DNA of 60,959 nt, from the IMG/VR virus record IMGVR_UViG_3300021960_000075, positions 1 through 60,959 of that record; one strand, written 5' to 3'. Of this stretch, positions 1 to 60,959 are shown in pieces. How positions within the stretch are numbered: the first letter of the stretch is position 1; every line of letters starts with the position of its first letter. The notes below the pieces were generated by a model, which did no database searches, was not told the origin of the DNA, and was given only the letters and a program-made list of their open reading frames with translations. A program made the translations under genes and the position numbers. This DNA comes from a virus.

Positions 1-28
1 TGCTTTTTTTTCAATCTTATGATACAAT
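1..28 (+). promoter_or_regulatory. promoter, -35 cut by window edge
   Basis: The -10 TACAAT at 23-28 is preceded by TATGA. The window opens with TGCTT, which would complete a TTGCTT -35 at 17 bp spacing if the base before the window is T. This matches the recurrent promoter of this phage. It drives a leader with a hairpin and then the gene at 111. Confidence 0.6.
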
Positions 29-64
29 TAAGAATTACTTTCACGAGTACTAAACTAAGGAAAT

Positions 65-90
65 AAGGGCATCCTGCGAGGTGCCTTTTC
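65..90 (+). terminator. hairpin with T-run in the leader of the gene at 111 (attenuator-like)
   Basis: AAGGGCATC pairs with GGTGCCTTT (one G-T at the T/G position and one near the base) across loop CTGCGA. It is followed by TTTTCCTTTT. It lies between the promoter at 1-28 and the ribosome binding site AGGAGA at 101-106, so it either ends a short leader RNA or attenuates the downstream gene. Confidence 0.5.
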
Positions 91-110
91 CTTTTAATAC
101 AGGAGATACG

Positions 111-509
111 ATGAAATTACAACAGGTGCTTAGGCATTTAGAAAATAAATATAAAAAATTGCCTAAATTTAATATTTGCGAAGACCAATTCTGTTCTTGT
201 GATGCTGAAAGTCTATCATATGTACTGGAATACAAGTCTAGAGGAGCAGATTATCCCGATATTATGATAGAAGGGCTTAAATTACAGAAAAATCTGCGTA
301 AAGCACAGCAAACAAATAGAGAATTTATCTATGTTAGTGAATTTAACGGAATAATTCGTTCTTGGAACCTATCTAAGCTGGTAAATAGTGGCGTAACTTT
401 TAAATGGGAAGTCAAATGGTTGCCAGTAAACACAGAAATTACTGAAGATGACGAACATATGTGGAAAATTGTAGCTTATTTGCCAGTAGAATTAGCAGCT
501 GAACATTAA
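111..509 (+). CDS. hypothetical protein, 132 aa
   Basis: I do not recognise the family. The ATG at 111 is chosen because AGGAGA at 101-106 sits 4 bases upstream. A GTG at 81 in the same frame lies inside the leader hairpin and has no ribosome binding site. The protein begins MKLQQVLRHLENKYKKL, has a CEDQFCSC cysteine cluster near residue 25, and is otherwise soluble and mixed in charge, with several Trp in the C-terminal half. It is the first of a series of small genes with separate promoters, which looks like early or accessory phage functions. Confidence 0.6.
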   Translation: MKLQQVLRHLENKYKKLPKFNICEDQFCSCDAESLSYVLEYKSRGADYPDIMIEGLKLQKNLRKAQQTNREFIYVSEFNGIIRSWNLSKLVNSGVTFKWEVKWLPVNTEITEDDEHMWKIVAYLPVELAAEH

Positions 510-511
510 AT

Positions 512-540
512 TTGCTTTTTTTAACAAGATATGATATAAT
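512..540 (+). promoter_or_regulatory. leaderless promoter for the gene at 547
   Basis: TTGCTT at 512-517, a 17-base spacer ending in TATGA, and TATAAT at 535-540. Exactly six bases (AGGCGT) separate the -10 from the ATG at 547. Transcription would therefore start at or next to the start codon, and no Shine-Dalgarno sequence is possible. Confidence 0.75.
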
Positions 541-546
541 AGGCGT

Positions 547-816
547 ATGGATAAAGAAAAAAGATTAGAACAACCAGCAAAGTCTAGTGACTTAACTGTG
601 TTTGCTGATATGCAAATGTTTTTACTTGCATTACAACAAGCAGGTGTTAGTTACGAAAACCTTTACTGGTGTTGTCTTAACTATAAGAATAAGAAGTTGT
701 ACTCAACTTATTGCACTTGGCACTTCGCAGGTAGACCTTACGAGGGCGATGAGCGATGGGATGAATTTGCAAATTTAGATTTTTCTTTTATAGGCGACAT
801 AACATTCGATTTATGA
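547..816 (+). CDS. hypothetical protein, 89 aa, leaderless mRNA
   Basis: Family not recognised. The start follows directly from the promoter geometry: the -10 ends six bases before the ATG. The protein is acidic to neutral, with a WCCLNYKNKK stretch and several aromatic residues. It stands alone between two promoters, so it is probably a monocistronic small early gene. Confidence 0.6.
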   Translation: MDKEKRLEQPAKSSDLTVFADMQMFLLALQQAGVSYENLYWCCLNYKNKKLYSTYCTWHFAGRPYEGDERWDEFANLDFSFIGDITFDL

Positions 817-822
817 TATAAT
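794..822 (+). promoter_or_regulatory. promoter for a short RNA
   Basis: TATAAT at 817-822 preceded by TATGA. The -35 region at 17 bp is GCGACA, only partly like the consensus. It overlaps the end of the gene at 547. The transcript runs into a strong terminator about 40 bases downstream. Confidence 0.5.
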
Positions 823-828
823 CAATTA

Positions 829-888
829 CACTTGTTAAAAGTGTTTGCTCATATGTGGTAGAAAGCCGGTGTTTCATCGGCTTTTTGC
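829..888 (+). ncRNA. candidate small RNA of about 60 nt with its own promoter and terminator
   Basis: From the expected start near 829 there is a small hairpin (ACACTT/AAGTGT) and then a 10-bp terminator stem, AAAGCCGGTG (862-871) with CATCGGCTTT (875-884), and T residues. The only reading frame is ATG-TGG-TAG. The next gene at 942 has a separate promoter that begins inside the terminator T-run, so this unit looks like an independent short RNA. Confidence 0.45.
862..888 (+). terminator. rho-independent terminator
   Basis: Ten-base-pair stem with one G-T pair, loop TTT, followed by TTTTTGCTT. The T-run doubles as the -35 of the next promoter. Confidence 0.7.
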
Positions 889-912
889 TTCTTTAAGCTT
901 TTATGATATAGT
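885..912 (+). promoter_or_regulatory. promoter for the operon starting at 942
   Basis: TTGCTT at 885-890, 16-base spacer, TATAGT at 907-912 preceded by TATGA. The -35 overlaps the T-run of the preceding terminator. Confidence 0.65.
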
Positions 913-941
913 AGTATAACAATAGTAGACAGGAGAATACA

Positions 942-1700
942 ATGGATGAGAATAGTCCTTACGAAGAAGACCTAACACCAGTTCAAGCAGTGCTAGGCGA
1001 AATTAAAGAACCAAAAGATTTATCAGAACTTAAAACTTTAGAAGAGTTAGTTGAGTCCGGACAAATAGGAATTAACTGGAACGAATGGCTTGAGTGTGTT
1101 CAATGGTTAAGTGTTAGATACACAAGCGGCGATAATATACCGGCTAACTGGACTGATGTAGAAATATCTGCAATGTATCAAGACTTACAAGAATACTCTT
1201 ACAAAGATGTGCAGACTGCAATTATTAAATTACATTCAGAAGGTAGAACTTGGGCACCTAACTCATCTCAGATTATTGGGATGCTAAACAAGTTAGGTTG
1301 CAATGTTGTTATCAGTCAAAGAAAACTTAAACAGTTTCAGAGCGGTCAAGCTACAGAATGTAAAGCTGGTGGAGAACACGAATGGTTTGAACTAGGTTGG
1401 CTTCATAATGAATATGGCGACCCTGAATTTATAGAGTCTTGCGGTAAAAGAATAAGTATTCAGACTGCAGCCTGCGGTGCCGAACGAGCAGTACCTTGTC
1501 CTGATTATCATTTATTTGCAAAACCTGAGCCTATGTGGGTTGAGAAGTTTGTAGAGACAGCACAAAAGATTGGTTTGCCTGACCATAAGATTGATTGGAT
1601 TTTGTCTAATGCTAGACCTAACCTAATGACTTATGCACAGTATCTCAAGAAGTATAATCCTACTAGTAAGGAACCAGTAGTAGAAGGTGAGATTGTATGA
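942..1700 (+). CDS. possible replication helicase-loader-like protein, 252 aa
   Basis: ATG at 942 follows AGGAGAATACA. Residues about 60-125 (aromatic-rich helices, then EGRTWAPNSSQIIGMLNKL) resemble the short helical module of phage replisome organisers and helicase loaders related to G40P gp38/39. In those, a helical stretch ends in a WxPxxxEI-like motif. The C-terminal half has CGAERAVPC and PDYHLF and is not recognised. The gene overlaps the next one by 4 bases (ATGA), so they are translationally coupled. The assignment is weak because no helicase or primase lies in the window. Confidence 0.35.
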   Translation: MDENSPYEEDLTPVQAVLGEIKEPKDLSELKTLEELVESGQIGINWNEWLECVQWLSVRYTSGDNIPANWTDVEISAMYQDLQEYSYKDVQTAIIKLHSEGRTWAPNSSQIIGMLNKLGCNVVISQRKLKQFQSGQATECKAGGEHEWFELGWLHNEYGDPEFIESCGKRISIQTAACGAERAVPCPDYHLFAKPEPMWVEKFVETAQKIGLPDHKIDWILSNARPNLMTYAQYLKKYNPTSKEPVVEGEIV

Positions 1701-1861
1701 TAGCGAGATGTGATTTTTGCGGAAGCGAAGATATAGAAATAGAAACTTGGAACAATAACAGATTGTATTGTGCTCTTTGTGGAGAGAATACTATGTTTTC
1801 AGAAGAAGAAGTTGTTGTGTTTCAAGGAAAAGAAATATTAATGAAATTGGAGGAAGAATGA
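1697..1861 (+). CDS. zinc-ribbon mini-protein, 54 aa
   Basis: Starts at an ATGA overlap with the upstream gene and ends at an ATGA overlap with the downstream gene, so it is clearly part of the operon. The protein MIARCDFCGSED...LYCALCGEN has two CxxC knuckles (C5/C8 and C25/C28), typical of a small zinc ribbon. The C-terminal half is acidic and helical. The metal site is visible; the function is unknown. Confidence 0.7.
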   Translation: MIARCDFCGSEDIEIETWNNNRLYCALCGENTMFSEEEVVVFQGKEILMKLEEE

Positions 1862-2595
1862 GCAAAGCTTATAAACAGGCTTTTATTGATAAGTACTATG
1901 AAAAATCAGCAGAACCTTTAGCAGACACTATGGGTTTTTACTGGGCTATGAGAGCTAGAGACTTTATACCAGTAATAGCAAAAACTTTTAAAAGTTATTT
2001 GTGGATGTTGCAAGAGCCTACTGAAAGTGGAGAATTTTTAAATTCTAAGAAAGACACTAGTGTAACTTGTTTTCAAGATTTTCAAGAGTGGTTAGATGTT
2101 TGTTCTACTAAGTCAACTCTTGTAATGTATGAAAAGTTTCAAGCAAATAGAAAAGTTGACCCAATGACTACGAAGCAAATATTTTTTATGAATGCAAAAC
2201 TTCTCGGTGGAACTGAAAATTTTGATGCTTGGTCTGCAGAAAGAAAAAAAGCTTACATTAAAGATTCTCTTTGGAATTTTGAAGATGAGATGGAAGCTTT
2301 TGGAACTGCAGTAAAAGAATTTGCTGGGGTACTTTTACATAAATGTTTTTTTGAAAGGGATGAAGATGAACATAATCATCATATGGGTCTAGAACATATA
2401 GAACTGAATTGGGATTGGACAGTTCAAGAACTATGTGAACTAATCGATGACTTTGTAAAAGTTAACGAAGGTCTTCCAACTAGGAATGAAGAAGCAGGTC
2501 CTCATTCTGAAGAAAGTTTAGATATTATTACTGGAGCTATAGCTTCTGAAAATTTTTTGGACTTTGTAGTTGATTATATTTTAAAGTCTAAGTAA
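1858..2595 (+). CDS. hypothetical protein, 245 aa
   Basis: The ATG at 1858 has a strong GGAGGAAG just upstream and overlaps the stop of the zinc-ribbon gene. An upstream in-frame start at 1768 would run through that gene and is rejected. The protein is mostly helical and aromatic-rich, with a conserved-looking FYWAMRARDFIPV segment near residue 30 and an acidic C-terminus. The family is not recognised. It is the last gene before the structured RNA region. Confidence 0.6.
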   Translation: MSKAYKQAFIDKYYEKSAEPLADTMGFYWAMRARDFIPVIAKTFKSYLWMLQEPTESGEFLNSKKDTSVTCFQDFQEWLDVCSTKSTLVMYEKFQANRKVDPMTTKQIFFMNAKLLGGTENFDAWSAERKKAYIKDSLWNFEDEMEAFGTAVKEFAGVLLHKCFFERDEDEHNHHMGLEHIELNWDWTVQELCELIDDFVKVNEGLPTRNEEAGPHSEESLDIITGAIASENFLDFVVDYILKSK

Positions 2596-2598
2596 AAT
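2570..2598 (+). promoter_or_regulatory. promoter for the structured RNA
   Basis: TTGATT at 2570-2575, a 17-base spacer and TAAAAT at 2593-2598. It overlaps the end of the preceding gene. The expected start near 2604 coincides with the first hairpin of the RNA. Confidence 0.45.
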
Positions 2599-2602
2599 AA
2601 AT

Positions 2603-2980
2603 TTACTGCGAATGGACACCGCAGTAACAGGAATAAGTCCAAAGAAAGTAGAGTCTTATAAGATAATACTGGAGGGGACAGACATAGTCTTTCATTACAG
2701 TTGCGGGACAGTGTTGGGGGTTCAAATCCCCCTTATTCCACGAAAAGGTAGAACGGAAATTATATAGCTAAAAGTTGTGTGTTGGTAAGTAATAAAGTTC
2801 TACCAAATTTTACGCTCTTCTTAGGAAAGTCCTAGGTCGTATAGATTATCAACTAGTTAACTTACACACAGCGTAAACGATGAGTAAATGAGAGGGTATA
2901 ATTAAATAGTCGGCAGTAGTCTCGCAAGAGATTACAAATTGTCCGATACCCTCCCATCGTCGACTCTCTTCGGAGAGTCG
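2603..2980 (+). ncRNA. large structured RNA with tRNA-like element, about 380 nt
   Basis: There is no gene from 2596 to 3062. The stretch instead holds a dense series of matched helices: 2603-2610/2620-2627; an acceptor-like stem GGAATAA 2630-2636/TTATTCC 2733-2739; a perfect T-arm 2716-2732 (GGGGG-TTCAAAT-CCCCC); 2747-2754/2797-2804; TTTACGCT 2809-2816/AGCGTAAA 2870-2877; hairpin 2820-2836; ACGATG 2877-2882/CATCGT 2955-2960; GAGGGTAT 2892-2899/ATACCCTC 2946-2953 enclosing a GCAA-capped hairpin 2917-2934; and a final 8-bp hairpin with TTCG loop at 2961-2980. GTAAGT 2785-2790 can pair with ACTTAC 2860-2865 as a pseudoknot. It is not a normal tRNA (111 nt, no clear anticodon arm, CGA instead of CCA), and I cannot fit tmRNA, RNase P or a group I intron. 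Confidence 0.7.
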
Positions 2981-3005
2981 TATCCAAAATAATTTTTAAA
3001 TTGAT

Positions 3006-3034
3006 TTGCATTATTTTTCATTATGTGGTATAAT
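3006..3034 (+). promoter_or_regulatory. promoter for genes at 3063 and 3311
   Basis: TTGCAT at 3006-3011, 17-base spacer, TATAAT at 3029-3034 preceded by TATGTGG. It fits the phage-wide promoter pattern. Confidence 0.75.
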
Positions 3035-3062
3035 AGATTATTAACCAAACGAAAGGATTAAA

Positions 3063-3311
3063 ATGAATACAACATTCATTTATGAAATTATAAAAATGAC
3101 TAGAGGATTAGAAAAGCATCCTTATCACGATTTAGAAGTGGTAGGTGTTGATTCTATAGAATTAAATACTTATGGATTTAATAATCCTGTAGAAATATTT
3201 TCTGAATGGGCTAGCAAAGCTCAGAAGGAATATTCTAAATTACATAAAACAGATGCTAGAGATAGTTACTTCTTTAGGTATCCTGTTATTGCAACAACGG
3301 AGGAGGAATAA
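3063..3311 (+). CDS. hypothetical protein, 82 aa
   Basis: ATG at 3063 with GAAAGGA upstream. The family is not recognised. It is a small acidic protein with a helical middle (FSEWASKAQKEYSK) and an RYPVIATT segment near the end. Its stop overlaps the start of the next gene (TAATG), so the two are a coupled pair. Confidence 0.55.
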   Translation: MNTTFIYEIIKMTRGLEKHPYHDLEVVGVDSIELNTYGFNNPVEIFSEWASKAQKEYSKLHKTDARDSYFFRYPVIATTEEE

Positions 3312-3568
3312 TGGCTAGACCAAAATGTAGCGTTGGTTGGTGTACCAACGAAGGCAAAATGTATTATCGTGGCGATAGAGTCACTAAGCGTGGACAAGAT
3401 AACCATAAAAAAGGTTACAATGTCGGTGCTGAACAATTTTACAAAAGCTATTACTGGGTTTGTAATATGCATCGCAATGATGGTACTTACGACAAAGCTT
3501 GGGATAAGTTTCAAGAGCAGAGTAGAATTGCTCGTGAAATTTATCGTGCAAACTGGGGAGATTATTAA
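3311..3568 (+). CDS. basic zinc-finger-like protein, 85 aa
   Basis: GGAGGA directly precedes the TAATG overlap start. The sequence has CSVGWC (C6, C11) and, about 45 residues later, CNMH, giving a plausible C-C-C-H metal site. It is rich in Lys, Arg and Tyr, which would suit nucleic-acid binding. Another reading frame over this stretch is a shadow with no ribosome binding site. Function unknown. Confidence 0.55.
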   Translation: MARPKCSVGWCTNEGKMYYRGDRVTKRGQDNHKKGYNVGAEQFYKSYYWVCNMHRNDGTYDKAWDKFQEQSRIAREIYRANWGDY

Positions 3569-3576
3569 TCCCCAGT
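3552..3576 (+). terminator. hairpin at the end of the 3311 gene
   Basis: ACTGGGGA (3552-3559) pairs perfectly with TCCCCAGT (3569-3576), and the stem contains the stop codon region. It is followed by ACTTGCTTTT, which also forms the next promoter. The terminator is weak because the T-run is delayed. Confidence 0.45.
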
Positions 3577-3578
3577 AC

Positions 3579-3607
3579 TTGCTTTTATTTGCAATGTATG
3601 ATATAAT
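3579..3607 (+). promoter_or_regulatory. promoter for genes from 3629
   Basis: TTGCTT at 3579-3584, 17-base spacer, TATAAT at 3602-3607 preceded by TATGA. It is among the best matches to the phage consensus. Confidence 0.75.
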
Positions 3608-3628
3608 GGTAATATGATAAAGGAGACT

Positions 3629-3802
3629 ATGATAACAATATATAAAATATGTTTAAATGTATTAGAAAAGCTAGATGCTAGAGATACATTTATAAAAAGA
3701 CTAGGTTATAAAATTGCTAGAAAAGTTTTTGACAGAGCTTTCGTGTATATTTATAACGATAGTCCTTATAATTACAATAGGTGGTATTCAGATGATATTT
3801 AA
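3629..3802 (+). CDS. hypothetical protein, 57 aa
   Basis: The ATG at 3629 is chosen because AAAGGAGA ends four bases before it; an in-frame ATG at 3614 precedes that ribosome binding site. The protein is a short basic, Tyr-rich polypeptide (MITIYKICLNVLEKL...). Family not recognised. Its last codons overlap the start of the following gene. Confidence 0.45.
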   Translation: MITIYKICLNVLEKLDARDTFIKRLGYKIARKVFDRAFVYIYNDSPYNYNRWYSDDI

Positions 3803-4184
3803 ATTTATTTGTAGGTTGTTTAGTGGTAAATACTGGTTTTCAGACAGTTATTTCCCATATTCTTTTTGGGTCATTATAAATGGCAAAAAAGAATACTACT
3901 CATTTAGATTTCAGTGGATGAAAAAACTTATGTGGTTTTGGGCTACCAAATCTAAAAAGATACAACGTGGTGGTAAATCTATAACTTACTCTAATAAAGT
4001 TTGGAGAGCTTGGAAGCTAAGACATAACATTCTTTATAGATTGCACTACAAGTGGGATAGACCTTACGGTATGGGTATTCACGCAGAGATACCTTACAGA
4101 TGGACTATTAATCTTAAGTTTAAAGATAAGATTACTTACAAAAGAGAAGAAGCTGTTAACAATGCTGTAGGATGGTTTGTATGA
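3792..4184 (+). CDS. basic Trp-rich hypothetical protein, 130 aa
   Basis: ATG at 3792 with AGGTGG upstream, overlapping the previous gene. The longer frame opening at 3714 would run backwards through that gene. The protein is strongly basic with many Trp and Tyr (FQWMKKLMWFWATKSKK), and could sit at the membrane or bind nucleic acid. Its stop overlaps the next start as ATGA. Confidence 0.5.
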   Translation: MIFKFICRLFSGKYWFSDSYFPYSFWVIINGKKEYYSFRFQWMKKLMWFWATKSKKIQRGGKSITYSNKVWRAWKLRHNILYRLHYKWDRPYGMGIHAEIPYRWTINLKFKDKITYKREEAVNNAVGWFV

Positions 4185-4540
4185 CATACGATAACGCAAC
4201 GTGCGGTAGATGTGGAACTGCAGAGAACATTGTACATTCAGGTGTAGATGGTCTTTGGTTCGGTTTGTTAGATGAGCTACATAATGTTTGCTATGATTGT
4301 GGTAATAAGCATTTAGATAAATCTTTACAGGAAGATAAAATGGATATTAGACAAGTAGTAGCAAACTTTACAATAGCTGATGAAGTTAAATTAGAATTAG
4401 CTGATGATAAAGATTTGACAAATGAAGAAGCAGATGATATAATTGTAAAGTACATTGATGATAAATTAAAAGCTGAGGGTATAAAAGCTTTTAATATTCA
4501 AATGACTGTTAGAGCGAAAGTGATTGAAAAAAGTGAGTGA
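4181..4540 (+). CDS. zinc-finger protein, 119 aa
   Basis: It starts at the ATGA overlap. The N-terminal 45 residues have CGRC (near residue 8) and CYDC (near residue 40), a two-knuckle zinc ribbon separated by about 30 residues. The C-terminal part is acidic and helical and ends in a KAFNIQMTVRAKVIEKSE strand-like segment. Family not recognised. It overlaps the next gene. Confidence 0.55.
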   Translation: MTYDNATCGRCGTAENIVHSGVDGLWFGLLDELHNVCYDCGNKHLDKSLQEDKMDIRQVVANFTIADEVKLELADDKDLTNEEADDIIVKYIDDKLKAEGIKAFNIQMTVRAKVIEKSE

Positions 4541-4775
4541 ATCAGAATTTGCTGAAGGTTTTAAAGAATGGAACGACAAGCTCCAAAATACTGGAGAAGG
4601 TCTTAAAAGATTTGAAATACCTTTAGAAGGTAAAGTGACTGTTATAGCATTTGATATGCTAGATGCTATGAAAGGTTTAGAAACTAAATTGAGTGTAGTT
4701 CCTACGCATCAATATAATTTAAAGCCGCTGTTAGGACAAGTTAAAATAACCAACTTATCTAACGAAGAAGAGTAA
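4533..4775 (+). CDS. hypothetical protein, 80 aa
   Basis: The frame is open from TTG at 4524 or GTG at 4533, both inside the end of the previous gene. I prefer GTG (MSESEFAEGF...). Neither start has a strong ribosome binding site, and coupling is likely. The protein is small, acidic and soluble, and not recognised. It is followed directly by a terminator. Confidence 0.45.
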   Translation: MSESEFAEGFKEWNDKLQNTGEGLKRFEIPLEGKVTVIAFDMLDAMKGLETKLSVVPTHQYNLKPLLGQVKITNLSNEEE

Positions 4776-4781
4776 AAATTT

Positions 4782-4806
4782 AGTCAGTAACAAACTGACT
4801 ATTTTT
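4782..4806 (+). terminator. rho-independent terminator
   Basis: AGTCAGT (4782-4788) and ACTGACT (4794-4800) form a perfect 7-bp stem with loop AACAA, followed by ATTTTTG. Confidence 0.65.
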
Positions 4807-4841
4807 GATGAAGTATAAATCGATTAAAAGGCGGTATTGTT

Positions 4842-5549
4842 ATGTCTGAAATTTCAGAACTACAAAAAAAATTATATTACCAATGTGCTAAATGTGGTCT
4901 AGATATGGCTGCTAACAATCAAGGTGGTTTAGACCTTACTGTTAGTGGTGGTTATGGCGACTTCACTGATTCTTATCGTGAAGAAGTCCCTACATTTAGG
5001 TTGTGTCATAGACACGCTCATAAGTTCGCTAACTGGTTAAATAACCAAGAAGTTCTTGGTATGTACTGGGGTCATAGCCACGCAGGTTATGAACCGGGCT
5101 TTTGGTACGGTCATCCAAGCTGGGAACAGCAAACTTGGTTGTCTCATTTAGTTTTATTCTTTCATAGTTTTTGGAAGCTAGGTTGGAAGGAAGCTAAATT
5201 CTATTTAGTAGAAGGTATCCGTTCACACATTAATTGGTCTCGTGTCGATATTAACGACAGGGAATCTAAATTCTTGTGGGGAAGGTTTATTGCTAGACTT
5301 TTCTTCTTAGATAATCATAGTAAAGGTTTCTTTTACGGAACTTATCGTAAGTTAAAAGGTAAACTTTACGATTTTTCTAAAAAGTATTATCGTAGTCAAA
5401 CTTCGTTGTATAACGAAATTTGGCATAAAGCTTTAAACGATGGCTTTTCTGAATCAGAAAAAGCATATCTTAAAGATTTAGGTCTTGCTCTTGCCGAAGC
5501 TGAAGCTTTAGAAAAAGCTGAAGCCGCTGCACAAGCTGAAGAAGAATAA
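4842..5549 (+). CDS. hypothetical Cys/His-rich protein, 235 aa
   Basis: ATG at 4842 after AAGGCGGT. The N-terminus has CAKC (residues 15-18), and a CHRHAHKF motif follows near residue 53, so a C2-CH or C2-HH zinc site is likely. The middle is rich in Trp, Tyr and His (GMYWGHSHAGYEP). The last 40 residues are an Ala/Glu coiled-coil tail. Not recognised. It is flanked by terminators on both sides, so it is an independent unit just before the packaging genes. Confidence 0.55.
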   Translation: MSEISELQKKLYYQCAKCGLDMAANNQGGLDLTVSGGYGDFTDSYREEVPTFRLCHRHAHKFANWLNNQEVLGMYWGHSHAGYEPGFWYGHPSWEQQTWLSHLVLFFHSFWKLGWKEAKFYLVEGIRSHINWSRVDINDRESKFLWGRFIARLFFLDNHSKGFFYGTYRKLKGKLYDFSKKYYRSQTSLYNEIWHKALNDGFSESEKAYLKDLGLALAEAEALEKAEAAAQAEEE

Positions 5550-5570
5550 TATTCTTCTTGGTAGAAAGGC

Positions 5571-5597
5571 AAAAACCCCTCTTCGGAGGGGTTTTTT
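5571..5597 (+). terminator. strong rho-independent terminator with TTCG loop
   Basis: AAAACCCCTC, TTCG, GAGGGGTTTT and further T residues. It separates the accessory region from the head operon. Confidence 0.9.
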
Positions 5598-5654
5598 GTA
5601 TAGTAGTTGTTAAATACAGGAGATTTGTACTAAGTACCAATATCCACAGTTAAG

Positions 5655-5665
5655 TATAGTACAAT
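5655..5665 (+). promoter_or_regulatory. -10 region for the head operon, near-leaderless
   Basis: TATAGTACAAT with TACAAT at 5660-5665, nine bases before the ATG of the terminase gene. No good -35 is visible at 17 bp. The upstream TTGTACTAAGTACCAA is nearly palindromic and could be an activator or operator site. No Shine-Dalgarno sequence precedes the ATG. Confidence 0.5.
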
Positions 5666-5674
5666 TAATAAATA

Positions 5675-6934
5675 ATGGGAAGTCGAGACTATTTAGAGAG
5701 TAACGCCGAAGAGCAAAAACAAATTGTAGAAATAAAATTTCCCGATTTACATCCTGCACAACAAGAAGTTAAAGATTCTCCTGCACGTTGGAAAATACTA
5801 TGTGCTGGTAGAAGATTTGGTAAATCAAGACTTGGTGTTCAGTTATGTATGCAAAAAGCTCTAGATGGCGGTCGTGTTTGGTGGGTAGCACCTACTTTTG
5901 CTATCGCTCGTGTTGGTTGGCGTGATGTTGTAGCCGCAGCTCAAAGTTTTCCTAAATCAGTAGGAGTTGAAGTAAAAGTCGGCGATATGACTGTAAATTT
6001 TCCTAATGGTGGTTCTATTGCTGTTAAATCTGCTGATAACCCTCAAAGATTAAGAGGTGAAGGTTTACATTTCTTGGTTATGGATGAAGCTGCATTCGTT
6101 AGAGAAGAAACTTGGACAGAAGTACTTCGACCTACCTTAACTGAAAATAAAGGTTCTGCATTATTTATATCTACCCCAATTGGAATGGATAATTGGTTTT
6201 ATAAGCTATGGGAAAGAGCTTTAGTCGCAGATGATTGGGCTAGATTTCAATTTCCTACTACTGCAAATCCTATGATTGACCCAGCAGAAGTAGAATCAGC
6301 AAGACTAGACTTAGGAGAATTAGTATTTGCTCAAGAGTATCTTGCTGAATTTATTTCTGAAGGTGCTCAAATCTTCAAACCTACTTGGTTTAATTACTAC
6401 AAAGAAGGCGTTGGAAAAGTTATAGCTGATGGAAAAACTTACGATTTGAATGATTTAGTTAAGTTTGCAACAGTTGACTTAGCCGTTTCTATGAGAGAAT
6501 CAGCTGACTACACAGTTATTGGTGTGTTTGGACATCACATTGAAGATGACAAATTATTTATGTTGGATATGTTTAGAGACAGAATAGAAGCACCTGATAT
6601 TATTCCACAAATTAAAAGAATGGTAGGAATACATAATCTCGAATGGGTTGGAATTGAGCGAGCTGGTTATCAGTTAGCACTAGTACAGTTTGCAAGGAGA
6701 GAAGGTCTGAAAATCAAAGAATTAAGAGCTGACAAAGACAAGCGTTCACGGGCACTACCTTTATCTGCTAAGATGGAGAGAGGACAAGTATACTTTCCTA
6801 CAGACGTAGACTGGGTTGCAGACACAGAGCGTGAGCTTTTGACTTTCCCAGTAGGTGAGCACGACGACATCGTCGATGTTCTAGCGTATGCTTGTTTAAG
6901 TAGTGCTAGAAAGAGAAAATGGGAAGCTTATTAA
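5675..6934 (+). CDS. terL: terminase large subunit
   Basis: Packages DNA into the prohead using ATPase and nuclease activities. The N-terminal ATPase has Walker A AGRRFGKS (residues 44-51) and Walker B LVMDEAA (134-140) with the catalytic Glu. A C-terminal RNase-H-like nuclease follows, with ATVDLA (Asp about 268), VGIERAG and GEHDDIVDVLAYA, which give the metal-binding acidic residues. At 419 aa it is a normal-length TerL. It is the first gene of the head operon, directly abutting the portal. No obvious small terminase precedes it. Confidence 0.93.
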   Translation: MGSRDYLESNAEEQKQIVEIKFPDLHPAQQEVKDSPARWKILCAGRRFGKSRLGVQLCMQKALDGGRVWWVAPTFAIARVGWRDVVAAAQSFPKSVGVEVKVGDMTVNFPNGGSIAVKSADNPQRLRGEGLHFLVMDEAAFVREETWTEVLRPTLTENKGSALFISTPIGMDNWFYKLWERALVADDWARFQFPTTANPMIDPAEVESARLDLGELVFAQEYLAEFISEGAQIFKPTWFNYYKEGVGKVIADGKTYDLNDLVKFATVDLAVSMRESADYTVIGVFGHHIEDDKLFMLDMFRDRIEAPDIIPQIKRMVGIHNLEWVGIERAGYQLALVQFARREGLKIKELRADKDKRSRALPLSAKMERGQVYFPTDVDWVADTERELLTFPVGEHDDIVDVLAYACLSSARKRKWEAY

Positions 6935-9481
6935 ATGGCTGAAAATAAAAGTTTTTATAGAAGAGCAGTAGAATACCTCCAAGCTCCACCACAAAGAGTG
7001 AATAATACTTCAGGTGTAAAAAGAGGTTCATTAGATAAGTACGAACAAGTACAAAATTCTGTTTGGGGTTACAATACACAATCTGGTTACTTTCCACAAA
7101 AATTAATTGATGAACTTGGAGATGGCTTAGGTAATTCTGCTGTAGTCGCTTGTTTGAATGTGTTGGCAACTTCCTTTGCTGAGCCAATGCTTAAAGTTTA
7201 TAAAAAACAAGAAGGTGGAAAACTAGAACAAGATGCTCATCCACTTGAAGTCTTAATGCAAAGACCAAATGAATTTATTTCAGGCGGTGTTCTTTCTCAC
7301 TATATTGTTACTTCCTTATCAGCACACGGAGATGCTTTTTTACTAAAAGTTAAAAATAACAAAAATCAAGTTGTCCAATTAATTCCATTGATGCCTTCCT
7401 ATGTAAAAGTTAGAGGAAATGAAAAAGAATTAATTACACATTATGAATATCACGCTGTTCAAAGAAGAAATGATTTAAATCCTAACTTTATAGAGATACC
7501 TAGAGAAAATATGGTTCACATCCGTCAAGGTATGGACCCTGATGACCACAGAAGAGGTTTTTCGCCACTACGTTCTGTAATGAGAGAGCTAGCTGGTGAC
7601 GAAGCAGCAGGACAATTCGCTGTTGCTTTGTTACACAATATGGCAGTTCCGGGAGTTATTTTATCTCCTAAAGACGACACTATGGGTGGACCAAGTAGAG
7701 AAGAAGCAGAAGCTATAGCACAGTCTTTTAAATCTAAATTTTCAGGAGCTAACAGAGGTGCTCCAATGATTATGACAGGTGCTATGGATATTCAAGTTGT
7801 ATCGTTTACACCTGAGCAGTTAGACCTTAAAGGTTTAAGAAGATTGCCTGAAGAGAGAGTTTCTTCAGTTTTAGGTGTGCCCGCAATTCTCGCCGGACTC
7901 GGGGCTGGATTGGAAGCGGCAACCTACAACAACACTCGTGAATTAAGAGAGTTTTTTACGGAGCAAAAAATGATTCCTATGTGGTCTGCTGTAGCAGCTG
8001 AATTAACACATCAATTATTACATAGAGACTTTGTAAATAACGATTATGAATATTTTTGTGCTTATGACTTAGACCAAGTTAGAGCATTATCAGGTGACCG
8101 ACAAGAGCAAGTTAAAACTATGAACTCAGGAGTTCAGGGTGGATTTGTAACAATAGGAGAAGCGAGAAGGGCATTAGGACTAGACACTGATGAATCACAC
8201 GACGTATATTTACGACCATTGAATATGGTGGCTGTGCCAGAGGGTGAAACAGGAGTTGTGACCTTACCAAAGGAGCCTGACACCCCAGCACAACCATCAG
8301 ATGTTTCTGATGATAATAATGATGAAGAACAACCAATGGAAATTACTATTGATGAAAACGGCAAAGCTACATTAAATAGCGATAGTTTTAAACCTGAAAC
8401 TAACAGAAGTAAAAGAGTTGTTAGAAGAAAGAAAGAAGTTTCTATTGATTTAACAATGGAGTTTAAAGCTTCTGAAGGAGATTATCTCATAGATGATAAA
8501 GCACCAGCTATTTCAGCTCAAGTTAAAAAAGTTTTAGAAAAGAAAGTTAAAGACCACAATGCTTCTAATCCTAAATACAAAGCTAGTTATGGTATGTTAG
8601 CTACAGTATTTAAACGAGGTGTAGGTGCTTATCGTACAAATCCTTCATCAGTTAGAGGAAATGTTACAAGTGCTACTCAATGGGGTATTGCTAGAGTAAA
8701 TGCATTCTTAAAAGGACTTAAAGGTTCTTTCCCTAGAAAACCATTTGACCAAGATTTATTACCAAGTGGTCATCCATTAAGTTCAAAAAAAGGTATGAAG
8801 TTAGCTAGTGTAAAAGTTGGACAAACAGTTAGTTGGTCAATTAATAAAGACCCTGACCCACCTTCAATAGTTCACGGTGTAGTTGTTTCTGTTAATTCAG
8901 AGAAAAAAGAAGCAACTATGAATGTTTGGGCAATTATGGAAGATGGTTCTCATAAAAAAACAGATAGAAACGTAACAATGCCTTTTAGTAAACTAAAAGC
9001 TATTAAAGACTGGCGTGATGAAACTAAAGCTGCAAAAGATAAAATTACGAACTTTCCTTCATCAGGAGATAATCAAAAGATTAGTTTAAGTAATTCTAAG
9101 TTTAAACAATTTCCTGACCACGCTTATGTTAAAGATTTGAAAGAAAATTATCCAAGAATATGGAGAAGAGCTGGTACCGGTGGTAACCCTCCAACTTCTT
9201 TTACTGGAAATGATGCTTTCAGAAATTGGGCAAAATATAAATCAGGAGACAGAAGCCCAGCAGTTCTTGCTTGGGTAAAAAGAAGAGAAAGCTTTATGGC
9301 TCGACACGAAGGTAACACTCGTCTTAACGGTATTATTGCTGTTATGAAATGGGGAGGCGTTACTAAGTCAGGTGTTAGTGCTATGAAAAAAATCGTCAAT
9401 GAGCAAAAACAAAAAGAGCGAGATAGAGCAAAAAAAGCTAACGATATGATTAGCCCTGACAGTGACGATTTGACAGGTTAA
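6935..9481 (+). CDS. HK97-type portal protein with large C-terminal extension, 848 aa
   Basis: The dodecameric portal ring through which DNA enters and leaves. Residues about 30-430 show the HK97-family portal pattern (NSAVVACLNVLATSFAEPML, HPLEVLMQRPN, HGDAFLL, GFSPLRSV, LGVPAILAGLG). This part is of normal portal length. A Pro/Asp-rich linker follows, and then some 350 extra residues. These comprise a basic segment with YGMLATVFKRGVGAYRT and WGIARVNAFL, a small beta domain at about 623-690 (VKVGQTVSWS...HGVVVSV) that resembles Tudor-like Hva1 domains, and a C-terminal IWRRAGTGGNPPTSF / RHEGNTRL motif seen in other phage structural proteins. It starts one base after the terL stop. Confidence 0.88.
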   Translation: MAENKSFYRRAVEYLQAPPQRVNNTSGVKRGSLDKYEQVQNSVWGYNTQSGYFPQKLIDELGDGLGNSAVVACLNVLATSFAEPMLKVYKKQEGGKLEQDAHPLEVLMQRPNEFISGGVLSHYIVTSLSAHGDAFLLKVKNNKNQVVQLIPLMPSYVKVRGNEKELITHYEYHAVQRRNDLNPNFIEIPRENMVHIRQGMDPDDHRRGFSPLRSVMRELAGDEAAGQFAVALLHNMAVPGVILSPKDDTMGGPSREEAEAIAQSFKSKFSGANRGAPMIMTGAMDIQVVSFTPEQLDLKGLRRLPEERVSSVLGVPAILAGLGAGLEAATYNNTRELREFFTEQKMIPMWSAVAAELTHQLLHRDFVNNDYEYFCAYDLDQVRALSGDRQEQVKTMNSGVQGGFVTIGEARRALGLDTDESHDVYLRPLNMVAVPEGETGVVTLPKEPDTPAQPSDVSDDNNDEEQPMEITIDENGKATLNSDSFKPETNRSKRVVRRKKEVSIDLTMEFKASEGDYLIDDKAPAISAQVKKVLEKKVKDHNASNPKYKASYGMLATVFKRGVGAYRTNPSSVRGNVTSATQWGIARVNAFLKGLKGSFPRKPFDQDLLPSGHPLSSKKGMKLASVKVGQTVSWSINKDPDPPSIVHGVVVSVNSEKKEATMNVWAIMEDGSHKKTDRNVTMPFSKLKAIKDWRDETKAAKDKITNFPSSGDNQKISLSNSKFKQFPDHAYVKDLKENYPRIWRRAGTGGNPPTSFTGNDAFRNWAKYKSGDRSPAVLAWVKRRESFMARHEGNTRLNGIIAVMKWGGVTKSGVSAMKKIVNEQKQKERDRAKKANDMISPDSDDLTG

Positions 9482-9528
9482 AATAGTATATTATATAAGA
9501 AAGGTAATTTTTTTATAAGGCGAGTAAT

Positions 9529-10851
9529 ATGGATAAATTTAAAAAACAAATAGAATTTAAAACTGTAGACGACGAAAAAGGAAAAGTAGAAGCAGTTTTT
9601 TCAGTTTTCAACAATGTCGATACCGACGGTGATGTTGTTCTTCCGGGTTCAATAAAATCTGGATTCAAAGACAATCAAGTACCTATGGTGTTTGCTCACA
9701 AATGGGACCAACCAATTGGAAAAGGCGTTATACATTCAGATAACGAGAAAGCTACATTTAAAGGAAGTTTCTTTATGGAAACTGAGGCTGGTCGTGAAGC
9801 ATACCTATTAGCAAAAGAAATGGGTGACCTACAAGAATGGTCATTTGGTTTTAGAATCAATGATTATGAGTCCGGTAAGTTTAAAAAAGACGGAACCGAA
9901 GATGAAATTGATGTAAGATACCTAAAAGATTTAGAAGTCTATGAAGTTTCACCAGTACTCGTGGGTGCAAACAGAGAGACTTATACACTAGCTATTAAAT
10001 CAGGTGAAGATGCAATTTACGAAGCCTCAAATGTAGAAGAAAAAGCTGAAGTTCTTCCTGAAGTGTTTGACACAATTGAAGAAGCTGAAGCTAGAGCAAA
10101 AGAGTTAGGCTGTGAGGGACATCACAGTTACGAGCAAGACGGTAAAACTCTTTATATGCCTTGCAAATCACACGAAGATTTTGAAGAAGCTATGGGTAAA
10201 GAAGAGAATCAAGATAAAGATTCTAAATCTTCTGACCCAGAATGTGGATGCAATTGTGATTGTGGCTCTAAAGAAGAGTCAAAATCACAACACTGTTCTT
10301 ATGGCGATGACGGGAAATGTGCCAAAGAAATGGATGATGAAAAAAGTTTAGAGATTTCTGAAAAAGAATCCAGCTTGCAGGGAGTTCGATTTTCAGACGA
10401 GGTGAAGGATGTGCTTGCTGCATTAGAGAGCCTCATCGTAAGAGCGAAAGCAATTTCAATCTTACGTGAAAAAGATGGAAGGACAATATCGGAGAATGCT
10501 AGTTCTGCTCTTAGAGCAGTACAAGAGGATTTGAATGATGCTTGGAATGAGATAGATTCAATCCTTAGCGGTGATTCACCAGAGGAAGAGCCAGAAGAAG
10601 ATACTGAAGAAGTTCCAGTTGATGAAGCACCTGTTGAAGAAATTCAAGAGGAAGCAGAAATCGCTGAAGCTGAAGTTGAAGTTTCTGAGGAATCCGAAGT
10701 TGAAGTTATCGAAGAGGAAGAAGTAGAGGAAGTTGAAGAGGAAGAAGTCAATCTCGAAGAGGTAGACGCTGAATTTGAAGCTTTATTTGCTGACGCTCAA
10801 GAAAATATCGCTGAATCCTTAGTACTTGAACTAGACGACGAAGAAGTATAA
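9529..10851 (+). CDS. prohead protease with Cys-rich and acidic C-terminal extension, 440 aa
   Basis: Residues 1-165 are a typical HK97-like U35 protease: FSVFNNVDTDGDVVLPG, catalytic His57 in FAHKWD and Ser105 in EWSFGF, ending in LEVYEVSPVLVGAN. It matures the capsid by cleaving scaffold and capsid protein. The rest is unusual. It contains a module EARAKELGCEGHHSYE...YMPCKSHEDF, a cluster CGCNCDCG, and a long Glu-rich helical tail after residue 300 that could act as a built-in scaffold. It lies between portal and major capsid protein, as expected. Confidence 0.88.
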   Translation: MDKFKKQIEFKTVDDEKGKVEAVFSVFNNVDTDGDVVLPGSIKSGFKDNQVPMVFAHKWDQPIGKGVIHSDNEKATFKGSFFMETEAGREAYLLAKEMGDLQEWSFGFRINDYESGKFKKDGTEDEIDVRYLKDLEVYEVSPVLVGANRETYTLAIKSGEDAIYEASNVEEKAEVLPEVFDTIEEAEARAKELGCEGHHSYEQDGKTLYMPCKSHEDFEEAMGKEENQDKDSKSSDPECGCNCDCGSKEESKSQHCSYGDDGKCAKEMDDEKSLEISEKESSLQGVRFSDEVKDVLAALESLIVRAKAISILREKDGRTISENASSALRAVQEDLNDAWNEIDSILSGDSPEEEPEEDTEEVPVDEAPVEEIQEEAEIAEAEVEVSEESEVEVIEEEEVEEVEEEEVNLEEVDAEFEALFADAQENIAESLVLELDDEEV

Positions 10852-10884
10852 GCAAAAAAATATCTATATTGGAGATAAAAAATA

Positions 10885-12093
10885 ATGGCAAATTATAAAG
10901 AAGAAATTTCCAAGGTTAGAGCTCAGTTGAAAGAAGCTTTTGACTCTCAAGTAGATGGTAAATATACACCTGAAGCTAAAGAGAAAATCAAAGGTTTAAA
11001 TACTGAATTAGCAGGACTTATCGATAGCCAAAACTTAGAGAATTCAAAGTCTAAGAATGAAAAAGCTATGGAACAAGAAGTCTATGCATCTGAAACATCA
11101 CAAGCTGGACCAAAATCTGTTGGTCAAATGTTTGTTGAATCTGACGCCTACAAAGGCTACAGAGACAATGGTGTTAAAGGTGTAGATTCTGAAGTAGCTT
11201 TTAAAGCAACTTTAGGTGCTGGAACAACTGAACAATTTCCACCGGAAGTTCTAAGACAACCGGGAATCTTAGAGTACGCTCTTAGAGACCCAGACTCTGT
11301 CATTGGGCTTTTTGACCAAATTGATACAAACCAAAACTCATTTGCATATATGGAAGAAACAACCTTCACTAACGCTGCTGCAGAGCAAGCAGAAGAGGCA
11401 ACAACTGCTGAAGCTACATTAGACTTCACAGAACAAACTGCACCAATTAGAAAAGTTGGTGTCTTCTTGCCTGTTACTGAAGAACTTCTTGCTGATGTAT
11501 CTGGAATTCAAGGTTATGTCAATTCAAGATTAGCTGCAATGATGAAACTACGTTTGGACAGTCAATTACTTTCCGGAAACGGAACTGCACCAAACTTAGA
11601 AGGCGTATTAACAAAATCAGGAATCAATGCATTCGACTATACTGGCGGCCCTTATGGTGGCGAGTTAGGAAAAATTGGTCAAATCTATCAAGCAATCACT
11701 GAAATCAGAAAAGATGCTTTCGTAGAACCTGATGCAATTGTTATGCACCCATCAGACTGGTATGACATCGTTACATCCGTAACTGACATTACAACAAGTG
11801 GTTCTAAGAACCCATTGTTCGTAGTTGCAGGTGGATTCGGTGCTGATGCTGCTCCAAGAATTTGGGGACTCCCAGTCGTAGCTTCTACTGCAATTTCCGC
11901 AGGTACTGTACTTGTTGGTAAATTCGGTGGTGGCGAAGCTGCACACGTTGTAATGAGACAAGGTGTTGACTTAGCTGTATCTGACTCTCATAGTGACTTT
12001 TTCCTTAAAGGAAAATTAGCTATCAGAGCAACAATGAGACTTGGTCTTGTTGTTTACAGACAAGCTGCATTCTGTAAGATTACAAATATGTAA
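10885..12093 (+). CDS. major capsid protein, HK97 fold
   Basis: At 402 aa this is the usual size. The first ~60 residues form a charged helical delta-like domain (EEISKVRAQLKEAF) that serves as scaffold and is normally removed by the protease. The body has HK97-fold marks: a FAYMEET strand followed by an acidic linker, KVGVFLPVTEELLAD, the long spine helix with LDSQLLSGNG, AIVMHPSDWYDI, and a C-terminal FLKGKLAIRATMRLGLVV. The start has GGAGATAAAA upstream. A terminator follows, so this gene can be expressed above its neighbours. Confidence 0.92.
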   Translation: MANYKEEISKVRAQLKEAFDSQVDGKYTPEAKEKIKGLNTELAGLIDSQNLENSKSKNEKAMEQEVYASETSQAGPKSVGQMFVESDAYKGYRDNGVKGVDSEVAFKATLGAGTTEQFPPEVLRQPGILEYALRDPDSVIGLFDQIDTNQNSFAYMEETTFTNAAAEQAEEATTAEATLDFTEQTAPIRKVGVFLPVTEELLADVSGIQGYVNSRLAAMMKLRLDSQLLSGNGTAPNLEGVLTKSGINAFDYTGGPYGGELGKIGQIYQAITEIRKDAFVEPDAIVMHPSDWYDIVTSVTDITTSGSKNPLFVVAGGFGADAAPRIWGLPVVASTAISAGTVLVGKFGGGEAAHVVMRQGVDLAVSDSHSDFFLKGKLAIRATMRLGLVVYRQAAFCKITNM

Positions 12094-12096
12094 TTA

Positions 12097-12151
12097 AGTT
12101 CATTTATGTGGGGTAGGTAACTGCCCCACATAGAACTAAAAAAATTTTTTT
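12097..12151 (+). terminator. terminator after the major capsid gene
   Basis: AGTTC (12097-12101) and ATGTGGGG (12106-12113) pair with CCCCACAT (12124-12131) and GAACT (12133-12137), followed by A7T7. It likely ends part of the transcripts after the capsid gene. Confidence 0.75.
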
Positions 12152-12163
12152 AAAAGGAATAAA

Positions 12164-12412
12164 ATGGAATTTATAAAAGTAGAAACAGATATATGGCAAC
12201 TAGCTGACGGCAGCCTTTATGAAGGTGATGTTTCAGGCGTTAATGGTCAAGCTTCTAAAATTGCAAAAAAAGGTCACGAGTATAGTTCTGAGTATTTAGC
12301 AAAATATGGTTGGGGTGTTAAAAAAGAAGAAGCTGCTCCTAAGAAAAAAGCTGTTAAAAAAGACGCTGTAGAAGATAAAGCTGTTAAATCTGAAGACATA
12401 GAAGACAAGTAG
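12164..12412 (+). CDS. small Lys-rich head-region protein, 82 aa
   Basis: ATG at 12164 with AAAAGGA upstream. The N-terminal half is a compact domain (YKVET-like strand, YGWGVKK). The C-terminal half is low-complexity Lys/Ala/Glu/Asp (KKKAVKKDAVEDKAVK). Its position between capsid protein and connector suggests a minor head or DNA-binding protein. The family is not recognised. Confidence 0.5.
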   Translation: MEFIKVETDIWQLADGSLYEGDVSGVNGQASKIAKKGHEYSSEYLAKYGWGVKKEEAAPKKKAVKKDAVEDKAVKSEDIEDK

Positions 12413-12421
12413 AGGTAGCCA

Positions 12422-13108
12422 ATGGCACTTTCAACTGTTTCTGATGTTCAATCTGCCATTGGAATAGATGTTTCTTCAGCTGATGAAACTTCTATAACAA
12501 ATATATTTATACCGGCAGCAGACGCAGCTATCAAAAATTATATTGGTTATGATTTAGAATACTCTGCTTCAATAACTGATACCTTTGATGGCAACAATGA
12601 AGAAGAACTATTTACTTCTGTTGCACCGATAGTAGCCATATCTTCTTTAACAGAAGATGAAGTTGCTTTAACAGAGGGTAATCAAGAACATTATGTAGCT
12701 TATAAAAAGCTAGGTAGATTAAGAAAAGTAAATAACAAAAGATGGTCTGATATAAGGTATCAAAACATCTCAGTTACTTATTCTGCTGGATATTCTGACT
12801 CCGAGTCAGGTGTAGAAGATGTTCCAAAAGATTTAAAACTTATTAGTGCTAGGGCTGCTGGTAGATTATTTGTTGCCGCTGCTGCACTATCATCTCAACA
12901 ATCAACTGGAGAAGTTAGCACTCATAGTGCTGATAATTCAACAGATTCTCAATTTCAATTAGTTACAGAAGAATCAATTGGAGATTATAAAGCTAAATAC
13001 GAGTCTGTAGTTGATTTAATGAATCAAGAAATACTAACAAAAGCCGATAAATCAATACTTTCTAAATACAAACGACAATACTTTACATCGGCTTCTATTC
13101 TCGACTAG
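12422..13108 (+). CDS. head-tail connector (adaptor), 228 aa
   Basis: It resembles the gp6-like / DUF-type phage connector that docks under the portal. Features are an N-terminal helix pair (STVSDVQSAIG, IPAADAAIKNYIGYDLE), a beta section with VAPIVAISSLTEDE, RYQNISVTYSAGY, and a VPKDLKLISARAAGRLF helix. Length and position after the capsid gene fit the family. The ATG is preceded by GAGGTAGCC. Confidence 0.7.
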   Translation: MALSTVSDVQSAIGIDVSSADETSITNIFIPAADAAIKNYIGYDLEYSASITDTFDGNNEEELFTSVAPIVAISSLTEDEVALTEGNQEHYVAYKKLGRLRKVNNKRWSDIRYQNISVTYSAGYSDSESGVEDVPKDLKLISARAAGRLFVAAAALSSQQSTGEVSTHSADNSTDSQFQLVTEESIGDYKAKYESVVDLMNQEILTKADKSILSKYKRQYFTSASILD

Positions 13109-13117
13109 AATATAACT

Positions 13118-13312
13118 ATGGATGAGAATGAAATTAAATTTAATAAGGCACAACGCCAAGCGTATTTAAGGTCTATTGACTTAGATGCTTTAATTGAAGC
13201 AGTTTTAGAACAAATGAATTCTTTAAGAATGCAAAAAGTTAATTTAGTCAATGATATGGATGTTCTAGTTAACGATTATCTTAAGGTTTGTAAAAAACAC
13301 CCAATTAAGTAA
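13118..13312 (+). CDS. small helical hypothetical protein, 64 aa
   Basis: The protein is almost entirely predicted helix (QRQAYLRSIDLDALIEAVLEQM), with Met- and Leu-rich heptads suggesting a coiled coil. It overlaps the next start as TAATG. No recognisable domain. It probably belongs to the head operon. Confidence 0.5.
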   Translation: MDENEIKFNKAQRQAYLRSIDLDALIEAVLEQMNSLRMQKVNLVNDMDVLVNDYLKVCKKHPIK

Positions 13313-13551
13313 TGGCTAGATACGACTACAAATGTTCCAAATGTGAACATATATTTGAAGTTCAACATTCTATTAATGAAGACCCAAAGGTAAAATGTGA
13401 AAAATGTAAAGCAATATCTATTAGACAAATTAGCGGTAGGGTTAATTTATATGGAACTGTTGGTATTGATTGGAATACTGACCCTAGCAAAGTTTCTCAA
13501 TCTATGAGAGACAAAGCTAAGGCAGCATCCAAACGTAAAGTTCAATTTTAA
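13312..13551 (+). CDS. FmdB-type zinc-ribbon protein, 79 aa
   Basis: The N-terminal half matches the FmdB putative-regulator zinc ribbon: M-A-R-Y-D-Y-K-C-S-K-C with a second CEKC about 20 residues later, followed by I-R-Q-I-S-G. Such small ribbons are common in head modules of actinophages and other phages, where their role is unknown. The C-terminus is basic. Its end overlaps the convergent gene by 4 bases. Confidence 0.75.
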   Translation: MARYDYKCSKCEHIFEVQHSINEDPKVKCEKCKAISIRQISGRVNLYGTVGIDWNTDPSKVSQSMRDKAKAASKRKVQF

Positions 13552-13835
13552 GGATTAAAGTAACCTAAAATCCCGTAACCACAAGTTCCTGCTTCAATAC
13601 CTGCAACTGTGCAGTCTTCAGGAATAATACTGTCATCGTGTTCATCGACTATTTCTCCGTTATACCAAAATATAACATCTGTAAATACTTCTCTGTGAAC
13701 ACAATTAGCAGGTGGTGTTGTTGGGTCTAAATCTTCACAGTAAATTTCTGTGTAGTTATCCCAATAGTAATTAGGCATAGAGCCAACATTGTTACCCCCA
13801 CCTAAAATCATTAATGCTACAACAAAGTGAAACAT
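13548..13835 (-). CDS. secreted or membrane-anchored small protein, 95 aa
   Basis: Last gene of a leftward cassette, convergent with the FmdB-like gene. The first 15 residues (MFHFVVALMILGGGN) form a signal-like hydrophobic stretch. The rest is acidic with four Cys (CEDL, CVHR, CTVA, CGYG), compatible with disulfides outside the cytoplasm. It starts at a TAATG overlap. Not recognised; it may act in lysis or exclusion. Confidence 0.5.
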   Translation of the reverse strand: MFHFVVALMILGGGNNVGSMPNYYWDNYTEIYCEDLDPTTPPANCVHREVFTDVIFWYNGEIVDEHDDSIIPEDCTVAGIEAGTCGYGILGYFNP

Positions 13836-14017
13836 TAGTATCCTTTCTCTCGTAATTTTGCTTGGTACTCAGGGTTACAGTTAGCACAAGTATCTATATC
13901 CCACATATCTTCTTCTGTCTGAAATGTTTCCATAAATCTTCCACCGCACATACCGCAGTCGAACCAAGACCACATTTCTTTTTTAGTCTTATATATCCTG
14001 TATAGGCTTCTTTCCAT
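13835..14017 (-). CDS. double CxxC zinc-ribbon protein, 60 aa
   Basis: MERSLYRIYK... contains CGMCGGRF and CANC, a compact zinc ribbon spaced by about 20 residues. The ATG at 14017 has AGAGGG upstream; the in-frame ATG at 14029 does not. It sits in the leftward operon between two small genes. Function unknown. Confidence 0.6.
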   Translation of the reverse strand: MERSLYRIYKTKKEMWSWFDCGMCGGRFMETFQTEEDMWDIDTCANCNPEYQAKLREKGY

Positions 14018-14174
14018 TTTCCCTCTCATCTAATTGTTGAATCTGTTCATCAGAAAGAAACCATTCAGGCGGAAAGCCTTCTCTTTTTTTCTCTCTTTCC
14101 CACTTCCAAAGTTCTAATTGATACATAGCTCTTTCAATAAATGTATCAAGTAGGTTATTTAACTTACTAAGCAT
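13989..14174 (-). CDS. small hypothetical protein, 61 aa
   Basis: Start MLSKLNNLL at 14174, with GAAAGGAG upstream. It overlaps the end of the lysis gene by 8 bases. Helical and charged (ERAMYQLELWKWEREKKRE), soluble. The longer frame from 14291 would run through the lysis gene and is not used. It could be a partner of the transglycosylase, but nothing in the sequence proves it. Confidence 0.5.
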   Translation of the reverse strand: MLSKLNNLLDTFIERAMYQLELWKWEREKKREGFPPEWFLSDEQIQQLDERENGKKPIQDI

Positions 14175-14724
14175 TTTGCTCCTTTCTGTATTTGGAAATA
14201 TATTTCCAGTCTTTTTCCCAACACCATTTACTAGAGTTCCAATCACGCCATTGTGAACGACCGTAAATATCTTGAGATAGTAAATATCCAAACATAATGT
14301 TGTAATATTCGCTGTGTTGAACTTTTACAAATTCCATATTATATAAATCAATTGGTGTATCTTTAGGATGTCCATCGTAAGGATAACCTCTATAAGTCAT
14401 TACCCAAGTATCCCATCTAGGTAAGTCATACTCTTCTGCAATCCAATTCCAAGTCCAACTCACAAATTGAAATAAACCGGAGTCATTATTGCCTTCAGCA
14501 GTTCTTACTGCATCAGTATTACCTCTTGATTCACACCATATAACTTTTACTGCAGTAGATAGTTGCTTAGGGTCATCAAAGAAATATATTAAATGGTCAG
14601 CGTGTTCTCTTACATCACGAGATATAATAGAATCACACCATTTGTATTCTTCTAGATAATTTTGAGTTAGCAAAGCCTTTTGGGGTAAAGCTGTCGCTAG
14701 GAATATCAAACATTCAGCTATCAT
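14167..14724 (-). CDS. secreted lytic transglycosylase / lysozyme-like protein, 185 aa
   Basis: Probably cleaves peptidoglycan glycan strands. After a short hydrophobic N-terminus (AECLIFLATALPQ) the core shows VIWCESRGN with the likely catalytic Glu65, followed by NNDSGLFQFVSWTWNW (SGLFQF at 82-87). This E-S-R...G-L-F-Q pattern is typical of SLT and Rpf-like lysozyme-fold domains. It has its own promoter and AAAAGGA site. It is unusual to find this on the opposite strand in the middle of a head module. Confidence 0.7.
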   Translation of the reverse strand: MIAECLIFLATALPQKALLTQNYLEEYKWCDSIISRDVREHADHLIYFFDDPKQLSTAVKVIWCESRGNTDAVRTAEGNNDSGLFQFVSWTWNWIAEEYDLPRWDTWVMTYRGYPYDGHPKDTPIDLYNMEFVKVQHSEYYNIMFGYLLSQDIYGRSQWRDWNSSKWCWEKDWKYISKYRKEQNA

Positions 14725-14752
14725 ATAAACCTATCCTTTTCTTCATATAACT

Positions 14753-14781
14753 ATTATATCATAGTTGATATGAATTTGCAA
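14753..14781 (-). promoter_or_regulatory. promoter of the leftward lysis cassette
   Basis: Reading leftward: TTGCAA (14781-14776), 17-base spacer, TATAAT (14758-14753) preceded by TATGA. It gives a leader of about 25 bases with AAAAGGA before the gene starting at 14724. Confidence 0.75.
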
Positions 14782-14786
14782 GGATT

Positions 14787-15002
14787 TTATATATTAATTG
14801 CTTCCTGTATTACTTTTTCTTCTGAAGAACCTGTTACCGAAGTGATATATTCGTTAACAAATTCACCGTATTTGTTCTGCATTTTCTTATAAATAGCTGC
14901 TTCGTAGCAGTTTGCTATAGTACTCCAGCTAACAATTACAGTTTTTTCGCCATATTTAAGCATTTTTTGATGCTCATCTGACGCAATTAACTCGGGTTTC
15001 AA
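14787..15002 (-). CDS. small hypothetical protein, 71 aa, TTG start
   Basis: TTG start at 15002 with a strong GGAGG seven bases upstream. The protein (MKPELIASDEHQKMLKYGEK...) is a compact alpha/beta-looking soluble polypeptide without known motifs. It has a separate promoter and ends before the promoter of the transglycosylase. Confidence 0.55.
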   Translation of the reverse strand: MKPELIASDEHQKMLKYGEKTVIVSWSTIANCYEAAIYKKMQNKYGEFVNEYITSVTGSSEEKVIQEAINI

Positions 15003-15031
15003 TTAAAAACCTCCTACTATTTGCTACTCTA

Positions 15032-15060
15032 ATTATACTACATATTTCTGTATAGTGTGT
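15032..15060 (-). promoter_or_regulatory. promoter of the 15002 gene
   Basis: TATAAT at 15037-15032 (leftward) preceded by TATGTAG. The -35 is poor (TTTACA with long spacing). An extended -10 promoter is likely. Confidence 0.5.
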
Positions 15061-15085
15061 AAAAAATAAAAAAAGTGATAAAATT

Positions 15086-15114
15086 TTGCATTATTTTACA
15101 ATGTGTGGTAAAAT
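15086..15114 (+). promoter_or_regulatory. leaderless promoter for the gene at 15121
   Basis: TTGCAT at 15086-15091, 17-base spacer, TAAAAT at 15109-15114, then exactly six bases (GGGTAT) before the ATG. Confidence 0.75.
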
Positions 15115-15120
15115 GGGTAT

Positions 15121-15864
15121 ATGAATAATGATACATTTAAACCGACTTTGGAACAAGCCGAGTTTTTATTCAAGAAGTTTCCTAATAAGACACTTCGCCA
15201 ATGGGCAGACGAATGGGATATGTCTCACGAAAATGTTCGTTTAATGAAGAAAAAACTAGGTCTTGCTACAAGAGGTAAAGTAGTGCCAACTGAGCAGGCA
15301 GACGAAATAATTGCTTACATTAAAGATGGTAAGGGAACTGTTAACACAGCTAGAACTTTTTCTAAATATAGTTTTGGTAAACAACGTTTTCTTAACTGGT
15401 TGGATGAAAATCCTGATTATAAAGCCAAAGTAGAAGAAGCTGAAGCTTTTGCTTATGATAAGAAACTTAATCCAACTCACAAAAGATGCATAGCTACTGG
15501 TGAATGGTTACCTATTTCTGAATTCTATAAAGACAGCCAAACATTAGATGGCTATTCTCGTAGAAGCAAGAAAGCTGTTAAAGCATCTGTGGCTAAATAC
15601 TATTATGGTAGAAATAATACTGAACCATTAGTTGATAAAAAAACTTGTTCAGCATTACCTGAATTAGGTGAATTACCAGCAAAGTATTTTCACAGAAATA
15701 GAAGACTAGCTTCAGGATTACAACAGTATTCTATTGCTTTTCAAACACCATACTCTAAATTTTTAAATTCAGAGGATGAGTCTGAAAGAAGCAATGCTTA
15801 CAACTTAGCTAAGCAAGAAGCTTTGGATTATTTTGCAAAAGAAGGATTTGTTCCTATAATATAA
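15121..15864 (+). CDS. HTH-containing protein with degenerate HNH-like zinc segment, 247 aa
   Basis: The N-terminal part (TLRQWADEWDMSHENVRLMKKKLGL) reads like a helix-turn-helix. A second helical module (NTARTFSKYSFGKQRFLNWL) follows. Residues around 120-150 (KRCIATGEWLPISEFYKDSQTLDGYSRRSK) resemble the C-x2-C...L-x-S-x-F...G-x-R-x2-C-K-x-C knuckle seen in HNH-type phage proteins, but nearly all its Cys are missing. It may be a DNA-binding regulator derived from a homing endonuclease-like protein. It is monocistronic, with its own leaderless promoter and a perfect terminator. Confidence 0.5.
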   Translation: MNNDTFKPTLEQAEFLFKKFPNKTLRQWADEWDMSHENVRLMKKKLGLATRGKVVPTEQADEIIAYIKDGKGTVNTARTFSKYSFGKQRFLNWLDENPDYKAKVEEAEAFAYDKKLNPTHKRCIATGEWLPISEFYKDSQTLDGYSRRSKKAVKASVAKYYYGRNNTEPLVDKKTCSALPELGELPAKYFHRNRRLASGLQQYSIAFQTPYSKFLNSEDESERSNAYNLAKQEALDYFAKEGFVPII

Positions 15865-15885
15865 TTGCAAAGGAAACCTTATCTT

Positions 15886-15914
15886 AAACCCCTCACCAAG
15901 TGAGGGGTTTTTTT
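15886..15914 (+). terminator. strong rho-independent terminator
   Basis: AAACCCCTCAC (15886-15896) and GTGAGGGGTTT (15900-15910) form a perfect 11-bp stem with loop CAA, followed by more T residues. Confidence 0.92.
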
Positions 15915-15916
15915 AT

Positions 15917-15925
15917 TGGTATAAT
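15917..15925 (+). promoter_or_regulatory. extended -10 leaderless promoter of the tail operon
   Basis: TGGTATAAT with TATAAT at 15920-15925. Exactly six bases (TAATTT) precede the ATG at 15932. No -35 match is visible; the TG motif would compensate. It restarts transcription after the inserted cassette. Confidence 0.65.
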
Positions 15926-15931
15926 TAATTT

Positions 15932-16273
15932 ATGCCAAGAATACCAACATCCGTACTAAACGAATCAATAACGATTCAAAGACTATCAGGTTCTTCTGTA
16001 GATGACAGAGGACTATCAACTGCTACATTCTCAGATAATGAAACATCTGTTCAATGTAGAATCGTACACGAAAATGGAAATGAAACCGATTCAGAAGGTA
16101 GATTAGAAGTAAATGATATATTCCTAGTAACAGTTAGACCTGAAATTGATATAACTACCCAAGATAGAATTGTTTGGGATAGCCAATACTACGATGTAAA
16201 AATTATTAAAAATATTAAAGATAGATTTGGTAATATTTTTTACAAAGAAATTGAAATGCATAAAGGTTTCTAA
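15932..16273 (+). CDS. head closure / head-tail joining protein, 113 aa
   Basis: Matches the small SPP1 gp16-like head-tail joining family in size and pattern: LNESITIQRLSGSSVDDRGL, RLEVNDIFLVTVRPEIDITTQDRIVWDSQYYDV, IIKNIKDRFGNIFYKEIEMHK. It caps the connector after DNA packaging. It begins the second structural operon and overlaps the next gene by one base. Confidence 0.75.
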   Translation: MPRIPTSVLNESITIQRLSGSSVDDRGLSTATFSDNETSVQCRIVHENGNETDSEGRLEVNDIFLVTVRPEIDITTQDRIVWDSQYYDVKIIKNIKDRFGNIFYKEIEMHKGF

Positions 16274-17238
16274 TGAGTAGAAGAAGTGTATTAAAAACTA
16301 ATAGGTCTTTAAGGACATTAAGAAGAATTAAATCAGACCCAAAACGATTTAAGTTTGGGAAAATATCAAGTATGCAAGATTTAAGGTCGTTCTTTTATGA
16401 GTACTCATTATTTATTGGTGATATTCAATCTCTTCCGGGAATGCCAAACTTAAGTACTTTAGGAACTCTAAGACACTATGGTCTTGTTGGCGGAAGAATT
16501 ATGGGTGACGTTAACTCTATTATGGGTACTTTTAAAAAATTAACAACTGGAAGTTATGATGTTGAAGGTGCTGGTGAGCGTATAGTAAGACGTGCTGGTG
16601 GTAGATTAACTGGTAAAGTCCTTCAAGCAGTTCCGGGAAGCAATATGTTTTCTCGTGCAGCTCGTTCAGTAATTGGTGCTAATACTCAAAAAGCTTTCGA
16701 TAAGCAAATGAAAAAATGGTTTAGAAGTAATGTTCCTGACAAACCTGTTGTCCACGTTGTTGGTGGATTTGATGCACAAGCGGTAGCCGATAGTGTTGAA
16801 GATGCTATTGCTATGGTAACAGAAGAAGTTGCTAGACAGACTTATCCTTTCGTACCTGTAAGAACTGGAACACTAAGAGGAACATTAAGAACAGAATTCG
16901 GTAGAAATAAAGCAAAAGGTGGTTCTATGCCTGCAGGTAAAGTTATTATAGGAAATCATTTGACTAAAGACTATACAGCTATTATTGAGTTTGGTTCAGG
17001 AAAATTGTTTAACCAAGGAGCAAAACACTTAGATAGATATTTTCCAATTCCTGAATCTATAAAAGCTTTAAAATCTTCCTCAAGAAATAGAGCTGCTGTT
17101 AACAGCAAGAATGGTAAAGGGGCTATGTTAAGAAGAGGTGCTAGAAATGCAATGGCTAGATACAACCAAGGAACAGCTACTAACATTAAAGTTACTACCC
17201 CTAATCTTGAATTAGAAGCAAAAAAATTAAGGAGTTAA
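16273..17238 (+). CDS. HK97 gp10-like tail completion protein with N-terminal extension, 321 aa
   Basis: Residues about 180-270 carry the gp10 pattern: a helix VTEEVARQTYPFVPVRTGTLRGTLR followed by KVIIGNHLTKDYTAIIEFGSG, where the P-V-R-T-G-x-L-R signature is characteristic. The first ~175 residues are an extra basic, Gly-rich region (NMFSRAARSVIGANTQKAF). Family members are usually shorter than this. It lies between the head closure and tail terminator genes, as expected. Confidence 0.7.
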   Translation: MSRRSVLKTNRSLRTLRRIKSDPKRFKFGKISSMQDLRSFFYEYSLFIGDIQSLPGMPNLSTLGTLRHYGLVGGRIMGDVNSIMGTFKKLTTGSYDVEGAGERIVRRAGGRLTGKVLQAVPGSNMFSRAARSVIGANTQKAFDKQMKKWFRSNVPDKPVVHVVGGFDAQAVADSVEDAIAMVTEEVARQTYPFVPVRTGTLRGTLRTEFGRNKAKGGSMPAGKVIIGNHLTKDYTAIIEFGSGKLFNQGAKHLDRYFPIPESIKALKSSSRNRAAVNSKNGKGAMLRRGARNAMARYNQGTATNIKVTTPNLELEAKKLRS

Positions 17239-17239
17239 A

Positions 17240-17692
17240 ATGGCACAAAATTTACCTGATGGAGAAATATTAGCAAGAACTTGGGCTTTAAGTAAAAGCA
17301 GTATTACTGATGTCATTGGAGAAAGAGTAGCAACTAGATTACCTTCAGGAGCTACTATGCCTTTTGTAGTTATACAAATGCTAGGTGGAGGTCCACTAGG
17401 TGGTGAATCTTTAATTTATGAAGCACAACTTGTAGTTGATTTTTATGCTGGTAAGTATGCAACAAATAGCACAAAAGGTCATCCTGATTATGCAGCTGCT
17501 TTTCAAATTGGAAATATTTTTGTTAGAGAAGCTTTTGACCACGCACCTACAAAACTAACAAGTACTGGTGGAGAAGTCGGAATGGTACACGGATTCGATT
17601 CTATATCAGGTCTAGGAAGAGTAGATGAAACCGAGCTCGGTTTAGCACGCTATACTTGTGATATGGTAATGATTTATGGAGCAATATCGTGA
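17240..17692 (+). CDS. tail terminator protein, 150 aa
   Basis: Position and sequence fit the gpU/gp17-like tail terminator family (DUF3168-like): RVATRLPSGATMPFVVIQMLGG, LIYEAQLVVDFYAGKY, AFQIGNIFVREAFDHAP, LGRVDETELGLARYTCDMVMIY. It would form a hexameric ring that ends tube growth and joins the head. It overlaps the next GTG start by 4 bases. Confidence 0.65.
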   Translation: MAQNLPDGEILARTWALSKSSITDVIGERVATRLPSGATMPFVVIQMLGGGPLGGESLIYEAQLVVDFYAGKYATNSTKGHPDYAAAFQIGNIFVREAFDHAPTKLTSTGGEVGMVHGFDSISGLGRVDETELGLARYTCDMVMIYGAIS

Positions 17693-17979
17693 AATATATA
17701 AAGGTTAACCCTTATATAAGGGTGTTTGACGCAATACGAGATGAAAAGCTCGATATTATCTTTGACCAAAAAGAATGGGTTGAAGTTAAAGATTCTGACT
17801 GGAAAAGACTCTCTGAGTCTGAAACTAAACAAGGTAATGTAATATTACCAACTTTTGTTGAAAAGTCAGATGGTATGGGGGAAATTAAGAATTTTACTGC
17901 TGCTGAAAAAGTAGAAGAAAATTCTAGCGATGATGAGTGGTATGAGGAACCTGCTGACGCAGAAGTAGAAGAGGAATAA
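17689..17979 (+). CDS. small acidic tail-region protein, 96 aa
   Basis: GTG start in an overlap with the tail terminator gene. The N-terminal half (YIKVNPYIRVFDAIRDEKLDI) may be a small beta domain. The C-terminal 35 residues are almost all Glu, Asp, Ser and Ala. Not recognised. It sits directly before the major tail protein. Confidence 0.5.
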   Translation: MKYIKVNPYIRVFDAIRDEKLDIIFDQKEWVEVKDSDWKRLSESETKQGNVILPTFVEKSDGMGEIKNFTAAEKVEENSSDDEWYEEPADAEVEEE

Positions 17980-18012
17980 CGAAAAGTTATTCATAGAATA
18001 AGTAGGTAAGTA

Positions 18013-18618
18013 ATGGCACAAAGCATAAGCGAAGTAATTTTAGGAACTGGTAACTTATACACTGCTTTGGAATCTGATGTTAATGGTTCATCACCAAATG
18101 CAACATTTCCAGCAGACCCAAGTGAAGCTCCTAGTTCAAGTTACTGGACTAATATAGGATACTCAGAGGGTGGATTCTCTCTAGAGTATGACAAAACTTT
18201 TGAAGACATTATGGTTGCAGAGGAAATTGACCCTATTAAGACCATAAAGACAGCTCAAGAGGTAAGAATTACAGGTGAATTAGCACAGGCATCATTAGCA
18301 AACTTAAAACTTGCTATGGCTGGTGGAACTGAGACAAGTTCAACTCCTTCAGCAGGATATACCCAATTAACTCCTCCATCAACAGACTCTTTCTTAGAGT
18401 ATGCGTTGATTTTAAGAGTTAATGCACCGGGTGCATCTGAAGGTGGAACTCAGAAAGTTAGAGACATTTATGCTCCTAGAGCAGTAAACGTTGGAGCTTT
18501 CTCAATGGTTCACGCTAAGGCACCACAAAAAGTAACAATCACTGTTGAATACAAATTGTTAAAACCAAATAGTGATGCTCCGTTCAGTAACTTGTTTAAA
18601 GTTATAGACGAAGTTTAA
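18013..18618 (+). CDS. major tail (tube) protein, 201 aa
   Basis: Position between tail terminator and chaperone, plus the pattern YWTNIGYSEGGFSLEYDKTFEDIMVAEEIDPIKTIKTAQ and VRITGELAQASLANLKLAMAGG, are typical of siphovirus tube subunits. The C-terminal half has IYAPRAVNVGAFSMVHAK and KVTITVEYKLLK. AGGTAAGTA precedes the ATG. It should be one of the most abundant virion proteins. Confidence 0.8.
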   Translation: MAQSISEVILGTGNLYTALESDVNGSSPNATFPADPSEAPSSSYWTNIGYSEGGFSLEYDKTFEDIMVAEEIDPIKTIKTAQEVRITGELAQASLANLKLAMAGGTETSSTPSAGYTQLTPPSTDSFLEYALILRVNAPGASEGGTQKVRDIYAPRAVNVGAFSMVHAKAPQKVTITVEYKLLKPNSDAPFSNLFKVIDEV

Positions 18619-18635
18619 AACCTGTAGGAGGGTAA

Positions 18636-18986
18636 ATGGCAAATTTTAAAGACTTTGATGAAGCCATCAAAGAAGATAATGCGACAAAATTTACTTTCAA
18701 GGTAGCTGGAGAGACTTTCGAGAGTCCAGCCCAGCTACCAGCGAAAGTAGTACTAATGCAATTAAAAATGCAAAACGAGCAAGGCGGCATAGACCAAAAA
18801 GATATTGGTGAATGGCTAAGGTCGATTATTGGAGAAGATACCTTCGATAAGCTTTTGGAACTAAACATATCTTGGAGCACTCTAGAAAAACTTTTAGGGT
18901 GGCTTTTAGTGCAATATGGAATAGTTAAATCAGAAGACGAAATAAACGCTGATGCTGAAGGGGGAGAGGAAGAAGCCCCAAAATAA
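18636..18986 (+). CDS. tail assembly chaperone (G-like), 116 aa; frameshift donor
   Basis: Occupies the G position between tube and tape measure. The sequence is small, helical and acidic, ending in an Asp/Glu-rich tail (DEINADAEGGEEEAPK). The last sense codons form a canonical -1 slippery heptamer immediately before the TAA, so a fraction of ribosomes would enter the next frame and make a 215-residue GT-like fusion ending at 19282. ATG follows GGAGGG. Confidence 0.82.
   Translation: MANFKDFDEAIKEDNATKFTFKVAGETFESPAQLPAKVVLMQLKMQNEQGGIDQKDIGEWLRSIIGEDTFDKLLELNISWSTLEKLLGWLLVQYGIVKSEDEINADAEGGEEEAPK
18977..18983 (+). promoter_or_regulatory. programmed -1 frameshift site (C CCA AAA)
   Basis: X-XXY-YYZ heptamer CCCAAAA in the correct frame, directly before TAA. 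An SD-like AGGGGGAGAGGA lies about 8 bases upstream, and a small hairpin, CATCA/TGATG, just downstream. In the shifted frame there is no stop until 19282. Confidence 0.85.
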
Positions 18987-19282
18987 ACATCACAATTGAT
19001 GATATTTTGGAAAGATGGGCTGCCGTTGAAGCGGACTTTCAACGGTTTTACGGACTTCATCCCTTCGACTTATCGTGGAGAAGGTTCAGAACTTTAATAT
19101 TCAGTCTTGTATCATCAGAATCTGCATTCTATGCACCTTACTTGAAAGAATATGTTGAGGAAGCTAAAGAAAGAGTGGATAGTAGAAGAGACAATCCAAA
19201 TAGGATAAAAGTCAATCTTGATACAGCTCTAGATGAACTTGGTGGAATTAAAGAAAATATATCATTTAATAATGAAGGATAA
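18983..19282 (+). CDS. T-like extension of the tail assembly chaperone, made by -1 frameshift
   Basis: From base 18983 the -1 frame reads INITIDDILERWAAVEADFQRFYG... for 99 residues. A TTG at 19007 is the only internal start candidate and has no ribosome binding site, so production as a fusion with the 116-residue upstream part is far more likely. The extension, with FDLSWRRFRTLIFSL and a helical tail, resembles gp15/T-type chaperone C-termini that recruit the tape measure and tube subunits. Confidence 0.8.
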   Translation: MNITIDDILERWAAVEADFQRFYGLHPFDLSWRRFRTLIFSLVSSESAFYAPYLKEYVEEAKERVDSRRDNPNRIKVNLDTALDELGGIKENISFNNEG

Positions 19283-19285
19283 GCA

Positions 19286-22200
19286 GTGGCACAACAAATA
19301 GGTTCTTTAGAAGTAGGAATAGAAGGTAATACCTCTGGTTTAAATAATTCTATTGGTGCTGTCCAAATGAAAGCTACAAATGCTTTCAAGAAAATTGGTT
19401 CTGTAGCTAATGGTATGATAACTGGTGCTCTAGTTGCAGGAGTGGCTGCTGTAGCTGTAGGTTTAGCTGCAGGTGTAAAAGCAGCTATTGACTTTGAAGC
19501 AGCATTCGCCGGTGTTAGAAAAACATTAAGTGGTTCAGATGCAGAATTAAAAGCTGTATCAGATGAATTAATCAATATGGCAAGGTTCTTGCCTCAAACA
19601 GCAGCTGAGCTAGCAGCTATCGCTCAAGTCGGTGGTCAATTAGGTATTGCTGCTAAAGATATTGCTCAATTCACAGAAGTTATTGCAAAATTAGGTGGGG
19701 CAACAGACTTAGCAGGTGAGCAAGGTGCCACATCAATGGCTAGGTTTATGAAAGTTATTGGTGAATCTGTAGGACAAACTGGAGTATATGCAAACATATT
19801 GGTTGCTTTAGGTAACAATATGGCAACTACTGAATCTGAAATAATAAACTTAGCTCTTAACTTTGGTGCATTAGGAAAGCAAGTAGGATTAAGCGGTCCT
19901 GAAATATTAGCCTTTTCTGCAGCTATGAGGGAAATGGGTCAGCCAGCCGCAGCTGGTGCTACAGCTCTTAATAAATTATTTACTCAATTAAATAGAGCTA
20001 TGTTAGGAGAAGGTGGATTAGCTGAGTTTGCTGATATAGCTGGAATGTCTATGTTTGAGTTCCAAGCACTTATGGAAACAAGTATGGCTGCTGCAGCAGA
20101 AGCAGTTCTTAATGGTCTTAATGCTATGGGTGAAGCACAAAAAGACCAAATATCAGCATTAGATAGTGTTGGTTTAGCTAGAGACAGAGTTTCTCGTGCC
20201 TTAATATCAATGGCAACAAATGAAGAAGGTCTAGCTAAAGCAAGACGTATTGCTAACGAAGAATTATTTAGACAAGCTGCTTTAAATGAAGAGTTTAAAA
20301 AGAAACAAGATACAGTAGCTGGTCAGATGGATATTTTAAAATCAAAAGTAAATTCATTTGCAATACGAATGGGTGAAGCTTTACTTCCAGCAATTAAAGC
20401 AGTTGTTAAATTTATAGGAAGATTTTTTGATGGTTTATATTACTTAGTAAATGCTTTCAAAAATACAAGTGCACAAGCTGAAAAATTTCAGAAAAAAGTT
20501 ATGGGTAGTGCTTTTGTATTAATGATTATAAAAGTTGTTACTTGGATTGCAAAACTAGTTAAAAACCTTAAGGGAATGGGTGATGAGATAGCAAAAGTTA
20601 CTACAAAATTTGGTAAATTTGGTAAATTCTTGGGTAAATTTACTAAATTCTTTACTGGAGCAGCAGCTGGAGCAGCTTTATTTGTTTATGAAGTTGCTAA
20701 GTTCGGTGACTTACAAGCAATAATAGATAACTTTTCACAAAGCGTAGATAAATTAACAGTTAGTTTTACTTTCTTAAAACAAAATGGTATAGGTGGATTA
20801 GACCAACTTACTACTGATGTACTTCAAGCGATGGTTGATGGTATGGAAGATGACAACCCATTAAAAGCAGTTTTGAAAGAAATGTTAGAAGGCGGAAAAT
20901 TAGATGCTGATGTAGCTAAAGATTTAGCTTCAACAGGTTCAGCAATATCCGAGGAATTATTAACTTCTATACAAGATGGATTTGGTGTTGGTGCAGCCGG
21001 CGGTGATATGAAATTAGATTTTCGTTGGCTTGAAAGTATAAAAAAAGCACTTGCTGAAGAAGGATTAGGAGATAGTCAACTTTTTAAAGATATACAAGCT
21101 TTACAGGATGCAATAAGAGGTGATGCAGATAAAGAAACTTTAAATAATTTAGCACAACAAGTTATTGCAAAATTAGCTATAGTCGAAGCAGGAAAAGATT
21201 CCTTAACCGTTGAAGAAAGTTTAAGAAAACTTATTACGGATAATGTAGTAGCATTATCTACAGCTTCAGGTAAGTCAGTAGATGACATTAAAAAAATAAT
21301 ATCGACAGAGCAGGGTCTCAAAACATTTGTTCAAGAATTTGGTATGGCTATAGAAGGTGTACCAGCACTTTATGATATTTTATTCCCACCTGAAAAAGAC
21401 CCAGTTCAAGAAGCTTTACAGCAATTAAAAGAAGATGCTTCAGCATTCAAACAGATGGTTGCTGATATATTTGCTCCAACTGAACTGCAATTCAAGTTAG
21501 ATTTTGCTGAAATGGATTTGGCAGATGCTCATAAAGACCACGCTGACCTCCATAAAGAACTTGGTGATTTACACGAAGAAGATGCTAAGTTACAACAGGA
21601 TTTAATAGATATACAGCAACAAGAGTTATTGACTCACGAAGAAATACTGAAAATTCAAGAGCTTGAATTAGAAAATCAAGAATTAAAGATTAAGCACGCT
21701 CAAGAAGCTGCTATGACATTTGAAGAGCAAGTAGATTATCAAGATAAAATTAATGAAGCTTTAGAAATAGAACAAAGATTAAGAGATGGTTTAGCTCTTT
21801 CTGCAAATGACCAATTACGTAGAGAGAAACTTAGAAAAGATAGAAGAAGAGTTGAGTTAGCAGCACAACAGGGTTCTTTGGAATTTGCTGATTTAGAACT
21901 TAAAGCTATTGATGAAAATATTAAAGCTATAGAAGATAAAGCTGTTACTCAAACTGATGCTACTTTGGCTAGAAGAGAAGCACAGGAGATTCTAGATAGA
22001 GCTGAGGAGAGAAGGCTTAAGGAAAAAGAAAAGATTGCTGATAATATTGCTAAAATCCAAGAGATTAATTTAGAATCTGTTGCTCGCCGTAATGAAGAGA
22101 TTATTGAAATTGAAAAGCGTCGTGCTGATATTGAAGAACGACTAAAAGAGATTCCTAGAGAGATTAAAGAAGCTCATTGGGATATTCACAAAGCTCAAAA

Positions 22201-22765
22201 AGCTGTTTACGATGCTACAGCTGATATTCAAATAGGTTTTATGGACTTGAGAGCTGTTGGTGAAGAAGAGATGAAAGAACTAGCAAAGGCTATTGGTATG
22301 CCATATGAGATGTTAGATGGTCTTATGACTCTATTAAACCACGCAAGAGTTGAATCAGGACCAATTTTTGATGAAATTATTACCAGAGCTACAGATACAA
22401 AACATACATTTGCTCAAGACCCATTCACTGGTGGACCATCAGTTTCAGATGTTCAAAGAAAAAATTATGGTTTCTTACAACAGGGAACAGGAATTGTAGA
22501 TTTCCTAAGACACGGCGGTGGTGGATTCAAGACTGGAAATAAATTTATTGCTGGTGAATATGGTCCTGAATTAATAAAAACATTCCCGGGTGGTGGAATG
22601 GTTACTCCATTAGGTACTGGTGGTGGCACTACAATGCAAAATACTATAAATCTAAATATTACTGGATTACCAACTGACCCTATAGCTGCTAGAAGGATAG
22701 CACAAAATATTCAAAGAGAACTTGTTAAACTAGAAAGAGAAGGTAGAAGCGGTGTCGTCAGGTAG
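19286..22765 (+). CDS. tape measure protein, 1159 aa
   Basis: Sets tail length; about 170 nm is expected at 1.5 angstrom per residue. The N-terminal region has the phage tail tape measure core (AAIDFEAAFAGVRKTLSG, NMARFLPQTAAELAAIAQVGGQLGI, TDLAGEQGATSMARFMKVIG, GLSGPEILAFSAAMREMGQ). A hydrophobic stretch lies near residues 410-475. A long charged coiled coil from about 740 to 1000 (DAHKDHADLHKELGDLHEED) follows, with a Gly-rich end. GTG start after GAAGGA. Confidence 0.93.
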   Translation: MAQQIGSLEVGIEGNTSGLNNSIGAVQMKATNAFKKIGSVANGMITGALVAGVAAVAVGLAAGVKAAIDFEAAFAGVRKTLSGSDAELKAVSDELINMARFLPQTAAELAAIAQVGGQLGIAAKDIAQFTEVIAKLGGATDLAGEQGATSMARFMKVIGESVGQTGVYANILVALGNNMATTESEIINLALNFGALGKQVGLSGPEILAFSAAMREMGQPAAAGATALNKLFTQLNRAMLGEGGLAEFADIAGMSMFEFQALMETSMAAAAEAVLNGLNAMGEAQKDQISALDSVGLARDRVSRALISMATNEEGLAKARRIANEELFRQAALNEEFKKKQDTVAGQMDILKSKVNSFAIRMGEALLPAIKAVVKFIGRFFDGLYYLVNAFKNTSAQAEKFQKKVMGSAFVLMIIKVVTWIAKLVKNLKGMGDEIAKVTTKFGKFGKFLGKFTKFFTGAAAGAALFVYEVAKFGDLQAIIDNFSQSVDKLTVSFTFLKQNGIGGLDQLTTDVLQAMVDGMEDDNPLKAVLKEMLEGGKLDADVAKDLASTGSAISEELLTSIQDGFGVGAAGGDMKLDFRWLESIKKALAEEGLGDSQLFKDIQALQDAIRGDADKETLNNLAQQVIAKLAIVEAGKDSLTVEESLRKLITDNVVALSTASGKSVDDIKKIISTEQGLKTFVQEFGMAIEGVPALYDILFPPEKDPVQEALQQLKEDASAFKQMVADIFAPTELQFKLDFAEMDLADAHKDHADLHKELGDLHEEDAKLQQDLIDIQQQELLTHEEILKIQELELENQELKIKHAQEAAMTFEEQVDYQDKINEALEIEQRLRDGLALSANDQLRREKLRKDRRRVELAAQQGSLEFADLELKAIDENIKAIEDKAVTQTDATLARREAQEILDRAEERRLKEKEKIADNIAKIQEINLESVARRNEEIIEIEKRRADIEERLKEIPREIKEAHWDIHKAQKAVYDATADIQIGFMDLRAVGEEEMKELAKAIGMPYEMLDGLMTLLNHARVESGPIFDEIITRATDTKHTFAQDPFTGGPSVSDVQRKNYGFLQQGTGIVDFLRHGGGGFKTGNKFIAGEYGPELIKTFPGGGMVTPLGTGGGTTMQNTINLNITGLPTDPIAARRIAQNIQRELVKLEREGRSGVVR

Positions 22766-22913
22766 TTACAGAGCTTATCACATAGCAACACACGATAATG
22801 ATTATGTCGATAATATGATTCCTTGTAAAGAAGAAAGTTGCTCTTATTATTTTTATGATATTGATGGGAAATATAGATATTGCGAAACTTGTCGTAGTAA
22901 GGATATGTGCTAA
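22752..22913 (+). CDS. four-Cys zinc-knuckle mini-protein, 53 aa
   Basis: GTG at 22752 inside the end of the tape measure gene, with GAAGG about ten bases upstream; its stop overlaps the next ATG (TAATG). The protein ends with CKEESC...YCETCRSKDMC, a four- or five-Cys metal site. The perfect tiling between two tail genes supports it being real. Function unknown; it may be a minor tail component. Confidence 0.6.
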   Translation: MSSGSYRAYHIATHDNDYVDNMIPCKEESCSYYFYDIDGKYRYCETCRSKDMC

Positions 22914-24169
22914 TGGCTAACACAATAACAATTGGAAGAATGACTTTTACGTCTCCACAAACTATAACTATCGCTCCTATGCCTGATAACTCTAGAAACT
23001 CTGTTGAAAGAACAATATCTATAGGTGGTAAATTTGCAGTTGATTCCATATCTGCTGCAAAAGTACTAAGAGATGAACTTGTATCAATGGGAAACTCAAG
23101 CTTAGTCTATCCCTTTACTTGGGAAGGAGATGAATTAATAGAAGGTTTTGCTAAATTATCAGGAGTTAGTGTTGATTCCTCAAAATTATCTTCAGGACTT
23201 TTTAGCTATAGTGTTACTTTAGATGTTAAAGGAAGAGTATCAGAAGTTATATTTGAATCTAACCTTACTGGTTCTTTATTAACTAATTCACACAGTATTA
23301 CATCTACTACTTATTCTCCTTGGCACGCATTACCAGTTAATGCATACAATTATTTTCACGAAGAAGCTCCTGTAGATGGTACAAGAGCTAGTTCAGAAGG
23401 AAATATAGCTTTTTACTATGATACAAACTTAAGAAGCAAGGCTGCTCAATGGATTGTTAACCCAGCAGATTTTTATAAAGGTGCTTGCAGAATAAGTATC
23501 GATAACACAACAATGACTGGGTATTTAACAAAAAACGCTCCAACAGGGGTGACGATTTCAAATGGTATAATAAGAATAACATCAGGTTCAACTACTGATG
23601 AATCAAGATTTACTGTAGAGTTTTACGATAATGGCGTTTGGGGTAGTGAAAGGGAAATATCTTTCAACTCAGGTGCTTCAAAATCAGAATGGAATTTATG
23701 GAAAACTGTTCAAATTATAAGAAACGAGCCTCACGAATGTGTTGTGCGTTTCACTACTTATTCTGACAGTAATGGAGATGGGCGACTCGTTGTAGATGTT
23801 ACGCTAAGACGAGGAGCTCATCACATAAACTTGGTCGCCAACCAAGGACCTACTTCTGATAGAGCAGCAAACTCTAGAATAAATTTGCAAGTGACAAGTA
23901 ATCACGATACTTTCACAGACGATACTGGGTATATGATAGAAGATAGTGCTGATAGCGATGGACAAAAATTTATTGTGGGAAGCCCACAAGGATACACTGC
24001 TGATGTAACTGATGGAGAAGACTTGATATATATAACAAATAATCAATTTAAAACATTCGTAGGTTATGTTTACAATGCTGTTAGTCCAAATACAATTGAT
24101 AGTGCAGATGCTGTTAGAGACCAGTATTTAGAAGGTACATACGAGAATGTAAGATTAGTGAGGGCTTAA
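22913..24169 (+). CDS. distal-tail-like protein, 418 aa
   Basis: It sits right after the tape measure, where the Dit protein is encoded. Residues 1-115 form a compact beta-rich domain (NTITIGRMTFTSPQTITIAPM, ERTISIGGKFAVDSI, YPFTWEGDELIEGFAKLSGVSV, SYSVTLDVKGR). The remainder is a larger beta domain with HALPVNAYNYFHEEAP and VRFTTYSDSNGDGRLVVDVTL, perhaps carbohydrate-binding. ATG at 22913 is preferred over GTG at 22907 for its spacing to AAGGA. Family assignment rests mainly on position and the N-terminal pattern. Confidence 0.6.
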   Translation: MANTITIGRMTFTSPQTITIAPMPDNSRNSVERTISIGGKFAVDSISAAKVLRDELVSMGNSSLVYPFTWEGDELIEGFAKLSGVSVDSSKLSSGLFSYSVTLDVKGRVSEVIFESNLTGSLLTNSHSITSTTYSPWHALPVNAYNYFHEEAPVDGTRASSEGNIAFYYDTNLRSKAAQWIVNPADFYKGACRISIDNTTMTGYLTKNAPTGVTISNGIIRITSGSTTDESRFTVEFYDNGVWGSEREISFNSGASKSEWNLWKTVQIIRNEPHECVVRFTTYSDSNGDGRLVVDVTLRRGAHHINLVANQGPTSDRAANSRINLQVTSNHDTFTDDTGYMIEDSADSDGQKFIVGSPQGYTADVTDGEDLIYITNNQFKTFVGYVYNAVSPNTIDSADAVRDQYLEGTYENVRLVRA

Positions 24170-27100
24170 GTGGCAGTAACAGAAAAGTTAATGGGTGCTG
24201 GTACCTTCTCAATAAATTTTAGTCAAGAATATACACCAACAGCAATAATTGAATCAATAAAAGAATGGGGTCATATTGTTATTACTCCACAATCAGTTGA
24301 TATAAACAGTCTTTCTGATTCCGATATATTAAGTTCCGCTAGATATACAGGAATAATTTTAAATAGAACTTTAGAAGAAGGAATTGTATCTATTAATGGT
24401 CAAGGTCTTGAACTGTATATGGGAGATGGTTCAGGAAAAGGAATGGTCATTGCTGAGTCTAATAATATTGGAAAAGTTAGAATATTTGATGGTGTTACTT
24501 TAGCAGAAGCTTTATTCAACTCAGTTACAAGCACTGGAAAACCTTATGGAATTATGAGGGATGAAACAGGTGCTTTGCAAGCTATTCAACAAGGTTCTAT
24601 ATATCAACCAACAGATACTGAAGGTGAAAATGTACTTTATTCAGGTCAGCATTTCGTTGAAACTGCTTTATCGGCTTTAAAGTTTATATGTGAAATTGTA
24701 AATGCAGAATACAGAGTAAACCCTAATGGAACATTAGATGCAGGTCCAGCAGCTAACTTATTTGTTGGTGTTGGAAGTAACGAACCAACTTCTGTAGTAG
24801 TTAAAACTGCTTATGGTGAAGACCCTGAATATCAAGGTGTAACACCACAAGGTTTAAGAAGTGAATTTGATGCTACTGACTGGGTTTCAAGAGTTGACTT
24901 TACTGGAGAAGTTGGATATTTTGATATTGCAACAGATGTTGCAGGTGAAGCTAACTTATCATCTAATCCTTATAAAGATTTACACGGGAATGCACTTAAA
25001 CGTGTTGGCTTAGTACAAGAACCTGATGTACCTGAAGAACATTTGAACTCAAGAGCTCAAGCGATGCTTAATGAATTATCTAGAGTTAAAAAAATACTTA
25101 ATCTTGATTTAACACAGTATGAAGTATCGGGAGATATGAAAGTTGGAGATTATGTATATGCTTTTGACCCTGATGTAGGATTCGTTGACACAGATGCTGA
25201 TGCCGCTGCAGAAAGCAGAGATAAATACGAAGTAACCTTTAGAGGTCAAACTATAACACCAGCAAAGGTAAGAATTATAGGTTTAACTTTCCCAATTATT
25301 GATGGAATGGGTGTTTACTTCAGAGACAAAGATGGAAACTATACAGACTTAACTCAATATATAAACTATGAAAGTGGTTCTACTCAAGTTGAATTAGGAG
25401 ATTCAATTAGAAGCTTGAAAGATGATTTAAGATTCAGTGAATTTTCATTATCTAGAGAAGTAGCGGGTGCTTTTTCTATACCAGATTTACCAAGCACACC
25501 AACTTTACAATCTGGAACATATTTAGATTCAACTGGAGAATCTAAAGGATTTATAAGAATCACAGTAAGCAAGCCAACTAATATAGATGGTTCACAAATT
25601 ACAGATGGTGAATCATACAAAGTAAGATATAAAAAATTAACAGATAACGAATACTCTTATATGAGCTTTCCTTTTACAGGCGTAAGTTCAGAAACCTTGT
25701 TATTACAAGATTTAACTGTTGGTGCAACTTATCAAATAGGTGTTGCAGTAGTAGATAAATCAGGTTTCAAGAAAATGTCAGCTTATGATGGCACAGGAGA
25801 AAATTTATATACAGATAGCTCAAGTATTAATCCTAGTTATACAACAAATGCAAGAATAGAAATTGAAAAAGATGGACAAGCACCATCACAGCCTAAACAA
25901 GCAACTATAGCTACTGGACCATTAAGAGTTCAAATTACACATTATTTAGGAAAAGCAGGAACTGATAGCGGCGGTAATGCTTATGGAGATTTCACTTTAG
26001 AAGGTGACTTAGACCACTTAGATATTCACGCTGTGACTCAAGATGGTAATACCGAAACATTTACTGTTGCAAGTAGCAATAAAATTGGTGAAGTAAAAGT
26101 TAACTCAGGAAACTTATTACAAGAAATACCTGTAGTCGCCAACTTAGAACTTCCTGACTCAGAGGATTATTACTTTAGAATTGTTGCTGTTGATAAATCC
26201 GGAAACGCATCTGACCCATCAGCAGGTCAAGCAGGAAATGCAACGCTTATGGAACAAGCCTATATTGGCGATGCTGCTATTACTACAGCAAAAATTGGAG
26301 AAGCTGCTATTACAGATGCAAAGATAGCTACTGCAACTATTACTTCAGCAAAAATAAGTGACGTATCAGCAGACAAACTAACTTCCGGAACAATTACAGG
26401 TGGAGAGATTACCGTTGGTGGTGTTTCTAATACTGCAGGATACATTCAGTCTTACAACTATGTAGCCGACACTTCAGGTTGGAGTATTTTTTCAGATGGA
26501 ACTGCAGAGTTTCAAGATGTTAAGATTCGTGGTGAATTAAACGCATCAGATATTGTAACCGGAACTTTGGATGCTTCTAACTTAACTGTTACAAATCTAA
26601 ACGCAGATAGTATTACTGCAGGAACCTTAGATGTAGATAGACTACCTACTATTACAACTTCACAAATAAACTTTGATGCTGGAGATATTGGTGGTGCTGA
26701 TAGTTCAAACATTGTTGCTACTATAAATACTTCATCAGAAGGACTTACTATTAATGCAGCTAAGTTGAATTTATCAGGTGTATTGTCTGTTACAAATCCA
26801 AGTATTACTTCCGGAAATATTGGTGGAATAACTATTAGTAGTGACTATATTCAATCAGATAATTATGGAACTTCTAGTGGTGCTGATGGATTTAGAATAC
26901 AGTCAGATGGAAATGCATTCTTTAAGGATGTAACAATAAGTGGAGTATTGAACGGTGTAACTGCTAACCAACCAGTAACACTAGACCTACCTAGTGGTGG
27001 TAAAATCAGAACTGCTTCTTCGGGAGCTAGAGTTGAATTACATCAAGCTGGTAGTTTCCCTTCTGTAAATTTTTACAGCAGTGGTGGAACAACAACTTCA

Positions 27101-28114
27101 TTATATGATGACAACTCAGCATCTTTTGTTATTAGCACAACCAGAGAAATAACTTTATCTGGTACTGGTGGAATACATTTAGCTGATAATACTTTACACA
27201 TAGGCAGTAAACAAGGTAGTTTTTCATCTGCCATATATATTGATGGGGATATAGGTGGTTCTACAGATGTACTAAGAAGTTCAGGCACTTACGCTTACTG
27301 GGGTTCTCCACCAGCTACTGCTGGTGTTACTGCTTTAGCTGGACAAGGAACTATAAGCGTAGGACCGGGAAATACTGGTTCTTTAATTATTAGTAATAAT
27401 CATAGTCACGATGCACATAATCACTCTGGAACTGTTTTTACAAGCGATAATCATCATAACAACAATAGTTTTATTAACAGTTCTGATGTAACAAATAACA
27501 GTACTGTTCAAACTGGTTATAACCACGCAAACTCTGCTCACGTTGCTAATAATACAATCAATTATGCTATACAAGTGCACGCAATGGATGCTAGTGCACA
27601 CCATAGTGCAAATACTGTTCCTCAACACGATAACAATGAACACAGCGAAGATTATACACCTTTAAGTTCTTACAATAATCACTTGAATAACTTACACTTT
27701 TCAGACGCAAGATTAAAAAATGATGTAACAGATACAAGTTTTGGTTTAGATTTCGTTAATAGATTAAGACCAGTAGATTACACTTGGGACCAATTATATT
27801 TAGACACTTATTATGGTGATGGTCATTTCGATGGATTAAAAGCTTTATTAACCAATCAGCAAACTGGTTTTCTTGCACAGGAAGTTAAAACTGCTGTTTA
27901 TGAAACAAACGGAAGCAATATTGATTTTGGTGGATTTATAGAAGTAGAGTTAACAGACGAAGATAGAGCTGTTAAAGAAGCTACTGGAACAACAGATGAT
28001 ATACACAAATTGGATTACCAACAATTTATACCACCACTTGTAAAAGCTGTACAAGAACTTTCAGCTAAAATAGATGTATTAGAAGCAAGAATAGATGAGT
28101 TAGAAGGAGCGTAA
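24170..28114 (+). CDS. tail tip / central fibre protein with FN3 and S74-type chaperone, 1314 aa
   Basis: GTG start directly after the previous stop. The first ~400 residues form a tail-hub-like region. An FN3-like domain follows (LPSTPTLQSGTYLDSTG, YKVRYKKLTDNEYSYMSF, LTVGATYQIGVAVVDKSG). A second beta region leads into repeats of the AAITTAKIGEAAITDAKI type and a DGTAEFQDVKIRGELNAS motif that is common in phage central fibres. The last ~135 residues are an intramolecular chaperone of the peptidase S74 class. It begins SDARLKNDV near residue 1178, has TGFLAQEV, and ends in a PLVKAVQELSAKIDVLEARI coiled coil. It should trimerise and self-cleave at the Ser. Confidence 0.82.
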   Translation: MAVTEKLMGAGTFSINFSQEYTPTAIIESIKEWGHIVITPQSVDINSLSDSDILSSARYTGIILNRTLEEGIVSINGQGLELYMGDGSGKGMVIAESNNIGKVRIFDGVTLAEALFNSVTSTGKPYGIMRDETGALQAIQQGSIYQPTDTEGENVLYSGQHFVETALSALKFICEIVNAEYRVNPNGTLDAGPAANLFVGVGSNEPTSVVVKTAYGEDPEYQGVTPQGLRSEFDATDWVSRVDFTGEVGYFDIATDVAGEANLSSNPYKDLHGNALKRVGLVQEPDVPEEHLNSRAQAMLNELSRVKKILNLDLTQYEVSGDMKVGDYVYAFDPDVGFVDTDADAAAESRDKYEVTFRGQTITPAKVRIIGLTFPIIDGMGVYFRDKDGNYTDLTQYINYESGSTQVELGDSIRSLKDDLRFSEFSLSREVAGAFSIPDLPSTPTLQSGTYLDSTGESKGFIRITVSKPTNIDGSQITDGESYKVRYKKLTDNEYSYMSFPFTGVSSETLLLQDLTVGATYQIGVAVVDKSGFKKMSAYDGTGENLYTDSSSINPSYTTNARIEIEKDGQAPSQPKQATIATGPLRVQITHYLGKAGTDSGGNAYGDFTLEGDLDHLDIHAVTQDGNTETFTVASSNKIGEVKVNSGNLLQEIPVVANLELPDSEDYYFRIVAVDKSGNASDPSAGQAGNATLMEQAYIGDAAITTAKIGEAAITDAKIATATITSAKISDVSADKLTSGTITGGEITVGGVSNTAGYIQSYNYVADTSGWSIFSDGTAEFQDVKIRGELNASDIVTGTLDASNLTVTNLNADSITAGTLDVDRLPTITTSQINFDAGDIGGADSSNIVATINTSSEGLTINAAKLNLSGVLSVTNPSITSGNIGGITISSDYIQSDNYGTSSGADGFRIQSDGNAFFKDVTISGVLNGVTANQPVTLDLPSGGKIRTASSGARVELHQAGSFPSVNFYSSGGTTTSLYDDNSASFVISTTREITLSGTGGIHLADNTLHIGSKQGSFSSAIYIDGDIGGSTDVLRSSGTYAYWGSPPATAGVTALAGQGTISVGPGNTGSLIISNNHSHDAHNHSGTVFTSDNHHNNNSFINSSDVTNNSTVQTGYNHANSAHVANNTINYAIQVHAMDASAHHSANTVPQHDNNEHSEDYTPLSSYNNHLNNLHFSDARLKNDVTDTSFGLDFVNRLRPVDYTWDQLYLDTYYGDGHFDGLKALLTNQQTGFLAQEVKTAVYETNGSNIDFGGFIEVELTDEDRAVKEATGTTDDIHKLDYQQFIPPLVKAVQELSAKIDVLEARIDELEGA

Positions 28115-28326
28115 TGGCTATAGAAGATTTTAAATTTTCTGGAAAAGAAAAAACTATACAACAAGAACTTATAGAACTTATGTCTCTTATTGAATTTTTA
28201 GAAGATAAATATATAGAAGAAACAGCAAAAGAAGAGCCTATTACAGAAATAGTATCTCAACTAGAAACAGAGATTATTTCAAAAAGACAAGAGTATGAAA
28301 ATTTAGGTGGAACATATGACACATAA
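28114..28326 (+). CDS. small coiled-coil protein, 70 aa
   Basis: Starts in a one-base overlap with the tip gene. Almost entirely charged helix (IQQELIELMSLIEFLEDKYIEE), so probably a coiled-coil oligomer. It overlaps the next gene by 11 bases. It could be a fibre-associated chaperone, but I have no direct evidence. Confidence 0.55.
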   Translation: MAIEDFKFSGKEKTIQQELIELMSLIEFLEDKYIEETAKEEPITEIVSQLETEIISKRQEYENLGGTYDT

Positions 28327-28534
28327 TAATCTTTTTTATAATCCCGATGAAGAACAAGAATTAAATGACAAGATTTCTTTTAGTATGGACAAAATAAGAA
28401 ATATGGAGGAATTATTATCTGTTGCTATATCTGAAAATGTTGAACAAGAAACAATTGATGGAATTCAAGCTAATATAGATGCGGAAATAATAATATATAA
28501 TGCTTTAATTGCAGAAAGAGATGAAACACCTTGA
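28316..28534 (+). CDS. small coiled-coil protein, 72 aa
   Basis: The ATG at 28316 has AGGTGG five bases upstream; the in-frame GTG at 28307 lies inside that site. Helical and acidic (LNDKISFSMDKIRNMEELLSVA). It is similar in composition to its upstream neighbour and may be a partner of it. Confidence 0.5.
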   Translation: MTHNNLFYNPDEEQELNDKISFSMDKIRNMEELLSVAISENVEQETIDGIQANIDAEIIIYNALIAERDETP

Positions 28535-29304
28535 AATTTTCTTTGGGGGGTAAACAATTTATAGAATTTAAAACTGATGTAAAAGGTTTACAAGATATAG
28601 CACCTATACAAAAATCATCATCTTTTATACCTAGATGGTTTAAAGATATAAAAGATTACATTGAAATACCTGCTGTACACGAAAGAAACAAAAGACACTA
28701 TTTTGGTAAAAAAGGTTCAACTGCTAAACAACATACTGCTGGAACAGTAAAAAGATGTCCAGCGATAATAGACTTACTTACTGAAGGTTTTATTATTCCA
28801 ATGTGGACAGATTTTTTAATACAAAGAGACTTAGAAGTACTTGAATGGGACAATAGAAGTTTTGCTTATGGTATTGAATTTCATAGTAAAGAACAAATAA
28901 AAGGTTGGAATTTAAAAAAAACAGATTTTCCAGAAGCAGTAAAGTTTGTAAATCCTTGGAGAATATACACACCACCGGGTTATTCAGTATTATTTATGGC
29001 TCCTATATACCAATTTGAAAATAGATTTACAGTACTTCCGGGAATAGTTGAAACTGACTCATATCATCATATTAATTTTCCTTCTATTTGGCACACGACT
29101 AAGGATGCTATAATAGAAAGAGGTACACCGTTTATTCAAGTGATTCCATTCAAAAGAGAAAACTGGGATATTGATGTATCACAGATGACAGAAACTGACA
29201 TAGAGAACGATGCTAGGGAAAAAGTAGAGCTTAATACTAAGTTCAAAAATAGTTATAGAAATATCGTAAGGCGTTTAAATGGCAGACATAATAAACGAAG
29301 GTGA
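28531..29304 (+). CDS. PPG/ETD-motif protein, DUF6065-like, copy 1, 257 aa
   Basis: TTG start overlapping the previous stop. The conserved core includes RWFKDIKD, KRCPAIIDLLTEGFIIPMW, VKFVNPWRIYTPPGYSVLFM, VLPGIVETDSYHHINFPSIW and GTPFIQVIPFKRE. The same order of motifs appears in the genes at 44935 and 47132 of this window and resembles the DUF6065 family (PPGW...GVVETDW...GEPF...PV). The fold is probably a beta-barrel or cupin-like enzyme or binding domain; the function is unknown. This copy is separated from the other two by 16 kb and placed among tail-fibre genes. Confidence 0.6.
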   Translation: MKFSLGGKQFIEFKTDVKGLQDIAPIQKSSSFIPRWFKDIKDYIEIPAVHERNKRHYFGKKGSTAKQHTAGTVKRCPAIIDLLTEGFIIPMWTDFLIQRDLEVLEWDNRSFAYGIEFHSKEQIKGWNLKKTDFPEAVKFVNPWRIYTPPGYSVLFMAPIYQFENRFTVLPGIVETDSYHHINFPSIWHTTKDAIIERGTPFIQVIPFKRENWDIDVSQMTETDIENDAREKVELNTKFKNSYRNIVRRLNGRHNKRR

Positions 29305-30514
29305 TTCCAAGTTAGAGGTAGTTGATTCCTCTATAGATTCTCTTGCTAAAATTATTGCCGAAATTAATGGCGTAGAAAGAATAAATCAGTCTTCAACTTT
29401 ATTAACATTCACTAATCCTGACAACCAAATGGAAACAGGTGATGAAACCGATGACCAAAATGGTGCTGCCTCTACTTTTAATGGTTTTCAAGTTGATGAT
29501 GGAGTTATAAAAGTAGTATCAGGAGATGGTTCTACAATTCCACAATCAAATCTTTATATTGATGGTAAATCAATTATCTCAGATAAAACTCTTGCTATTG
29601 GTACTACTGGTCAAAAAGAATTACATTTTGGAACCAATGGAACTAAATGGGTAAAGATAACTGAAGGTGGTTTCCTAGACTTTGCTAAGATGACCATAAA
29701 TGGTTCTCAAGGAACTGCAGGTCAATATATTAAAAATGCAGGAAATGGAACTATTGAATGGGCTACTTTAGACAGTAGAAACGCCTTTGGTTCAATAAGT
29801 GTAGGCGGAAGCACTATAAGTGCTGGTTCTGTAGCTGATACATTAACAATTACTGCTGGAGATAATGTAGTTCTAAGTGTTGACGGAAGTGAATTAACGA
29901 TAAATGCAACTCAACCTAATGTTTTTAAAACAATTCAAGTTTCAGGTCAAAATGATATAGTAGGGGATTCAACCACAGATACATTGACATTTGTAGCTGG
30001 TAGTGGAATAACAATAACTACTGATTCTGCTTCAGATACGATAACAATCGCTAATTCAAGCTCAGGTGGTGGAACTACTGAAGATGTATTTAAAACAATA
30101 TCTGTTTCAGGTCAACAAGATATTGTTGCTGATAGTTCAACTGATACTTTAACGCTTATTGCAGGTCGTGGTATAGAAATAACAACAGTAGATACTGATG
30201 ATTCTATAACATTTAAAGAAACTAAAAGTAGATTATTATCACCTCTTGGGTATTTAACTTATACCATAGATGGTGGTTCAACTACAGAATTACCACTAAA
30301 AAACTTTTTTATAAATACCACAACAAGTATTGGGGTAAATGGAGGTGGTTCTCAAGTAGGTATGACCACACGAGCTTTACGTCTGCTAGAATCAGATGGT
30401 AGTACTTATAAGTTTATGATTATGCCAGCTACAAGTGATGGGGAATCTCTTGTATTTACATTCACTGAATCAGATGGCACTACTCAGACTAAGAATATAA
30501 CAATGGCTGCGTAA
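29279..30514 (+). CDS. tail fibre protein, 411 aa
   Basis: ATG at 29279 overlaps the previous gene by 26 bases. Beta-rich, Thr/Ser/Gly-rich sequence with two copies of FKTIQVSGQNDIVGDSTTDT / FKTISVSGQQDIVADSSTDT followed by LTFVAGSGI / LTLIAGRGI. This is typical of fibre shaft repeats shared with marine phages. The C-terminal 90 residues look like a compact head or attachment domain. It lies directly before the giant fibre. Confidence 0.7.
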   Translation: MADIINEGDSKLEVVDSSIDSLAKIIAEINGVERINQSSTLLTFTNPDNQMETGDETDDQNGAASTFNGFQVDDGVIKVVSGDGSTIPQSNLYIDGKSIISDKTLAIGTTGQKELHFGTNGTKWVKITEGGFLDFAKMTINGSQGTAGQYIKNAGNGTIEWATLDSRNAFGSISVGGSTISAGSVADTLTITAGDNVVLSVDGSELTINATQPNVFKTIQVSGQNDIVGDSTTDTLTFVAGSGITITTDSASDTITIANSSSGGGTTEDVFKTISVSGQQDIVADSSTDTLTLIAGRGIEITTVDTDDSITFKETKSRLLSPLGYLTYTIDGGSTTELPLKNFFINTTTSIGVNGGGSQVGMTTRALRLLESDGSTYKFMIMPATSDGESLVFTFTESDGTTQTKNITMAA

Positions 30515-30523
30515 AGGGAATAA

Positions 30524-33500
30524 ATGGCACAAAAAAATCCAATAAGAGGTGATTTTAACGAATCTAGTGAACTAGTTGGTTTAGCCGAATTTCAAGCTTC
30601 TGACTTTATTGGTATAGAAGATGGTGGTACTGGTGCTATTACAGCTTCAGGTGCTAGAACTAATTTAGGTCTAGAAATTGGAACAGATGTCCAATCTTGG
30701 GATGCACAATTAGATGATATTGCAGGTTTAACACCTAGCGATGGTTATTTTATTGTTGGTGATGGTTCTAATTTTGTTACAGAATCAGGAAATACAGCTA
30801 GAGCATCTTTAGGTTTAAGCACTTCTGACTCTCCAACATTTAATAATTTAACAGTATCAGGTAACTTAACTGTTTCAGGTACTCAAACCATATTAGAAAC
30901 TGAAACTTTAACAGTAGATGATAATACTATTGTCCTTAATTCAAATGCTACAGGTTCAGCTTCTGAAGACGCAGGTATAGAAATAGAAAGAGGAGACGAT
31001 ACAAATGTCACTCTTATTTGGGATGAGTCAAATGATAGATGGACTGTAGGCTCAGAATCGTTTGTTGCTGCAACATTTATTGGTAATCTTACCGGTAATG
31101 TTACAGGAACAGTATCAGATATAAGTAATTTTGATACTGATGATTTATCAGAGGGCTCTACTAATTTATACTACACCGACACAAGGGTTGGAACTTACCT
31201 GACAACAAACAGTTATGCTACTGAAAGCTATGTAGATAGTGCAGTAGCTTCTGAAAATGAATTAAGTGAGATGAACGATGTTACTCTTACTAGCCCTGCT
31301 AATGGTGACTTTTTAAGATACAATGGTTCTGTATGGATTAATGACCCTGTCAATTTATCAACAGATACTATTGGTGATTATGTACAAAGTATTACTGGTG
31401 GAACAGGAATATCTATTGATGTTACTTCTGGTGAAGGACAAACACCTACATTAGCAATTGACTTTACAGAATTTGATACTGGAAGTATAACAGAAGGAAG
31501 TAACTTATATTTTACAGAAGAAAGAGTTGACGATAGAGTTGCTGCATTATTAGTAGATTCAGTAACTTCTGGAATAGACATTAGTTATGATGACGTAAAC
31601 AATCAATTAACAATTAGTTCTGACCTTTCTGAAATAGTCGAAGCATTACAAGATAACGTACAAGGATTATTTAGTGGTGGTACTGGAATAACAACAAACT
31701 ATGATGATGGTTCTAATACATTAAGTTTATCAATAGATTTTACTGAATTTACTTCTGATGACATAGTAGAAGGTTCTACAAATTTATTTGTTACTGATGA
31801 AAGAATAGACGATAGAATTAATGCTTTACTTGTTGATAGCACAACATCTGGTATTGATATATCTTATGATGATGTAGCAAATTCATTAACACTTAGTGTA
31901 GATTTATCAGAAATTGTTGAAGCACTCCAAGACAATGTAGAAGGTTTATTCTCTGGTGGAACAGGTATCACAACAAGTTATGATGACGCAGCAAATACCC
32001 TTTCTCTTTCAATTGATTTTACAGAATTTGATACAGACAATGTAGTAGAAGGAACAACAAACTTATTCTTTACTACAGCTAGAGTTGATAGTCATTTAAG
32101 TGGTGGAACAGGAATTAGCTACACTACTGGTGCAATAGCAATTGACTTTAGTGAGTTTGATACTGGAAGCATTACAGAAGGAAGCAACTTATATTACACA
32201 GATACTAGAGCAGATGGAAGAATTGCAGCAGCTAGTATTGGAGATTTATCAGATGTAACTCTAACTTCTACAGCTACAGGTGACATACTTAGATACAATG
32301 GTTCAGCATTTGTAAATGAACCACTTAACTTAGGTACTGATACTGAAGGTGACTATGTAGCAAGTCTTGTAGCAGGAACAGGTATAACTCTAACTAATAA
32401 TAGTGGAGAAACTTCAACACCTACTGTTGCAGTAGATATGACTGCTTTTGATACAGATGATTTATCTGAGGGCAGTACAAATCTTTACTATACCGATACA
32501 AGAGTAGGTAGCTACTTAACAACTAATAGTTATGCTACACAAACTTATGTAGATAACGCTGTAGCAAGTGAAAACGAATTAAGTGAAATGAATGATGTCA
32601 CATTGACATCAGCTACTACTGGAGATTTTTTACAATACAATGGAAGCGTTTGGGTTAACATTGCACCTGATACTGATGACATTGCTGAGGGTACTAATCT
32701 TTACTTTACAACTTCTAGAGTAGATACAGAGATAGATAGTTATGTTACTGGAGGAACTGGCGTAACAGTATCTTCCGGTCAAATAAGTATTGGTCAAGCA
32801 GTATCAACAACTTCTAACGTAACATTTGCAGATGTAACTGTTAATGGAGATTTAACATCAGGTGGTCAAGTTCTTATAGGAACAAATACTATTACATTGA
32901 ACTATGATGTTCAAAGCACAGATAACACACTTGATATTGATATAGAGTTTTGGAGAGGTAATTTAGCCCATAAACACTTTAGTTGGGATGAACAAAATGA
33001 TAGATTTACTGTTAACGGAGAAGATTTTGTAGCTGGTACTGTGATAGCAGCTTTAACTGGTAATGTTACTGGTAACGTTGCTGGTAATGTTACTGGAGAC
33101 TTAACAGGAGATGTTACTGGAGATGTAACAGGTAACCTAACAGGTAATGTTACTGGAAATGTAACTGGTAACGTTACAGGAAATGTTGTTGGAAATGTAA
33201 CAGGAGATGTTACTGGTACGGTTTCTAGTTTATCTAATCACGATACAGATGATTTAACTGAAGGCGTAACTAATCTTTACTACACAGACACTAGAGCAAG
33301 GGCTGCTATAAATTATAATGACGCAGGTGGAGACGGCTCATTAACATATGACAACTCAACTGGAGTTATAACTTACACTGGACCATCAGCTTCAGAAGTT
33401 AGAGCACATTTTACTGCCGGTACAGGTGTTGCAATATCTTCAGGTGAAATATCTATAGGACAAGCTGTAGCTACTACTGATAATGTAACATTTGCAACTG

Positions 33501-36500
33501 TAGAAACTTCTGGAAATGTAACTGTTGGTGGTAACTTAACCGTATCAGGTACAACTACAACAATAAATACTGAGACATTAGTAGTTGATGACAACATTAT
33601 TATCCTTAATAGCAACGCAACTGGAAGCCCAACTGAAAATGCAGGTTTTGAAATTGAAAGAGGAGATTCTGCTAATAAATCTTTCTTATGGAATGAAACA
33701 GATGACAAGTGGACATTAGGTTCAGATACATTAGTTGCAGGAACTGTTGAAGCAAATCTAACAGGTAATGTAACAGGAACTGTTTCTTCCTTATCAAATC
33801 ACGACACAGACGACTTAACTGAAGGTACTACAAACTTATACTACACAGATGCAAGAGTAGATGCTTATCATACAGGTGGAACTGGAATTAGCTATGCTTC
33901 AGGAACAATAGCTGTTGATTTTACAGAATTTGATACCGATAGTATCACAGAAGGTTCTTCAAATGTTTATTACACTACTGCACGTGCTAGAAGTGCTGTC
34001 TCAGGTGGAACAGGATTAGATTACAATAGCTCAACAGGTGTATTTGATATTGATAGCACAGTAGCTACATTATCAGGAACTCAAACTCTTACCAATAAAA
34101 CAATAAACTTTGAAGATAATACTGCAATAGTTGAGTTTGCAGTAACAGTAGCTGATGTTAGTGGTAATAAATATCATTTAGATGGTGAAACAGCTGCAAG
34201 TATTCAGCTTGTTCCGGGAATTACATATAGATTTGACCAGAGTGATAGCACAAACTCTGGGCATCCATTAGTATTTTCAACAACTCAGGATGGAACTCAC
34301 AACTCAGGTTCTGCTTATACAACAGGCGTAACTACAAATGGAACTCCGGGTTCTTCAGGAGCATATACACAAATAGTTGTCAATGCTGCAACTGCTGATA
34401 CTTTATACTATTATTGTTCTTCTCACTCAGGAATGGGTGGAAGTTCTGTTGTTTCAGTAGCAGGTTCTAGTTTAACTGCAAGCACAACTGATAACTTAAC
34501 AGAAGGCAGTTCTAACCTTTACTTTACAGACGCAAGGGCTAGAAGTGCAATATCTGTTACTGATAGTGGTGGAGATGGTTCTCTATCCTATAACTCAAGC
34601 ACAGGCGTAATTACTTATACAGGTCCTAGTGCAAGTGAAGTTCAAGCACATTTTTCAGCAGGTACAGGTGTAACTTATTCAGCAGGACAATTTAGTATTG
34701 GACAATCAGTTGGAACTACAGATAGTGTAACATTCAGTACTGTTACAGCAAACTTAACTGGAAATGTGACAGGAAACGTAACTGGAAATGTAACTGGAAC
34801 TGTATCATCATTATCAAACCACGATACTGGAGATTTAACTGAAGGTAGTAACCTTTATTATACAGATACAAGAGCAAGAGGTTCAATAAGTGTTACTGAT
34901 GCAGGTGGAGACGGAAGTCTAAGTTACAACAATACAACAGGTGTTATTACTTATACTGGACCAAGTGCAGCAGAGGTTAGAGCTCACTTCACAGCAGGAA
35001 CTGGTGTTTCTATTACTTCCGGTGAAGTTGCAATTGGTCAGTCTGTTGGAACTACAGATAACGTAACATTTAACGATTTAACAGTTTCAGGAAACTTAAC
35101 AGTTAGTGGAACAACAACCACAGTTAATACTGAAACTATAAACCTTGCAGATAACATAATTGTCTTTAATTCAAATGCAACAGGAAGTGCTTCTGAAAAT
35201 GCAGGAATTGAAATAGAGCGTGGAGATGACGCTAATAAAACTTTAATTTGGGATGAAACCAATGATAGATGGACAGTAGGAAGTGAAACTTTTGTAGCTT
35301 CTACATTTATTGGAAACCTAACAGGAAACGTAACAGGAAATGTTACCGGACAAGTTTCTGATATTTCTAATCACGACGCTGCTGACTTGTCTTATGACCC
35401 ATCAGATTCAGAAAACCTTACTGCAACAAATGTTAAAGGTGCTTTAGATGAATTAGATTTAGCAAAAGTAAATAAGAGTGCTTTAGGTACTACATTAATC
35501 TACTACCCTACTGATACAGCTGACCCATCAATTAGTGGTTACTACAGAATGGTTACTTCTATATCTGATACTGATTACGATACAACTGCTGTAAATATAT
35601 CAACAGGTTCTATTACTGCTAATAACCAACAAGTAGGTGCAGTTATTGGTGACGCAGGAATATTTCAAGGAAATCCGGGTTATATAGAAATTCACGTAAC
35701 AGGTTCAATAAGAAATGTATCCGGTGGTAGTGCTGGTTTCTATTTTAAGGTATATCATAGAAATTCAAGTGGCACAGAAACTCTTATGGGAACTTCTAAT
35801 GCTACACCTAATGTAACAAACACTTCATATCAAGAATTTCACGCAGACGCAATATTAACTAGTCCACAAGACTTTACTGCAACAGATAGAGTTGTATTTA
35901 AATGGTTTGCAGCGAATTTATCAGGTTCTGCAACTTATGATTTTCAATACGGCGGTACTTCTCCTATAAGAGCTACTTTCCCTGTTCAGACAGCATTAAT
36001 ACTTCACGACCAAGAAGCTGATGATGTCCAAACAAACACTACTGCTTTCAACGGAATATTAAGTACTTCTGAAACTACTGTACAAGCAGCACTCAATGTT
36101 ATTGATGACATTACAACTACTGATGTTCCAGAAGGTACAAATCTTTATTACACAACAGCTAGAGCTAATACAGACTTTGATACTAAGTTAGCTGCTGCTG
36201 ACACTGATGACTTATCAGAAGGTACTACAAACCTATATTTTACTAATGCTAGAGCAGACGCAAGAATTGCAGCTGCAAACATAGAAGATTTAAACAATAT
36301 AGGATTTACTGCACCGGGTGCATCTGATGATGCAAAAGTTATTAGTTGGGATAATACAGCAGGTAGCTTTGCTTTATCATCACTATCAGGATTATCAGGT
36401 TCCGGTGAAGTAAACACAGCTTCTAATATTGGTACTGCTGGTGTAGGTGTCTTTGATGGAAAAGTTGGAGAAGACTTACAATTTAAAAATATTAATGCTG

Positions 36501-37975
36501 GTTCTGCAAAGATTACAATTACAGATGATACTGGTAATAATGAAATAGATATAGATTTTGGAACAGTATCAATTGACGACTTATCAGATGTTGATACCAC
36601 TTCTACTGCTCCTACATCAGGACAAGCTCTTAAATGGTCAGGTTCTGCTTGGATTCCGGGAGATGCTAGTTCTCAAGTAGCTAACTTAACAGATGTTACC
36701 CTAACATCCTTAGCAAGTGGTGACTTGCTTAAATACAATGGAACTGCTTGGGTAAACACAACATTAGATACTGACGAAGTAGCAGAAGGTTCAACTAATC
36801 TTTACTATACATCTGCTAGAGCAAACTCAGATTTTGATACAAAAATAGCAGCTGCTGATACTGACGACCTTAGTGAAGGTCTAACAAATGTTTATTACAC
36901 CGATACTAGAGCTAGAGGTGCAATTAGCGTAACAGATTCAGGTGGAGATGGTTCATTAGCTTACAACTCTACAACCGGTGTAATAACTTACACAGGTCCA
37001 AGTGCTTCTGAAGTTAGAGCTCACTTTACTGCAGGAACAGGTGTAGCTATATCATCAGGAGAAGTAAGTATAGGTCAGGCAGTCGCTACAACTTCTGATG
37101 TAAACTTTGCAACTGTTACAACAACAGGAAATGTAACTGTAGGTGGAAACTTAACTGTTTCCGGAACAACTACAACTATCAATACAGAAACAATCAACTT
37201 AGCTGATAATACAATCGTTCTTAATTCCAATGCTACTGGTTCAGCCAGTGAAAATGGTGGTATTGAAATTGAGAGAGGTGATGATACTAATAAAACACTT
37301 CTTTGGGATGAAACTAATGATAAGTGGACTGTTGGTTCAGAAACATTTGTCGCTGCAACTTTTGAAGGAAATTTAACTGGAAATGTTACAGGTAACTTAA
37401 GTGGTAATGCTAGCAATATAGACGCTACAGCAATAACAGATTTAACAGAAGATAGTTCTCCTGCTGAAGGCGACTTCTTAATAACTTATGATGTAAGTGC
37501 TAGTGCTTTGAAGAAAGTTCAAAAATCAAATATAGCAGCAGCAGTTAGCTTTAGTGTAAATGATGAAATGCCTCTAACACTTGCAGACGCAAGTTCAGAC
37601 CCAATACAATTTACAAATGTTGGTACATCAGCTACAGACATAGACTTAGTTCTTGCTGATGGTACTAGCGACCCAATAAATATTGTCGGAACTTCTAATT
37701 CTGCAACTTCATTTAGAGATAATGACAATGATACAAAGATTAACCTAGAAGAAACTGCTGATGAAGATACTATACATATGTATACAGCAGGTACAGAAAG
37801 AGTTACTATCGACTCTTCTGCGATTGCAATGGCTTTACCAGTACAATTACCAAGCTACACAACTACAGAAAGAGACGCATTATCCCCTTCTGCTGGTTGG
37901 TTGATACTAAATACAACAACAGGAAAGTTAAACTTTTATACAGGTTCAGCTTGGGAAGCAATAACGAGCTCATAA
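30524..37975 (+). CDS. giant repetitive tail fibre, 2483 aa
   Basis: Made of several alternating repeat modules. One is SGNLTVSGT..TETL..DDNIIVLNSNATGS (start of each 80-residue unit, continuing to WDETNDRWTVGSE and a run of GNVTG); it is clear near bases 30845, 33525, 35080 and 37130. Another is DTDDLSEGSTNLYYTDTRAR followed by GGDGSL.YN..TGVITYTGP and VRAHFTAGTGV; it is clear near 33285, 34530, 34870 and 36895. A cupredoxin-like insertion lies near 34130-34465. The end has RDALSPSAGWLILNTTTGKLNFYTGSAWEA, a tail-fibre motif also seen in the gene at 38131. The repeats suggest growth by duplication and recombination. Confidence 0.85.
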   Translation: MAQKNPIRGDFNESSELVGLAEFQASDFIGIEDGGTGAITASGARTNLGLEIGTDVQSWDAQLDDIAGLTPSDGYFIVGDGSNFVTESGNTARASLGLSTSDSPTFNNLTVSGNLTVSGTQTILETETLTVDDNTIVLNSNATGSASEDAGIEIERGDDTNVTLIWDESNDRWTVGSESFVAATFIGNLTGNVTGTVSDISNFDTDDLSEGSTNLYYTDTRVGTYLTTNSYATESYVDSAVASENELSEMNDVTLTSPANGDFLRYNGSVWINDPVNLSTDTIGDYVQSITGGTGISIDVTSGEGQTPTLAIDFTEFDTGSITEGSNLYFTEERVDDRVAALLVDSVTSGIDISYDDVNNQLTISSDLSEIVEALQDNVQGLFSGGTGITTNYDDGSNTLSLSIDFTEFTSDDIVEGSTNLFVTDERIDDRINALLVDSTTSGIDISYDDVANSLTLSVDLSEIVEALQDNVEGLFSGGTGITTSYDDAANTLSLSIDFTEFDTDNVVEGTTNLFFTTARVDSHLSGGTGISYTTGAIAIDFSEFDTGSITEGSNLYYTDTRADGRIAAASIGDLSDVTLTSTATGDILRYNGSAFVNEPLNLGTDTEGDYVASLVAGTGITLTNNSGETSTPTVAVDMTAFDTDDLSEGSTNLYYTDTRVGSYLTTNSYATQTYVDNAVASENELSEMNDVTLTSATTGDFLQYNGSVWVNIAPDTDDIAEGTNLYFTTSRVDTEIDSYVTGGTGVTVSSGQISIGQAVSTTSNVTFADVTVNGDLTSGGQVLIGTNTITLNYDVQSTDNTLDIDIEFWRGNLAHKHFSWDEQNDRFTVNGEDFVAGTVIAALTGNVTGNVAGNVTGDLTGDVTGDVTGNLTGNVTGNVTGNVTGNVVGNVTGDVTGTVSSLSNHDTDDLTEGVTNLYYTDTRARAAINYNDAGGDGSLTYDNSTGVITYTGPSASEVRAHFTAGTGVAISSGEISIGQAVATTDNVTFATVETSGNVTVGGNLTVSGTTTTINTETLVVDDNIIILNSNATGSPTENAGFEIERGDSANKSFLWNETDDKWTLGSDTLVAGTVEANLTGNVTGTVSSLSNHDTDDLTEGTTNLYYTDARVDAYHTGGTGISYASGTIAVDFTEFDTDSITEGSSNVYYTTARARSAVSGGTGLDYNSSTGVFDIDSTVATLSGTQTLTNKTINFEDNTAIVEFAVTVADVSGNKYHLDGETAASIQLVPGITYRFDQSDSTNSGHPLVFSTTQDGTHNSGSAYTTGVTTNGTPGSSGAYTQIVVNAATADTLYYYCSSHSGMGGSSVVSVAGSSLTASTTDNLTEGSSNLYFTDARARSAISVTDSGGDGSLSYNSSTGVITYTGPSASEVQAHFSAGTGVTYSAGQFSIGQSVGTTDSVTFSTVTANLTGNVTGNVTGNVTGTVSSLSNHDTGDLTEGSNLYYTDTRARGSISVTDAGGDGSLSYNNTTGVITYTGPSAAEVRAHFTAGTGVSITSGEVAIGQSVGTTDNVTFNDLTVSGNLTVSGTTTTVNTETINLADNIIVFNSNATGSASENAGIEIERGDDANKTLIWDETNDRWTVGSETFVASTFIGNLTGNVTGNVTGQVSDISNHDAADLSYDPSDSENLTATNVKGALDELDLAKVNKSALGTTLIYYPTDTADPSISGYYRMVTSISDTDYDTTAVNISTGSITANNQQVGAVIGDAGIFQGNPGYIEIHVTGSIRNVSGGSAGFYFKVYHRNSSGTETLMGTSNATPNVTNTSYQEFHADAILTSPQDFTATDRVVFKWFAANLSGSATYDFQYGGTSPIRATFPVQTALILHDQEADDVQTNTTAFNGILSTSETTVQAALNVIDDITTTDVPEGTNLYYTTARANTDFDTKLAAADTDDLSEGTTNLYFTNARADARIAAANIEDLNNIGFTAPGASDDAKVISWDNTAGSFALSSLSGLSGSGEVNTASNIGTAGVGVFDGKVGEDLQFKNINAGSAKITITDDTGNNEIDIDFGTVSIDDLSDVDTTSTAPTSGQALKWSGSAWIPGDASSQVANLTDVTLTSLASGDLLKYNGTAWVNTTLDTDEVAEGSTNLYYTSARANSDFDTKIAAADTDDLSEGLTNVYYTDTRARGAISVTDSGGDGSLAYNSTTGVITYTGPSASEVRAHFTAGTGVAISSGEVSIGQAVATTSDVNFATVTTTGNVTVGGNLTVSGTTTTINTETINLADNTIVLNSNATGSASENGGIEIERGDDTNKTLLWDETNDKWTVGSETFVAATFEGNLTGNVTGNLSGNASNIDATAITDLTEDSSPAEGDFLITYDVSASALKKVQKSNIAAAVSFSVNDEMPLTLADASSDPIQFTNVGTSATDIDLVLADGTSDPINIVGTSNSATSFRDNDNDTKINLEETADEDTIHMYTAGTERVTIDSSAIAMALPVQLPSYTTTERDALSPSAGWLILNTTTGKLNFYTGSAWEAITSS
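33055..33225 (+). repeat. tandem NVTG repeat inside the giant fibre
   Basis: About 14 near-tandem tetra- to pentapeptide units (GNVTG, GDLTG, GNVAG, GDVTG) encoded by variants of GGTAATGTTACT. A regular beta-helix rod is likely. Shorter runs recur at the end of the other large modules. Confidence 0.8.
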
Positions 37976-38088
37976 TGGAAGTATTTGTAACATTTTTGGC
38001 AGGTTTCGGTATAGGTTGGGTTAGTGTATGGTTTATTTTTTGTATGAAAGAAATTAAAGAAATAGAGGAGAATAATAATGTTAATTAA
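37975..38088 (+). CDS. single-TM mini-protein, 37 aa
   Basis: ATG at 37975 overlaps the fibre stop (TAATG). MEVFVTFLAGFGIGWVSVWF... is one membrane helix followed by a charged tail (KEIKEIEENN). It is tightly tiled in the operon. Possible holin- or spanin-like accessory, or a fibre-coupled membrane protein; no family recognised. Confidence 0.5.
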   Translation: MEVFVTFLAGFGIGWVSVWFIFCMKEIKEIEENNNVN

Positions 38089-38140
38089 AGTTGCTATAAT
38101 TAAAGTGATAAATAATCTAAAGGAATTACGATGGCAGTAA
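38078..38140 (+). CDS. possible 20-aa leader peptide
   Basis: ATG at 38078 has GAGGAG seven bases upstream. It encodes MLIKVAIIKVINNLKELRWQ, ending a few bases after the start of the next gene (38131). It could couple translation of the next gene. Too short for certainty. Confidence 0.25.
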   Translation: MLIKVAIIKVINNLKELRWQ

Positions 38141-38589
38141 GACAACATCTTATTCGTGTAGCAACCACAGCTGGTGGTGATAGTAATGGTTTAGCTGAAT
38201 TTGCAGCTGGTTCTGCAGATGGTGGACCATTAATTCCAGCATATACAACAACTGAAAGAAATGCGATAACTAGCCCTTCTGCCGGTATGGTTATATATAA
38301 CAGCTCAGATAGCCGACTTCAAGTGTATACAGGCTCTAGCTGGCAAGTTTTAGAACAAGGTGACGTTACTGGTGTTACTACTGGTGCTACTTCAGGTTTA
38401 TCCGGTGGTGCTGATAGTGGTGCTGTTGATTTATCTGTAGATGCTACAGCACTTACAGATGGTTCATCAATTGATGTTGATGAAGACAACGACTTAGTAA
38501 TGTTATATGATAATTCCGCTGGTGCTATGGTAAAAGTGAAAGCTCATCAGCTTCACACAACCGAAGCAATACAGTGGATGGGATTATAG
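38131..38589 (+). CDS. tail fibre / head-fibre-like protein, 152 aa
   Basis: ATG after AAAGGAATTACG. The N-terminal half repeats the motif of the giant fibre C-terminus (PAYTTTERNAITSPSAGMVIYNSSDSRLQVYTGSSWQVL), so it is a partial duplicate. The C-terminal half has DGSSIDVDEDNDLVMLYDNSAGAMVKVKAHQL, a strand-rich domain. It is probably a short accessory fibre. Confidence 0.65.
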   Translation: MAVRQHLIRVATTAGGDSNGLAEFAAGSADGGPLIPAYTTTERNAITSPSAGMVIYNSSDSRLQVYTGSSWQVLEQGDVTGVTTGATSGLSGGADSGAVDLSVDATALTDGSSIDVDEDNDLVMLYDNSAGAMVKVKAHQLHTTEAIQWMGL

Positions 38590-38598
38590 GAGAAAAAT

Positions 38599-38928
38599 AT
38601 GGCGGTATATACAGCAGCAGAACTTGCAGAAGTAACTGCACTTACAACATCTGAAACACAAATTTTCAGTAATTCTAATAAGTGCATTATTAAGCAAATA
38701 TTGTTAGCGAACTATACAGCAACTGATAGAACAGTAGAAATAAAAGTTATTCCTTCAGGGGATACAACTGGTGACCAACACATTATTTTTGGTGACACAA
38801 CTGTTCCAGCAAACACAACCACAGTTATTGATGTAGCTATGGTTATACCTGCTAATGCTTCAGTAGCTGCATTATGTTCAGCAGCAGATTCTGTGAATAT
38901 ACACGTATCAGGCGTAGAGGTTAGCTAG
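38599..38928 (+). CDS. small beta-sandwich fibre-associated protein, 109 aa
   Basis: A compact strand-rich sequence (CIIKQILLANYTATDRTVEIKVI, VPANTTTVIDVAMVIPANASVAAL) resembling small phage baseplate and fibre-attachment proteins. AGGAGAAAAAT precedes the ATG. One-base overlap with the next GTG start. Two Cys in the protein. The family name is unknown to me. Confidence 0.6.
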   Translation: MAVYTAAELAEVTALTTSETQIFSNSNKCIIKQILLANYTATDRTVEIKVIPSGDTTGDQHIIFGDTTVPANTTTVIDVAMVIPANASVAALCSAADSVNIHVSGVEVS

Positions 38929-40262
38929 TGGCTGAAATAACGATACCGGAACCCCTGTTATTAGAAAGACTAGGGGGCGATGAGGTTTATGGTTATGGAC
39001 AAGATGGTAATGTAACCATAACAGCAGATACTTCTCTTTCTAGAGATATGTATTATAACGACCTTACAATCAACTCTAATTGCACTTTAGATAGCAATGG
39101 CTATCGTATTTTTGTGCGAGGGACATTAACATTTACTGATTCAACTTCAAAAATAGGTAGATTTTCAAATAAAACAACAGCAGGAACTCTCAAAGGTGGT
39201 TTTGCTAAGGGTGTAGACGCAACAGATACTCTTGGTGGAGCTTCAGGTGAGCAAGGTGGAACTCACGGTTCAGGTAATGAATTTTTTAAAGGTGATAACG
39301 AAATGTTTAACCTTACAGTTGCTTTATTAGGAAAGAAATTTGACCCATCAGATGGAACTACTAAATTTATTGGTGGTGGTTCAGGTGGGGCTGATGGTTC
39401 TGTTACAGCAGAACCGGGAGTAGGTGCTGATGGTGCAGATTCCAATTGGTCAGATTATCAAGTAGTAGGTGCAGCGGGTGGTAAAGGTGCTACAGGAAAT
39501 TCAGCTACACCGGGAACAGGTGCTGTTGGTGGTGGAGTAGTTTTAGTTGTAGCAAAAACAATTTCAGGTGATGGAACAATAAGAGCTGACGGAGATAACT
39601 CTACAGCAAATACACCGGGAACAGCAGGAGCTCCTGCTCCTGATGCTTCTACACCGGGAAATACTAATCCTACAACTAGCGGAACAAACCCAACTAACTA
39701 CGGAACTAACCCAACTAACTACGGAACTAACCCAACAAACTATGGTGCTAATCCGGGAAACCCTTATTCTTATCCGGGAAGCCAATATTCTTATTCAGGA
39801 AGCAACCCTCATACACATTATCATTGGCATCCATCCCCGCCAATTAACAATGTAGCACAAGGTTTTTATCATTATCATTATGCACACTCACATCCATATA
39901 CTAACTATGGAACTAATGCAACTAATTATGGAAGCAATAACCCAAGCCCATACTCATATCCGGGAAGTGGTTATTCATATCCGGGAAGTGGTTACTCATA
40001 TCCGGGAAACAACTATTCATATCCCGGAAATACTAACCCAACTGTTTATCACACAGGTGGAGCAGGTGGTTCTGCCGGAACAGCTTCAGATGGTTACAAT
40101 GCAGGTGGAGGAACAGTAGTTTTAATATCAGGAACAAAGCCACTACCATCAGGTTTAACTTTGGCTGCGGCTGCAGGAACAGGTGGTTCAGGTTCTGCTA
40201 GTGCAGGCTCGGTAATTACAGTGTATAATATAAATGCAGACGATACTGACCCATCAGCTTAG
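38928..40262 (+). CDS. tail spike with Tyr/Pro/His-rich repeat domain, 444 aa
   Basis: GTG start. Residues 1-220 form a Gly-rich beta-helix-like domain (GNVTITADTSLSRDMYYNDL, ...NGYRIFVRGTLTF). A paralogous copy is in the next gene. Residues about 245-370 are low-complexity: NPTNYGT repeated 3-4 times, then SYPGSGY and similar repeated 5-6 times, interrupted by a His-rich HTHYHWHPSP and YHYHYAHSHPY stretch. The last ~75 residues return to the Gly-rich helix (GGAGGSAGTASDGYNAGGGTV). The repeat is rich in Pro-Gly-Tyr, an attractive substrate for the prolyl-hydroxylase-like genes downstream. Confidence 0.72.
   Translation: MAEITIPEPLLLERLGGDEVYGYGQDGNVTITADTSLSRDMYYNDLTINSNCTLDSNGYRIFVRGTLTFTDSTSKIGRFSNKTTAGTLKGGFAKGVDATDTLGGASGEQGGTHGSGNEFFKGDNEMFNLTVALLGKKFDPSDGTTKFIGGGSGGADGSVTAEPGVGADGADSNWSDYQVVGAAGGKGATGNSATPGTGAVGGGVVLVVAKTISGDGTIRADGDNSTANTPGTAGAPAPDASTPGNTNPTTSGTNPTNYGTNPTNYGTNPTNYGANPGNPYSYPGSQYSYSGSNPHTHYHWHPSPPINNVAQGFYHYHYAHSHPYTNYGTNATNYGSNNPSPYSYPGSGYSYPGSGYSYPGNNYSYPGNTNPTVYHTGGAGGSAGTASDGYNAGGGTVVLISGTKPLPSGLTLAAAAGTGGSGSASAGSVITVYNINADDTDPSA
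39680..40040 (+). repeat. NYGTNPT and SYPGSGY repeats in the spike
   Basis: Short direct repeats of 18-24 bases (AACCCAACTAACTACGG-type units, then TCATATCCGGGAAGTGGTTA-type units). Shifted frames through this region also stay open, an artefact of the repeat. Confidence 0.8.
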
Positions 40263-40270
40263 GAGATAAT

Positions 40271-40936
40271 ATGCCAATAATTAAATACGGAAATGCAGGA
40301 AATCCTACTGATTACGAACAATTTGATGTTATCCCAGATTCAATATACGGTTCTGGTATGGATGGAAATGTAACTATCTCTGCTAACACAACTCTTACAA
40401 GGGATATGTTTTACAACAACCTTACGGTCAATGCTGGTTACACACTAGATACAGCAGGTTATAAAGTTTTTGTAAGAAATACACTTGTTATGGCACCAAC
40501 ATCTGCAAACCAAGCAGATACTATTATCGGTAGAGTTGGAGGTGTTTCTACTGCAGGAACATTAGCTGCAGGTGGAATTGGGAATATAACAGATTCTTTA
40601 GGTGGTAATGGAAATGGATACACAGCAACAGAGCCAACTGAAGGAGATGAGTATTTTAATCATCCTGATATTGCAGTATCTGCAATCATTCAACACGGTG
40701 GCTCTACTACAGCAACAGCATTAAATGGTGGAGCTGGAGATTCAGTAAATTATGGTGGAGGAGTTGTAGTTTTATGTGCAAGAAAAATGCAAGGATATGG
40801 AACAATAGAAGCTAGCGGTGAAACAACCACTGGTGGTGGGGTTATATTTATAGTTTCACAGGATATACCGTTAACAGGTATCTTAACTGATGTTACTGGA
40901 TATGCGAGTGGGACAGTAAAGACATTTAAGGTGTAA
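40271..40936 (+). CDS. tail spike paralog lacking the repeat domain, 221 aa
   Basis: Aligns with the beta-helix part of the preceding spike: GSGMDGNVTISANTTLTRDM, FYNNLTVNAGYTLDTAGYKV, FVRNTLVM and GGGVVVLCARKMQGYGTI. It lacks the Tyr/Pro/His segment, so one gene looks like a duplicate of the other that gained or lost the repeat. AGGAGATAAT precedes the ATG. Confidence 0.7.
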   Translation: MPIIKYGNAGNPTDYEQFDVIPDSIYGSGMDGNVTISANTTLTRDMFYNNLTVNAGYTLDTAGYKVFVRNTLVMAPTSANQADTIIGRVGGVSTAGTLAAGGIGNITDSLGGNGNGYTATEPTEGDEYFNHPDIAVSAIIQHGGSTTATALNGGAGDSVNYGGGVVVLCARKMQGYGTIEASGETTTGGGVIFIVSQDIPLTGILTDVTGYASGTVKTFKV

Positions 40937-40938
40937 CA

Positions 40939-41835
40939 ATGGCTACACCTAGTTATATAAGAGTCTACTTAGACAGATTCGGTTCAGATACAGAAAATTA
41001 CGAAGTTCATTATTATTTAGGTATTTACAAACCTGATTTAAGTAATCCTTTATTTCCTGATATAGAAACAGATGTTGTAATTGCTAATTACCCAAGAAAA
41101 AAAATTGCTTTTAATAAAGACAAATATGTTGATATTGCAATGAATCAATCAGATGTTGTAAGTTTTTCTATCAAAAGGAAAGATGGTTATTATATTTATA
41201 ACGATGAATTAGAAGGAACTGAAGGATTAAAAACAGGACCATTAGACCCTTTCAAATATGAATCAGGATATATTTGGACTATTGATACAAATGTAAACCC
41301 TCAAGGAACTTATTACATAAAAGAAGGTAAGCCTTATGTTTACAAAGATAATACTTTTAATACAATTCTAGCTTTTGGTGTATCAGCTATACCATCTGAA
41401 GGTGATTTAGATGCTGATGAAACAGAAGAAGAAAAAACTACTGCTGATAAATACCGAATATTTTACACTTTTAAAGACTACTTTGATGTGACTAAACCTG
41501 AAGAAGCATATTTCAACTTATGGGAAGATGGTGATGAACCATCAGAGTTTGAGATGCTATACTTGAGGGGTAAGTCTTTTAATGATATAGGAGAAGAAAA
41601 TATGCAATTATCATTGAGTGCGGAAGCATTACAAGCCCAAAAAGATGATGCTAAGAATATGCTAGAAAGTGGCATAGCTAATAGTTTATTTAAAATGGGT
41701 GAATCTATTGCTGATTTTGATGAAGATGCATTCTTAGCTGATGTCGATGGTTATAAAGCTGGAAAAGATGCTTCTTTTCATCAAACTATTGACTATATGA
41801 AAGTATGTATTGATAATCTTAAAGCTTTAGAATAG
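40939..41835 (+). CDS. hypothetical protein of the fibre region, 298 aa
   Basis: Starts two bases after the previous stop. The N-terminal ~180 residues look like a beta domain (YIRVYLDRFGSDTENYEVHYYLG, YIWTIDTNVNPQGTYYIKEG). The C-terminal third is helical and acidic (LSAEALQAQKDDAKNMLESG). Family not recognised. Its place after the spikes suggests a virion or assembly protein. Confidence 0.5.
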   Translation: MATPSYIRVYLDRFGSDTENYEVHYYLGIYKPDLSNPLFPDIETDVVIANYPRKKIAFNKDKYVDIAMNQSDVVSFSIKRKDGYYIYNDELEGTEGLKTGPLDPFKYESGYIWTIDTNVNPQGTYYIKEGKPYVYKDNTFNTILAFGVSAIPSEGDLDADETEEEKTTADKYRIFYTFKDYFDVTKPEEAYFNLWEDGDEPSEFEMLYLRGKSFNDIGEENMQLSLSAEALQAQKDDAKNMLESGIANSLFKMGESIADFDEDAFLADVDGYKAGKDASFHQTIDYMKVCIDNLKALE

Positions 41836-41854
41836 TTTTAAACTTGGAGGGTTT

Positions 41855-42328
41855 ATGCGTAAAATATTTTATGTTCCTGCTAATAAGGACATAGAAGAAT
41901 ATAGAAGTCAATGGGACAAAATCGTAACTGAAGTTGTTCACGGTGTTTCTGAAAATATAAAAAATTATATTGATAACGAAGACGTAGGTCAATTAGTTTA
42001 TATACCTGAATACAGAGTATTAGATACACCTAGAAACATTTCTAACGCTACTTATTTTCAAATTATCTACTTTGATGATTTTGAATCTATAAAAGAAGAA
42101 AAACCTGAAGTAATTTGTGAAATTTGGAAAAAAAATTTAGATAACCCATCTGAAGCCGAAGTAAAGCATACACAATATCCATTACACTTTGTTGTAGGTA
42201 AAAGAAATTGGGTTTCTGACCACTTAAAACTACCTATTGGATGGTTTGATTTCGTTATAAAAGTTGATGGTGTAGAAGTTGAATCTTCTGAATGTGCTGT
42301 CTATGAATACAATTTAGAAGAAGAATGA
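41855..42328 (+). CDS. hypothetical protein heading the oxygenase cluster, 157 aa
   Basis: ATG after a strong GGAGGGTTT. The protein is strand-rich (YFQIIYFDDFESI, VICEIWKKN, YPLHFVVGKRNW, GWFDFVIKVDGVEV) and not recognised. It overlaps the first oxygenase gene by 4 bases (ATGA) and so is probably co-translated with it. Confidence 0.5.
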   Translation: MRKIFYVPANKDIEEYRSQWDKIVTEVVHGVSENIKNYIDNEDVGQLVYIPEYRVLDTPRNISNATYFQIIYFDDFESIKEEKPEVICEIWKKNLDNPSEAEVKHTQYPLHFVVGKRNWVSDHLKLPIGWFDFVIKVDGVEVESSECAVYEYNLEEE

Positions 42329-43020
42329 AACAAAATCTTTGGAGAAAAGTTCAACCTAAAGAAATCGTCACAGGAGTTTGGTCTTGGGAAAATTGTATTG
42401 ATGTCCCTGAAGGCATATTGCCTATTATGAATTCTGAAGTAGACTTGTGGGCTAAAACTAAGCAAAAAAAAGATAGTCAAGGTTATGGAACTAATAATGG
42501 ACCAATTAGATTTGACCCTGAATATGATTTTCATAGAGAAGAATCTTTAGCATATTTTAAGCAAGTTCAAAGAAACGCTTTAGACAAAGCTGCAGATTAT
42601 ATGATGATATATCCTGATGTAGAGTTAGAAGTCAATTGGATGGAAACTTGGCAGTATATATCTTATAGACCACCAAAACATATGGATTACCATAGTGATA
42701 ATCATTCAGTAAGAGACCCAAAAACTAATAAACATCATTTAGCTCCTTACCTAAGAAGATTTACTATACTAACATATATGAACGATAATTTTATTGGTGG
42801 AGCTTTAAGTTTCAGGTACTTTCCTGAAGTTGCACCATATAAACCGCCTGCAGGAAGTGTTGTTATAATGCCCAGTGCTTATATATGGTCACACGCTACG
42901 ACACCTTTATTAAATGGTAGAAAAACAGCATTTTTAGTTTCTATGAGTAGCCATTATGACGAAGCAGGAGAGCAAAATGGGACACCTATAGAAGATTTAA
43001 AAAGGAGAGAATTAAGATGA
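42325..43020 (+). CDS. 2-oxoglutarate/Fe(II) oxygenase-like protein 1, 231 aa
   Basis: Contains the facial triad pattern: H123-x-D125 in MDYHSDNH and the distal H190 in WSHATTPLLNGRKTAFLVSM, with R199 or K200 placed to hold 2-oxoglutarate. Between them is a jelly-roll section with RRFTILTYMNDNFIGGALSF and PAGSVVIMPS. This is the prolyl-hydroxylase-like branch of the superfamily. It would oxidise a substrate using O2 and 2-oxoglutarate; the substrate is unknown. It overlaps the next gene by 4 bases. Confidence 0.78.
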   Translation: MKQNLWRKVQPKEIVTGVWSWENCIDVPEGILPIMNSEVDLWAKTKQKKDSQGYGTNNGPIRFDPEYDFHREESLAYFKQVQRNALDKAADYMMIYPDVELEVNWMETWQYISYRPPKHMDYHSDNHSVRDPKTNKHHLAPYLRRFTILTYMNDNFIGGALSFRYFPEVAPYKPPAGSVVIMPSAYIWSHATTPLLNGRKTAFLVSMSSHYDEAGEQNGTPIEDLKRRELR

Positions 43021-43688
43021 TAAAGACGATGGGTTGTGTAGAAATTTATGATGACTTCCTTTCAGTGGAAAAAGCGAACTTAATAATTGAAACAACTGAA
43101 AAAATTGATAAAGACCAAGATGTTTCAATGGGTTATGTTTCTGCAAAAGTAGGTAAAGGTCACGAAGGTGGCAATATTAGAAGTAATAAAACATTTGAAT
43201 TAAGTTCATATGTTTATACCGATGAAATGAGTAGGGAATACAGAGAAGCTGTTAAATCAGGAAAAGATATTTACTATCAAGAACTAAGACAAATAAATGA
43301 CTTGATTTCACAAAAATTACAAAGTTATGTAAATGAATATACCAAAAAATATGAATTTCCAATTATGTTTGATGAGGGATATACAATGTTAAGATACCAA
43401 GGTGGTCAAGAGTATCAATCACATTGTGATTATGCTCCACATATTCCTAGATATTTATCAGCATTAATCCTTTTAAATCCTGCTGATTACGAAGGTGGTG
43501 GAACATACTTTGAACATTTTGATGAAATTGTAAAACCTGAAAAACCTTCATTAGTTTTATTTCCAAGCAACTATGCGTATGCTCATAGAGCTATGCCGGT
43601 TATTCAAGGAAGTAAATATGCAATTGTAACTTGGCTAGGTCATAGATTAGATTTTGATGGTATGCCTCCAATGTATATGGGTAATTAA
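43017..43688 (+). CDS. prolyl 4-hydroxylase-like oxygenase 2, 223 aa
   Basis: The clearest P4H-type member: MLRYQGGQEYQSHCDYAP (H136-x-D138), RYLSALILLNPADYEGGGTYF, PSLVLFPSNYAYAH (H190), and K200 in QGSKYAIVTW for 2-oxoglutarate binding. It starts MIKTMGCVEIYDDFLS, the usual N-terminal helix-strand of this family. It follows oxygenase 1 with an ATGA overlap and is followed by oxygenase 3 two bases later. Confidence 0.85.
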   Translation: MIKTMGCVEIYDDFLSVEKANLIIETTEKIDKDQDVSMGYVSAKVGKGHEGGNIRSNKTFELSSYVYTDEMSREYREAVKSGKDIYYQELRQINDLISQKLQSYVNEYTKKYEFPIMFDEGYTMLRYQGGQEYQSHCDYAPHIPRYLSALILLNPADYEGGGTYFEHFDEIVKPEKPSLVLFPSNYAYAHRAMPVIQGSKYAIVTWLGHRLDFDGMPPMYMGN

Positions 43689-43689
43689 T

Positions 43690-44238
43690 ATGGAAGCTGT
43701 AAAGATTTTAGATTTATTTAAAGGTAATCAATTAGAAGAAATTAAATATTGGTTAGATAACGAATCTCCTTTTGTTGACCCTGATAATTGGAATATAAAT
43801 GTAAATCACTATGAAAAAAAATGTTCTGAATTAGATACTTTACATATATCAACAACAGATAAAGCAAGAGAAATATTTGCAGTTCATAACTTACTACCGA
43901 CATTCTCAAGAATAATGTGGTATGACAAATCTCCTGAAGGTGAAGAACACATTGACACAGGAGCAACAGAATTTACAGTATTATATAATTACTACTCTGA
44001 AGACCCTGTAATTTTTTATTATGATAGTGTTGAGATACAGTTAGAAAATGAAGAAGCTATTGCTTATTGTGGAAAAAATAGAATCCACAATAGAAATAAA
44101 TCAGATGGCGTATCTATTTGTTTGGGTTTTAATTATGCAACTCCAAGCAATCCCCACTTTGTTTTAGCAGAGTATAATGGTAATAGGTTTCAATATAAAT
44201 CAAATAGAGATAAGGTAGATGTAGATTGGCTATTGTAA
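43690..44238 (+). CDS. 2-oxoglutarate/Fe(II) oxygenase-like protein 3, 182 aa
   Basis: ATG at 43690 two bases after the previous stop. Shows H87-x-D89 (EEHIDTGATEFTVLYNY), then YCGKNRIHNRNKSDGVSICLGF with the distal H133. It is shorter and more divergent than its neighbours, and its 2-oxoglutarate-binding residue is less clear. It could be a metal-binding jelly roll with another activity. Confidence 0.62.
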   Translation: MEAVKILDLFKGNQLEEIKYWLDNESPFVDPDNWNINVNHYEKKCSELDTLHISTTDKAREIFAVHNLLPTFSRIMWYDKSPEGEEHIDTGATEFTVLYNYYSEDPVIFYYDSVEIQLENEEAIAYCGKNRIHNRNKSDGVSICLGFNYATPSNPHFVLAEYNGNRFQYKSNRDKVDVDWLL

Positions 44239-44933
44239 GTAAAACATTCAGATGTGGACCAACACTTCAGTATGATGATTCAGACTGGTATGAATCAAGA
44301 GTTGAGGAATTAGGTCATATAAATCCATCATTAGAATTTTGGCTAAAAGAAAATGCTTCTAATTTTTCTACAGCCATAGTAATAGGTGCAGGATTTGGTT
44401 TATCTTCTAAACAGCTTATTGATGCAGGTGCAGAAGTAACTTCTTTAGAGCCTACTAATTCTAGATTTGCATTGTTAGAGACTAACATACCTGATGGTAA
44501 TAATATCAATAAAGCTGCTGGAAGTTTAGCCGGACAACAAATACTATATTCAAATGAAAATAATAAATCAGGAGCAAGAGTAGGTAAAGAAATTGGTTTG
44601 CAAACTCAAATAGTAGATGTAATTACTATTGATAGTTTAAATATTAATCCTGATTTAATATTGATTTATGCAAACGGAAATGAATTAGATGTATTAGATG
44701 GTGCAAGTGCTACTCTTGCAAGCAACCCAAATTGTAAAGTAGTTTTAAAATGGGTTCCTGATTTATTAGATGATGTAGATGAAGCTGTAACTAAATTACA
44801 AACTTATAATAAATCTATAAAAATAATTCACTGGGAAGAAGATGATTCTATTAGTTATAAAGAGCAATTAACAGGAGTATTGCCTAACGATAACTTGAAA
44901 GCGGTTGTATCAGCGGACCTACTATTGGAGTAA
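44226..44933 (+). CDS. FkbM-like SAM-dependent methyltransferase, 235 aa
   Basis: TTG start overlapping oxygenase 3. Residues about 48-85 show a Rossmann SAM-binding pattern (AIVIGAGFGLSSKQLIDAGAEVTSLEPTNSRF). Residues near 130-180 (VDVITIDSLNINPDLILIYANGNELDVLDGA, CKVVLKW) have the FkbM order. There the usual D-x-E-G is replaced by YANGNE, so catalysis may be altered. FkbM enzymes often methylate sugar hydroxyls. It is embedded in the oxygenase operon. Confidence 0.65.
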   Translation: MAIVSKTFRCGPTLQYDDSDWYESRVEELGHINPSLEFWLKENASNFSTAIVIGAGFGLSSKQLIDAGAEVTSLEPTNSRFALLETNIPDGNNINKAAGSLAGQQILYSNENNKSGARVGKEIGLQTQIVDVITIDSLNINPDLILIYANGNELDVLDGASATLASNPNCKVVLKWVPDLLDDVDEAVTKLQTYNKSIKIIHWEEDDSISYKEQLTGVLPNDNLKAVVSADLLLE

Positions 44934-44934
44934 T

Positions 44935-45786
44935 ATGAAAAAACGATGGTGGGAACGAAAAAAATACAGCAGAATTCTAGAAGAAAAAACACATATTCTT
45001 GGAGAAGAAAACGAAATACTTTTTCTAGTTAAGCCTGAACACGCTCATTATAATGATTTAGCACCTGTTCGACCTGCAAAAGATTTTATGCCTGCTTGGT
45101 ATAAAAATCTACAGCGTGAATGGACTGAGATGCGTGATGGTCAACACGAACACGGCTATGACGAAACTTGGAATGGTGTTCCTTATAAAGATAACTCAAT
45201 TAAAAAATGTCCTACTGTAAAAGACATAATGTTTAGTGGATACATTATTCCCCTGTGGCTAGATTTAAAAATAAATTTTACAGTAGAAACAGGATTTGAT
45301 TGGTATAACAAACACGCTTTTGAAGAAACTATTACTTATCACAGTCCTAATTCAATAGGAGCAATGCCTATTAATGAAGGGTCTTTTTCTTCCGCAATGA
45401 AGTTTACGAACCCTTGGGATATTGTTACTCCTCCGGGATGGTCAGTATTAATTACTACTCCTTGGTATCACAGACATTGGGAGATAGAAATAATGCCTAG
45501 TATCGTAGAAACAGATAGTTACCATCAAATGAATATTCCCTTTTTATATCACGGTCAAGGAGAAAGAACTTTTAGACAAGGTATGCCTTTGATTCAGGTA
45601 ATACCTTTTAAAAGAAGTGGATTTGATACTCTTAAAGGTTATCAGTCAAGAATGATGGATAATTTAGAAAGAGTTTATTATGATAAGACAAGGGCTGCTG
45701 AAAGAACCAAGCAAAATGGTTGGTATAGATGGCTTACCCAACAGAATAGAAAAATATGGAAAAGAGATGGAATTATAGATGAATAA
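44935..45786 (+). CDS. PPG/ETD-motif protein, DUF6065-like, copy 2, 283 aa
   Basis: ATG at 44935 after GGAG. Motifs in the same order as copies 1 and 3: PARPAKDFMPAWYKNL-like N-terminus, KKCPTVKDIMFSGYIIPLWLD, MKFTNPWDIVTPPGWSVLI, IMPSIVETDSYHQMNIPFLY and GMPLIQVIPFKRS. The N-terminus is basic (KKRWWERKK). Conserved His, Asp and Glu residues could bind a metal, but no known catalytic motif is certain. Confidence 0.6.
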   Translation: MKKRWWERKKYSRILEEKTHILGEENEILFLVKPEHAHYNDLAPVRPAKDFMPAWYKNLQREWTEMRDGQHEHGYDETWNGVPYKDNSIKKCPTVKDIMFSGYIIPLWLDLKINFTVETGFDWYNKHAFEETITYHSPNSIGAMPINEGSFSSAMKFTNPWDIVTPPGWSVLITTPWYHRHWEIEIMPSIVETDSYHQMNIPFLYHGQGERTFRQGMPLIQVIPFKRSGFDTLKGYQSRMMDNLERVYYDKTRAAERTKQNGWYRWLTQQNRKIWKRDGIIDE

Positions 45787-46621
45787 ATGTCCTGTGCCTA
45801 AACACGGCTACAAAATACCTAAGCTAACAGATATATGGTCTAAAAAATTAAGCACTATAAATAAGGATATGCCTACTGTTGCTTTTACTTTACCTCGTAA
45901 AAATTTAGAATGGGGTCAATTAGAAAATAAAGAAACTCAGAGTGAACACCCGCCAATAAACTTTAATACACCAAGTAAATTTATCAAGGCACCTAATGGT
46001 TGTGTATCTACACAGTTTATGCGTAATAGAATGTATGAATGCTATTTTCCTTGGTCATATGTAAAAGTAAAGATGTCTAAGAATAAATTTGCTGATGAAG
46101 TAAATAGATTTGATGGTTGGGATATGACAGCAAACTTTTATGGGAATGTTAAACACCACGGACCATTTAGAGATATTATTTTAGAAGAAAAAGAAGCTTG
46201 GGGAGATAGAGAGCGTCCTGTATTACAAATAACAATGCCAATTATGTTATTTACTGATGACCCTGAAGTCTGGATGGATGTAATACCTAGTGATAGAAAT
46301 GCAGGTAAGAACCTTCCAATATCTACAATTCCGGGATTTATGCCTATATACGGATGGTCTAGAGGATTATCTTGGGCTTTTGAATGGACAGATATGAACA
46401 ATTTAGAACTAAATCTAAACCACGATGTAGTTATGTTTAATTTATTATTTAGCAAACCTGTAAAGCTTGAGTATGTTGAATGGAATGAAACATTGAGTAA
46501 GCAATGGAATCAGATAGTAGGTTCTAGTGTTAATAGAAGGGATACAAATATGTTATATCCTTTAGCACTAGAAAGAAGACCTAAAAATGTATTAAAGAAA
46601 GATAAATGGTGGAAGCGTTAA
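45779..46621 (+). CDS. divergent relative of the DUF6065-like proteins, 280 aa
   Basis: Overlaps its upstream neighbour by 8 bases. Some pattern elements recall the family (INFNTPSKFIKAPNGCVST, QITMPIMLFTDDPEVWMDVIP, ISTIPGFMPIYGWSRGLSW, VMFNLLFSKPVKLEYVEW), but the PPG and ETDSYH motifs are not preserved. It may be a fourth, diverged copy or a partner. It overlaps the next oxygenase by 16 bases. Confidence 0.45.
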   Translation: MNKCPVPKHGYKIPKLTDIWSKKLSTINKDMPTVAFTLPRKNLEWGQLENKETQSEHPPINFNTPSKFIKAPNGCVSTQFMRNRMYECYFPWSYVKVKMSKNKFADEVNRFDGWDMTANFYGNVKHHGPFRDIILEEKEAWGDRERPVLQITMPIMLFTDDPEVWMDVIPSDRNAGKNLPISTIPGFMPIYGWSRGLSWAFEWTDMNNLELNLNHDVVMFNLLFSKPVKLEYVEWNETLSKQWNQIVGSSVNRRDTNMLYPLALERRPKNVLKKDKWWKR

Positions 46622-47139
46622 TTTTAAAAGATGTTTACCCAAAAAATATTTTTGATAGATTAATTACAGTTGCAAAAAGACAGGTTAATCATTTAACATA
46701 CAATGATTCTTTTGGAAGATATGGAGTAACTTATGGTAATAAAGAAAAAAATGAAGGACTTCATAGCCAATGGTTATCTAACTTTATTAATGTTTTAACA
46801 CCTTTAGCTAAAGAAGTATTTAATTCTTCAACTTTAGAACCTTCATACTCTATGTTTGCTGAATATAGAAAAGTAGGAGATACAATTCCTAATTTACCTC
46901 ATCATAAAGATAATAACGCTTGCACATACACAATAGATGTATGCCTTTATCAAGATACACCTTGGGCTATATGGATAGAAGGAAAAGAATATTATTTAGA
47001 GCCTAACCAAGCAATTGTAATTTATGGAGAAGACCAAGAACACTGGAGAGAAGAATTTCCTGACCCTGAAAATAATGTAGTAGGAATGATGTTTAATCAT
47101 TATGTTGAACCTGACCATTGGTGGAATAAAAATGTTTAG
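46606..47139 (+). CDS. 2-oxoglutarate/Fe(II) oxygenase-like protein 4, 177 aa
   Basis: Has LPHHKDNNACTYTIDVCLYQ (H100-x-D102), EYYLEPNQAIVIYGEDQEHWREE (H146) and VVGMMFNHYV at the end. This fits a short jelly-roll oxygenase without an obvious Arg or Lys for 2-oxoglutarate. It starts within the end of the previous gene and ends within the next, so the four genes from 44935 to 47881 are strongly coupled. Confidence 0.65.
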   Translation: MVEALILKDVYPKNIFDRLITVAKRQVNHLTYNDSFGRYGVTYGNKEKNEGLHSQWLSNFINVLTPLAKEVFNSSTLEPSYSMFAEYRKVGDTIPNLPHHKDNNACTYTIDVCLYQDTPWAIWIEGKEYYLEPNQAIVIYGEDQEHWREEFPDPENNVVGMMFNHYVEPDHWWNKNV

Positions 47140-47881
47140 CATAAAGGGAAACAATATAACTTTTAAAACACAGCAACCTGCATTGGTTGAACTAGAACCT
47201 GTGATACCTGCTGCTCAGGCTATACCTGAGTGGTTTCAAAATCTACATATGGATTTACCAAGACCTGAACATAAACCTTTTCCTATCATAGGCAACATTT
47301 TAAAATCTTGGAATTCACATACAATTAAAAAATGTCCTGCTGTTGTAGATTACTTTGCAGAAGGATACATAATTCCTATGTGGGCAGACATATTAGTTCA
47401 AAGATATGGTCAAGAATTTCATTTTGAAACAAATGGGATACAAGATGGCATAGGAAGCGTAATAGAATTTCACGATGAAGCACAATTTAAGACATATCCA
47501 TTTAAAAGAAATGATTATAGAAGAGCAGTAAAGTTTACTAGCCCTTGGTTCTTTTATACTCCACCGGGTTGGTCTACATTATTTATACAACCACAGTTAC
47601 ATCCACAAGAAAACTTTACATTATTTCCGGGAATTGTAGAAACAGATAGCTTTCATCAAGTTAACTTTCCAAGTATTTGGCACAGTGAAGGAGACAGAAT
47701 ACTTAAAAGAGGCTATCCTTTTATGCACTGTATTCCTTTTAAGAGAAGTAAAACTAAATTAATTGTTGAAGAATTTGGTCCAATGGATTACAGAAATAAT
47801 AATATGGAATCCTATAACCTTAGAAGTAAAATGACTGCAGGATACAGAGAAATCACACGACGTAATAGAAAGCTACAATAG
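47132..47881 (+). CDS. PPG/ETD-motif protein, DUF6065-like, copy 3, 249 aa
   Basis: ATG at 47132 after GGTGGA, overlapping the oxygenase by 8 bases. Full set of motifs: AIPEWFQNLHMD, KKCPAVVDYFAEGYIIPMWAD, VKFTSPWFFYTPPGWSTLFI, LFPGIVETDSFHQVNFPSIW, GYPFMHCIPFKRS. It is closest in pattern to copy 1. Directly followed by the ferredoxin gene. Confidence 0.6.
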   Translation: MFSIKGNNITFKTQQPALVELEPVIPAAQAIPEWFQNLHMDLPRPEHKPFPIIGNILKSWNSHTIKKCPAVVDYFAEGYIIPMWADILVQRYGQEFHFETNGIQDGIGSVIEFHDEAQFKTYPFKRNDYRRAVKFTSPWFFYTPPGWSTLFIQPQLHPQENFTLFPGIVETDSFHQVNFPSIWHSEGDRILKRGYPFMHCIPFKRSKTKLIVEEFGPMDYRNNNMESYNLRSKMTAGYREITRRNRKLQ

Positions 47882-47885
47882 ACAT

Positions 47886-48131
47886 ATGAAAGTATGGATT
47901 GACCAAGATTTATGCACAGGAGATGGTTTATGTGCCGAGATATGTCCTGAAGTATTTGTAATGAAAAATGATGGTCTTGCTTATGTTCAAGACTATGAAA
48001 GAGTCTATAGTGCTATTGACGGAAACCCTCAAGGTGCTGATGGTAAAGCCATTGTTCCTATAAACAAAATAGAGCTTGTCAAAGAAGCTGCTGAAGAGTG
48101 TCCCGGAGAGTGTATATTTATCGAGCTATAA
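47886..48131 (+). CDS. single-cluster ferredoxin, 81 aa
   Basis: CTGDGLCAEICP (C10, D13, C16, C20) and ECPGEC (C72-P) match small ferredoxins in which an Asp replaces the second Cys. Such proteins carry a [3Fe-4S] or a labile [4Fe-4S] cluster, as in Pyrococcus and many actinobacteria, where they feed oxygenases such as P450s. It lies four bases after copy 3 at the end of the oxygenase cluster, so it may supply electrons to one of these enzymes. No partner reductase is in the window. Confidence 0.82.
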   Translation: MKVWIDQDLCTGDGLCAEICPEVFVMKNDGLAYVQDYERVYSAIDGNPQGADGKAIVPINKIELVKEAAEECPGECIFIEL

Positions 48132-48132
48132 T
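48127..48132 (+). promoter_or_regulatory. leaderless -10 for the gene at 48139
   Basis: TATAAT overlapping the ferredoxin stop; exactly six bases (AATAGT) precede the ATG. No clear -35. Confidence 0.45.
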
Positions 48133-48138
48133 AATAGT

Positions 48139-48309
48139 ATGGTAAATAATTACAATTTAGAATGGGAACTGCTCAAAAAAAGCAAAGTAACTAATCGTGC
48201 ACCATCTTCCATCACTTCTGATATAAAAAATCATATAGATGATTTAGAGAATTGCCAATGTGGATGTAAGATTGTAAACACCTATTACAACAAAGAAACA
48301 AAAAAATAA
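48139..48309 (+). CDS. small Cys-containing protein, 56 aa
   Basis: The ATG at 48139 fits the -10 at 48127-48132 with the same six-base spacing as other leaderless genes here. The protein has a CQCGC motif near residue 39, possibly binding a metal, in an otherwise polar sequence. The upstream extension to 48076 lies inside the ferredoxin gene and is rejected. Not recognised. Confidence 0.45.
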   Translation: MVNNYNLEWELLKKSKVTNRAPSSITSDIKNHIDDLENCQCGCKIVNTYYNKETKK

Positions 48310-48320
48310 AAAAATACTTT

Positions 48321-48343
48321 GAAATGACATAAAATGTCATTTC
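48321..48343 (+). promoter_or_regulatory. perfect inverted repeat, probable operator
   Basis: GAAATGACAT (48321-48330), AAA, ATGTCATTTC (48334-48343): ten-base perfect arms. It covers the -35 zone of TATAAT at 48351-48356 and is not followed by a T-run. A repressor or activator site is more likely than a terminator. Confidence 0.5.
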
Positions 48344-48381
48344 ACTCTGCTATAATTATCTTGTCGAATAATAGGAGAATA

Positions 48382-48609
48382 ATGGCAGAACAGCAAAAAA
48401 TTGAAGTTGAAGACTTAGTCAAAGCTTTTAATAATCAAGTTAGTGAAATTGCTAAACTCAAGAAGATGATAGACAAGATGGCTATGAATGAAGCTAGACA
48501 TACTGTCGAAATCGCTGAAAGAGATGTAGTTATTGATAACTTAAAAGCTCTACTTCAACAATCTAGTGTTCATACACACGAAGATTTAAGTGTTTCTGAG
48601 GAAGAATAG
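48382..48609 (+). CDS. coiled-coil protein, 75 aa
   Basis: ATG at 48382 after AGGAGAATA. Nearly all helix with heptads (LVKAFNNQVSEIAKLKKMIDKM), acidic tail. It overlaps the next GTG start by one base. May be an oligomerisation partner for the following two genes. Family not recognised. Confidence 0.55.
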   Translation: MAEQQKIEVEDLVKAFNNQVSEIAKLKKMIDKMAMNEARHTVEIAERDVVIDNLKALLQQSSVHTHEDLSVSEEE

Positions 48610-48869
48610 TGCTAGATAAAATCGACGAACTATTTGAATCAGTTCACAGAGAACGCTCTCAAAAGCTAAAAGTAGATAAAATTCTTAATACTTTAGCTAA
48701 CGGAGATGACATAGAACAACAGGCAGCAGTAAAATTAGAATCACACTTAAAGAACCCAATGTACCCCGATGAAACTATCGTCATAGTGTTTAAAAAATTG
48801 GATTTCACGGTTTCTTTATCAGCAGTGAGAAACTGGAGAATCCAAAATAATGTCAAAACAGCAGGATAA
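48609..48869 (+). CDS. small HTH-like protein, 86 aa
   Basis: GTG start overlapping the preceding stop. The C-terminal 35 residues (DETIVIVFKKLDFTVSLSAVRNWRIQNN) read as a helix-turn-helix, with FTVSLSAVRNWRI as the recognition part. This suggests DNA binding. It overlaps the metallophosphoesterase by 20 bases and may be its DNA-targeting partner, since related phage phosphoesterases can carry a fused winged helix. Confidence 0.5.
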   Translation: MLDKIDELFESVHRERSQKLKVDKILNTLANGDDIEQQAAVKLESHLKNPMYPDETIVIVFKKLDFTVSLSAVRNWRIQNNVKTAG

Positions 48870-50127
48870 AAACCGAAAAGAAAAAGAATTAAAGTTCAAG
48901 GATGCTTTAGATTTTCCTGAAGTTGAACAAGCTAAAATAGATGATTTCCCTGTACCCCCTAAAGGTTATGAAGATTATTTTGAGTTTGATGAAAAGAGTG
49001 GAACTGGAACTTTAGCACAAAATAAAAAAGAATCTGAAGGTTCACCAGCAAAAAACTGGGACCAATGGCTTTTAGACAATGGAATTGACCCAAATTATTT
49101 TTGTGTTTTAGATGACACAATGAAATTTAGAACTTGGACAGGTGCCGGTGGAGAAAAGATGGTTCATTGGTCTTGTACTATAGTAAGAAAAAGTAGACAA
49201 CTTTTAGATGAAAAAGGTATTAAAGAATTAGTTGATAGAGCTAAAAAAGCTAAATTCAAAGCACCTAAAGTTTCTAAAGGTGATGCTAGCTTCGTAGTTC
49301 TTTTTTCAGACTGGCAGGTCGGAAAAAATGAAGGAGGCGGAACTAAATCTTTAATCAATAGAATTGAAGTAGGTGTTGCAGAAACAATACAAAGATTCAA
49401 AAATCTTCAAACTATTGGATATAATTTTGATGAAATAATTATAGGATGCCTCGGGGACATCGTCGAAGGGTGTTCAGGCTTTTACGATATGCAAGAATTC
49501 TCAGTCGAGCTCGATGACCGTGCTCAAAAAACTGTCGCTAGAAATCTTATGTTTACAGCTATAGATGCTTTTGCACAATTAGGCGTAAAAGTAACTGTTG
49601 TAAGTGTTCCCGGAAATCACGGAGAGAACAGAAGAGGCGGAAAAGCGTACACAAGCTTTATGGATAATAAAGATTTAGAAGTCGCAGACATATTAGAATT
49701 TTCAATGAAACAAAATCCTGAATCTTATAGTCACGTAAAGTACATACATCCAAAAAATAAAGATGATGCTACTTCTGTTGTTTATAAGTCTCACGGAAAA
49801 ATATTAGGATTTGTTCACGGTCACCAATTTCGTTCCGGGGGCGGTTCTTTTGTTCCAGCTAAAGCACAAGCTTGGCATAAAAATCAAAAGTATGGTGGAT
49901 ATAGTATCGGTTATGCAGATATTTTAAACTTTGGTCACTTCCATCACTTTACTTTTGTAGAAGACCCAATGCAATTAATTGGAGCACCTGCACTTGATGG
50001 TGGTTCTAAATGGATAGAACAAACACACGGTAAGCTAACTAGACCGGGTATGTTAAGCTATACAGTTGATAAATACGGTGTTGGTAATATCTTTAAAGCT
50101 CAGAAAAAATCAAAAAAAGAGTTATAG
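48850..50127 (+). CDS. calcineurin-like metallophosphoesterase, 425 aa
   Basis: Catalytic motifs of the superfamily in order: VVLFSDWQVGK (D-x-Q in place of D-x-H), GCLGDIVEG, VVSVPGNHGENRR, FVHGHQF and FGHFHHF. Two-metal phosphodiesterases of this type in phages are often annotated as Mre11-like exonucleases, but the substrate here is unknown. The N-terminal 140 residues are extra (LDFPEVEQAKIDDFPVPPKGYEDYF..., WDQWLLDNGIDPNYF) and may bind DNA or a partner. ATG in the overlap with the HTH-like gene. Confidence 0.85.
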   Translation: MSKQQDKNRKEKELKFKDALDFPEVEQAKIDDFPVPPKGYEDYFEFDEKSGTGTLAQNKKESEGSPAKNWDQWLLDNGIDPNYFCVLDDTMKFRTWTGAGGEKMVHWSCTIVRKSRQLLDEKGIKELVDRAKKAKFKAPKVSKGDASFVVLFSDWQVGKNEGGGTKSLINRIEVGVAETIQRFKNLQTIGYNFDEIIIGCLGDIVEGCSGFYDMQEFSVELDDRAQKTVARNLMFTAIDAFAQLGVKVTVVSVPGNHGENRRGGKAYTSFMDNKDLEVADILEFSMKQNPESYSHVKYIHPKNKDDATSVVYKSHGKILGFVHGHQFRSGGGSFVPAKAQAWHKNQKYGGYSIGYADILNFGHFHHFTFVEDPMQLIGAPALDGGSKWIEQTHGKLTRPGMLSYTVDKYGVGNIFKAQKKSKKEL

Positions 50128-50170
50128 AATAAGTACAGTATCTTAAAATATATATAGTAATATATATATT

Positions 50171-50959
50171 ATGGGATATTATTATTTATTAGATAACGAA
50201 AATCCATATGCCAAGATAAGAGAGAATAACAAAAGAGGAAACTACTATCCTTCAAGAAGTAGAGATATACAAGGAATAGTGGTTCATACTGCTGAAGGCG
50301 GTACTGAAGCTGAGCTTATAGCTAAGTATCTATCTACAACTAATAGAACAGCATCTGCTCACTGTGTAATTGATAACAAAAGTATTGTAAATCTACTTCC
50401 TGATGACTTTACAGCTTTTCACGTTAGAGGACACAACAGTAAATCTTTAGGTTTAGAAATAGCTTATTATGCTTCTCAATGGGGTAACAATAAAGAATAC
50501 GAAAATGAAGTAATTGCTATGAGTGCTAAATGGGCTGCAGAAAAAGTAAAAGTATATGACATACCTGTAAGAAGATTAACCATTGATGAATGGTTAAAGG
50601 GTCAGAAAGGATTTATATCACACGCTGAATTAGACCCTACAAGAAGAAGTGACCCCGGAATGAATTTTCCTTGGGAGCAATTTTTTACTTTAATTAAAGG
50701 CAAAGCCTTTAGAAAAGCTAAGCGACAAGCACCAAATTGGAATGGTAGAATATTTGTAGTGAGTGCACCATACGTAAAGGGAGATGACGTAGCTCAGTGG
50801 CAAGATGCTGCTGGTGGATTAACTGCAGATGGAGTTTATGGCAGAAAATCAGAAACAAGGTGTAAAGAAATTCAAAAAATAGCTGGATTAATTCCTGATG
50901 GCATAGTTGGTCCACAGACTTGGTATGCAACATTTGGATTACCAGAGATAGAGGAATAA
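50171..50959 (+). CDS. N-acetylmuramoyl-L-alanine amidase endolysin, 262 aa
   Basis: Amidase_2/PGRP-type zinc amidase: IQGIVVHTAEGGTEAELIAKYL (His39), ASAHCVIDNKSIVNLLPDD, HVRGHNSKSLGLEI, and FISHAELDPTRRSDPG with the remaining zinc and catalytic residues. A C-terminal peptidoglycan-binding repeat follows (VAQWQDAAGGLTADGVYGRKSE, GLIPDGIVGPQTWYATFG). It digests cell wall at lysis. The start has no clear Shine-Dalgarno but lies in a TA-rich stretch (48 bases after the last gene) like other promoter-start junctions here. It overlaps the next gene by one base. Confidence 0.88.
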   Translation: MGYYYLLDNENPYAKIRENNKRGNYYPSRSRDIQGIVVHTAEGGTEAELIAKYLSTTNRTASAHCVIDNKSIVNLLPDDFTAFHVRGHNSKSLGLEIAYYASQWGNNKEYENEVIAMSAKWAAEKVKVYDIPVRRLTIDEWLKGQKGFISHAELDPTRRSDPGMNFPWEQFFTLIKGKAFRKAKRQAPNWNGRIFVVSAPYVKGDDVAQWQDAAGGLTADGVYGRKSETRCKEIQKIAGLIPDGIVGPQTWYATFGLPEIEE

Positions 50960-51504
50960 TGCAATTAGAAGTATTAAGAATCAGTTCTCAAGAAGATTCT
51001 ACAAATGGAATTTTATTTGATATAACTGATGGCGTAAGAAAATTCTTATGCTACACAATAGAAGACGAATTTCGTGCTACTAAAGTAATGCACGAAACCC
51101 GAATTCCTGAAGGAACATATAACTTAACTCTAAGGTCAGAAGGTGGTTTCCACTCAAAGTATCTTAGTAAGTATGGTGCTGATTGGCACAAAGGTATGAT
51201 TTGGGTAAAAAATGTTCCGGGATTCGAGTTCATACTTTGGCATACCGGGAACACGGATGAGTCGACCTCGGGGTGTCTCATTTTGGGCTCAAGTCAAAAT
51301 GAAAATATAACTAAAAAAGACGGGTTCGTCGGAGCGTCTGTTGAGGCGTATAAACGAGTTTATCCAATTGTGCGAGATGCAATTTTATTGGATGAAGATG
51401 TCACAGTCACATATGTTGATTATGACTACAGAGAAGGTGGGAGATTTCTGTTACCATTACCTAGAATAGTTAGTGGTGGCGGGTCAGTAAAGAAGATACT
51501 TTAG
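50959..51504 (+). CDS. DUF5675-like lysis-region protein, 181 aa
   Basis: ATG at 50959 after GAGGAATA, overlapping the amidase stop. The pattern LEVLRISSQEDSTNGILFDI, FLCYTIEDE, RIPEGTYNLTLRSEGGFH, WVKNVPGFEFILWHTGN and TSGCLILGS is that of DUF5675 proteins, which commonly lie next to endolysins in phages. H-x-G-N...S-x-G-C resembles L,D-transpeptidase geometry, so a peptidoglycan activity is possible. Confidence 0.75.
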   Translation: MQLEVLRISSQEDSTNGILFDITDGVRKFLCYTIEDEFRATKVMHETRIPEGTYNLTLRSEGGFHSKYLSKYGADWHKGMIWVKNVPGFEFILWHTGNTDESTSGCLILGSSQNENITKKDGFVGASVEAYKRVYPIVRDAILLDEDVTVTYVDYDYREGGRFLLPLPRIVSGGGSVKKIL

Positions 51505-51514
51505 GAGGTATTAA

Positions 51515-51727
51515 ATGCCTGATTATTGGAGAACAGCACTTATTAGAGCAGCTAGAACAGCAGCTCAGACATTTGTAGCTGTACTAATGGCAAATCAAGC
51601 AGGAATGTTTGAAGCTGATGTTGTAATGGCTGCTTCTGTAGCCGGAGCATCTGCTCTAGTTTCTGCTATACAAAATGCGTTGGAAGACGCACCATTTCCA
51701 TTTATGTCTAAAATTCCTAAAGGATAG
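51515..51727 (+). CDS. holin-like membrane protein, 70 aa
   Basis: RTALIRAARTAAQTFVAVLMANQ matches the N-terminal pattern of r1t-type holins found in many actinophages, followed by a second hydrophobic segment (AASVAGASALVSAIQNAL) and a short polar end. GGAGGT precedes the ATG. Position right after the endolysin supports the role: forming holes in the membrane at lysis. Confidence 0.75.
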   Translation: MPDYWRTALIRAARTAAQTFVAVLMANQAGMFEADVVMAASVAGASALVSAIQNALEDAPFPFMSKIPKG

Positions 51728-51733
51728 TCAAGA

Positions 51734-51749
51734 TATAATCGGTTATAAT
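51734..51749 (+). promoter_or_regulatory. tandem -10 elements before a 5' hairpin
   Basis: TATAAT at 51734-51739 and again at 51744-51749. A transcript would begin almost at the foot of the hairpin at 51760, so the hairpin becomes the 5' end or an attenuator for the gene at 51798. Confidence 0.4.
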
Positions 51750-51759
51750 AGATAGAGAT

Positions 51760-51787
51760 GGTCGGGGAAACCCGACCTTTTCTATTT
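51760..51787 (+). terminator. rho-independent terminator with GAAA loop
   Basis: GGTCGGG (51760-51766), GAAA, CCCGACC (51771-51777), then TTTTCTATTT. It ends the endolysin operon. Confidence 0.85.
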
Positions 51788-51797
51788 AGGAGACAAA

Positions 51798-52058
51798 ATG
51801 GTACAGAAAGTAATGAGCGGTGGTCAGCTCTATTTAAATATCATCAAAAGAATTATTGCAGTATTTGTTGCTCAAGCATTGTCAATATTAGGTGCAGGTT
51901 CTTTGGTCGGTATAGATGTCTACCAGTCTGCTTTATTAGCTGGAATTATGGGGGTTGCTCACGTTGTTGAGATGTTAGCAAGAAAATACATAGATGATGG
52001 AAAATTAACGCTTGATGAGGTAAACGAAGTATTTAACGCAGTTCCTACTAGAAAGTAG
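51798..52058 (+). CDS. second holin-like membrane protein, 86 aa
   Basis: Two hydrophobic stretches (IIAVFVAQALSILGAGSLVG and ALLAGIMGVAHVVEMLA) and a charged C-terminus (DDGKLTLDEVNEVFNAV). The ATG has TTAGGAGACAAA upstream. Its arrangement resembles small LydA/phi29-like holins, and it may be a second holin or antiholin to the preceding gene. A frame opening at 51758 is a shadow. Confidence 0.65.
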   Translation: MVQKVMSGGQLYLNIIKRIIAVFVAQALSILGAGSLVGIDVYQSALLAGIMGVAHVVEMLARKYIDDGKLTLDEVNEVFNAVPTRK

Positions 52059-52061
52059 GAT

Positions 52062-54239
52062 ATGTTTAAAAAAATAAACACGGCTTTACGCCTATTAATT
52101 GTAGGTTTGCTTATTTATCCTATGCCTCTTGTGGGTGCAACAGAAGTAACTGTTAATGAAGGCTTTGCAGATAGCACTTACGAAGCAGGTTTAACTGTTA
52201 GTGGTGGAACTATTTATTGTGATGAACAAAATCAATATGGAACTACAGGTTGTTCTTTATTGTTAAGTAATGGAACTTATACTTTTACATTTTCTAGTGA
52301 TATTTATGTTTACGAAGTTGGATTTATTGTTGGTGCTGTAAATAATGCTTATTCAGTTAAATATTATTATTCTGATGGAACAGATGAAACTATTAATAAG
52401 TCTGGTCAAGACATTAGTAACTTTTCAACTATGTATGATGATTTTTATAAATCATTTACTGATTACAACAATTCAAATGAAATCAGTTCAGAAATATATA
52501 TAACAAAGTTTGATGTTGTTATATCTGATGCTTCTTTATTTGACACTTTATATTGGCAATATGATGACGCAGACGCTACAGGAAGTTTTGGTACCACTAC
52601 GACTACGACTTCTACAACGACTACGACTACTACAATTCCTAGAACTATAGGAACACCTACAAATGCTTCTGTTAAATTTGACACAGTAAATAATAATGAT
52701 GGTTTTTTAGTTTCTTGGTCAGCACCAACAGATGGTGGCTATAGTCCAGAACGATACGCAATATTTTTTGGCGAAGGGGAATGTTGTCAATGGGGAGTAG
52801 CCACAGGAAATGTAGGAGACGCAAATGCTTTAAATACTTACTACTTCTTTTCAATGAATTACTTAACTGCTATATTTGGTAGTCAATATGGAGATTTTTA
52901 TTGGAAAGTAAGGTCAGACAATGATACAGAAGCATTATATTCTGGTTGGTCTGCAACAGTTCATATGAACTCTACTGCACCTACAACGACTACTACAACG
53001 ACTACTACTACTACTACTACTACTACGACTTTACCTCCTCCAGCACCAGAACCAGAACCAGAGCCAGAAAAGATTGTAGTTATTATGGATGATGGTACTA
53101 AAGCAGAATATACAGAAGCTCAAATAGCTGATGGTACTTCCGATAGAGATAAAGAGCGTAACGCTAACGAAGATAAGTGGGGTTGTTATGTAACTAATGC
53201 TGCTTTAGAGCGTGGCGATTGTGAAGCATATAACAAAGCTCTATATGAATCTACCACGACTACCACTATTCCTGATAAAATAGAAGAAGAGATTAAAGAT
53301 GAAGAAATTATTGATACTAAGCCTGATATTGTTGACGAAGAAATTGTCGAAGATGGACTTGAACAGATTGAGACCGACCCACTTCCTAGTGAGGAGGGAG
53401 ATAAAGAGATACAATCAGAGGAACCCGTAGATGAAAAAGATGAAGTTAAGATTACAACTACTACAACAGTTCCTAAAATTACTACTACTACAACCGAACC
53501 GATTAAAGAAGATTTTGTTGATGAAAATATCGTTGAGGAAGAGATTTTGGATATTGAAGTTGTTATTAGCGAAGAACTTACAGAAGAAGAAGTCGAAGTC
53601 TTAGTTAAAGAAACTGAAGCTAAGGTTAAAGAAGTTGTTGTTATTGAAATTGTTGAAGATGAACCTATTGAGGAATTTGAAGCTAAAGTAGAACAAGCTG
53701 TTAAAGAACTTCCTAAAGAAAAGAAAGTCGAAGTTGTTAAAGAGGTAGCTAAAGTATCTGTACAAAATCTAGCTACTGCTGATAATACTACTAAGGCAGT
53801 AGTTAAAGCTGTTGTTAAAGAAGTAACTAAAACAGAAACTGTAGCTCAATTATCTGAAGAAGAAAAGAAAGATGTTGGTAAGGTTTTAGGTTTCCAAGAT
53901 GAAACTGCTGCTGATGATGTTGAGATAATTGCAGTACAAGCCGAAAAAGAACCTGCTATAGCCGAAGCTGTTGCTGAATATGTAGATAGAGCTATAGAAA
54001 ATAAAGATGTAGAAAACTATACCCTTGCTGATGTTGTTACAGAAGTCCAAATAGAAGCGTTTATAGCGGACCCAATAGGTGCTATAATGGATATAGATTT
54101 AGGTAACGTTGACTTTTCGACACTTGGTGATGATATGACATCTGACCAACGTCAAAAAGCAAAAGAAGTTGTAGTCCCTGTGATTATTGCTTCCCAAATA
54201 ATTGCACAAGCAGGTGCATTGATTAGGAGACCATTTTGA
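52062..54239 (+). CDS. secreted Thr-linker protein with FN3 domain, 725 aa
   Basis: N-terminal signal peptide (ALRLLIVGLLIYPMPLVGATE). Residues 30-170 are a beta domain (TFTFSSDIYVYEVGFIVGAVN). A Thr-rich linker at about 180-195 leads into an FN3-like domain (NNDGFLVSWSAPTDGGYSPERY). A second, 17-Thr-class linker and a Pro-Glu stretch follow, then a long Glu/Val/Lys-rich part with more Thr linkers. A hydrophobic patch lies near the C-terminus (VVVPVIIASQIIAQAGALI). This architecture is common for exported proteins of Acidimicrobiia-type actinobacteria, so the gene may be host-derived. Possible roles are surface binding, virion decoration or superinfection exclusion. Confidence 0.6.
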   Translation: MFKKINTALRLLIVGLLIYPMPLVGATEVTVNEGFADSTYEAGLTVSGGTIYCDEQNQYGTTGCSLLLSNGTYTFTFSSDIYVYEVGFIVGAVNNAYSVKYYYSDGTDETINKSGQDISNFSTMYDDFYKSFTDYNNSNEISSEIYITKFDVVISDASLFDTLYWQYDDADATGSFGTTTTTTSTTTTTTTIPRTIGTPTNASVKFDTVNNNDGFLVSWSAPTDGGYSPERYAIFFGEGECCQWGVATGNVGDANALNTYYFFSMNYLTAIFGSQYGDFYWKVRSDNDTEALYSGWSATVHMNSTAPTTTTTTTTTTTTTTTTLPPPAPEPEPEPEKIVVIMDDGTKAEYTEAQIADGTSDRDKERNANEDKWGCYVTNAALERGDCEAYNKALYESTTTTTIPDKIEEEIKDEEIIDTKPDIVDEEIVEDGLEQIETDPLPSEEGDKEIQSEEPVDEKDEVKITTTTTVPKITTTTTEPIKEDFVDENIVEEEILDIEVVISEELTEEEVEVLVKETEAKVKEVVVIEIVEDEPIEEFEAKVEQAVKELPKEKKVEVVKEVAKVSVQNLATADNTTKAVVKAVVKEVTKTETVAQLSEEEKKDVGKVLGFQDETAADDVEIIAVQAEKEPAIAEAVAEYVDRAIENKDVENYTLADVVTEVQIEAFIADPIGAIMDIDLGNVDFSTLGDDMTSDQRQKAKEVVVPVIIASQIIAQAGALIRRPF

Positions 54240-54439
54240 AAAAGTTAAGCAAAATGGTGGGGGGAGACATATTTATATGGCTATGGGATGTTATTAAAGA
54301 ATCCATAGCTCAAATATTTACTCTATTAGGATTTTTTATTGCTTGGTTTACATTAACCGGCACAGCACAAGATATAGTAGGCATTGCAATAGTTATATCA
54401 ACTATTGTTTGGCTAGTAACAATTAGATTGAGAGATTAA
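54236..54439 (+). CDS. two-TM small membrane protein, 67 aa
   Basis: TTG start in a 4-base overlap, with AGGAGA upstream. Hydrophobic segments IWLWDVIKESIAQIFTLLGFF and IVGIAIVISTIVWLV. Holin-like in size. One of a run of small membrane proteins after the lysis genes, so it may tune lysis. Confidence 0.5.
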   Translation: MKKLSKMVGGDIFIWLWDVIKESIAQIFTLLGFFIAWFTLTGTAQDIVGIAIVISTIVWLVTIRLRD

Positions 54440-54673
54440 ATGAAAAGTTTATTAAAAGATAGAACTGTAATGGTTATGACAAGTGGATTATTGTTTCTAC
54501 TTGCTGTAATTGTAGTTGGAGATTTTTATATATCACTAAGAGAAGGTAAGGGACCTGATGATAGTGTTATAGAACTACTACAAATGTCTATAACAGGTAT
54601 GGTGGGCATTATCGCAGGTTATATTTCTGGAGAAAAGAAAAAAGACTGCGACAAGGATTGCTGTAAGGTATAA
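54440..54673 (+). CDS. two-TM small membrane protein with Cys-rich tail, 77 aa
   Basis: Directly follows the previous stop. Hydrophobic segments VMVMTSGLLFLLAVIVV and ITGMVGIIAGYISG, and a polar C-terminal end KKKDCDKDCCKV. Possibly a holin-class protein or a membrane sensor. No ribosome binding site beyond GAGA; coupling likely. Confidence 0.5.
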   Translation: MKSLLKDRTVMVMTSGLLFLLAVIVVGDFYISLREGKGPDDSVIELLQMSITGMVGIIAGYISGEKKKDCDKDCCKV

Positions 54674-54674
54674 T
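54669..54674 (+). promoter_or_regulatory. leaderless -10 for the micro-ORF at 54681
   Basis: TATAAT overlapping the previous stop, with exactly six bases (AATATT) before the ATG. Confidence 0.45.
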
Positions 54675-54680
54675 AATATT

Positions 54681-54776
54681 ATGTGTAGTAAATATATAAA
54701 TGATAAAGGTACAATGGTTCAAATATGTAATCACCCAAATGGTTCAGAATTTTGTGATGAGTGGAAAGAAATCTAA
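54681..54776 (+). CDS. 31-aa Cys-containing micro-protein
   Basis: MCSKYINDKGTMVQICNHPNG... has C2, C16, H18 and C25, a possible small metal knuckle. It is placed six bases after a TATAAT and ends in a TAATG overlap with the next gene, so the tiling supports it. Too short for family assignment. Confidence 0.4.
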   Translation: MCSKYINDKGTMVQICNHPNGSEFCDEWKEI

Positions 54777-54970
54777 TGTCTAATTCAGATTATAGTAACG
54801 GTTTATCACAGAAAGAATTAATAATAATGGTTTTAGAGGGACAGGATAAAATTAACGAGCGTATCGACCAGCTCCACGAAAAGGTCAACACAAAAATGTC
54901 TAGACAGGAGTTTAGCGGCTACTTTGTGGCAATCTCAGCCTTAGTAGTCCTTGTCAATCAATTAATGTAG
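54776..54970 (+). CDS. coiled-coil plus TM protein, 64 aa
   Basis: ATG in the TAATG overlap. Helical charged segment (KINERIDQLHEKVNTKMSRQEF) followed by one membrane helix (YFVAISALVVLVNQL) at the C-terminus. This layout is common in phage proteins near holins (XhlA-like), so a lysis or membrane-anchoring role is possible. Confidence 0.5.
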   Translation: MSNSDYSNGLSQKELIIMVLEGQDKINERIDQLHEKVNTKMSRQEFSGYFVAISALVVLVNQLM

Positions 54971-54993
54971 TCAATTACCCAAGGGGGTGTTCA

Positions 54994-55134
54994 ATGACGG
55001 AAATTATATTAGCCTTAGCAGTATCAATCATATCTATGGGTATGTTTGTATTTATAGGTTTTCAAATAAATAAGTTTTTAAAGTTTTTTATACCAATAAT
55101 GAAGGAGATTTTAGATGAGCGAAAACAAAACTAA
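54994..55134 (+). CDS. single-TM mini-protein, 46 aa
   Basis: ATG after AAGGGGGTG. MTEIILALAVSIISMGMFVF... is a membrane helix followed by a basic amphipathic tail. It overlaps the next gene by 20 bases. Function unknown. Confidence 0.45.
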   Translation: MTEIILALAVSIISMGMFVFIGFQINKFLKFFIPIMKEILDERKQN

Positions 55135-55288
55135 GAAACACAGAAGGCGTATTAGTCGTTGTGTTGAGTGTAAAGAGCCACTCAAACATATAGCTAATAA
55201 CCAATGGATGTGCGACCAATCCCCAACTGTGTGCGTAATGTCTACAAAAGTAATATGGTTAAGTAATCCTACTGAAGAAGAGGAATGA
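55115..55288 (+). CDS. zinc-knuckle mini-protein, 57 aa
   Basis: ATG 55115 after GAAGGAGA. Basic N-terminus (NKTKKHRRRISR), CVEC, and two more Cys (WMC, TVC) make a four-Cys site. It overlaps the previous and next ORFs by 20 and 4 bases. Possibly nucleic-acid binding. Confidence 0.5.
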   Translation: MSENKTKKHRRRISRCVECKEPLKHIANNQWMCDQSPTVCVMSTKVIWLSNPTEEEE

Positions 55289-55356
55289 TATGGTTTTCAA
55301 TATTGGGATTGCTCTTTTTTTATTATGTTGTTTTTATTATATGGCGAAAGAGTTGA
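55285..55356 (+). CDS. possible 23-aa membrane micro-protein
   Basis: ATGA overlap with the previous stop. MIWFSILGLLFFYYVVFIIW is one hydrophobic helix with a short basic end. Supported only by tiling and composition. Confidence 0.3.
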   Translation: MIWFSILGLLFFYYVVFIIWRKS

Positions 55357-55360
55357 AAAA

Positions 55361-55489
55361 TTGAACCCTGATTGTCCTGTATGTAATTCTTTATTATTAG
55401 AAATAAAAGCAGGACTTTATTGCTATAATGAATCTTGTCCGCAATATAAGCAAAAAGTAGTTGCTTGTTGCGAGGGAGGATTTTGTTAG
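55361..55489 (+). CDS. possible 42-aa zinc ribbon
   Basis: TTG start. MNPDCPVCNSLLL...YCYNESCPQY has a CxxC and a C-x4-C pair, plus CC and C at the end, a plausible zinc ribbon. It overlaps the start of the glycosyltransferase by 7 bases. The start is weak. Confidence 0.4.
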   Translation: MNPDCPVCNSLLLEIKAGLYCYNESCPQYKQKVVACCEGGFC

Positions 55490-56346
55490 AATCAATATTT
55501 ATAAAAGTACCATCTTTAGACGACAACGAATTAGTTCCTACACTACTAGACGCAATAGAAAAAGCAAATAACCCATACAGATTACACTTTGGCGTATCAC
55601 TTATGTGGTCAGATGAAAAATATCCTAAAGATTTAATTAAATTTGTTAGAAGCGTTAAGTGGATGACGTCAAATTTTAAGATAGTAACACAAAAATATAA
55701 CAAAAATATGCTTGGTGTTGGTAAACAGCGAAAAATTGTTGGCGATATGTACAATGGAGAAGATTATATACTTCAAATTGACTCTCATACTTGGTTTACT
55801 GAGGACTGGGACACTAAGTTAGTAGATTTACACAAAGAATGTCACTATCCTAATGCAATTTTGACTGCTTATGCTGGTAGATACCAGTATATTGACGGCA
55901 AAAGAACCCCAATTGAAGGTGGTTTGCTTAGGTATCCTTGGATACATAAGGGAGAAAGACAGTATTGTGGCTTTACTGATAACTGGGAAGACCTTCCATA
56001 TGAAGGAGAAGCTAAATATGTGCCTGTAAAGTTCTGTGCAAACTTTGCTTTTGGAGCAAAAGAGTGGGGAATCAAAACAGGTTTAGCTGCAGATTCAGTA
56101 TTTTTTAGCGAAGAACCATTACAAACAGAGTATTTAAAGATTAATGGATTTAATTTAGTCTTTCCTAATATAGATTATCCACTTATATGTCATTTATATC
56201 ACCAACATATGACAGAGCAAAGCGAAAGAAAAGCTTTTACAGATTATTTAACTGATGATGAAGCTGATTATTTAATGAATATTCAAGATAAAGAAGTTTA
56301 CGAAAACCATATGGCTAGGATAGAACACTTTAAACATATCACTTAA
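55483..56346 (+). CDS. GT60-like glycosyltransferase (GlcNAc type), 287 aa
   Basis: The TTG at 55483 follows GAGGGAGGA. The order IFIKVPSLDDNELVPTLLDA, HFGVSLMW, GVGKQRKIVGDMYNGEDYIL, QIDSHTWFTEDWD (D100-S-H102 as the metal/nucleotide-sugar motif) and NAILTAYAGRY matches the Glycosyltransferase (GlcNAc) family. Its best-known member adds GlcNAc to hydroxyproline on Dictyostelium Skp1. Length fits. In this genome, which also encodes prolyl-hydroxylase-like enzymes, hydroxyproline glycosylation of a virion protein is a natural hypothesis. The acceptor is not shown by the sequence. Confidence 0.72.
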   Translation: MLESIFIKVPSLDDNELVPTLLDAIEKANNPYRLHFGVSLMWSDEKYPKDLIKFVRSVKWMTSNFKIVTQKYNKNMLGVGKQRKIVGDMYNGEDYILQIDSHTWFTEDWDTKLVDLHKECHYPNAILTAYAGRYQYIDGKRTPIEGGLLRYPWIHKGERQYCGFTDNWEDLPYEGEAKYVPVKFCANFAFGAKEWGIKTGLAADSVFFSEEPLQTEYLKINGFNLVFPNIDYPLICHLYHQHMTEQSERKAFTDYLTDDEADYLMNIQDKEVYENHMARIEHFKHIT

Positions 56347-56352
56347 AATACA

Positions 56353-56374
56353 GAGCCACCCATTTAGGTGGCTC
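56353..56374 (+). terminator. stem-loop after the glycosyltransferase
   Basis: GAGCCACC (56353-56360), CATTTA, GGTGGCTC (56367-56374). Flanking ACAG/CTGT can extend it with a bulge. No T-run follows, so it may be a processing or stabilising hairpin rather than a true terminator. Confidence 0.4.
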
Positions 56375-56450
56375 CTGTAAGGAGTATTCGTTACTATGAC
56401 TACTCCGTAGTGATTACAATACCAATATATCACAATGCTAGAATTATTAT

Positions 56451-56795
56451 ATGTTTTACTACAAAATAGAGTTATTAAAGATAGTAGATGGGGATACAAT
56501 AGATGTTAGAATTGATTTGGGTTTTAATGTGTGGCATAAATGTCGTGTTCGACTTATGGGCATTAACGCTCCTGAATCTAGAACCTCAGATAAGTCAGAG
56601 AAAGTCAAAGGGTTGGCTGCGAAAGCTTGGCTAACTAATGTATTGGAATCTTTTCAAGATGATATAGAAATGCAATCACACGGTGAAGGTAAATACGGTA
56701 GAGTTCTTGGAACTTTGTTTATCAACGGTATGAATGTAAATGAGCTAATGGTCAAAGAGGGACACGCTGTTTATTACGATGGCGGTAAGCGTTAA
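56451..56795 (+). CDS. thermonuclease (SNase-like), 114 aa
   Basis: Compact staphylococcal-nuclease fold: LLKIVDGDTIDVRIDLG, RVRLMGINAPESRT (Arg34, Glu42) and GEGKYGRVLGTLFING with the second catalytic Arg, then NELMVKEGHAVYY. All key residues are present. No signal peptide, so it acts in the cytoplasm, possibly in host DNA degradation or nucleotide recycling. The start has no clear ribosome binding site. Confidence 0.85.
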   Translation: MFYYKIELLKIVDGDTIDVRIDLGFNVWHKCRVRLMGINAPESRTSDKSEKVKGLAAKAWLTNVLESFQDDIEMQSHGEGKYGRVLGTLFINGMNVNELMVKEGHAVYYDGGKR

Positions 56796-56800
56796 AAATC

Positions 56801-57056
56801 GGGGTGGCGTACTAGTTTAAGGTATTGCCTCAGCATTTCTGCACTCTAGCTTTGTCGGCTAGAAGGCTCATTTTCCTTGCCCACTATGTCCGTCTATGAC
56901 GGGGAACTTATCTGATGTGATGATAATAATAAGCAACACACCCCCTTGCAGTTACTAAGCAAATAAATATCACTAAGTAACCACTTGTAGTTTCTCTCTA
57001 CCCAGTATAGCTACCGAGGAAAATGTTATACCCCACGAAAGGAGGCACACCACCCC
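56801..57056 (-). ncRNA. candidate structured RNA, about 256 nt, strand uncertain
   Basis: The gene-free stretch 56796-57061 has complementary ends, GGGGTGG (56801-56807) with CCACCCC (57050-57056), and an inner helix TGCCTC (56826-56831) with GAGGCA (57042-57047). Local hairpins include TCTAGC 56845-56850/GCTAGA 56858-56863, CCGTC/GACGG and AGTTACT/AGTAAC. On the minus strand the closing stem is followed by GATTTTT, which favours that strand. It lies between convergent genes. No match to tmRNA, RNase P or SRP RNA that I can see. Confidence 0.45.
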
Positions 57057-57061
57057 AAATA

Positions 57062-57457
57062 TTAAAATAAGTCGTCTTCTCTTTCTGCAATTAACATTTG
57101 AGCCATAGTTATTCTTCTACTACCTAGTTTAGCAATTTCTTTAATCATTTCAATAAAAACATTAAGTTGACCAGTTCTAAACTTATAAATAGGATGTTTT
57201 GTTTTTCCAATATCTATACCGCTTTCAAATTTTTTGCAGTACATTTCTATTTCTTTAGCTCTTGCATAGTAAGCAACAGATAATTCATATAAAGAAAAAA
57301 CACCATTTTTTACTGGTTGTTCTTTTCTACCAAACAATGTATCCATATAGTCTTCTAGTTCTACTTCAAACCTTCTAACCATTTCCATAGAATTGCCGTG
57401 ATGTTCAATTCCATCAAAGGCAACTTCTAGTAGCTTGTGATTTTCTCTAGCTAACAT
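57062..57457 (-). CDS. hypothetical protein, 131 aa; possible small terminase
   Basis: ATG at 57457 with AAAAGGAG upstream, overlapping the previous small gene's end region. All-helical. The C-terminal part TKHPIYKFRTGQLNVFIEMIKEIAKLGSRRITMAQ recalls the HP-x4-R...L...LG-x-S-R ending of P27-type small terminases, and the region before it (SLYELSVAYYARAKEIEMYC) fits too. It is far from terL, so I call it only a possibility. Confidence 0.4.
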   Translation of the reverse strand: MLARENHKLLEVAFDGIEHHGNSMEMVRRFEVELEDYMDTLFGRKEQPVKNGVFSLYELSVAYYARAKEIEMYCKKFESGIDIGKTKHPIYKFRTGQLNVFIEMIKEIAKLGSRRITMAQMLIAEREDDLF

Positions 57458-57458
57458 T

Positions 57459-57605
57459 TTATTTCTCCTTTTCTACGTCGATAATGTATGAGTATAGCAA
57501 ATTGATATATTGATTTCTTTTTTCTACAGGAATCCAAGAATTAATAATCACTGCTACAAACATTAATAATTTATTAATTTTTCTATGTGCCGCTTCTTCA
57601 GGCAT
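57459..57605 (-). CDS. small helical hypothetical protein, 48 aa
   Basis: ATG at 57605 overlaps the end of the upstream gene by 8 bases, and the stop precedes the next ATG by one base. MPEEAAHRKINKLLMFVAVI... is one hydrophobic helix then a charged tail. Good tiling supports it. Confidence 0.5.
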   Translation of the reverse strand: MPEEAAHRKINKLLMFVAVIINSWIPVEKRNQYINLLYSYIIDVEKEK

Positions 57606-57834
57606 TGTCTCTCCAGTCTTTATATAATCTGTCTAACTTTTCTATTGCTCTTTTGTTAAACTTTATATTATAGTCAATCATACTGAGAGTATTTTGCCAC
57701 ACTATAGCTAAAGCATCGTTCTTTGGCATACCAGCTAAAAGTATTTCTCTTTTAAATACATTAGCTTCTTCAATAGCTGATTTATATTCCTCTATTGCAT
57801 CCAGCACTTCAAATATGTTATTGTATTCATCCAT
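57598..57834 (-). CDS. small helical hypothetical protein, 78 aa, near-leaderless
   Basis: ATG at 57834 lies seven bases downstream of a TACAAT. Charged helical sequence (VLDAIEEYKSAIEEANVFKRE). First gene of a three-gene leftward operon with the two downstream genes. Not recognised. Confidence 0.5.
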   Translation of the reverse strand: MDEYNNIFEVLDAIEEYKSAIEEANVFKREILLAGMPKNDALAIVWQNTLSMIDYNIKFNKRAIEKLDRLYKDWRDNA

Positions 57835-57841
57835 AATAAAA

Positions 57842-57847
57842 ATTGTA
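57842..57847 (-). promoter_or_regulatory. near-leaderless -10 for the gene at 57834
   Basis: TACAAT reading leftward, seven bases before the ATG. No Shine-Dalgarno sequence. Confidence 0.4.
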
Positions 57848-57901
57848 GAGAGTGTTCAACGAAAGGTAAGAACTAGACATAATTAGAAAATATGACAGTC
57901 T

Positions 57902-58014
57902 AAAAAAACCCTGTTGCAGATTCTCTCTGCACTCTATTCTCTCTACAGTATCTATCTTACCACAAACGTTAAATGATGGAAGTAACAGTATGCATACAGT
58001 AAGCGTCAACAGGG
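57902..58014 (-). ncRNA. candidate small RNA of about 110 nt ending in a T-run
   Basis: Reading leftward: CCCTGTTG (58014-58007) pairs perfectly with CAACAGGG (57916-57909), and seven T residues follow. The enclosed ~90 nt contain the palindrome GTATGCATAC and two AGAGAGAAT repeats. It may be a processed 3' RNA of the large gene at 58039 or an independent RNA; at minimum it works as a terminator. Confidence 0.45.
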
Positions 58015-58038
58015 GTTGTAATATCTAGTACTACATAC

Positions 58039-59577
58039 TCACTTCTGCACACTGTTAGCCTCCAATTCATAATCTTTAATAACTAGTCCATTTTCTAATT
58101 TACCAATTGTTACTGGTTTTCTATAAACAGACTTAACATACTTACCGAAAAGCAAACCTTTACCATTAATACCATAATGAGCAAAGTGTCCTCTTCTAGT
58201 ATGTTGTGCTAGCTCTCTAGGATTAAGCTTACGCTCGGTTCCATCAGCTTCTACTACATATAAAGATGGTTTAACTTTTAAAGTCTTAATAGTTACAGTA
58301 GGACCATCATCATTAGTGTTCTGACCCATTGCTGAACGCTTAATTCTTTTACGCTCGTGTCGGTCTATTGGTGTATCTTCTTTAACAAAGACATCTCCAT
58401 TATCTCCATTTAGCCATTGAGTAACTCTAAATAACCCACCTATAACTGCGTGAGTAATAATAGAAGTACTTAAGTATAAATGAACAGCTTCAGCTTCTGC
58501 ATTATTCTTAGTACGTTTCCATTCTTCTATATACTCGTAACCTTTAACTGTATCTTCTATGCCTTCAAAACAAGCTTCAGAAGTGCTAAACATTTTATGG
58601 GAACCAACGCTCATACTTGTTTGATTTGAAACATATTGATTATCATAAATATTTATTTCATCATCAGCTTGTCTAACATCGTGATAACTAACCATTGAGT
58701 ATGGTCTTCCATAATTGTCTAAACAAATTTGCACATTGTTAATCCAAGTAATTGCTCCATTAGCATTGCATCTAGAGTCATCACAACAAAATCTTCTACC
58801 AAATATATCTACAAATTGTACATACTTAGGTTTAACATCATCTGCTATATAGGGCATAGAAGGCATATCTAATACGAAACCTTTATAATCAATTTCATTA
58901 TTATCATAATTAGGATGATTTAATAATTCTCTAGGCGGTACATTTTTAAATGCAGGGTCATTTGCTAAATTATCTTTAACAACCCACCATCTATGTTGGT
59001 CATTTTCAATAGGTTCATCTAAATCAAATTGACGAACAATAACTGATATATCTTTAAATTTAGGTACACCACTATCTTCTCTAGTTTCATCATTGATTAA
59101 TAGTTTGATTACCTCATCTAACTTTTCATCAGCATCTAGCATATAAAAGTTATCAGCGTATGGTTGTGTTAAGAAAATGTTATTTTCATTGTATAGCTCT
59201 GAACATAGTTCAAGTAATTCATATACAGTATTTTCACCAGCACCTTGTGCGATAACCCTTTCTTTAAGATTTTCCATTTCCATTTCAAATACTTCTGTAG
59301 CATTGAACATATAAGGAACTTTCCCAAGCTTAAGATTTTGAGCAATTTGTGAATCAGTGTACTTAATACTCTCTTCTACATTTCTAAGCATATTTTCTGT
59401 ACTATCAACCCAAGCCTCAAGTGTGGTGTTGTTCTTTTTAAGATGTTCTTTAAATTCAGGTTTATCTTTTAAAGTATCAATATATGCAAAAAGCATACTG
59501 TGTGCTTTAGGAAACCAAAAGTTTCCATATGTAGTAACGGCTATTTTTCTACTTAATAGCTCTGATAGGTTTAACAT
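58039..59577 (-). CDS. hypothetical protein, 512 aa
   Basis: ATG at 59577 with AAAAAAGGAT upstream and a good promoter. Mostly soluble. A Cys pair (FCCDDSRC) lies near residue 277. The C-terminal 90 residues have PTVTIKTLKVKPSLYVVE, RELAQHTRRGHFAHYG, GLLFGKYVKSVYRKP and VIKDYELEA. This ending resembles a conserved motif block (H-x2-R-G-H-F-x2-Y...LFG) I have seen in uncharacterised actinophage proteins. No catalytic motif recognised. Confidence 0.55.
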   Translation of the reverse strand: MLNLSELLSRKIAVTTYGNFWFPKAHSMLFAYIDTLKDKPEFKEHLKKNNTTLEAWVDSTENMLRNVEESIKYTDSQIAQNLKLGKVPYMFNATEVFEMEMENLKERVIAQGAGENTVYELLELCSELYNENNIFLTQPYADNFYMLDADEKLDEVIKLLINDETREDSGVPKFKDISVIVRQFDLDEPIENDQHRWWVVKDNLANDPAFKNVPPRELLNHPNYDNNEIDYKGFVLDMPSMPYIADDVKPKYVQFVDIFGRRFCCDDSRCNANGAITWINNVQICLDNYGRPYSMVSYHDVRQADDEINIYDNQYVSNQTSMSVGSHKMFSTSEACFEGIEDTVKGYEYIEEWKRTKNNAEAEAVHLYLSTSIITHAVIGGLFRVTQWLNGDNGDVFVKEDTPIDRHERKRIKRSAMGQNTNDDGPTVTIKTLKVKPSLYVVEADGTERKLNPRELAQHTRRGHFAHYGINGKGLLFGKYVKSVYRKPVTIGKLENGLVIKDYELEANSVQK

Positions 59578-59604
59578 AGCTTTATCCTTTTTTCGTGTAA
59601 TTTA

Positions 59605-59633
59605 ATTATACTATAGTTTGCTGAAAAAGTCAA
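59605..59633 (-). promoter_or_regulatory. promoter for the 512-aa gene
   Basis: Leftward: TTGACT (59633-59628), 17-base spacer, TATAAT (59610-59605). A near-consensus sigma-70 type promoter. Confidence 0.75.
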
Positions 59634-59637
59634 GAAC

Positions 59638-60036
59638 CTAAAAAGGTGCTTGACTTTCATTTTCATCAGCTACTTCTTTTCTAGTCTTTTTAACAACTTT
59701 GAAATCGCCGTTGCTAAAGTCAAAGACAGTAGAGCCTACTTCATCTCCACCTTCATTGTATAACTTAAAAAGTAGTGAGTTAATGGTATACATCAATTCT
59801 CCTACTTCTTCTAGCCAGTCGTGATACATTTCATTTTGCATTTCAGCATTATGAGAATAGCGGCTATAGTTACCAGTCTCATTTTCTTTACGCATAATAA
59901 GTGTATTTTCACTTTGCCAGTGCTTGATGAGTGCTTCATAATCTTGTAAGTCTCTATACATAGAATGTAAGTTATCTTTACTTAGACTAGATTTATCTAA
60001 TAAGTCCGATGGACTATTGTATTTCAATATGCTCAT
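59638..60036 (-). CDS. hypothetical protein, 132 aa
   Basis: ATG at 60036 with TAGGAGA upstream. Helical N-terminal two thirds (MYRDLQDYEALIKHWQSENTLIM..., HDWLEEVGELMYTINSLLFKLY) and a charged tail. No family recognised. Transcribed from its own promoter, separate from the GpgS-like gene upstream. Confidence 0.5.
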   Translation of the reverse strand: MSILKYNSPSDLLDKSSLSKDNLHSMYRDLQDYEALIKHWQSENTLIMRKENETGNYSRYSHNAEMQNEMYHDWLEEVGELMYTINSLLFKLYNEGGDEVGSTVFDFSNGDFKVVKKTRKEVADENESQAPF

Positions 60037-60063
60037 TGATTCTCCTAATTTATCGAATATTTT

Positions 60064-60092
60064 ATTGTATCATATAACCTTTAAAAAAGCAA
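60064..60092 (-). promoter_or_regulatory. promoter for the gene at 60036
   Basis: Leftward: TTGCTT (60092-60087), 17-base spacer ending in TATGA, TACAAT (60069-60064). It is the phage consensus and lies directly after the GpgS-like stop codon, which ties this gene to the phage. Confidence 0.75.
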
Positions 60093-60093
60093 A

Positions 60094-60959
60094 TCAGTAT
60101 ATAGTATTTCTTGGTGGTCTAATAATTTCGCTTGGTGCATATTCTTTTCTCCTAAGAACTTCAAAATTATTTATACTATCTTTAGCCCATACTCTTAAGT
60201 AATTAGATATTGGAATATCTACAGCTGCTTTTTTAGCTATGGTCTGCATAATATCAAAAGACATCTTGCTTAAGTCTTGAATGCTCCTATGCCTATGCAC
60301 TCTAGTTCCCATATTGACTTGAGCAAACTTCCTATGTCCAAAAGTTTCTTTATTGTGTATATCAATTAAGTGTGATACTTCTACGCTATAGCCTGTCGGG
60401 TATTCAATAGCTTCTAGAACTTCTCTTCTTGCGGCATATTCGCCTGCAAGTGGCTGATAGAATTCTTGTAGCTTAGGAAAGAACATTGCAAGCATAGGTC
60501 TAGCTACAAGCTCTGTAACTCTTCCCATATCTCCTCTATCGTAGAATGCTTTAACATACTGAACTTCATCATTGATTATTAGTGGACCAACTAGCCCACG
60601 AATAAATCTATCATCAAAATTTTCAATATCTGCATCAATATAAACTACAAGATTAGATTTAGTTACAAATAATCCTTTCCAAAGGTTTTCGCCTTTCCCA
60701 GAAGCTTTAGGTAAATCTGGTTCTATATCTTTTGCATAGAAAAATGGAACGCCGCAACTTTCTACTTCTTGTTTAGTGTTATCAGTTGAACCGCTATCAA
60801 TAACTACTGCTTCATCTATCCAACTAGGAAGACTTTGTAAAATTTTGGCTATAGTTTTATCCTCGTTTAAAGTTGGTATAATTACTGAGACTGTGTTTGT
60901 AGATTTATGGCTCAGAATATAATCAGTTGGAAAATCTTCTTCAGCGTAAGTGAAGGGTT
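60094..60959 (-). CDS. gpgS: glucosyl-3-phosphoglycerate synthase-like glycosyltransferase (GT81), 5' end outside window
   Basis: The frame is open from the window edge to the stop at 60094, 287 residues visible. Motifs in order: VSVIIPTLNEDKTIAKIL, DEAVVIDSGSTDNT, KGENLWKGL, VVYIDADIENFDDRFIRG (D-A-D metal site), YVKAFYDRG, GRVTELVARPML, QPLAGEYAARREVLE and GYSVEVSHLID. This is the signature of GpgS, which transfers glucose from UDP-glucose to 3-phosphoglycerate in the actinobacterial route to glucosylglycerate and methylglucose polysaccharides. It is flanked by phage genes and a phage promoter, so it appears phage-encoded. Confidence 0.82.
   Translation of the reverse strand, partial: PFTYAEEDFPTDYILSHKSTNTVSVIIPTLNEDKTIAKILQSLPSWIDEAVVIDSGSTDNTKQEVESCGVPFFYAKDIEPDLPKASGKGENLWKGLFVTKSNLVVYIDADIENFDDRFIRGLVGPLIINDEVQYVKAFYDRGDMGRVTELVARPMLAMFFPKLQEFYQPLAGEYAARREVLEAIEYPTGYSVEVSHLIDIHNKETFGHRKFAQVNMGTRVHRHRSIQDLSKMSFDIMQTIAKKAAVDIPISNYLRVWAKDSINNFEVLRRKEYAPSEIIRPPRNTIY

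Follow-up and report, generated by a model that had tools for sequence, protein, structure and literature searches.

Few classes of large structured RNA are known from phages, and the function of the two best studied, GOLLD and ROOL, is open. In GOLLD, the 3' region is universally conserved, the 5' region is less conserved, and tRNAs sometimes lie in the linker; ROOL is a phage-encoded ornate RNA that has no known protein partner and is often found near tRNA islands (PMC12286853).

Here, we describe an RNA of about 380 bases (positions 2603-2990) from an IMG/VR record of 60,959 bases. This whole stretch is called the window; coordinates refer to it unless another locus is named, and all parts of the RNA, its neighbour genes p1 to p3 and both promoter-like sites are on the plus strand. 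Comparison with its homologs shows it to be a real structured non-coding RNA, carried by aquatic phages of one uncultured family.

In layout, GOLLD comes nearest to it: both RNAs are phage-encoded, combine a conserved 3' part with a variable 5' part and contain tRNA or tRNA-like elements, an analogy of layout rather than homology. Unlike GOLLD, which often exceeds 800 nt and occurs in phages and prophages, the RNA described here is about half that size and belongs to one uncultured phage family, and its tRNA-like elements, unlike the tRNAs of GOLLD, are not tRNAs according to ARAGORN or Rfam. The GOLLD covariance model finds nothing at its gathering score, whether in the window or at nine homologous loci, and nothing at E<=10 in 2500-3100. 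With ROOL, the RNA shares its phage origin, its ornate structure and the lack of a known protein partner, but it is shorter (ROOL env-120 has 659 nt) and has its tRNA-like modules inside; the ROOL model of Rfam is likewise not matched by the window or the nine loci.

The preliminary description, made from the window alone, had judged that the RNA does not look like a cloverleaf tRNA, a tmRNA, an RNase P RNA or a group I intron, and had proposed an Rfam search. That search agrees: no family reaches threshold in the window or in the nine homologous loci (the RNase P RNA and group I intron models included), nothing credible appears at E<=10 for 2500-3100, and ARAGORN calls no tRNA or tmRNA in the window or the homologs. 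One stretch, AGGAAAGUCC, resembles P4 of RNase P RNA, but the loop and stem of its hairpin change in homologs, and the assignment was dropped. No description of the RNA was found in the literature searched (open-licence papers). In our view it constitutes a new family, to be counted as a variant among the large structured RNAs of phages and not as a member of GOLLD, ROOL, tRNA or tmRNA. This comes close to the earlier suggestion of a new class akin to GOLLD and ROOL: neither a significant Rfam hit nor a lack of compensatory changes was found, and the parallel with the GOLLD layout is closer than proposed.

Locus and distribution

The neighbour genes (TerL, portal, S78 head protease and HK97-type capsid) identify the source as a tailed phage. 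Upstream of the RNA are two conserved genes, and downstream of it is the terminase gene, TerL starting at 5675. The first of the two, p1 (942-1700), encodes a conserved protein of unknown function for which Pfam and PHROG give no family; Cys and His residues after its helical part are conserved. The second, p2 (1858-2595), is immediately upstream of the RNA and encodes a fast-evolving protein predicted to be helical (pLDDT 86). Fold searches with p1 and p2 gave no significant match, and the idea that p1 is a helicase loader was set aside, the resemblance being weak and the lambda P fold match (E 2.8) not supporting it. By its position only, p2 is a candidate partner of the RNA. The RNA had been placed among early genes; p1 and p2, being of unknown function, lend that timing no support. 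On the other side lies p3 (3063-3311), which encodes a small conserved protein. Elsewhere in the window, strong ordinary terminator-like hairpins are seen in the late region (12080-12135 and 51735-51790), and minus-strand ORFs occur amid a plus-strand region at 13548-14724, where GC skew is locally reversed.

A TerL-based search and comparison yielded relatives in which the RNA occupies this same site. Three DNA patterns for different parts of the 3' domain and a fourth in a further element, module M, returned the same contigs plus chance matches; among the matches rejected were that of L095, apparently chance and without the rest of the RNA, and the chance matches of L086-L089 to the P5 pattern. 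A p1 profile recovers 37 loci, and the 3' domain is found at E < 1e-18 in 34 of these (33 of 36 newly fetched, plus L063). In the other three (L128, L130 and L132), p1 is 31-34% identical, and a gap of ~110 nt separates the gene in the position of p2 from TerL, directly before the TerL start codon. ATAGTCGGC and CCCTCCCATC are retained in this gap, as is a P5-like hairpin that is longer (CGCCTATCTC-TTCG-GAGATAGGTG), and the gap is probably a mini-homolog, with a model score that is weak by itself (15.3 bits, E 0.16). One 18-mer of the 3' domain has only five matches in 85,000 prokaryote genomes, all apparently chance, and cultured phages hold no relatives of the RNA or of p1. As far as sequence comparison reaches, the homologs all belong to one uncultured phage family and occupy a fixed genomic position.

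That position brings to mind the pRNA of phi29, likewise a phage RNA near packaging genes. An RNA serving terminase or portal in the same way would fit the finding that, wherever a contig has TerL, the RNA is at most a few kb upstream of it, and directly before it in the L128-type phages; a palindrome-rich stretch of the RNA (2849-2861) could support ring or dimer contacts. We consider such a packaging role very improbable, as proximity alone is weak evidence, other genes intervene in most members, no Rfam model match or sequence relation links the two RNAs, and phi29 differs in phage type and motor, the terminase here being an ordinary large one.

Folding and the near-invariant 3' domain

The minimum free energy (MFE) of 2598-2990 is -116.7 kcal/mol (z = -5.77; 0 of 100 dinucleotide shuffles were as stable), and the longest plus-strand ORF inside the RNA has 51 codons. 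Compared with other 390-nt stretches of the same phage, with correction for GC only, the RNA is in the top ~1% and not the most extreme; equally high energy scores occur in several other places in the window, terminators being present in some of them, so that MFE alone is insufficient as proof of an RNA. What is decisive, on our reading of the alignments, is the comparative evidence: compensatory changes among the homologs in the 3' domain, in module M and in the acceptor and T stems of the tRNA-like modules. Together with the z score, these changes, which the preliminary description had proposed to look for, bear out its view of an ornate structured RNA.

The 3' domain (2876-2985, ~110 nt) is near-invariant; its model, R1, scores 118.5 bits in the window and E 1e-19 to 1e-31 in the homologs. 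Its helices are P1 (GATGA/TCGTC), P2 (GAGGGTA/TACCCTC), P3 (TCGG/CCGA), P4 (GTAGTCTC-GCAA-GAGATTAC) and P5 (CGACTCTC-TTCG-GAGAGTCG, then TATCC), of which P4 and P5 covary. The GCAA (2924-2927) and TTCG (2969-2972) tetraloops had been noticed at the outset and are present. When 25 distinct 3' domains, the window included, are fitted to R1, 97.5% of cells pair. There are 82 double-change cells, compared with 25.6 +/- 4.2 in shuffles and 6-21 with slid partners, and the covariation score is 0.308, compared with 0.097 in shuffles and 0.014-0.059 for slid structures; this shuffle test is inflated by relatedness, and the alignment was made by fitting to the structure. Counted by pair or by pair type, double changes are no more frequent than in shuffles. 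The covariation comes from P4 (seven of its eight pairs) and one pair of P5. There is very little variation in P1-P3, and the support for them is conservation and folding only; since the search patterns fixed parts of these helices, their invariance is partly a matter of ascertainment. P4 does not depend on the structure fit: the hairpin of each homolog folds by itself to the same shape with a GNRA or cUUCGg loop, and the stem varies freely yet pairs in every homolog. As the 3' domain alone is universal, it is likely the functional core.

The extreme sequence conservation of P1-P3 and P5, the AT-rich flanks and the fixed place near p1/p2 and TerL would also suit a DNA element with hairpins, such as a replication origin, a pac or cos site or a recombination site. 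The helices speak against this: G-U pairs outnumber A-C mismatches by 29 to 3 in the cells of the 3' domain and by 17 to 5 in those of module M, GNRA and UUCG loops replace each other, and the plus strand folds better in 19 of 19 versions tested. The G-U excess and the better folding of one strand argue that the element acts as RNA, and we give the DNA alternative only a slight chance. Structure and strand are thereby established by comparison.

Exchangeable modules of the 5' part

By the same comparison the RNA is modular, joining the near-invariant 3' domain to a variable 5' part of exchangeable modules. Long forms combine the 3' domain with a tRNA-like slot, a domain D3 and module M or a variant of it; they comprise the window, L004, L013, L014/L018, L019, L008/L009, L010/L012, L032, L033, L043, L045, L065 and L074, together with L055, L056, L060, L061 and L052. 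In short forms (L021, L027, L063, L071 and L077), the 3' domain is accompanied by a GNRA hairpin and by GNGGGACAG in a hairpin or loop, while L040/L062 and L083 are shorter still or differ upstream. The natural minimal forms are about 190 nt long. The long forms have one or two tRNA-like modules; the short forms and L083 have none.

A promoter-like site, TTGATT-17-TAAAAT (2570-2598), overlaps the stop codon of p2 and has a predicted start at about 2605. As for the promoter with 17-bp spacing that had been claimed here, a -10-like TAAAAT or TATAAT is kept at this position in most long-form homologs, several of which have a recognisable -35 (TTGACT-17-TATAAT in L032/L033; TTGACT-17-TAAAAT in L043/L045/L065/L074). 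The match itself is within chance (26 found, 21.5 +/- 5.5 expected). In the MFE structure, a 5' hairpin follows (2602-2627) with GGACAC in its loop (2614-2619); by eye, L013, L018, L019 and L010 have an unrelated stem around the same motif in the same place.

The tRNA-like module (2630-2743) was delimited from the MFE structure and a comparison of 15 modules. The 7-bp acceptor stem (2630-2636/2733-2739) and the complete T-arm (2716-2732, loop TTCAAAT) are exactly as first reported; between them are a D-like arm (2637-2679) and an anticodon-like arm (2681-2715), and the tail is ACGA (2740-2743). Like a tRNA, the module has its acceptor stacked on a 5-bp T-stem, and in the MFE structure it forms a four-way junction like that of a cloverleaf, in which the D-like arm is enlarged. 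Unlike in tRNAs, the D and anticodon arms of these modules are enlarged or missing, no anticodon arm is recognisable as such, and the tail is NCUA or ACGA. Over the 15 modules, which represent several unrelated sequences, 177 of 180 acceptor and T-stem cells are paired; the stems were chosen by eye, and the figure measures consistency and is not an unbiased test. T-loops have 7 nt in most modules and 6 nt in L013 and in the first modules of L008 and L010. The motif GCGGGACAG (2703-2711; consensus GNGGGACAG), found by eye, recurs with small changes in most homologs, short forms included, and was not seen by eye in L004, L040/L062 and L083.

Across the homologs, tRNA-like elements of at least four kinds occupy the slot. 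Those of the window type have 80-132 nt, with a D-like arm of varying size; further types have 80-83 nt and 55 nt, and L052 has a 169-nt version of the 55-nt type. In the 55-nt element, the 5' acceptor strand contains the stop codon of p2 (GCAGTAA; L055:2478-2500 and relatives). Nearly every tRNA-like element is followed by N-CUA (ACGA in the window and L004) and then by module M.

In L008-L012, a second tRNA-like element stands in tandem (L008:2242-2319; L010:2244-2323). It resembles the tRNA-like domain of tmRNA, isolated from a message domain, in whose place it has a plain hairpin; it starts with GGGGGTGAATT or GGGCGTGAATGG and ends with ACGAGGG-loop-CCCTCCAC-TCC-ACTA. Its best phage matches are SsrA genes, at their 3' end, to which its own 3' end is nearly identical: Pelagibacter phage Mosig has a permuted tmRNA with which 27 of 28 nt agree (E 1e-3), and for the L010 element the matches are tmRNAs of Cellulophaga and gut phages. 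The Mosig tmRNA itself (MT647606.1, L133:635-973) has the tag GEDNFALAA according to ARAGORN. L008 and L010 thus document an isolated tmRNA-like tRNA domain without the message part.

G3-U70 and A73 form the alanine identity set, and both are present in the L008 and L010 elements. These elements reach 18.1 bits (E 2.7e-5) with the Rfam tmRNA model, and the window T-arm gives a weak match (12.3 bits, E 0.0075). Such traits would be expected of a degenerate or rearranged tmRNA, or of a decoy, whose tRNA-like part is charged or bound by SmpB/EF-Tu and disturbs ribosome rescue. We hold this to be quite unlikely for the RNA as a whole: both scores are below the gathering score of 47, ARAGORN makes no call, no tag frame is conserved across the homologs when the sequences are read, and the window module has A3-U70, G3-U70 being missing in most others (by eye, present in L004) and the module as such in the short forms. 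A permuted tmRNA is ruled out by the ordinary module order, with the 5' acceptor strand before the T-arm. A likeness between ACTAAATGTAGTG in module M and the ACTAAGCATGTAG stretch of tmRNA was seen by eye only and dropped.

Module M (2747-2804) consists of an outer helix (GGTAGAAC/GTTCTACC) and an inner hairpin, and the window has a divergent version. In an alignment of 15 homologs that leaves out the window row, it has 20 double-change cells, compared with 9.1 in shuffles, and a covariation score of 0.188, compared with 0.111. Domain D3 (2808-2877) has an outer helix (TTTTACGCT/AGCGTAAA) that stays complementary despite type-specific sequence (ACGCC/GGCGT, CCTCAC/GTGAGG, GCCCAC/GTGGGC and others); within it are a hairpin (2820-2836) followed by TCGTATAG, and the palindrome-rich stretch mentioned above. 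TCGTAT follows two hairpins, one in D3 (2820-2844) and one at P5 (2961-2985), possibly, from the repeat in sequence, a duplicated protein-binding motif. A pseudoknot proposed earlier (TGTGTGT 2776-2782/ACACACA 2864-2870) is complementary in the window, but the region differs in most homologs, which leaves it unsupported. As with two other long-range pairings, CAGUUG/CAACU and M4 loop UAGUG/tail CACUA, its partners are too invariant or inconsistent to judge.

Proposed action of the RNA

In most homologs, module M forms a 7-bp stem rich in GC, with up to eight T after it (GGCTCCCTTTTTTTT), as in an intrinsic terminator or attenuator in the middle of the RNA. This, and the probable mini-version directly before the TerL start codon in L128, L130 and L132, would agree with a cis-acting element in a longer transcript, regulating p3 and the packaging operon by way of readthrough or translation. 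The window has no good U-run after the stem, which moreover encloses ~70 structured bases, unlike usual terminators, and length and modules are too variable for a switch. In addition, a sigma70-type promoter (TTGCAT-17-TATAAT, 3006-3034) lies directly 3' of the RNA, with a TTGACA- or TTGCAT-like -35 and a TATAAT-like -10 at this site in most homologs; it likely drives p3, judging by its sequence, and being separate it indicates that the RNA is not the required leader of p3. A cis-acting role therefore appears unlikely to us, though less so than the packaging, tmRNA and DNA alternatives.

We favour, as probable, a folded RNA that acts in trans, with a 3' core that meets a fixed partner and tRNA-like modules that contribute processing or structure; its transcription, processing, trans action and partner are what we infer from the comparison. 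The promoter overlapping the p2 stop codon would start the RNA at ~2605, and the second promoter would start the p3 mRNA, the RNA probably being independent. The 3' domain would bind a protein, of the phage or of its host, or else a second copy of the RNA. Enzymes that handle tRNAs, in the simplest case RNase P and those that process 3' ends, might act on the tRNA-like modules and so form stable ends. RNase P and the 3' processing enzymes read the acceptor/T stack, the T-loop and the N-C-N-A tail, and the 12-bp stack, T-loop and N-C-N-A tail of these modules resemble minimal RNase P substrates. As these features are kept, processing or stabilisation is the simplest use; the NCUA or ACGA tail, in place of NCCA, weakens the idea of RNase P and CCA. 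A structural use, with the modules as rigid building blocks of an RNA particle like that of GOLLD, is equally compatible. Since the short forms and L083 have no tRNA-like modules, any role of these modules would be accessory.

More tentatively, as a possibility we rate well below the trans-acting reading itself, the invariant 3' core could come with a slot that docks modules shaped like the top half of a tRNA, some of them derived from tmRNA, and these could recruit or mislead the tRNA or ribosome-rescue machinery of the host. With its small size, natural minimal forms and exchangeable modules, the RNA offers a tractable system for asking why phages embed tRNAs or tRNA-like parts in large structured RNAs.
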